Part shown: one piece after another, positions 1 to 25,934 of the stretch
Position numbering within the stretch: position 1 is the stretch's first letter
Layout of the letters: the number at the start of each line of letters is the position of its first letter
Assembly (NCBI RefSeq): GCF_019402445.1
Contig: NZ_SRZM01000032.1
Span: 1-25,934, forward strand
DNA: 25,934 nucleotides
Direction: 5' to 3'
From: Brachyspira pilosicoli
GTDB taxonomy: Bacteria; Spirochaetota; Brachyspiria; Brachyspirales; Brachyspiraceae
Notes under the pieces: model-generated
What the model saw: only the letters and a program-made list of their open reading frames with translations
Database searches by the model: none
What the model was told of the DNA's origin: nothing
Translations under genes and position numbers: made by a program

Positions 1-32
1 GTTATAGCTAATATAATAGCAAAAAATAATTT

Positions 33-458
33 ATGAAAATTAAATATATAATACTTTTTTTAATATTATTTTTATTTGCATCTTGCAAAACTCATTATGA
101 AACTTTTTATAAAATAGGAAATGATACAGTATCTTCTGTATATAAAATCATAGGGTTAGAAATAAAACCAAAAGTAGAAAAGTTTGAAGATAATTATATA
201 TACACTTTTAAAAATGATACCAATGCTTTATATAATAGCGTGAAGTATGCTAATTATTTATGGAAGAATGAAGGATATTATATCACTCAGCATAATAGTT
301 TTGGAAAAGAAAATGGAAATGTTGAGCTAGCAAAAAGTTCAATAGACCCTAACAAAGTAATAAGAATTAACATTCATTCCTACACTAACAATTCTTTTGA
401 TGTTGTTATATCATTAGTAAATGGAACTATAAAGCTAAAAAATAATACGAATAATTAA
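33..458 (+). CDS. Small predicted lipoprotein, function unknown
   Basis: This 141-residue protein begins with a short basic start, a hydrophobic run (about residues 5-16) and a lipobox-like F-A-S-C, putting the lipidated cysteine at residue 18. Spirochaetal lipoboxes are relaxed, so a lipoprotein in the periplasm or envelope is the best reading. The mature part is charged and Asn-rich, with no domain I recognise. No clear Shine-Dalgarno sequence precedes the ATG. A TATAAT at 12-17 could be a -10 box, but any -35 would lie off the window. The stop codon overlaps the stop of the opposite-strand GH57 gene in the palindrome TTAA (455-458), and no hairpin terminator separates them. Export is well supported; function is not. 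Confidence 0.75.
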   Translation: MKIKYIILFLILFLFASCKTHYETFYKIGNDTVSSVYKIIGLEIKPKVEKFEDNYIYTFKNDTNALYNSVKYANYLWKNEGYYITQHNSFGKENGNVELAKSSIDPNKVIRINIHSYTNNSFDVVISLVNGTIKLKNNTNN

Positions 459-2749
459 ATATTATCCATATTAAAATTAAGCCAATATCCAAGCTCTATA
501 AATAATTTTTTCTCTTCTTCATTAAAGCTTATGAGAAGCCCCTTATATTTTAGAAGTATCTTATAAAAAATATTTTCATAAGTATTTCTATCTATAGGCA
601 TATCATTATTTGATAAAAACTTAATATCTCTAAGTAAATCAAATATAATTTTTCCATTTCCTGTTTCATAAAGCTCATTTAATGCATTTTTAATATTCTC
701 GCCAACAACTTCTGATATACCACTATTAGAAATAAATATACCAGCATTTCTAGCATCTTTTAATTCTTTAGATACCTCATCATAAGCATCTCTTCCTTTT
801 GACAATATAAGCTCTCTTAAGATAGGAGAATCCATAGCTCCCATTAATCTTCTATAGTCATAATCTGGAGTAATATCATTTGTATTAAAATATTTAAATA
901 ATGTTTTATATTCAGGATATATTTTATGCATTATATCATCTAGTTTAGAAATATCTTCTTTAAATAAATAGTCTGCAAATCTATCTCTAATATCAGAACT
1001 TAAATCTTTTAAACGCATAGTATATATTAAATTATCATTACAATCTTTATTTTCAGAAAGAGTGATATTGTTTTTTAATTCATAATTTTCTTCAATAGTG
1101 TCAACTTTAAAATATAAATCTGATGTTATATTATCACTCATTACCCCTTCAATATGATTTTTATCTATTAGAGTGGCTTTAATATTATGCTTAAAAATAT
1201 TTATATCTTTTTCTTTATAATCACTAGCAATTAAATTAAATATAAACTGATTGATAATATAAAGTTTAGTAAATAAATCTATCTTAGCATTTTTCTCATA
1301 GAAATATCTAGCACTATGATGTTCTTTCTTATTGCTAATTGAAGTTTCTAATGCTTTTAAAAATTCTTGATAAGCCTCTTCTACAAAAGGAGCATTCTTA
1401 TCTTTAACAAGCATTCTAGCATAATGAAAAGATCTCTCAGCATATTGCATATTTTTAATAGGCTCTATTCTAGAAACATCTTCAAAAAACCACCCGCAAG
1501 AAGTATAAGAAAATAAAGAATATTTATAAGATTCCATTAAAAATATAAACTCTTTAAAAGATATATATTTAGAACATATTTCATACAAATCTTTAGCATC
1601 AGAATCATTATATATAGCCCTAACATATTCTTCTCTAATAGAGTTTCTAGATTCATTTGTAAAGTTTAAAAATAATGCAAATAATTTGTCTTGCATGTTT
1701 CTAAGTATATCGAAAGCATCTCTAAGTCCTTTTCTCCAAGATAAGTCAATAACACCATCACCACCGCATCCGCAATTACTTCTCCACCTCTCAACACCAT
1801 GCGAACAGCTCCAAGAAGTACCTCTTTTGCCTTCACCTTCATGCAATATTACCTCTTCAGTAGGAGGACATATACTTAAATAATGCTCATAATTTGTAGG
1901 CGTAATATTATCATAGTGAATATTATCTTGAAAATATCTAGCTAAACACATATCCCCAAAAGGCTCATGATGACCATAACTTTCGCCGTCTGTAGCAATA
2001 TTAACAAGCTTTCTCTCCCCATAAGCATTTCTTATTCTCTCAGCCAATTTCTCAGCAGAACAAAGCAAATGTTCAAAAGCTATGGCGTTGGATATATAAG
2101 GGTCATAAAAAAATACAGCAATTCTCTTACCATTATGACCATAAAGCCAATAAGGTTTTGATGTGTCTATTCTAGCTCCAGATACATCAGTCTGAGTAAT
2201 ACCCTTAACATAATGTGCCTGATATGGAGATAGTATTGTAAATTTAACTCCACAGTCGCATAAAGCATCAACAACATCTAAATTTATCGCAGTTTCAGAA
2301 AGCCATATTCCTTTTGACTTTCTTTTAAAATATTTTTCAAAATTGTAAAGTCCCCATTTAATCTGCACCACCATATCTTCTTTTTTGGCAAGCGGTAAAA
2401 TTATATGATTATAAACCTGGGCAATAGCATTACCATATCCTAATCTTTCTATACTAAGTTTATCTGCTTCTAATATTCTTTGTAATAAATCAGGCTTCTT
2501 ATCAGCAATATAATCCAATAATGTAGGTCCAAAATTAAAGCTTATATACTGATAATTATTAGACATATCCGTAATTCTTCCATAACCGTCTAATATTCTT
2601 GAATAAGCGTTTGGACTATAACATTCATTAGTTATTCTTTCATTCCAATCATGAGCAGGAGAGGCACTTATCTCTTTTTCTATTTCTCCTAAAAATGGAT
2701 TTTCTCTCGGAGGCTGATAAAAATGCCCATGCAATATTAAATATTTCAT
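455..2749 (-). CDS. Glycoside hydrolase family 57 protein with DUF3536-type C-terminal part
   Basis: The 764-residue protein opens with the GH57 signature HGHFYQPPRENP (residues 7-18). It has W-L-S-E with Glu152 at the family's usual nucleophile position, and D-G-E-S-Y-G-H-H (254-261) at the general acid position, so both catalytic elements seem intact. A Cys-rich insert (S-W-S-C-S-H-G-V-E-R-W followed by C-G-C-G-G, about 311-330) and a long helical C-terminal half fit the DUF3536 arrangement. GH57 enzymes act on alpha-glucans (amylase, glucanotransferase and branching activities). The exact substrate cannot be read here. There is no signal peptide, so it is probably cytoplasmic and may act on storage glucan. 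AGGA precedes the ATG and a good promoter lies just upstream. It converges with the lipoprotein gene, overlapping it by 4 bases. Confidence 0.9.
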   Translation of the reverse strand: MKYLILHGHFYQPPRENPFLGEIEKEISASPAHDWNERITNECYSPNAYSRILDGYGRITDMSNNYQYISFNFGPTLLDYIADKKPDLLQRILEADKLSIERLGYGNAIAQVYNHIILPLAKKEDMVVQIKWGLYNFEKYFKRKSKGIWLSETAINLDVVDALCDCGVKFTILSPYQAHYVKGITQTDVSGARIDTSKPYWLYGHNGKRIAVFFYDPYISNAIAFEHLLCSAEKLAERIRNAYGERKLVNIATDGESYGHHEPFGDMCLARYFQDNIHYDNITPTNYEHYLSICPPTEEVILHEGEGKRGTSWSCSHGVERWRSNCGCGGDGVIDLSWRKGLRDAFDILRNMQDKLFALFLNFTNESRNSIREEYVRAIYNDSDAKDLYEICSKYISFKEFIFLMESYKYSLFSYTSCGWFFEDVSRIEPIKNMQYAERSFHYARMLVKDKNAPFVEEAYQEFLKALETSISNKKEHHSARYFYEKNAKIDLFTKLYIINQFIFNLIASDYKEKDINIFKHNIKATLIDKNHIEGVMSDNITSDLYFKVDTIEENYELKNNITLSENKDCNDNLIYTMRLKDLSSDIRDRFADYLFKEDISKLDDIMHKIYPEYKTLFKYFNTNDITPDYDYRRLMGAMDSPILRELILSKGRDAYDEVSKELKDARNAGIFISNSGISEVVGENIKNALNELYETGNGKIIFDLLRDIKFLSNNDMPIDRNTYENIFYKILLKYKGLLISFNEEEKKLFIELGYWLNFNMDNI

Positions 2750-2781
2750 AATTAGAATCCTAATATAAAAAGATTATTTCA

Positions 2782-2810
2782 AGTATAAACAAACTTACAT
2801 ATATTTGCAA
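2782..2810 (-). promoter_or_regulatory. Candidate sigma-70-type promoter of the GH57 gene
   Basis: Read on the minus strand, TTGCAA (2810-2805) is followed after 17 bases by TATACT (2787-2782). This leaves a leader of roughly 25 bases before the ATG at 2749, with AGGA in the ribosome-binding position. The match is by eye in AT-rich DNA, where chance matches are common, but spacing and placement are right. Confidence 0.5.
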
Positions 2811-2861
2811 GTAAATAATTTTTATTTTAATTATCGAAATAAAGGTTTGTTTTTTAAGTAT

Positions 2862-2897
2862 AAAAAAGCCCAATACAAAATGCATTGGGCTTTTTTT
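2862..2897 (-). terminator. Rho-independent terminator of the gltD-type gene
   Basis: GCCCAAT (2868-2874) pairs with ATTGGGC (2884-2890) around a 9-base loop. The flanking A-run (2862-2867) and T-run (2891-2897) give a U-tract on both strands. It lies just after the stop of the minus-strand gltD-type gene, its likely main user. It would also stop transcription arriving from the other side. Confidence 0.88.
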
Positions 2898-2915
2898 ATT
2901 TATATAGATATATTT

Positions 2916-4313
2916 TTACTTAGATAAATATTTATGTATACCAGCAGCAGCTCTCTTACCATCACCAATAGCAAGTATAACAGTAGCAGCTCCACGAGCA
3001 GCATCACCGCCAGCAAATACACCCTCTACAGAAGTAGCACCTGTTTCTTCATCTATTACATAAGTACCTTTTTTAGTAGTTTGTAATTCAGGCACTTTTC
3101 TAGATATAAGCGGATTAGGAGTAGTACCTATAGCAACAATAACAGCATCCACTTCTATATCTTCAGTTTTTCCTTCTACAGGAACAGGTTTTCTTCTTCC
3201 ATCTGCATCAGCTTCACCAAGTTCCATAACTTGAGTTCTAACTGCTTTTACATTATCATTCTCATCAGCAATAATTTCTAAAGGAGCTCTTAAGAATCTA
3301 AAATCAACTCCCTCTTCCATAGCGTGATGAACTTCTTCTAATCTTGCAGGAAGTTCTTTTTCTGTTCTTCTATAAACTATATATACTTTTTCAGCACCAA
3401 GCCTTACAGCAGTTCTGCAAGCATCCATAGCTACGTTACCACCGCCTAATACAGCAACTCTTTTATGCCTTATAACAGGAGTATCTACCTCTGGGAATTT
3501 ATATGCTCCCATTAAATTTACACGAGTTAAATATTCATTAGCAGAATAAACTCCGCAATAATTTTCACCAGGTATATTTAAAAAAGCAGGAAGTCCAGCA
3601 CCAGTACCCAAGAATATAGCATCATATTCTTTTCTTAATTCATTGAAATCTAAAGATATACCAGCAACTTCATTTATTTTAAAATTAACCCCATCTTTTT
3701 TAAGGTTTTCTACTTCGTGAGCAACTAATTCTTTAGGTAAACGGAACTCTGGAATACCATACATAAGTACTCCACCTATAGTATGCAAAGCTTCAAGCAC
3801 TGTAACATCATAACCTAATTTTATTAAGTCTCCAGCACAAGCTAATCCAGCAGGGCCAGCACCTATAATACATACTTTTTTACCGTTTTTTTCTACTTTT
3901 AAGCCGTCATATTGAGCATGTTTTCTTTCATAGTCAGCAACAAACATCTCTAACTTACCAATAGCAACAGGCTCAAATTTCTTACCAACAACACATCTTT
4001 GTTCACATTGAGTTTCTTGAGGACAAACTCTTCCGCAAGCTGCTGGTAATGCATTAGTTTCTTTTATTTTTTTAGCTGCTTCTAAAAATTTCTTTTCAGC
4101 TATAAGTCCTATAAACTCAGGTATTTTCACCTTAGCAGGACAGCCTTCCATACAATGCGGAACTTTACAATCTAAACATCTTAATGATTCAGTATAAGCT
4201 TGTTCTTCTGTATATCCTAAAGGAACTTCTTTAAAATCCTTTTTACGCTCTTCAGCACTTCTTTGTGGCATTTCTTGCCTAGGTATTTCACCCAATTTTG
4301 ATCTTGGTGGCAT
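2916..4313 (-). CDS. gltD: NADPH-dependent glutamate synthase small-subunit type oxidoreductase (GltD/NfnB-like)
   Basis: The 465-residue FAD/NAD(P)H oxidoreductase has two N-terminal cysteine clusters: Cys46, 49, 54 and 58, then Cys93, 97, 103 and 107. These are the Fe-S ligands typical of GltD. An FAD-binding Rossmann motif I-I-G-A-G-P-A-G-L-A (149-158) follows, then a second nucleotide-binding motif V-L-G-G-G-N-V-A-M-D for NADPH. A C-terminal G-G-D-A-A-R-G motif closes the FAD site. The family passes electrons from NADPH to a partner, such as the glutamate synthase large subunit or the NfnA subunit. Some members are described as homotetrameric and stand-alone. No large subunit or NfnA gene is adjacent: this gene is monocistronic, with its own promoter and terminator. 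TAGGAGAT is a strong ribosome-binding site. Family assignment is firm; the physiological partner is open. Confidence 0.92.
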   Translation of the reverse strand: MPPRSKLGEIPRQEMPQRSAEERKKDFKEVPLGYTEEQAYTESLRCLDCKVPHCMEGCPAKVKIPEFIGLIAEKKFLEAAKKIKETNALPAACGRVCPQETQCEQRCVVGKKFEPVAIGKLEMFVADYERKHAQYDGLKVEKNGKKVCIIGAGPAGLACAGDLIKLGYDVTVLEALHTIGGVLMYGIPEFRLPKELVAHEVENLKKDGVNFKINEVAGISLDFNELRKEYDAIFLGTGAGLPAFLNIPGENYCGVYSANEYLTRVNLMGAYKFPEVDTPVIRHKRVAVLGGGNVAMDACRTAVRLGAEKVYIVYRRTEKELPARLEEVHHAMEEGVDFRFLRAPLEIIADENDNVKAVRTQVMELGEADADGRRKPVPVEGKTEDIEVDAVIVAIGTTPNPLISRKVPELQTTKKGTYVIDEETGATSVEGVFAGGDAARGAATVILAIGDGKRAAAGIHKYLSK

Positions 4314-4363
4314 ATATTTATCTCCTATTTTCTTTATAGACCTATATTAAATAATTTGACAAT

Positions 4364-4391
4364 ATTATACAATAAATAAAAAATATAGCAA
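4364..4391 (-). promoter_or_regulatory. Candidate promoter of the gltD-type gene
   Basis: On the minus strand, TTGCTA (4391-4386) and TATAAT (4369-4364) are 16 bases apart and about 50 bases upstream of the ATG. An overlapping alternative, TTGTCA (4363-4358) with TATAAA (4339-4334), would place the start almost on the ribosome-binding site and is less likely. Confidence 0.4.
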
Positions 4392-4447
4392 TGATATATT
4401 TTTATTTTATCATTATAGAATATAAAAAAGAGTTAATTAAATTTAAT

Positions 4448-4461
4448 GTAATAATTATTAC
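4448..4461. promoter_or_regulatory. Perfect 14-base palindrome, possible operator
   Basis: GTAATAATTATTAC is a perfect dyad between the divergent gltD-type gene and two-component promoters. It resembles operators of homodimeric repressors such as the Fur/PerR family in shape only. No regulator can be assigned, and short AT palindromes arise easily by chance in this composition. Confidence 0.25.
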
Positions 4462-4543
4462 CTAATTATATATAACAAAAATACAATATAATATTTATAA
4501 AATATAAAATAAAGTTTTTTCTTTTTTTTGCATTGATAAACAC

Positions 4544-4572
4544 TTGTATATTGAACAAAATAAATATATAAT
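4544..4572 (+). promoter_or_regulatory. Candidate promoter of the two-component system
   Basis: TTGTAT (4544-4549) is followed after exactly 17 bases by a consensus TATAAT (4567-4572). This gives a leader of about 30 bases before the response-regulator ATG at 4611. The rest of the 297-base divergent gap (4314-4610) holds the gltD-side promoter and one palindrome; I see no other gene or RNA in it. Confidence 0.5.
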
Positions 4573-4610
4573 ACAAAAAAATAAAATTATAATAAAAGAG
4601 TGTAAATTTT

Positions 4611-5294
4611 ATGGAAAAAGAACTTATTTATTCTGTAGAAGATGATGATAACATAAGAGATTTAATTAAGTACACTGTTGAAGAAGCTGGATTTAATATA
4701 GAATGCTTCAGTAATGGTAAAGATATGCTTGAAGCTTTAAAAAATAATATACCTAGTTTAATACTTTTAGATATTATGCTTCCAGATATGGAAGGTACTG
4801 ATATATTAAAAATAATAAGAACTGATTATGCTCATTTACCTATAAAAGTTATAATGCTTACAGCAAAATCTAGTGAAATTAATATAGTTACTGGGCTTAA
4901 TTTAGGTGCTGATGACTATATACCAAAACCTTTCTCTGTATTAGAACTCATAGCTAGAATTAAAGCTAATTTGAGAAAAAAAGATGTGAGAGTAGATACA
5001 GAAGAATTGACATTTGGTGAGATTAAACTAATAGTAAAAAAACGAGTTGTATATGTTAATGATAGGCAGGTTTCACTTACACAAAAAGAATTTGACTTAT
5101 TAAAACTGCTTATGGAAAATGCTAATAATGTTGTAGATAGAGAGATGATGCTTGAAGAGGTTTGGGGAGTAGAACATTCTATGGAAACTAGAACTATTGA
5201 TATGCATATTAAATCTATTAGACAAAAATTAGATTTAAAAAAAGAAAATATTATTACTATTAGAGGAATGGGATATAAATTAATAGAAATTTAA
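4611..5294 (+). CDS. OmpR/PhoB-family response regulator
   Basis: The 227-residue protein has an N-terminal receiver domain: acidic pocket E10-D11-D12-D13, phospho-acceptor Asp54 in L-L-D-I-M-L-P-D, Thr/Ser switch L-T-A-K-S, and lysine in I-P-K-P-F. A C-terminal winged-helix DNA-binding domain follows, ending in the typical T-R-T-I-D-M-H-I and I-R-G-M-G-Y-K-L. It is a transcription factor activated by phosphorylation. The partner kinase starts 7 bases downstream, so the two are co-transcribed. The ribosome-binding site is weak (AGAG about 10 bases before the ATG). PhoB is the closest family by architecture, but no pho-regulon gene is in the window, so the signal and targets are unknown. Confidence 0.93.
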   Translation: MEKELIYSVEDDDNIRDLIKYTVEEAGFNIECFSNGKDMLEALKNNIPSLILLDIMLPDMEGTDILKIIRTDYAHLPIKVIMLTAKSSEINIVTGLNLGADDYIPKPFSVLELIARIKANLRKKDVRVDTEELTFGEIKLIVKKRVVYVNDRQVSLTQKEFDLLKLLMENANNVVDREMMLEEVWGVEHSMETRTIDMHIKSIRQKLDLKKENIITIRGMGYKLIEI

Positions 5295-5301
5295 TTATTT
5301 T

Positions 5302-7068
5302 ATGATTAGAAATATATTTTTAAAATCATTATTAATTCTTATATTATCAAGTGCTTTAATGTTTATAGGAATTCTCTTTACAGTGCAGTATAATAATATT
5401 ATGTACAGCAGAGTAATGATTGTTAATATCATAGATATGCTTCAAAGAGAAATTAATATATATGATATAAAAACAGAAGATGATTTTAAAAATTTTGTAT
5501 TGCAATCAGATAAAGAAGAATTGAGAATAAGCATCATATCTACAAACGGTATAGTTATTGCAGATACTTTAAGCGACACAGCAAAAACAACTCTCGGAAA
5601 CCATAATAATAGAAGCGATGTTATAGAAGCCTTGCATAATACAAACGATGAGCCTTCTTTTTCAATAAGCACTTCTATTAGTCAAAAAACACCATATATA
5701 TACGCTTCCAAAAAAATTAAATCTGATGACTTTGTTGATTATATATTAAGAGTATCTATTCCTATGGATTCTATTAATAAGTATTTAACTACATTTTTAT
5801 TTACAGCTGTTATGGTGATAACTATTGTTGTAATACTAATGGCCTTTGTACTGCCTATAATGTCTAGAAACATTATGAACCCTTTTTATATTATTAAAGA
5901 GACACTGGATAATATATATAATAACCGCTCACTTACACCTAAAAACCTTACGGGGTTTAATGATGTTAACAATATAATTTATGATATTAATGAAGTTGCT
6001 GTTGATTTGAATAATAATATCATAGCATATCAGACTGAAAAAGAAAAACTTAATTATGTATTAGAGAATATTGCTCAGGGAATTATTGCTGTTAATAAGA
6101 AAAAAGAGATATTTTTTATTAATCAATTTGCTATAGATTTTTTGGATATTGGAGATAAAACGGTTAATAATTTAAATGAGATAATAAAAGATGAAAATGT
6201 AATAAAAAAGATAGATAATGCTATAGAATTAGGAAGGTTTTCAAAGTTTGATTCAAAAGAACATAATATGGATATAGAAATTACAATTATACCAATACGC
6301 AATAATGAAAATATATCCGCTTTAATAAAATTTGAAGATGTTACAGATATTAGAAAATTAGAAATAGAAAAACAAGACTTTTTTATTAATGCCTCTCATG
6401 AATTAAAAACACCTTTAACTTCTATTTTGGGTTACTCTGAACTTTTACTAGCTACAGGAGGAGGAAAGAAGTTAAATGATTTTGTAAATAGAATAAATAC
6501 AGAAGCATTGAGAATGAAAGAGTTAGTTATGGATATGCTTACATTGAGCAGAATAGAGGCTAATTGGCAAGAGACTATAGATGAGAAAATGGATATAAAA
6601 GAAATAATACTTAATGTTTATGACAGCAATAAATTAAAAGCACAAAAAAGAGATATTACAATAGACTTAAATATAGAATCTGCTTTTATAATGGCTAATA
6701 AAGAAAAAATAACAGAAGTTGTTAATAACCTTGTGGATAATGCTATTAAATACACAGATGACGGCGGAAATGTAAAAATTATTTTAAGCACAGATAAAGA
6801 TAAAGCAATTTTTACAGTAAAAGATACAGGCTGCGGAATAGCCCCGCAGTATTTAAACAGAATATTTGAAAGATTTTTTAGGGTAAAAAACAACAAATAC
6901 CTTAAAGTCAATGGAACGGGGCTTGGACTAACAATAGTAAAAAATATATGCAATAATTATAACGCTGATATACATGTAAAAAGTGAAGAAAATGTTGGAA
7001 CCGAGATAAGCGTTGTATTTAAATTGTATGATGAAGAAAAAGAAAAAACTATAAAAAAAGCTGTTTAA
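5302..7068 (+). CDS. PhoR-like membrane sensor histidine kinase
   Basis: The 588-residue kinase has transmembrane segments at about residues 5-27 and 166-188, flanking an extracytoplasmic sensor of about 140 residues. A weak HAMP-like linker and a PAS domain (about 249-350, with N-I-A-Q-G-I-I-A-V-N) follow. The HisKA site is F-F-I-N-A-S-H-E-L-K-T-P with His366. The ATPase domain shows an N-box (N-N-L-V-D-N-A-I-K-Y), D-T-G-C-G-I, F-E-R-F-F-R and G-T-G-L-G-L. All catalytic motifs are intact. It would autophosphorylate and pass phosphate to the response regulator encoded just upstream. The sensor region resembles nothing I can name, so the ligand is unknown. Its stop overlaps the trmL stop in TTAA (7065-7068). 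Confidence 0.93.
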   Translation: MIRNIFLKSLLILILSSALMFIGILFTVQYNNIMYSRVMIVNIIDMLQREINIYDIKTEDDFKNFVLQSDKEELRISIISTNGIVIADTLSDTAKTTLGNHNNRSDVIEALHNTNDEPSFSISTSISQKTPYIYASKKIKSDDFVDYILRVSIPMDSINKYLTTFLFTAVMVITIVVILMAFVLPIMSRNIMNPFYIIKETLDNIYNNRSLTPKNLTGFNDVNNIIYDINEVAVDLNNNIIAYQTEKEKLNYVLENIAQGIIAVNKKKEIFFINQFAIDFLDIGDKTVNNLNEIIKDENVIKKIDNAIELGRFSKFDSKEHNMDIEITIIPIRNNENISALIKFEDVTDIRKLEIEKQDFFINASHELKTPLTSILGYSELLLATGGGKKLNDFVNRINTEALRMKELVMDMLTLSRIEANWQETIDEKMDIKEIILNVYDSNKLKAQKRDITIDLNIESAFIMANKEKITEVVNNLVDNAIKYTDDGGNVKIILSTDKDKAIFTVKDTGCGIAPQYLNRIFERFFRVKNNKYLKVNGTGLGLTIVKNICNNYNADIHVKSEENVGTEISVVFKLYDEEKEKTIKKAV

Positions 7069-7568
7069 ATATTTTTATTTAAGCATAATTGTCTAAATGC
7101 CTCATAAGAAACTATAGCAGCAGTATTTGATACATTTATAGAGCGTATATCATCACTCATAGGTAAATATACAGAGTTAGCAGCATCATTTTCCCATATA
7201 GATTCTCTTAAACCAGTGCTTTCCCTTCCAAACAAAAGTATATCATTATCACTATAATTAAACTCATCATAGCGGATATGCCCAAACTTAGATATAGGCA
7301 CTATTCTTTTATTGTTCTCTTTACAATATTCTAAGAATGTATGTTCATTTTCATGTTTTATTAGGTTCAATTTTTCCCAATAATCAAGCCCTGCCCTTCT
7401 AATCTCTTTAGCACTTAGTATAAATGATGGTTTTGATACTATATGAAGCGATATGTTTAACCCCACGCAAAGCCTTCCTATATTACCCGTATTAGAAGGA
7501 ATCTCTGGTCTGTATAATGCTATTGATACATTAAAGTTTTCATTGCTTATATTAATTTTATCTTTCAT
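7065..7568 (-). CDS. trmL: tRNA (cytidine(34)-2'-O)-methyltransferase, SPOUT family
   Basis: The 167-residue protein carries the TrmL hallmarks of the SPOUT (trefoil-knot) methyltransferases. These are Y-R-P-E-I-P-S-N-T-G-N-I-G-R-L-C near the start, R-R-A-G-L-D-Y-W, then L-L-F-G-R-E-S-T-G-L and R-S-I-N-V-S-N-T-A-A-I-V, the knot that binds S-adenosylmethionine. TrmL methylates the ribose of the wobble base in certain leucine tRNAs. It has an N-terminal extension of about 10 residues compared with the short E. coli form. No clear Shine-Dalgarno sequence precedes the ATG and there is no better start downstream. It is convergent with the histidine kinase gene (4-base overlap) and lies after a lipoprotein gene on the same strand. 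Confidence 0.92.
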   Translation of the reverse strand: MKDKINISNENFNVSIALYRPEIPSNTGNIGRLCVGLNISLHIVSKPSFILSAKEIRRAGLDYWEKLNLIKHENEHTFLEYCKENNKRIVPISKFGHIRYDEFNYSDNDILLFGRESTGLRESIWENDAANSVYLPMSDDIRSINVSNTAAIVSYEAFRQLCLNKNI

Positions 7569-7629
7569 ATTTCATAAATAAAAAAGTAAACTTTTACTAA
7601 CGTCCTTTTAATAATTTTATATTAAACTT

Positions 7630-8100
7630 TTACTCTGCTTGCTTAATAAAAACACCTTTTATAGCTGTATCTACATTATTTTCTTTAACAGTATAAGTTA
7701 TGTTTGCTGCATAAGAAAATGTCATATCATTATTATTTATCTCTTCAAAACTCATCTCAAGCAAATGTTCTTTTGATGCTATAGTACCATTATTATCATA
7801 TATTTCATTATATACAGCTATATAACCATTTTTAACTTTTAATATTTGGACTGAAGAAAAATTAAAGGTTTTATTTACTTTCCCAAAATAGAAATCCATA
7901 GAACCATCTTCTTTTATTATAATATAAGAACCTGAAAAATTAACATCACTTACATTTGGAGTTTCATCAACATTCCAAATACCTGCATAAGTTTTATCTA
8001 TTCCTATAATATTTTCTTCTATCGTATCTTTCAAATTTTTGCAGCTTATAGTAAATAAAGGTATTAATAATAAAGATGAAACTAGCAGCCTTTTTAACAT
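7630..8100 (-). CDS. Predicted lipoprotein, function unknown
   Basis: The 156-residue protein has a classic lipoprotein signal: a basic N-terminus, a hydrophobic stretch (residues 5-16) and F-T-I-S-C with the modified Cys at residue 20. The mature part alternates short polar and aromatic stretches and looks beta-rich, with a G-I-W-N-V-D motif near its start as seen in small lipocalin-like or META-like lipoproteins. That resemblance is only suggestive. AAGGAA precedes the ATG, and one of the best promoters in the window lies upstream. trmL follows 61 bases downstream with no clear terminator between, so read-through is possible. Confidence 0.8.
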   Translation of the reverse strand: MLKRLLVSSLLLIPLFTISCKNLKDTIEENIIGIDKTYAGIWNVDETPNVSDVNFSGSYIIIKEDGSMDFYFGKVNKTFNFSSVQILKVKNGYIAVYNEIYDNNGTIASKEHLLEMSFEEINNNDMTFSYAANITYTVKENNVDTAIKGVFIKQAE

Positions 8101-8127
8101 ATTTGAATTCCTTTTTTGAATTGTTTT

Positions 8128-8156
8128 ATATTAGTTATAAATTTACTTTTTGTCAA
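8128..8156 (-). promoter_or_regulatory. Strong candidate promoter of the lipoprotein gene
   Basis: On the minus strand a perfect TTGACA (8156-8151) precedes TAATAT (8133-8128) with a 17-base spacer, leaving about 25 bases of leader with AAGGAA in it. The rest of the gap up to 8290 is AT-rich DNA in which I see nothing else. Confidence 0.6.
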
Positions 8157-8291
8157 TAGAATCAAAATTGTAAAATTATTATAAAATATTTTAAAAAGTT
8201 TTGAAATAAATCTAATATTTTGTATTATAAAAAATTAATAGCGATATTCAAAAATTCAAAATTTAAAAAATATAATTATTTAAGTATGAAT

Positions 8292-8322
8292 AAAAAAAGG
8301 AGCCTTTAAAAAGACTCCTTTA
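8292..8322 (-). terminator. Rho-independent terminator of the xer/TIM-barrel operon
   Basis: AAAGGAG (8296-8302) pairs with CTCCTTT (8315-8321), and an inner CTTT/AAAG stem extends it. On the minus strand the hairpin is followed by seven Ts (complement of 8292-8298). It sits 13 bases past the stop of the 763-residue gene. Confidence 0.88.
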
Positions 8323-8334
8323 ATTATATTCTAA

Positions 8335-10626
8335 TTAATTGTCATTTACTGATTTTTCGTTATTACTTTCTTCGCCCTTAGCTACAATAGCAGGCTTTTC
8401 TTCCACTTCTTCTTTTTTAGGCTCAACTACTCTAAGTGAATTAAGAAGAGTATAAGCAACAGCTACATTCTCTTCGCCTGACTCTGACATAACTCTAAAA
8501 GACATAAGCGAAGAATATCTGCTTCTGCCATAAGAATATCTAAATCCTATTTCTACTGAAGCTCCGGCATCTATTGTAACAACTTCTTTATCAAGTACAA
8601 TAGCAGCCAATGCCTGAGATAAATCAGTTTTAATTCTAACATTATTAAGTCTTCTAGAAGTTCTATTAACTATAGTAAGTACTCCTGTTCTGTTTCTTTC
8701 ATCAAGTTTCACAGTAACATTGAATGGGTTTTCAGAATATTTCTCCTCTATTCTAGAAACTATTGAAGCATTAATATTAGCCCATTCTTTTATAGTATTA
8801 GGACCTCTAAACTTAGACCATAACATTCTTGATACATCATGGAAGAATATACCTCTTATTCTGCTGCTTCTATTAAATTTAGCCTCAGATTCATAAACTC
8901 TTCTCATATATTCAAGCTCAGGTCTCAAACTACCATCTTGAAGCCTATTATCAATCATATTACCAACTAAAACATTATACTCACCAGACAAATATCTAGG
9001 CCAAGCGGTAAGCATACCAACATGCTGAGGACGGCTCGCCTCATATATCATAACAGCATCATAATCAATACCCGCATCAAAGAACATATAAGGATCTTGT
9101 CCATGTTCTTGTCCATGATTCCAACCTAAAGTAAATGCCCATAATTTTTTCTTTATTCCAGAATCTTTTATTGCTTTTATAATAAGTGATTCTTTATGAG
9201 CTCTATACCATCTCCATTTTAATCCTATTTCCTTTCTTCCTCTATTAACAGCAAGCCAACGCATACGAGCAGCTTTGTTCATAGTAGACCAATTAGCAGG
9301 AGTATAAACTCCAGTAAGTTCTACCATCTCATCAACTAACTCATAACCATCAACTTCGCCAGTTCTAATAAAGTCCAAACCAATATATGATATATTAGGA
9401 TTAGCATCATATCTTTTTAATATGTCTATAATATCCTGCACTCTCTTAGGGTCACCCAAAGAAATATGCCTACTTTCAACTAAGCTTTTAGTGCTGGAAT
9501 TATATCCAACAGAAACTTCGTATCCGCCCTTTCTGTGCCCGCCACCAGCTGCAAAATAACTCATAACATAAGCACCAAGCTCAACATTACCCTTAGATTT
9601 TGAAGCAGCTAGGTTCTCAACATTCTTAATCATAGCAGGTGCCCAAGGTTTATCAGGCGTAATACCGCCAGTCCAACCAGTAGTCTGTCCTCCTATTACC
9701 CACAAAGTATCACATTTCATATAGCGAACCCAATCGTATATGGCATTATAATCCTCTGTTAGTGCTCCTGTTTCTAAATTAGGAATTTTTTTAGTAGTTA
9801 AATCTATAGCATATTCTAATGTTGTTATCTTTTTAGTCTCTCTAGCAGGCGGAGATTGTCTTCCCTTTACAGTAAAATCTTTTGTATAACCATAAACTCC
9901 GCTTTTCGTCTGTACAAGCACAACCGCCTGATATTCGCCCAAATCGCCTCCAAATGGATGTAAATAAGTTGCTTTATACTCTGCATTTTTTACTTTAAAT
10001 ACATTAATAGGATATCTATCATCAACATTCTTTCTAACACTTTTATCTTTCTTATATCTTACATAAACACTTAAATTTTCTACTTTGTCCTCTGTATAAA
10101 TAGAAGCATTTATAACCACAGGCTCATATCTAAATACTGATATCTTAGATAAATCTATAGAAACACGCGGAGCTTCTCTTTTCTTAGAATTAACAATAGC
10201 ACCTTCTATAGCCTTGCTTAATCTATCTGATGTTTTATCAGTAGTATTTCCAGAAAATACCATGGCAGGAAGTACATTAGGATTCGGCATTCCGCTACTC
10301 ATCTCCTCATCACTCAATAATAATTCCTGACTAAAAAGGTCTATATCTTCTCTCACGCTTATATCTTCATCTACATAAAAATCATCTAAATCTACAGCTA
10401 AATTATATTCATTAAATATAGGTTTACTATGAACTAAAGTAAGAGAATCTGGATTATACATATCTATTCTATGCGTTTTTCTATTATTACCATCTTCTTC
10501 TATCGCATATTGTAAATTATTATTATAATTAATTATTGTAAGCCTTTCTCCTATACCAAAAGTAAGAAGTATAAGAGAAGTTGCTATAAGTAACAGAATT
10601 GTAGTTGCTATTATGCTTTTTTTCAT
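8335..10626 (-). CDS. Exported, membrane-anchored TIM-barrel (glycoside-hydrolase-like) protein flanked by Ig-like domains
   Basis: The 763-residue protein has one hydrophobic anchor (about residues 5-24) and an acidic low-complexity stretch (75-115). A beta-sandwich-like domain (about 155-255) follows, then a large alpha/beta region (265-600), a second beta-sandwich (633-732) and a charged Glu/Lys tail. The alpha/beta region has repeated strand-like pieces such as Y-I-G-L-D-F-I-R (Asp418), W-A-F-T-L-G-W-N-H-G and A-V-M-I-Y-E-A (Glu529). These look like barrel strands ending in acidic residues, as in GH10-like or GH-A clan hydrolases. The substrate is unknown, and a polysaccharide or glycoconjugate is only a guess. 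It lies 32 bases downstream of the Xer gene with GGAT as a weak ribosome site, and is followed by a strong terminator. I do not recognise a named family, so the hydrolase call is structural inference. Confidence 0.6.
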   Translation of the reverse strand: MKKSIIATTILLLIATSLILLTFGIGERLTIINYNNNLQYAIEEDGNNRKTHRIDMYNPDSLTLVHSKPIFNEYNLAVDLDDFYVDEDISVREDIDLFSQELLLSDEEMSSGMPNPNVLPAMVFSGNTTDKTSDRLSKAIEGAIVNSKKREAPRVSIDLSKISVFRYEPVVINASIYTEDKVENLSVYVRYKKDKSVRKNVDDRYPINVFKVKNAEYKATYLHPFGGDLGEYQAVVLVQTKSGVYGYTKDFTVKGRQSPPARETKKITTLEYAIDLTTKKIPNLETGALTEDYNAIYDWVRYMKCDTLWVIGGQTTGWTGGITPDKPWAPAMIKNVENLAASKSKGNVELGAYVMSYFAAGGGHRKGGYEVSVGYNSSTKSLVESRHISLGDPKRVQDIIDILKRYDANPNISYIGLDFIRTGEVDGYELVDEMVELTGVYTPANWSTMNKAARMRWLAVNRGRKEIGLKWRWYRAHKESLIIKAIKDSGIKKKLWAFTLGWNHGQEHGQDPYMFFDAGIDYDAVMIYEASRPQHVGMLTAWPRYLSGEYNVLVGNMIDNRLQDGSLRPELEYMRRVYESEAKFNRSSRIRGIFFHDVSRMLWSKFRGPNTIKEWANINASIVSRIEEKYSENPFNVTVKLDERNRTGVLTIVNRTSRRLNNVRIKTDLSQALAAIVLDKEVVTIDAGASVEIGFRYSYGRSRYSSLMSFRVMSESGEENVAVAYTLLNSLRVVEPKKEEVEEKPAIVAKGEESNNEKSVNDN

Positions 10627-10658
10627 ATAAAGTTGTATCCAATTATTATTTTATTTTT

Positions 10659-11585
10659 TTAGCTGTTTTGTCTAGTATGCTTTGTATATTTAGGGTGTTT
10701 AGCAATTTGCTTTTTTAAATGCGTAGAATCCACATGTGTATATATTTCGGTTGTAGTAATATCAGAATGCCCCAACATTCTCTGAACAGACCTTAAATCT
10801 GCACCATGCTGAATAAGGTGTGTGGCAAAGCTATGTCTTAAAGTATGAGGATAAACATTTTTCTCTATACCACTTTTTTTCATTGCCTCTTTTACTATCT
10901 TCCAAATACCTACTCTAGAAATTTTATCTCCTCTAAAGTTTAAAAATAATTCACTAGTCTTTTTACCTTTAACCATCACTACTCTGCTAGTTTGAATATA
11001 TCTTTTTAAAATATCTAAAGCTTTATCATTAATAGGAACTATTCTCTCTCTTTTACCTTTACCGCAAATTTTTAAATACTTCTCATCAAAGAATATATCT
11101 TCTATTTTTAATGAACAAATTTCACTAACTCTAAGCCCAGAAGAATACATTAGTTCAAATATAGCCTTATCTCTTAACCCCTTATCTGTTTTCTCATTAT
11201 GCACAGACAATAAATCATCAACCTCTTCTGTAGTTAAAGATTCAGGCAACACTCTTTTTAAACGTATTACCTCTAAATTATCAGTAGGGTTCTTAGAAAT
11301 ATAATTTTCCATTACCAAAAATTTATACAAATTAACTATACTTACTTTATTTCTTGCAACTGTTCTAGATTTTGAACCTTGCTCTTTTCTTTCACTCAAG
11401 AACTTTTCTATATCTTTTCTAGTAGCTTTTAATATTGTTTTCTTATTTCTGCCTAGAAAATCTAGATATATCACTATGTCTCTCCTATAAGACTCTAGCG
11501 TATTTTGTGACAATCCTTTTTCCATTGACTCATAATTTAAATACATTGATAATATTTCTTGATCTGAAATTTGCTTCACTGACAT
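10659..11585 (-). CDS. xerD: Xer-type site-specific tyrosine recombinase
   Basis: The 308-residue recombinase has an N-terminal SAM-like core-binding domain (about 10-100) and a complete catalytic domain. Arg152 lies in S-S-G-L-R-V-S-E, Lys176 in C-G-K-G-K-R-E-R, His247 and Arg250 in P-H-T-L-R-H-S-F-A-T-H, His273 in L-G-H-S, and nucleophile Tyr282 in E-I-Y-T-H-V. Length and domain plan match chromosomal XerC/XerD, which resolve chromosome dimers at dif, rather than phage integrases. Only one such gene is visible, and whether it is XerC, XerD or a single-recombinase system cannot be told here. AGAGG precedes the start. A long inverted repeat 105 bases upstream (11691-11733) resembles a recombinase site in part. 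Confidence 0.88.
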   Translation of the reverse strand: MSVKQISDQEILSMYLNYESMEKGLSQNTLESYRRDIVIYLDFLGRNKKTILKATRKDIEKFLSERKEQGSKSRTVARNKVSIVNLYKFLVMENYISKNPTDNLEVIRLKRVLPESLTTEEVDDLLSVHNEKTDKGLRDKAIFELMYSSGLRVSEICSLKIEDIFFDEKYLKICGKGKRERIVPINDKALDILKRYIQTSRVVMVKGKKTSELFLNFRGDKISRVGIWKIVKEAMKKSGIEKNVYPHTLRHSFATHLIQHGADLRSVQRMLGHSDITTTEIYTHVDSTHLKKQIAKHPKYTKHTRQNS

Positions 11586-11664
11586 TTAATATTGCCTCTT
11601 TCTTTGGGATATATATACATAATTTAGTAAACATAAAAATTTTATAATATTCTGTTCACTTGCA

Positions 11665-11682
11665 TATATTATCGGTAATATA
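11665..11682. promoter_or_regulatory. Short dyad, possible operator
   Basis: TATATTA (11665-11671) and TAATATA (11676-11682) are inverted around TCGG, the only GC-containing core in the surrounding stretch. It lies about 80 bases upstream of the Xer gene in the divergent gap. It could be an operator or chance. Confidence 0.2.
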
Positions 11683-11690
11683 ATCAATAT

Positions 11691-11733
11691 ATTTAAACAT
11701 AATATATTGTTTATAATATTATTATGTTTAAAT
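11691..11733. repeat. Inverted repeat with perfect 14-base arms upstream of the Xer gene
   Basis: ATTTAAACATAATA (11691-11704) and TATTATGTTTAAAT (11720-11733) are exact inverted copies around a 15-base centre. The element sits in the 319-base gap between xerD and sdaAB (11586-11904). It cannot be a terminator, since both neighbours read away from it. It may be an operator or a recombinase target. The rest of the gap holds a short dyad, the sdaAB promoter and featureless AT-rich DNA. Confidence 0.55.
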
Positions 11734-11850
11734 AATATTAAATATTTTAAAAATTAAATATAATTTTTATTATTTTTTCATAAAAAACAATATTATAAAA
11801 AGTAATAATTCTAATATTTTATTTATTTTTTTTGTTTGAAATAAAAAAAG

Positions 11851-11878
11851 TTAACAAAATATATATCTAAAATATATT
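11851..11878 (+). promoter_or_regulatory. Candidate promoter of the serine dehydratase operon
   Basis: TTAACA (11851-11856) and TATATT (11873-11878), each one base from consensus, are 16 bases apart. They are followed by the GGAGG ribosome site at 11907-11911 and the ATG at 11920. The AT-rich setting keeps confidence modest. Confidence 0.4.
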
Positions 11879-11919
11879 GAATATGTTAAATTATATATAT
11901 AAAAATGGAGGCTAATTTT

Positions 11920-12594
11920 ATGGCAACTTTATTTGATATAATAGGACCTGTAATGATAGGACCTTCTAGTTCACACACGGCAGGAGCTTGCCGTATAGGT
12001 AAACTAGCTAAAAAAATTTTGGGTGAAGATGTAAAAGAGGCAAAAATATATTTACATGGTTCTTTTGCTCTCACTTGGAAAGGTCATGGTACTGATAAAG
12101 CTATTTTGGCTGGTCTTTTAGGATATGAAACTTATGACACTCAGCTTAGAGATAGTTATAAACTAGCTGAAGAAAATAATCTTAAATTTGAATTTATACC
12201 AACTACATTAAGAGAAGCTTTTCACCCTAACAGTGTTTATATAGAAGTAAAAGGTCAAAATAATGAGGCAAATATTTTAGCTTCATCTATTGGCGGAGGA
12301 CTTATTGTATTAGATAAAGTAAATGGTATAGAAGTGCATTACAAAGGAGACTTCCCTACTATAGCTATAGTTAATAAAGATGTACCTGGAATTATTGCTA
12401 AAGTTACTTCTATCATTTTTGAAAATGGAATTAACATAGAAAATATGAATGTTACTCCTCAATTTGAAGGTCCTAATCAAGGATATGCCATCATAGTTAT
12501 TGGTATGACTGATGTTATATCAAAAGAAATAGAAGATAGAATTAGAAAAATAGAAAATATAAGAGATTTTGTATTTTTAGATAAATTATATTAA
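11920..12594 (+). CDS. sdaAB: L-serine dehydratase, iron-sulfur dependent, beta subunit
   Basis: The 224-residue subunit of the two-chain, oxygen-sensitive [4Fe-4S] L-serine dehydratase, which deaminates serine to pyruvate and ammonia, carries the family motif I-I-G-P-V-M-I-G-P-S-S-S-H-T-A-G-A near its start. A C-terminal ACT domain (about residues 145-215, I-A-I-V-N-K-D-V-P-G-I-I-A) is the usual serine-sensing part. I place the start at 11920, not at the in-frame ATG 11905. GGAGG (11907-11911) overlaps the earlier ATG and lies 8 bases before the later one, and the protein then begins M-A-T-L-F-D-I-I-G-P as expected. The alpha subunit gene follows 26 bases on. The pair suggests serine is used as an energy or pyruvate source. 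Confidence 0.93.
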   Translation: MATLFDIIGPVMIGPSSSHTAGACRIGKLAKKILGEDVKEAKIYLHGSFALTWKGHGTDKAILAGLLGYETYDTQLRDSYKLAEENNLKFEFIPTTLREAFHPNSVYIEVKGQNNEANILASSIGGGLIVLDKVNGIEVHYKGDFPTIAIVNKDVPGIIAKVTSIIFENGINIENMNVTPQFEGPNQGYAIIVIGMTDVISKEIEDRIRKIENIRDFVFLDKLY

Positions 12595-12620
12595 TAATAT
12601 ATAAAAAAGGAAAATAAATT

Positions 12621-13502
12621 ATGGATATAAAATCTATTGAATCATTAGTTGCTACAGCTACAGAACAAAACAAAAAAATTAGTGATATAGTTATAGATAT
12701 AGAAGCTAATAGTCAAAAAGTTGATAGGAATAAAGTAATAGAACAGATGTCTAGCTATTATGATATTATGAGAGAATCTGTAATAAATGGCAAAAAAGAT
12801 AAATTTAATTTTGTAACAGGACTTCAAGAGGACTGTGTTGAAATAGTAGAAAAATTTTACAAAAACAAAAAGAGCATATTAGGAGAGACCATAGGAGAAG
12901 TAGTAACAGCAGCTATGGCAGTTAGCGGATATAATGCTTGTATGGGTAAAATTATAGCAGCACCAACAGCAGGAAGTTGTGGAATAATGCCTGCGGTTCT
13001 TACCGTATGCGAAAACAGAGGATACAAAAAAGAAGATATAGTTCATTCCATGTTTACAGCTGGAGGACTTGCTGATATTATTGCTCAGCTTGCTACATTT
13101 GCAGGAGCGGGTGGAGGTTGTCAGGCTGAATGCGGTAGTGCTTCTGCTATGGCGGCTTGTGCTTGTGCTGAGATTATGGGAGGAACTCCTGAACAGTGTG
13201 CTCATGCTTTTGCTTTATCTTTATCTGCTATACTTGGGCTTGTTTGCGACCCTATTGCTGGATTCGTTGAAGTGCCTTGTATGAGTAAAAATGTTTTGGG
13301 GGCTGTTCATGCTATAGTTTGTGCTGAGATGGCTTGTGCTGGATTTAAAAGTGTTATTCCTGCTGATGAGGTTGTTATGGCGATGAAAGAAGTTGCTGAT
13401 GGTATGGATGAAAGATTTAGAGAAACTGCTCAAGGTGGGCTTGCTAACACTCCTACAGGACGTGCTATTGCTGAGAAACTTTTAGGAAAAATTAACAAAT
13501 AA
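12621..13502 (+). CDS. sdaAA: L-serine dehydratase, iron-sulfur dependent, alpha subunit
   Basis: The 293-residue catalytic chain has A-A-P-T-A-G-S-C-G-I-M-P-A-V-L in the middle, a Gly/Cys-rich stretch (G-A-G-G-G-C-Q-A-E-C-G-S-A-S-A-M), and L-G-L-V-C-D-P-I-A-G-F-V-E-V-P-C near the C-terminal third. Conserved cysteines from these segments hold the [4Fe-4S] cluster that activates the serine hydroxyl. Length is normal for a split two-subunit enzyme. AAGGAAAA is the ribosome site. Codon use becomes somewhat richer in G/C here than in neighbours, which fits a well-expressed conserved enzyme. A terminator follows 22 bases after the stop. Confidence 0.95.
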   Translation: MDIKSIESLVATATEQNKKISDIVIDIEANSQKVDRNKVIEQMSSYYDIMRESVINGKKDKFNFVTGLQEDCVEIVEKFYKNKKSILGETIGEVVTAAMAVSGYNACMGKIIAAPTAGSCGIMPAVLTVCENRGYKKEDIVHSMFTAGGLADIIAQLATFAGAGGGCQAECGSASAMAACACAEIMGGTPEQCAHAFALSLSAILGLVCDPIAGFVEVPCMSKNVLGAVHAIVCAEMACAGFKSVIPADEVVMAMKEVADGMDERFRETAQGGLANTPTGRAIAEKLLGKINK

Positions 13503-13523
13503 TTTTAAGATATTATAATTAAT

Positions 13524-13560
13524 AAGGGCTTGCAATATTATTGTATGCCCTTTTATTTTT
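13524..13560 (+). terminator. Rho-independent terminator of sdaAB-sdaAA
   Basis: AAGGGC (13524-13529) pairs with GCCCTT (13547-13552). An inner TGCAATA/TATTGTA stem (one G-T pair) extends the hairpin, and a T-rich tail runs to 13560. It directly follows sdaAA and separates it from the acetyltransferase gene. Confidence 0.88.
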
Positions 13561-13578
13561 AACTTTTATAAAAAAAAT

Positions 13579-14154
13579 ATGATTACAACAGAAAGACTCA
13601 TAATAAGACAATTTAACATCAATGACACTGAAGCATTATTTAGTATTCTATCAGACAAAGAAGTTAATAAATATCTTCCTTGGTTTGTTTTTACAAGCAT
13701 AGAAGAAACTAAAAGCCATATGCAAAAATTTTATTTAGATACAAATGATAATAACAATTTTTATAGATATGCCGTTTGCTTAAAAGAAGATGATATTCCA
13801 ATAGGCTATATACATTTTGAAAACAATAATGATAGTAATGATTTTGGATACGGACTTAAAAAAGAATATTGGAACAAAGGCATAATAACAGAAGCTTCAA
13901 AAAAAGTTGTAGAGAAATTAAAAAATAATAATATCAAATATATTACAGCAACACATGATATAAATAATATTGCAAGCGGAGAAGTAATGAAAAAAATCGG
14001 CATGCATTATAAATATAGTTATGAAGAACTATGGCAGCCAAAAAATATATTAGTAACTTTTAGAATGTATCAATTAAACTTAGATGATAATAAAACAAGA
14101 GTTTATGATGTTTATTGGAACAAATACAAAAAACATTTTATAGAACGAGTATAA
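13579..14154 (+). CDS. GNAT family N-acetyltransferase (RimJ/RimL-like)
   Basis: The 191-residue protein begins M-I-T-T-E-R-L-I-I-R-Q-F, typical of the RimJ/RimL branch of GNAT enzymes. It has the acyl-CoA region F-G-Y-G-L-K-K-E-Y-W-N-K-G-I-I-T-E-A (about 93-110), followed by N-I-A-S-G-E-V-M-K-K-I-G-M, the usual motif near the CoA pyrophosphate and product end. The usual Gly-rich Q/R-x-x-G-x-G/A loop is reduced to W-N-K-G-I-I. It probably transfers an acetyl group from acetyl-CoA to an amine of a small molecule or protein; the substrate is unknown. The C-terminal 25 residues, after the GNAT fold, are an extra basic tail. No clear ribosome-binding site is seen. Confidence 0.88.
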   Translation: MITTERLIIRQFNINDTEALFSILSDKEVNKYLPWFVFTSIEETKSHMQKFYLDTNDNNNFYRYAVCLKEDDIPIGYIHFENNNDSNDFGYGLKKEYWNKGIITEASKKVVEKLKNNNIKYITATHDINNIASGEVMKKIGMHYKYSYEELWQPKNILVTFRMYQLNLDDNKTRVYDVYWNKYKKHFIERV

Positions 14155-14173
14155 AAAATACAATCAATACAAT

Positions 14174-14201
14174 TTGACAATTTATTTTTTTCTAGTATCA
14201 T
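14174..14201 (+). promoter_or_regulatory. Candidate promoter of the ABC transporter genes
   Basis: Perfect TTGACA (14174-14179) is followed after 16 bases by TATCAT (14196-14201), one base from the -10 consensus. About 30 bases of leader precede the permease ATG at 14238. I see no riboswitch-sized structure in the 83-base gap. Confidence 0.55.
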
Positions 14202-14237
14202 TAAAAAAATTAAATAATAATTCAACATATTTAAGAC

Positions 14238-14978
14238 ATGAAAAAAAACAACAATAAAAAAAAGATTATATATTTTTTTATAGGCATAATATTATTCATA
14301 GTTATATGGAATTTTATTTCTCTAAAAATTAATTCTGAAATTATTTTCCCAAGTATAGATAAGATTTTTTTAGATTTAATAAATATCATATCACAAAAAG
14401 ATTTTTATTCTAATTTGTTATATACATTCATGAGAGTAATAATTACTTTTGTGCTTTCATTTTTACTTGCGATAACATTAGGAATAATTGCTGGTATATT
14501 TAAAAGTGTTAGATATATTTTAATGCCCATTGTAAACTTTATTAGAACAATTCCAACCATACCTCTTATTTTAATAGCAGTATTATGGTTTAATAATAAT
14601 TTAGTGCCTATATTTGTATCTTTATTTGTAATATTTCCAATAATATATGATGCTGTAGTAAACGGCATTATAAACATTGATAAAAATCTTATAGAAATGT
14701 CAAACTCTTATAATGTGTCTTTTAAAAATCAATTAATAAATTTATATATACCATCAATAAAACCATATATACTCACTTCAATATCGCAATCAATGGGTAT
14801 GACTTGGAAAAGCGTATTGGCTTCAGAAATTATGACTCTCCCAACATTAGGGCTTGGCACAAAACTATATGAATCTCATTTATATTTAAACACTGTTAGT
14901 TTGTTTGCATATTGTTTGATTGCAATTATATTTAATATTATATTTGAAATTATAATGAGGCTTCAAAATGATTTGTGA
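14238..14978 (+). CDS. ABC importer permease (SsuC/TauC-type, nitrate/sulfonate/pyrimidine family)
   Basis: The 246-residue integral membrane protein has about six hydrophobic segments, starting at residues 10-28. It carries the cytoplasmic coupling (EAA-like) loop around I-E-M-S-N-S-Y-N-V-S-F-K-N-Q-L and the following I-P-S-I-K-P-Y-I. The family imports small anionic or heterocyclic compounds such as alkanesulfonates, taurine, nitrate or thiamin precursors. The ATPase gene overlaps its end by 11 bases, so the two are translationally coupled. No substrate-binding protein gene lies next to the pair, so the substrate cannot be guessed. The ribosome site is weak. Confidence 0.85.
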   Translation: MKKNNNKKKIIYFFIGIILFIVIWNFISLKINSEIIFPSIDKIFLDLINIISQKDFYSNLLYTFMRVIITFVLSFLLAITLGIIAGIFKSVRYILMPIVNFIRTIPTIPLILIAVLWFNNNLVPIFVSLFVIFPIIYDAVVNGIINIDKNLIEMSNSYNVSFKNQLINLYIPSIKPYILTSISQSMGMTWKSVLASEIMTLPTLGLGTKLYESHLYLNTVSLFAYCLIAIIFNIIFEIIMRLQNDL

Positions 14979-15666
14979 TGATAAAGAAATAATTGATAAC
15001 GTTTTGCAAATAAAGAATATAAATCTTTCATACAATGATAATATAATATTTAAAAACTTCTCCATTAGTCTGCACATAAATAAAATAAATATTATATTAG
15101 GCTCATCAGGATGCGGAAAAACTTCTCTGCTTAATATAATTGCTAAAAAAATTGATAGCCCCTCTTTTGTGTATCAAGAGCCAAGATTATTAAATCATTT
15201 AAACGTATATGATAATATTAATTATATTTTAAAAGACAAAATCAAAAATAAAAACATGATAGATAAAACTATAAAAGAAGCATTAACTATAACTAACCTC
15301 ATTGATAATATACATAGCAAACTAAATGAGCTTAGCGGAGGGATGAAACAAAGATTATCATTAGCAAGAGCATTAGCCTATAATTCAGACTTCTTACTAA
15401 TGGACGAACCATTACAAGGTCAGGATATTAAAAGAAAAAAAGAATTATTAGATATAATTAAAACCATACAAACAAAAACAAATAAAACTATTATCTATGT
15501 TACGCATGATATATCAGAAGCTTTGATACTTGGTGATTATATATATATCCTCTCAAAAAATAATAACTCTACCAACTTAACATTTCAAACAAAATTAGAA
15601 AGCAATGATTTAAACAACAATATAGATATGCAGTCAAAGCTAATGGATATTCTTATAAATAATTAA
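14968..15666 (+). CDS. ABC importer ATP-binding protein (SsuB/TauB-type)
   Basis: The 232-residue ATPase has Walker A G-S-S-G-C-G-K-T, a Q-loop in F-V-Y-Q-E-P-R-L, signature L-S-G-G-M-K-Q-R, Walker B L-L-M-D-E-P and H-loop Y-V-T-H-D, all intact. It powers the permease encoded just upstream, with which it shares 11 bases. G-A-G-G about 8 bases before the ATG serves as ribosome site. Its stop overlaps the stop of the opposite-strand TPR gene in TTAA (15663-15666), and no terminator hairpin is visible there. Confidence 0.92.
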   Translation: MICDDKEIIDNVLQIKNINLSYNDNIIFKNFSISLHINKINIILGSSGCGKTSLLNIIAKKIDSPSFVYQEPRLLNHLNVYDNINYILKDKIKNKNMIDKTIKEALTITNLIDNIHSKLNELSGGMKQRLSLARALAYNSDFLLMDEPLQGQDIKRKKELLDIIKTIQTKTNKTIIYVTHDISEALILGDYIYILSKNNNSTNLTFQTKLESNDLNNNIDMQSKLMDILINN

Positions 15667-16241
15667 TCTTTTAATATTTCTAAAGCCTTATCATAACCTA
15701 AATCAGCAGATTTTTTTAAATATTTTTGAGAGAGCTTTTCATATTTTTCTTTTTTCTCATTATCTTTTTCATGCTTTATAAAAATATTATATACTCTATA
15801 AACATCATAATAAGCAATATAATCTTCACTGTTATATTTCAAAGTTTCTTTTAAATATTTAAGTGCTGTTTTGTATTTCTTTTGTCTTCTATAGCAAACA
15901 GCAAGTAAATAATAAGCATCAGAATAAGCTTTATTTAAAGATATTGCTTTTTCTAAATCTTCTATTGCTTTTTCTATTTCATTTTTCTCTAAATATATTT
16001 GAGCCTTACTATAATAAATATCAAAGTCATGCGGATATATTTCTATAGATTTATTATAAGTTTTTATAGCATTATCATAATCTTTTATATCGTAATAAAC
16101 TGCAGCCAAATTATAATAAGCATCTAAATTCTTTTCATCTAATTCTATAACCTTTAATAAATCATCTATAGCCTTATCATATTCTTTTTTATTAATATTA
16201 TTTAAAGCACTGTAGAAATATTGATTTTCTTTGCTGTTCAT
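15663..16241 (-). CDS. Tetratricopeptide repeat protein
   Basis: The 192-residue protein consists mainly of four TPR units (about residues 5-138) with the pattern Y-x-x-A-x-x-x-Y-x-K-A-I. A less regular, Lys-rich helical C-terminal end includes S-A-D-L-G-Y-D-K-A-L, as in Sel1-like repeats. There is no signal peptide. TPR arrays serve as protein-binding scaffolds; no partner is evident. It starts 18 bases after tsaD with AGGAAA as ribosome site, so it is probably the second gene of that operon. It overlaps the ABC ATPase gene tail to tail by 4 bases. TPR genes are very numerous in spirochaetes, so the position next to tsaD need not imply a joint function. Confidence 0.9.
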   Translation of the reverse strand: MNSKENQYFYSALNNINKKEYDKAIDDLLKVIELDEKNLDAYYNLAAVYYDIKDYDNAIKTYNKSIEIYPHDFDIYYSKAQIYLEKNEIEKAIEDLEKAISLNKAYSDAYYLLAVCYRRQKKYKTALKYLKETLKYNSEDYIAYYDVYRVYNIFIKHEKDNEKKEKYEKLSQKYLKKSADLGYDKALEILKD

Positions 16242-16259
16242 TTTTATTTCCTAAATATA

Positions 16260-17285
16260 TTAGTTTTTTATGCTTTTATTTTTATTATACTTTTTATTTA
16301 AAACCCTAGAAGAGCAGTCCAAAGCATAATCAGCAAACTCTTCTTTATCTTTCATATAGTATGCAAGCCCTGCAACCATAGCAGCATTGTCTGTAGTATA
16401 TTTTAAAGCAGGAAGATAACATTCAAAGTCTTTAGAGTTTCCAAACCTTTCACGCAAATAACTATTGCATGCCACTCCCCCAGATAATGTAACTCTCTTT
16501 ATGCCGCTTTTTTCAACATATTTAAGTGTTTTTATATATAAAGGCTCTATTGCACTTATTTGAAAAGCAGCAGCTATATTTTCATTTGTAGGCTCATAAC
16601 CTTTTTGTAAATATTTTTGTGTAGAATATACGCAAGCTGTTTTAAGTCCGCTATAAGAAAAATTAAACTCATCAACTCCATTAAGAAGTACAATAGGATA
16701 TTTTATCGCTTCTTTGTCCCCTTCTCTTGCAAGCTTGTCTATAATAGGTCCGCCCGGATAACCAAGATTTAAAAATTTAGAAACCTTATCATAAGCCTCA
16801 CCTACCGCATCATCTAAAGTAGTGCCTACAACTTTATACTCGCCATAATCATGAACCTCTGTAATAATAGTATGCCCTCCTGAAACAACTAACGCTATAT
16901 ATGGAAACTCTATATTGTTTGTAAGATGAGGTGAATAGATATGTGCTGCTATATGGTCTAATGCCAATAATGGTTTATTAAGAGAAAAAGCCAAAGCCTT
17001 AGCACTTCCAACCCCAACAAGAAGAGAGCCTAAAAGTCCAGGGCGATTTGTAACAGCAAATAAATCTATATCATCTAATGTTGTGTCAGCGTCTTTTAAT
17101 GCCTTATCTATTACATAAAGTATAGCTTCCAAATGCTTTCTTGCCGCTATCTCCGGAACTACACCTTGAAACTCTTTATGAGCATCTATAGAAGAACTTA
17201 ATACTGATGATAAAACATTGTTTCCATTTTCCACTATAGCAACGGAAGTATCATCACAGGAAGTATCTATACCTAATATTTTCAT
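16260..17285 (-). CDS. tsaD: tRNA N6-threonylcarbamoyladenosine (t6A37) synthase subunit TsaD
   Basis: The 341-residue protein has normal full length for the Kae1/TsaD family. It shows the ASKHA-fold start G-I-D-T-S-C-D-D-T-S, the P-E-I-A-A-R-K-H-L motif, metal-binding His111 and His115 in H-I-A-A-H-I-Y-S, V-S-G-G-H-T, and Asp299 in Y-T-T-D-N-A-A-M. With TsaB, TsaC and TsaE it transfers the threonylcarbamoyl group to A37 of ANN-reading tRNAs, an essential step. The other tsa genes are not in this window. GGAG lies about 9 bases before the ATG, behind a good promoter. Confidence 0.96.
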   Translation of the reverse strand: MKILGIDTSCDDTSVAIVENGNNVLSSVLSSSIDAHKEFQGVVPEIAARKHLEAILYVIDKALKDADTTLDDIDLFAVTNRPGLLGSLLVGVGSAKALAFSLNKPLLALDHIAAHIYSPHLTNNIEFPYIALVVSGGHTIITEVHDYGEYKVVGTTLDDAVGEAYDKVSKFLNLGYPGGPIIDKLAREGDKEAIKYPIVLLNGVDEFNFSYSGLKTACVYSTQKYLQKGYEPTNENIAAAFQISAIEPLYIKTLKYVEKSGIKRVTLSGGVACNSYLRERFGNSKDFECYLPALKYTTDNAAMVAGLAYYMKDKEEFADYALDCSSRVLNKKYNKNKSIKN

Positions 17286-17319
17286 TTTTTGTTTTCTCCA
17301 AAGTGCATATTGAATTAAT

Positions 17320-17348
17320 AATATATACTTATTTTAATTATTTGTAAA
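17320..17348 (-). promoter_or_regulatory. Candidate promoter of tsaD-TPR
   Basis: On the minus strand, TTTACA (17348-17343) and TATATT (17325-17320) are 17 bases apart, each one base from consensus, with a leader of about 30 bases before the tsaD ATG. The gap 17286-17449 has no convincing terminator for the che operon upstream, so some read-through into tsaD is possible. Confidence 0.5.
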
Positions 17349-17449
17349 TATTAATTATTATCACATGAAATATATTTTTTGAATTCACTAATTTTATAGA
17401 GCTTTACTGGTTATTTTTTGTAAGTGGATAATATTTTCAAAAAAACCTC

Positions 17450-18238
17450 TTACATATTCTCTTCTATGTATTTTCTTAGTTTATACAATGCTATTAATAC
17501 ATTTTTTCTGTTAATATTATTCTTAGTTGAAAATAAAACCTTAATATCATTAATCTCAGAAAGTTCAATATAATCTTCAGAGGAAATTTTATCATATAAA
17601 TAACTTATAGATTTTAATAATCCATCATCATAATCTTTAAAATTAAAATATTCATTAGGTATATTCCATACCAAAGCTTCAATAAGCTCATAATTAAACT
17701 CATTTAACTCTTTTATCTCGCCATTGAAACTTTGAAATATGTATTTGAATATTCTAATTAAATTGATAAAATTATCTTTACATTCATATTCTTTTTTATC
17801 AAAATTCTTATTGTCTAATTTGGGATAATATATATTATTCTCTCCGTCAGAAGAAGTAATTAAAGCACCTTCTATCTTTTTATTCTCTTCTTCAACTTTA
17901 AAACTTGGTCTTAATACAATCTTTTCTTTATCATAAACAATAATAAGAGAATCTAATATATCATTATATTCTATATTTTCTTTTTCTAATATCTTTGAAA
18001 TATCTTTTTTAAAAACTCTAGTATCTTTGCTATTACTATCAGCTATTAAAAATAAATTAAGATACTCCATATAACTAACATTAGTATTGTTTCTTTTAGC
18101 CCCAGTGGCAATTATAGATACATTATTGTTATTTATAATATTAGTTACAAAATCTAAAGCTTTATCAATTTTATATCTTGGATAAACGGTGGTATTACCC
18201 ACCCATTTATTTATATAATCATATATGTCGTTATTCAT
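17450..18238 (-). CDS. Degenerate OAS/CD-NTase-like nucleotidyltransferase-fold protein at the end of the che operon
   Basis: This 262-residue protein would normally be called hypothetical. Its segments follow, in order, those of OAS/CD-NTase (SMODS-like) nucleotidyltransferases. T-G-A-K-R-N-N-T-N-V (45-54) stands for Q-G-S-Y-x-N-N-T-N-V. I-V-L-R-P-S-F (107-113) stands for the V-D-x-V-P-A-F strand. I-Y-Y-P-K-L-D (136-142), then N-F-I-N-L-I-R-I-F-K (156-165), then E-L-I-E-A-L-V-W-N-I-P-N-E-Y-F (184-198) complete the skeleton. The metal-binding D-x-D is replaced by Tyr59 and Asn61, and the third Asp by Val108, so catalysis looks lost. It starts 7 bases after cheB with no Shine-Dalgarno sequence, suggesting translational coupling. 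No signal peptide or membrane segment is present. The fold call rests on recalled motif order, not a search. A role in chemotaxis is inferred from position only. Confidence 0.55.
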   Translation of the reverse strand: MNNDIYDYINKWVGNTTVYPRYKIDKALDFVTNIINNNNVSIIATGAKRNNTNVSYMEYLNLFLIADSNSKDTRVFKKDISKILEKENIEYNDILDSLIIVYDKEKIVLRPSFKVEEENKKIEGALITSSDGENNIYYPKLDNKNFDKKEYECKDNFINLIRIFKYIFQSFNGEIKELNEFNYELIEALVWNIPNEYFNFKDYDDGLLKSISYLYDKISSEDYIELSEINDIKVLFSTKNNINRKNVLIALYKLRKYIEENM

Positions 18239-18245
18239 ATAATTT

Positions 18246-19379
18246 TTATGCTTTTTTAAGAGCAGCAGCTAATATTCTATCAAGCGGAAGTATCTCATCT
18301 ACACCGCCTCTAGCAATAGCTTCTCTTGGCATACCAAAAACAGTACAAGTTTCTTCGTTTTGAGCAATATTATAAGCACCAGCATCTTTCATTTCTTTCA
18401 TACCATTAGCACCATCATCACCCATTCCAGTAAGTATGATACCTATAGCTTTATTTTTAGCATATACAGCACCGCTTCTAAAAAGTACATCTACAGAAGG
18501 CTTATGTCTAGTAACAGGTTCACCATCTACAACTTCAATATAATATTTTCCGTTTTTAACTTTTATCATAGTATGCTTTCCGCCTCTTGCAAGTACAGCC
18601 TGACCGCGTCCTATACTCATACCATCTTCAGATTCAAAAACTTCTATTTTTAATACAGTATTTAATCTCCTAGCAAATGAAGTAGTAAAATGTTCAGGCA
18701 TGTGCTGAGCTATTACTATAGGAGGAGCAGAAGGAGTAACATTTTTTAAACATTCTATCAAAGCCTCAGTACCGCCTGTAGAAGAGCCTATAAGTATAAT
18801 TTTATCCATAGCAACTTCTCTAGAAGGTACAAGTGGGAGTATAATATCAGCATTATTTTTTGGATAAACTTTAAATCCAGAAGTTTTAGGAGCTTCTACC
18901 ACAACTCTATTATGAGTAATATTAGTAGTACTCTCTGTAGGCATAGCCACACCATGCTTTTTATAAAACTTAGCTCTGTTGTTGTAAGCATTTTTTATCT
19001 TTTCAACTAAATCTGTAGCTAATTCTTCAACGCCGCCCCTTACATTAGCAGAAGGCTTAATAACATAATCAAAAGCACCAATATTTAAAGCATCTAATGC
19101 CAACTCTCTATGTTTATCAAGCAAAGAACTAAACATTATTACAGGAATAGGATTATTAATCATAAGTTTTTTAAGATAAGTAATACCATCCATCTCAGGC
19201 ATTTCTATATCTAAAGTAATAATATCAGGTTTTATAGTTTTTAATTTAGCTTCTGCAAGTATGGGGTTAGCAGCAGTGGCAACCATTTCCAAATCAGGGT
19301 CAGAATTAACAATTTTTGTAAGTAGTTGTCTTATTAATGCACTATCATCAATAGATAAAACTTTAATTTTATTAGCCAT
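18246..19379 (-). CDS. cheB: Chemotaxis protein-glutamate methylesterase/deamidase CheB
   Basis: The 377-residue protein has an N-terminal receiver domain (S-I-D-D-S, phospho-acceptor Asp57 in L-D-I-E-M-P, lysine in V-I-K-P-S), a linker (about 125-190), and a C-terminal methylesterase domain. The catalytic residues are Ser200 in I-G-S-S-T-G-G-T, His226 in I-A-Q-H-M-P and Asp322 in T-G-M-G-D-D-G, all present. Once phosphorylated by CheA it removes methyl groups from receptor glutamates and deamidates glutamines. This undoes CheR action and resets the receptors. It lies 17 bases after cheD with AAGGAAAA as ribosome site. Confidence 0.97.
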   Translation of the reverse strand: MANKIKVLSIDDSALIRQLLTKIVNSDPDLEMVATAANPILAEAKLKTIKPDIITLDIEMPEMDGITYLKKLMINNPIPVIMFSSLLDKHRELALDALNIGAFDYVIKPSANVRGGVEELATDLVEKIKNAYNNRAKFYKKHGVAMPTESTTNITHNRVVVEAPKTSGFKVYPKNNADIILPLVPSREVAMDKIILIGSSTGGTEALIECLKNVTPSAPPIVIAQHMPEHFTTSFARRLNTVLKIEVFESEDGMSIGRGQAVLARGGKHTMIKVKNGKYYIEVVDGEPVTRHKPSVDVLFRSGAVYAKNKAIGIILTGMGDDGANGMKEMKDAGAYNIAQNEETCTVFGMPREAIARGGVDEILPLDRILAAALKKA

Positions 19380-19396
19380 ATAATGTTTTCCTTGTG

Positions 19397-19990
19397 TTAA
19401 AATAATGTAATATCAGATTTCTCTTCAATTTTTTGTTGTAAGTTTTTAGAATACTTAATTTCTTGTTCAGCAGAGAACTCTTTAGTTTTACCTTCAATCT
19501 TCTTCATAAGCACTCTATTTTCAGTATTGAAAAAAAACACTTTTCTAGGCCAAGAGCCCCCAACATCCTCACTAATAATAGGGATATTTTCATCAGCTAA
19601 AAATTTTCTAGCGAATCTAATATTTTTATCTGGTACTTGAAGCACATTACTAGTCATTCCAGTTAAAACGTGTCCGCCTCCAAATATTTTAGCAGTAAGA
19701 TTAGCCTTTTTTCCTCCAAGTTTAATTATTTCGTTTATTAGCACCTCCATAGCATAAAGACCATATCTAGTATAATTATAATCATCTTCAGGATTCTCCC
19801 ATTCCTTCATCTCCGGGAGCATAAAGTGATTCATCCCTCCAAATTTCAAATTATTCTCAAATAAACAAACCGAAATACAACTTCCTAAAACTGTTTTTAT
19901 TACCGCAGGCTGTCTAGAGGCATAATAACCGCCTATATATATTGTTATTCTTTTAAAATTGCTGTTGGCAGCTGATGGAAAATCTAACAT
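19397..19990 (-). CDS. cheD: Chemoreceptor glutamine deamidase CheD
   Basis: The 197-residue protein carries the CheD core: V-L-G-S-C-I-S-V-C-L with catalytic Cys38, G-G-M-N-H-F-M-L-P with His55, I-F-G-G-G-H later, and D-V-G-G-S-W-P-R-K-V near the end of the fold. CheD deamidates receptor glutamines and in many bacteria pairs with the CheC phosphatase, which is not encoded nearby. Beyond the usual CheD end there is a Lys/Glu-rich helical extension (about 165-190) finishing in S-D-I-T-L-F. That tail nearly repeats the C-terminus of the MCP-like protein at the start of the same operon. The ribosome site is an unusual GGGG (complement of about 19993-19997). It lies 16 bases after cheR. Confidence 0.95.
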   Translation of the reverse strand: MLDFPSAANSNFKRITIYIGGYYASRQPAVIKTVLGSCISVCLFENNLKFGGMNHFMLPEMKEWENPEDDYNYTRYGLYAMEVLINEIIKLGGKKANLTAKIFGGGHVLTGMTSNVLQVPDKNIRFARKFLADENIPIISEDVGGSWPRKVFFFNTENRVLMKKIEGKTKEFSAEQEIKYSKNLQQKIEEKSDITLF

Positions 19991-20006
19991 ATATCAAACC
20001 CCGCAA

Positions 20007-20852
20007 TTAAATCTTTTTATAGATATTGCTAGAAATATATTTAAACAAATCTGAAATACCAAACAATGTTTCAGAATGCCCTATAAATACATAACTATCA
20101 TCTTTCATATATCTATAAAATTTATTAAATAATTCCTTTTGAAACTCTTTATCAAAATAAATTATTACATTTCTACAAAATATTAAATCAAACTTAGTAT
20201 GTATATCAAAATCTTCATCTTTAAAATTAAGCTGTCTAAAAGATATACATTTTTGCAAAATATTTTTTACTTTATAAAGACCTGCATTATTTCCAGTGCC
20301 TTTAAGAAAATATTTTTTTAAAGTATTAGTTTGAATAGTTTCTACTGTTTCCTCTTTATATATACCAGCATAAGCATGTGCAAGCACATTAGTATCTATA
20401 TCGCTTGCTAAAATTTTTATATCATAATGACTAAATCTCTCTCCAAAATAATCATGAAGTGTCATAGCAATAGTATAAGGCTCCTCACCTGTAGAACAAG
20501 CAGCAGACCATATTCTTAAATTATTAACCTTTCCTTCTTTATAACTTTTTTCCCAATTTGGAAGAAAAGTACTTTTCATATATTCAAAATGTTTATTTTC
20601 TCTAAAGAAGTCGGTTTTATTTGTAGTAACAGCATTAATAAAATTGGTAACCTCTTCATCAGGAGCACCTTTCAAATAGTCTATATATTCTTTAAAAGAA
20701 GACATGTTTAAAGCTCTAATTCTTTTACTTATTCTAGAAGTAACTAAAGCTCTTTTATGTTCAGACATTTGTATACGAGTTTTATCATAAATAATTCTAA
20801 CTAATTCATTAAACTCACTGTCTGTTAAAGGTGCAAGATTTAATTCACTCAT
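20007..20852 (-). CDS. cheR: Chemotaxis protein methyltransferase CheR
   Basis: The 281-residue protein has a helical N-terminal domain (about 10-75) and a Rossmann-type SAM-dependent methyltransferase domain. The latter shows T-D-F-F-R-E-N, the SAM loop I-W-S-A-A-C-S-T-G-E-E-P-Y, L-A-S-D-I-D-T-N-V-L and F-D-L-I-F-C-R-N-V-I-I-Y-F-D. It methylates conserved glutamates on chemoreceptors. There is no TPR or other C-terminal addition. It follows cheW by 10 bases, with GAGG ahead of the ATG. Motifs are complete and the assignment is secure. Confidence 0.97.
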   Translation of the reverse strand: MSELNLAPLTDSEFNELVRIIYDKTRIQMSEHKRALVTSRISKRIRALNMSSFKEYIDYLKGAPDEEVTNFINAVTTNKTDFFRENKHFEYMKSTFLPNWEKSYKEGKVNNLRIWSAACSTGEEPYTIAMTLHDYFGERFSHYDIKILASDIDTNVLAHAYAGIYKEETVETIQTNTLKKYFLKGTGNNAGLYKVKNILQKCISFRQLNFKDEDFDIHTKFDLIFCRNVIIYFDKEFQKELFNKFYRYMKDDSYVFIGHSETLFGISDLFKYISSNIYKKI

Positions 20853-20862
20853 ATAAAAAACC

Positions 20863-21396
20863 TCAAACTATGGTCTTATTTATATCATCATTAGATTTTA
20901 CTATATCCTCTATAGGAAGAACCATAATAATCTTATTTTCAAGTCTAATAACATTAGATATCTGTAAACCGCTTACATTAGCAATAGGAGTAGCAGTCAT
21001 CTGACTTTCATAAACAGTAATAACATCAGAAACCATATCAGCAAGTATGCCAAATCTTCTATTGGAAGTAGATATTACTATAATAACATCATTTTCTATA
21101 GAACGGTCATCTCTTCTTTCAAGCCCGAAACGCATTCTTATATCAACTATATGTAAAATATTACCCCTCAAATTAATAAGCCCTCTCATATACTTAGGAC
21201 TTCCAGGTACAGGAGTAATAGTAGTAACACCAACTATACCTTCTATACTTAGCACATCAAGAGCATATTCTTCGTTATCTATCTTAAAAACAAGAAATTG
21301 CTGACTTGGCTCTGTGGAAGCATTCTCTTCTGCCCCTATACCCACACCGCCAATCTGTGCTATTTCACTAGCATTAATTTTTTGATTATCCAACAT
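20863..21396 (-). CDS. cheW: Chemotaxis coupling protein CheW
   Basis: The 177-residue protein consists of one CheW domain (about 30-165): F-L-V-F-K-I-D-N-E-E-Y-A-L-D, P-V-P-G-S-P-K-Y-M-R-G-L-I-N-L-R-G and H-I-V-D-I-R are the family marks. It links receptor tips to CheA in the signalling array. The first 28 residues are a polar, Ala/Glu-rich extension longer than in E. coli CheW. It starts 14 bases after cheA with AAGGA as ribosome site. Confidence 0.96.
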   Translation of the reverse strand: MLDNQKINASEIAQIGGVGIGAEENASTEPSQQFLVFKIDNEEYALDVLSIEGIVGVTTITPVPGSPKYMRGLINLRGNILHIVDIRMRFGLERRDDRSIENDVIIVISTSNRRFGILADMVSDVITVYESQMTATPIANVSGLQISNVIRLENKIIMVLPIEDIVKSNDDINKTIV

Positions 21397-21410
21397 ATTA
21401 AAATCCTTTA

Positions 21411-23516
21411 TTATTTAACGCCATTATTAACTTTATTCTGTAAAGATATATTAACAAGTCCCTGTATATCTATAATAAGAGCTATTCTACCATCTCCAAG
21501 TATAGTACCTCCAGCAATTCCTGCATGCTTGCTGAAAGCAGAATCTAAAGACTTAATAACAACCTGCTGCTGATCAAGTAACTCATCTACAAATATAGCA
21601 CATTTTCTATATCCTGCCTCAACAACTACAACAATACCATCATCTATCTCATTAACTTGAGTGTCTATCTCAAATACCTTGTGAAGTCTTATGAGAGGTA
21701 AATATTCATCTCTGATTTTTATCATCTCCCCTTTGCCCTCAAAAGGCTTAACCTGATCGCTTTTTATTTTTATCTGCTCTATGATAGATATTAAAGGCAT
21801 TACATAAATTTGCTCACCTATAGCAAAAGTAATACCCTCTATAATAGCTAAAGTTAAAGGAAGTTTAATAATAAATGTGCTTCCAACTCCCTCAGCACTC
21901 TTTATCTCAATCTTTCCTTTCATCTTTTCAACATTAGCCCTAACAACGTCCATACCAACACCTCTTCCAGATATGTCAGTAACTTTTTCTGCTGTTGATA
22001 AACCTGGGCTAAATATTGTTCTATATATTTCAGCATCAGAGTAATTGCCGTCTTTTGATAATAAGCCTTTCTCTACAGCTTTGTTAAATATTTTTTCTTT
22101 ATTTAAACCATTACCATCATCAGACACCTCTATAACAACATGTCCCTCTTGGTGAGCTGCTGACATTGTAATAGTACCATATTCAGGCTTTCCTCTTGCA
22201 ATTCTCTCTTCTTTAGTTTTTTCTATACCATGGTCCATAGAGTTTCTAATAATATGTTTAAGAGGGTCAGATAACTGCTCTAACATATTTTTGTCTATCT
22301 CTGTAGTTTCACCTTTAAGAACTAATTTTACTTCTTTGTTTAATTCCAAATTAAGGTCTCTCACATATCTATGGAATTGTGTGAATATAGGACCTATAGG
22401 CATCATTCTTATATTCATAACCTCTTCTTGTATTTGTCTTGAGGTTCTGTCCATAGAACTAACTGCTTCTTTTAAGCCATTATCTATGTCTAAGTTTTGT
22501 GTTAGCTGCATTATTCTTGATTGTGCTATAACTAACTCTCCAATCAAGTTCATCAAGCTGTCCAATTTTCTTATATCAACTCTTACAGTAGAAGGAGCCT
22601 GAACCTTAGTTCCTGTAGGTTTAGAAGCAGGAACTGCCTTATTTTCTTTAGACTTATCATCATGAACTTCTTCTTTTTTCTCTTCTTCATGCTTTTCTTC
22701 GGCTTTTTCTTCTACCTTTTCTTCAACAGGTTTAACTTCCTCTTCTTCTTTCTCTTCTATTTTCTCAGTAATATTAATGTCATTATCATCTATAACAAAT
22801 AAAAATATATTTTGAACTTGCTCTATTGTGGAAGAAGTTTCAACATCTAATGAAAATTGAGTGTAACAAGCGTATGGATCTTCTAAATCAGATATAGCAG
22901 GTAAATTACTAATATCTATTTTTAAATTACTAATAGTACCTATAGCTTTAAGGTCATTTAAAAACATAAGAGGGTCTATACCATTGTCAAAAATACTAGG
23001 TTTAAATATCATTTCAATATGAAACATATTATTTGAAGAAGATGCTTTACTTTCTTCTTCTTTAGGTTTTTCTTCTACTTTAGGAGCTTCTTCTTTTTTC
23101 TCTACAGATACAGTACTTATATCATTTCCTTCAGCTATAGCTTTTATTTTAGCTTTTAAGCTTTCTATATTTGTAACACCATCTGCTTCACCTACACCAT
23201 CTACTATATTTTGAAGCATAAGTTTTACAGTGTCTAAGAACTCTAGTAAAACGGTAATCATTTGCGGTGTAACATCCAATTTGCCGCTTCTTACCTTCTC
23301 CAATAAGTTTTCTGCAACATGGTTTAGCTCACTCATAGTAGTGAAACCAACAGTACCAGCAGAAGATTTTAAAGTATGGGCACTTCTAAATATTTTATTT
23401 AAAAGGTCTTCATCACTTTTATTATCCTCGAGCAAAACTAAATCGTTTTCAAGCCCTTCAACTATCTCATTAGCCTCGCTCAAAAATATCGAAATAAATT
23501 CATCACTATCAAACAT
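21411..23516 (-). CDS. cheA: Chemotaxis histidine kinase CheA
   Basis: The 701-residue protein has the full CheA plan. P1 (Hpt) carries phospho-acceptor His47 in R-S-A-H-T-L-K-S-S. After a linker, a P2-like regulator-binding domain (about 163-250) follows. A highly acidic Glu/Lys linker (about 253-310) leads to the P3 dimerisation helices (I-R-K-L-D-S-L-M-N-L-I-G-E-L). The P4 ATPase shows H-I-I-R-N-S-M-D-H-G-I-E, D-D-G-N-G-L and G-R-G-V-G-M-D-V-V. P5 is CheW-like and ends near the C-terminus. It phosphorylates CheY and CheB in response to receptor state. AGAGG precedes the ATG. All catalytic motifs are present. Confidence 0.98.
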   Translation of the reverse strand: MFDSDEFISIFLSEANEIVEGLENDLVLLEDNKSDEDLLNKIFRSAHTLKSSAGTVGFTTMSELNHVAENLLEKVRSGKLDVTPQMITVLLEFLDTVKLMLQNIVDGVGEADGVTNIESLKAKIKAIAEGNDISTVSVEKKEEAPKVEEKPKEEESKASSSNNMFHIEMIFKPSIFDNGIDPLMFLNDLKAIGTISNLKIDISNLPAISDLEDPYACYTQFSLDVETSSTIEQVQNIFLFVIDDNDINITEKIEEKEEEEVKPVEEKVEEKAEEKHEEEKKEEVHDDKSKENKAVPASKPTGTKVQAPSTVRVDIRKLDSLMNLIGELVIAQSRIMQLTQNLDIDNGLKEAVSSMDRTSRQIQEEVMNIRMMPIGPIFTQFHRYVRDLNLELNKEVKLVLKGETTEIDKNMLEQLSDPLKHIIRNSMDHGIEKTKEERIARGKPEYGTITMSAAHQEGHVVIEVSDDGNGLNKEKIFNKAVEKGLLSKDGNYSDAEIYRTIFSPGLSTAEKVTDISGRGVGMDVVRANVEKMKGKIEIKSAEGVGSTFIIKLPLTLAIIEGITFAIGEQIYVMPLISIIEQIKIKSDQVKPFEGKGEMIKIRDEYLPLIRLHKVFEIDTQVNEIDDGIVVVVEAGYRKCAIFVDELLDQQQVVIKSLDSAFSKHAGIAGGTILGDGRIALIIDIQGLVNISLQNKVNNGVK

Positions 23517-23561
23517 ATATAACCTCTGATTTATTATATACTACTACACAAAAATTAAACA

Positions 23562-23930
23562 TTAATTTAAAAAACGTTTAACAACATCTAAAAGCTGTGT
23601 AGGGTTGAAAGGTTTTACTAACCAACCGCTAGCTCCTGCTGCTTTACCTTCCATCTTCTTATCATCTTGAGATTCTGTTGTAAGCATAAGTATAGGAGTA
23701 TATTTATACTTATCAAATTTTCTAACATTCTTAATAAACTCTATACCATCCATCTTAGGCATATTTAAATCTGTAATGATCATATCAATATTAGAAGCCT
23801 TATTTACAGCTTCTAATCCAGTAGTACCATCATCAGCAGAAATTACATCATAACTCCCCTTCTTTAAAGTATACTCAACAGATGCTCTAGCAGTATTTGA
23901 ATCGTCTACTATTAGTATTGTTTTAGCCAT
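23562..23930 (-). CDS. cheY: Chemotaxis response regulator CheY
   Basis: The 122-residue protein is a single receiver domain: acidic pair Asp9-Asp10 in I-V-D-D-S, phospho-acceptor Asp54 in I-T-D-L-N-M-P, switch Thr in L-T-T-E-S (84-85) and Lys106 in V-K-P-F. Phosphorylated by CheA, it would bind the flagellar switch and change rotation. It sits 45 bases before cheA with AGAGG as ribosome site. There is no output domain. Asn56 and Met57 after the phospho-site match typical CheY proteins. Confidence 0.96.
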   Translation of the reverse strand: MAKTILIVDDSNTARASVEYTLKKGSYDVISADDGTTGLEAVNKASNIDMIITDLNMPKMDGIEFIKNVRKFDKYKYTPILMLTTESQDDKKMEGKAAGASGWLVKPFNPTQLLDVVKRFLN

Positions 23931-23970
23931 ACATTTAACCTCTTATTTTTTCATTAAATTTATATATTAA

Positions 23971-24219
23971 TTATTTATTTGCCATATTTAAATATTCTGT
24001 AAAAGAATTATCCAACCCTTCTACTATAAGTTTTTTTTGATTTTTATCAAGTTCTTTTTTTATAGAATACAATATTTGTAAGCCAGCCAAATCTAAATGA
24101 CTGCCTTCTGGAAATTTTATTGTTGTATCTTCATTATAATTAGCTGCCTTTATAACATTCTTAAAATATTTGCTCATAGTTCTTATATTAAGATTTTCGT
24201 CTATTTGTATAACAGACAT
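23971..24219 (-). CDS. Single STAS-domain protein of the che operon
   Basis: This 82-residue protein is one small STAS domain like SpoIIAA or MlaB anti-anti-sigma folds, with the core loop S-H-L-D-L-A-G-L-Q-I-L (40-50). The serine phosphorylated in SpoIIAA-type proteins is absent: the D-S-S-G position reads Asp43-Leu44-Ala45-Gly46. Regulation by a serine kinase is therefore unlikely, and a structural or binding role in the chemosensory complex is the better inference. Comparable short STAS proteins occur in chemosensory operons of other bacteria, function mostly unknown. A very strong AGGAGG (complement of 24225-24230) is fused to the stop codon of the preceding gene, implying coupled, efficient translation. 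Confidence 0.8.
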   Translation of the reverse strand: MSVIQIDENLNIRTMSKYFKNVIKAANYNEDTTIKFPEGSHLDLAGLQILYSIKKELDKNQKKLIVEGLDNSFTEYLNMANK

Positions 24220-24228
24220 AAATACCTC

Positions 24229-25934
24229 CTAAAATAATGTAAAATCTCCACTATCCGAACCTTCTTCTATGTTAATATCGACATTTAATGTCTCATCTCC
24301 AGATAAAATACTGTTCGCTATAGTTCTTTCTTTCTTTATAGTATAATAATTTACTATTTCCATATATTTATCACTTTCTATCTTCCAATTCTCTATGTTT
24401 AAAGTCTTATAATATTCATTTTTTTTGTTTCTGATAATATCTCGCATCTTATTAAATACTTCCATTATCTCATTAATCTTCGTTAAGAGAGTCGTTAAAG
24501 AACTTAAATCTATTAAAGTCTTTTCTATTAAATTAAATAATTCTTTGGCATGTGTATCTAAACCCTTAATATTATCTTCTATAATAGCTTTAGACTCTTC
24601 CAAACGTTTGTAAATATTATCCATCATAGATTCTATAAATGAGTTTTCTATAGACTGCTGATTGATATTAAATTTAAACTTATTAATAGCACTAAATATT
24701 GTAGTCTTGATATTTTCAAATTTCTCTAAACAAACATCTACAGTATCTGTAATGTTTGTAGCTATAGATTCTACACTGACCATAGAAAATGTTTGAGAAT
24801 CACTAAATATATCGCTATTTTTCTCTAATTCTATCTTAGCTAAGAAGTTAATAGAGTTAAATGCTTTAGCAATATTTTTTGTTTCTAAAAACATATTCTC
24901 AAGCTCTTCTATTGAATCTATTATACCAGCATTATTATCTGATATTCTATGTTTATTGCTTAAAAATAATTTAAAATTGTCTAAATAAAGCTTAATAAAA
25001 CCTAAATATTCATTAAATATAGAATCTGATACACTAAAAGGAAACTCTGATTTACCTGATTGAGCACCTATCATATATTCAACTATTGTGTTTCTATCTG
25101 ATGATATATCAAGCAAACTCTCTTTTAATCCTTTTAAACTATCATTTATACGAGCATTATTATCTAAAATTTCTTTGTGTATGGATTTAAAATTCTCTAT
25201 TATTAAACTCAAAACAACATCATCAAAAGTAAGCAAATCCAATAATTTATGCTCCAAAGACTCATTGTTTTCCAATTCTGCTGCATTATTTATAGCAACC
25301 ACTTCCTTTCCATAAGCATCTATAAACTTTCTATTCTCTTCTACAATATGTTTTATAGACTCTATTATATGTTCCGTTTGCTGTCTAATAATATCTTCTT
25401 GCGGAAGTATCATCATCACTTCAAATATATAATCATAGCTATTGTCTACTCTTGATATTATATCAGAAATCATATTAGAAAAAGTAGCAAAAGAATTAAC
25501 CATATTATTATGCTCTTTATCTAATTGCTCTCTCATTATATTAAAGCTTCTTCTTTGCATCTCATTAGTTTTTAATATCTCATCTTTAAACTTATCAAAT
25601 TGTACGAATAATTCCTGCCCTATTCTATTCATCTGGTCAGCTTGTTCGTTAGAAGTTTCTGACATTTTTATGATATTTTTAGATATTTCTCCAAAAGCCT
25701 TACCGCCGGAACCATACTTTGAAGCTATAATAATGGCATTAAGAGAATAAACCTTTATCTGATCTGCTAATTTTCTTATCTCTTCTATTGAGTCCATTAC
25801 ATTACTAATAATATTAACGTCTTCAATAATGGAGTTTGATAAAACATCATCTTGATTTATTAATGACTGCATTCTATCAAAAGATTTAAAAAAATCTTCT
25901 TGGTTTTCTTGGAAGTCATTTGAAAAATTTTTTT
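24229..25934 (-). CDS. Soluble MCP-like coiled-coil signalling protein (5' end outside the window)
   Basis: The reading frame stays open through the right edge. The ATG at 25872 has no ribosome site, and 20 further in-frame codons precede it, so the true start is probably upstream. The visible part is almost all helix, with no membrane segment. Counted from that ATG, residues 37-80 resemble a chemoreceptor hairpin tip: I-K-V-Y-S-L-N-A-I-I-I-A followed by G-K-A-F-G-E-I-S-K-N-I stands for the L-L-A-L-N-A-A-I-E-A-A-R and G-F-A-V-V-A-x-E-V pattern. A second, weaker tip-like stretch appears around I-N-F-L-A-K-I-E-L-E. Between them is P-Q-E-D-I-I-R-Q-Q-T-E-H-I, a motif seen in MCP-related proteins. 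It ends in G-D-F-T-L-F. It is likely a cytoplasmic receptor or array-scaffold protein; the ligand is unknown. Confidence 0.7.
   Translation of the reverse strand, partial: KNFSNDFQENQEDFFKSFDRMQSLINQDDVLSNSIIEDVNIISNVMDSIEEIRKLADQIKVYSLNAIIIASKYGSGGKAFGEISKNIIKMSETSNEQADQMNRIGQELFVQFDKFKDEILKTNEMQRRSFNIMREQLDKEHNNMVNSFATFSNMISDIISRVDNSYDYIFEVMMILPQEDIIRQQTEHIIESIKHIVEENRKFIDAYGKEVVAINNAAELENNESLEHKLLDLLTFDDVVLSLIIENFKSIHKEILDNNARINDSLKGLKESLLDISSDRNTIVEYMIGAQSGKSEFPFSVSDSIFNEYLGFIKLYLDNFKLFLSNKHRISDNNAGIIDSIEELENMFLETKNIAKAFNSINFLAKIELEKNSDIFSDSQTFSMVSVESIATNITDTVDVCLEKFENIKTTIFSAINKFKFNINQQSIENSFIESMMDNIYKRLEESKAIIEDNIKGLDTHAKELFNLIEKTLIDLSSLTTLLTKINEIMEVFNKMRDIIRNKKNEYYKTLNIENWKIESDKYMEIVNYYTIKKERTIANSILSGDETLNVDINIEEGSDSGDFTLF

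Follow-up and report, generated by a model that had tools for sequence, protein, structure and literature searches.

The chemotaxis cluster and its last gene

The window, the whole 25,934-nucleotide stretch of Brachyspira pilosicoli DNA analysed here, carries a chemotaxis (che) cluster on its minus strand. At the head of the cluster is a protein resembling MCP signalling proteins (24229..25872; Pfam MCPsignal, E 4.4e-6, below cut-off), whose frame is open to the window edge. It is followed by a small STAS-like protein (23971..24219; STAS, E 6e-4, also below the Pfam cut-off) and then by cheY (23562..23930; Response_reg, E 1.3e-27), cheA (21411..23516; Hpt, H-kinase_dim, HATPase_c and CheW domains), cheW (20863..21396; CheW, E 2.9e-30), cheR (20007..20852; CheR, E 2.2e-61), cheD (19397..19990; CheD, E 1.9e-29) and cheB (18246..19379), which encodes a receiver (Response_reg, E 8.5e-20) joined to a methylesterase (CheB_methylest, E 3.1e-59). 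The last gene of the cluster, at 17450..18238 on the same strand, encodes a protein of 262 amino acids that is a putative pseudo-CD-NTase. Of 23 Brachyspira loci fetched with this last gene, 20 have the STAS-like and MCP-like head in this order, and the other three are cut by contig ends.

Gaps between the genes of the cluster range from 7 to 45 bases, and the smallest (18239..18245, minus strand) is that between the cheB stop codon and the ATG of the last gene. The reading frame is real and its strand is the minus strand, the plus strand being full of stops. The first-pass annotation, made from the sequence, had the gene start 7 bases past cheB without a ribosome binding site of its own; the ATG is indeed there, and no Shine-Dalgarno sequence was seen by eye. 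Downstream, tsaD lies 164 bases away. A search for a terminator after the gene gave none; the sole terminator-like site is on the plus strand and inside it, against a chance expectation of 1.7. Promoter-like sites (65 versus a shuffled mean of 54.8) are near chance and are not used as evidence. With cheB upstream and tsaD downstream, no Cap effector or accessory gene of a CBASS operon lies beside the gene in the window, and none of the che-cluster and downstream neighbours there is a defence gene.

Family membership

From five motifs the protein had been assigned to the OAS/CD-NTase nucleotidyltransferases. All five are present in the translation, in the order claimed, and the assignment is borne out by matches far above chance. 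The PADLOC 'Cyclase' model PDLC00801 matches the protein with E 6.5e-19, and single-sequence phmmer finds solved CdnE chains (7x4f, E 1.6e-8; 7x4c, E 4e-8). The NCBIfam model DS2_2_antiphage gives E 4.3e-8, yet with 32.8 bits against a cut-off of 350. The best-matching stretches are mostly in the C-terminal half of the protein (for 7x4c, from residue 53); assignment of the N-terminal half was confirmed by a profile that included two intact CD-NTases, and by structure. In the predicted fold, the NTase core and C-terminal helical lobe together span the whole length. That the gene is noise is ruled out by the PADLOC and phmmer matches and by the structure.

The check that had been proposed against the SMODS family (PF18144) turned out differently. 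Pfam gave no such match for the window protein at E up to 10 (HMMER filters drop weak matches), so that this check by itself would have missed the family. Two further search rounds added ten more distant full-length proteins of about 300 amino acids, here the sister clade, together with P0053; P0036 had come from the first round. One sister-clade protein, P0044, scores just 13.1 bits against SMODS, for which the curated cut-off is 26.5.

At their source, orthologues are named 'hypothetical protein' (NCBI) or, for some, 'cGAS/DncV-like nucleotidyl...' (UniRef). The window protein is 98% identical to that of genome G006, 87% identical to a named B. pilosicoli record, and 98% identical to a B. 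pilosicoli fragment that covers 51% of it.

Position behind cheB

Among 61 genomes searched, the gene is present in 23 of 26 Brachyspira genomes and in G027, which is of another genus. With a constant site in so many genomes, a lone degraded gene of one assembly is ruled out. A search through 392 genomes of the phylum, in which at most 6 candidates per genome were scored and misses are possible, returned the 23 Brachyspira genomes, G027 and one CD-NTase with an intact Asp pair.

The expectation that the gene always follows cheB held in one direction. It does so in the window and in the 23 other Brachyspira loci fetched, 24 of 24, and in G027; in the other direction, 5 of the 29 family genomes have cheB without the gene (Brachyspira G005, G009 and G021, and G026 and G028 of a third genus). 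The whole che cluster is in view in four of these and cheB only in G005. The gene is thus dispensable for the che cluster. Where the gene is present its position in the cluster is conserved, as befits a component of it: the gap to cheB is 1–8 bases in all 23 Brachyspira loci measured and 10 bases in G027, the sole sister-clade genome where the adjacency was seen, and the site is held down to 21% identity. Downstream, the neighbour depends on the clade: among 21 loci examined, 5 have tsaD and 16 have another gene, at a distance of 110–472 bases. Of the two outcomes named beforehand as counting against the original proposal, the lack of an NTase core or match and orthologues scattered away from che genes, neither was encountered. 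A functional link between the gene and the che operon is likely.

Behind cheB in the five gene-less genomes there were low-complexity matches only, and the conserved blocks of the family were absent among the matches listed. In one of them (L064 of G021) about 1.4 kb after cheB has no open reading frame over 74 amino acids and no recognisable remnant among the matches listed. On a tree of five Che proteins, where G027 is placed on a long branch, presence of the gene requires three changes. This is compatible with one early gain followed by losses, and the count cannot separate gain from loss.

Distances between the proteins track those of CheB (Mantel r 0.90, none of 2000 permutations as high, 22 genomes), with r 0.86 for CheR and 0.79 for CheD; such tracking is also expected under plain vertical inheritance. 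No alignment column separates genomes with the gene from those without it in CheB, CheD, CheR, CheY or STAS. Such columns exist in CheA (one), CheW (one) and the MCP-like protein (two), but they are too few for interpretation. As CheB, CheD and CheR have no separating column, no co-evolving partner surface was found.

G001 has two che-cluster loci (L031 and L050), with gene versions 57% and 53% identical to that of the window; this is probably a mixed bin, contamination being 7%. A second weak match in G022 (35%, four stops) was dismissed as not a gene.

Selective constraint

The median dN/dS of the gene is 0.162 in 10 pairs from 5 pilosicoli-like genomes and 0.124 in 28 pairs from 8 others, while cheB has 0.039 and 0.036 in the same two sets. 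This is 3.4–4.2 times the cheB value, approached only by STAS (0.132 and 0.076) and, in the second set, by CheA (0.102). The gene is under purifying selection but is held more loosely than most of its neighbours. Across 29 Brachyspira sequences 69 positions are invariant, residues 138-149 and 226-238 form conserved segments, and the frame is open in 23 of 24 Brachyspira loci. In the remaining one (L048 of G012, about 9500–10327, che strand) the N-terminal frame is broken, either by sequencing error or by true loss.

A looser rate than that of cheB, a broken frame in one locus and five family genomes that do without the gene are what a decaying CBASS cyclase would give, one trapped behind cheB, without chemotaxis function and on its way out. 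However, dN/dS of 0.12–0.16 is clear constraint. The open frames, the invariant positions and retention of the site behind cheB at such low identity also speak against decay, as do the lack of an adjacent Cap effector in the window and of any recognised remnant in gene-less genomes among the matches listed. Decay is an unlikely explanation, and a gene retained for a role in the che cluster is the reading preferred here.

Loss of the metal site

Alignment to EfCdnE, LpCdnE and ClCdnE shows the window protein to lack the three acidic metal ligands of a catalytic CD-NTase. The first-pass annotation had put Tyr59, Asn61 and Val108 in their place. Tyr59 (for D65) and Asn61 (for D67) are upheld, but Val108 is not: it only borders the site of the third Asp, where two residues are deleted before Leu109 and nothing acidic is left. 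At the first Asp position none of the 47 readable family members has an acidic residue (Tyr in 34, Pro in 10, Phe in 2 and Ala in 1), at the second 12 retain Asp, and the third site is deleted in all 38 aligned proteins. The protein is almost certainly a pseudoenzyme of CdnE descent, and catalysis appears to have been lost before the genera of the family separated. Loss of the catalytic residues in a gene that is yet kept behind cheB probably means a new, non-enzymatic job in steering.

The sister clade, P0053, P0036 and 14 Brachyspira-clade proteins fall on one side of a tree, with seven CD-NTases having an intact Asp pair on the other (support 100/99, with a long-branch warning from the program). 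Of the 10 sister-clade proteins 9 have Pro-x-Asp at the metal site, as does P0053; P0036 has Tyr-x-Asp there, and 32 of 35 Brachyspira-clade sequences have Tyr-x-Asn. The series suggests stepwise loss of catalysis in a defence cyclase. The position behind cheB is shown for the two ends of the series, on either side of the intermediates P0036 and P0053.

The nucleotide pocket

A structural study of CdnE (PMC10442399) supplied the ligand contacts, which were mapped by alignment to 17 positions. Only Lys165 and Glu228 keep the CdnE residue in all 29 Brachyspira sequences. Asn53 is kept in 16 of them and Ser at the GS position (Ser47) in 10, and at lid positions Asp142, Asn240 and Asn241 are invariant. 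Equivalents of Gln51, Arg61, Lys123, Arg275 and Trp277 are gone in all 29, the residue stacking on the donor base is never aromatic, and Ser53 is replaced by Ala in 19. The lid-3 motif of CdnEs making cyclic di-pyrimidines is (R/Q)xW (PMC10442399). It is absent in Brachyspira, where Asn, Asn and then Ile, Leu or Met are found in 29 of 29, while QxW is retained in the eight sister-clade proteins mapped. Conservation of the Brachyspira pocket provides no evidence of ligand binding, being 0.651 compared with 0.675 for the rest of the protein, and 3259 of 5000 random sets were as conserved or more. The original suggestion that the protein was kept to bind a nucleotide is not sustained for Brachyspira, with 2 of 17 contacts fully kept.

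A live sensor in Brachyspira too would bind an NTP or cyclic nucleotide without turnover and pass its state on to the adaptation enzymes. The invariant and partly kept residues are in its favour, and there are precedents for binding: a structure of the CdnD D62N/D64N mutant has ATP bound, by its entry title (6p8j), and MAB21L1, with a partial catalytic triad, binds CTP, but outside the NTase pocket (PMC4897736). Against it are the contacts lost in every sequence, the missing stacker, the frequent loss of Ser53 and a pocket no better conserved than average. Such a sensor is improbable in this genus.

The sister clade is different. In all eight proteins mapped, Ser53, Asp67, Lys201, an aromatic donor-base stacker and the lid-3 Glu, Gln and Trp are present, and Ser220 is found in seven. 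Asp67 is the Mg-B ligand of ClCdnE (PMC10442399). Asn59, a gamma-phosphate contact in LpCdnE, is Ala in all eight, and Arg61 is lost in all eight; Gln51 and Lys123, which are acceptor contacts, are missing too. The pattern would fit one pyrimidine NTP bound without catalysis. For the pocket of this clade, 845 of 5000 random sets were as conserved or more. Only for the sister clade is retention of a nucleotide plausible. Nucleotide sensing is probably ancestral and in Brachyspira lost or changed.

A proposed role in adaptation

There is good support for a conserved pseudo-CD-NTase in the chemotaxis operon. The interpretation favoured here, to which a probability of roughly 0.5 is given, is that a pseudoenzyme of the CdnE lineage has been kept as a non-catalytic accessory in the che cluster, tuning adaptation. 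As the last gene behind cheB of the mcp/STAS/cheYAWRDB cluster, it may be translated in step with CheB. Its product could then bind CheB, or its neighbours CheD or CheR, and so tune receptor demethylation. Binding to CheB is compatible with the gene order and spacing, and action somewhere on the CheB/CheD/CheR arm is a tentative proposal, at slightly less than even odds. The ancestral form, of which the sister clade still gives a view, would have held Mg-pyrimidine-NTP in its donor pocket and could have reported nucleotide state. In Brachyspira, where the donor pocket has largely decayed, the C-terminal helical lobe may serve as a protein-binding surface.

A more specific proposal is that the pseudoenzyme is a nucleotide gauge for chemotaxis. 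The ancestral form would hold Mg-pyrimidine-NTP by its donor site and second Asp without turnover, and its binding to CheB or to partners of CheB would set receptor adaptation to match nucleotide state. This is doubtful; if true, a chemotaxis regulator would have arisen from a signalling enzyme of antiviral defence.

Less probable again is a role independent of chemotaxis that merely uses operon expression; the protein might, for example, mop up cyclic oligonucleotides as a decoy or sponge, or be a regulator left over from defence. The nearest relatives are antiphage cyclases and the sister clade retains pocket remnants, but in the window genome (a 98.5% complete draft) the family model matches nothing else at E up to 10 and SMODS nothing at E up to 1, no defence gene is among the che-cluster and downstream neighbours, and the site behind cheB is fixed. 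That the protein is still an active enzyme whose metal site has been rearranged, perhaps by use of the Glu58 that is next to the lost Asp and invariant in the 29 Brachyspira sequences, is highly improbable, with the first Asp non-acidic in 47 of 47, the third site deleted in 38 of 38, acceptor contacts lost and Thr at the Glu58 position in the sister clade.

Related systems

From the CdnE-type CD-NTases (LpCdnE 7x4f/7x4q/7x4t, ClCdnE 7x4a and EfCdnE 7x4c) the window protein differs in having no metal Asp triad, in the loss of most acceptor and donor contacts, and in being in a che operon with no CBASS effector as neighbour. The likeness of the proposed accessory to MapZ, a PilZ adaptor of Pseudomonas aeruginosa, is one of analogy only: MapZ is linked to a nucleotide and, as an adaptor, binds the receptor-methylation enzyme CheR1 and reduces methylation (PMC6370697). 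It is an unrelated protein, which binds c-di-GMP and acts on CheR1.

Other likenesses are to MAB21L1 and MiD51, though these are eukaryotic, belong to other pathways and are not close in sequence. MiD51 is not known to have catalytic activity. It is a fission receptor built on the cGAS fold (PMC6355003), and MAB21L1 has that fold with a partly conserved catalytic triad and NTase activity that is unproven (PMC4897736).

In both B. pilosicoli and B. hyodysenteriae the che cluster ends at cheB as described in the relevant part of the B. pilosicoli genome paper, where the next gene is unmentioned (PMC2897892). The passage of the B. hyodysenteriae paper listing its che genes likewise does not mention a gene after cheB (PMC2650404). 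CheB is highly expressed according to a proteome paper (PMC4955376), from the main text of which the locus tags expected for the gene, as inferred from numbering, are absent. The pseudo-CD-NTase adds a testable question to what is known of chemotaxis in intestinal spirochaetes, at the point where the published cluster description stops (PMC2897892).

Among the papers listed, titles and the starts of abstracts, with most subscription journals and bioRxiv outside the scope, yielded no such component for CD-NTases in chemotaxis, inactive or pseudo CD-NTases, or the expected locus tags. To our knowledge no chemotaxis-operon component of cGAS/CD-NTase descent is known from earlier work. The window protein would be the first, and would parallel in bacteria the pseudo-cGAS proteins of eukaryotes.

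The CD-NTase with an intact Asp pair from the same phylum (L111 of G111) is a canonical member of the same family and keeps the pair in SDIDV. No che genes were recognised by eye in 3.6 kb around it. At 701-2328 of L111 a small predicted membrane protein precedes it and an HsdM-like gene follows (both named by eye), and this arrangement, in a different family of the phylum, resembles a CBASS locus.
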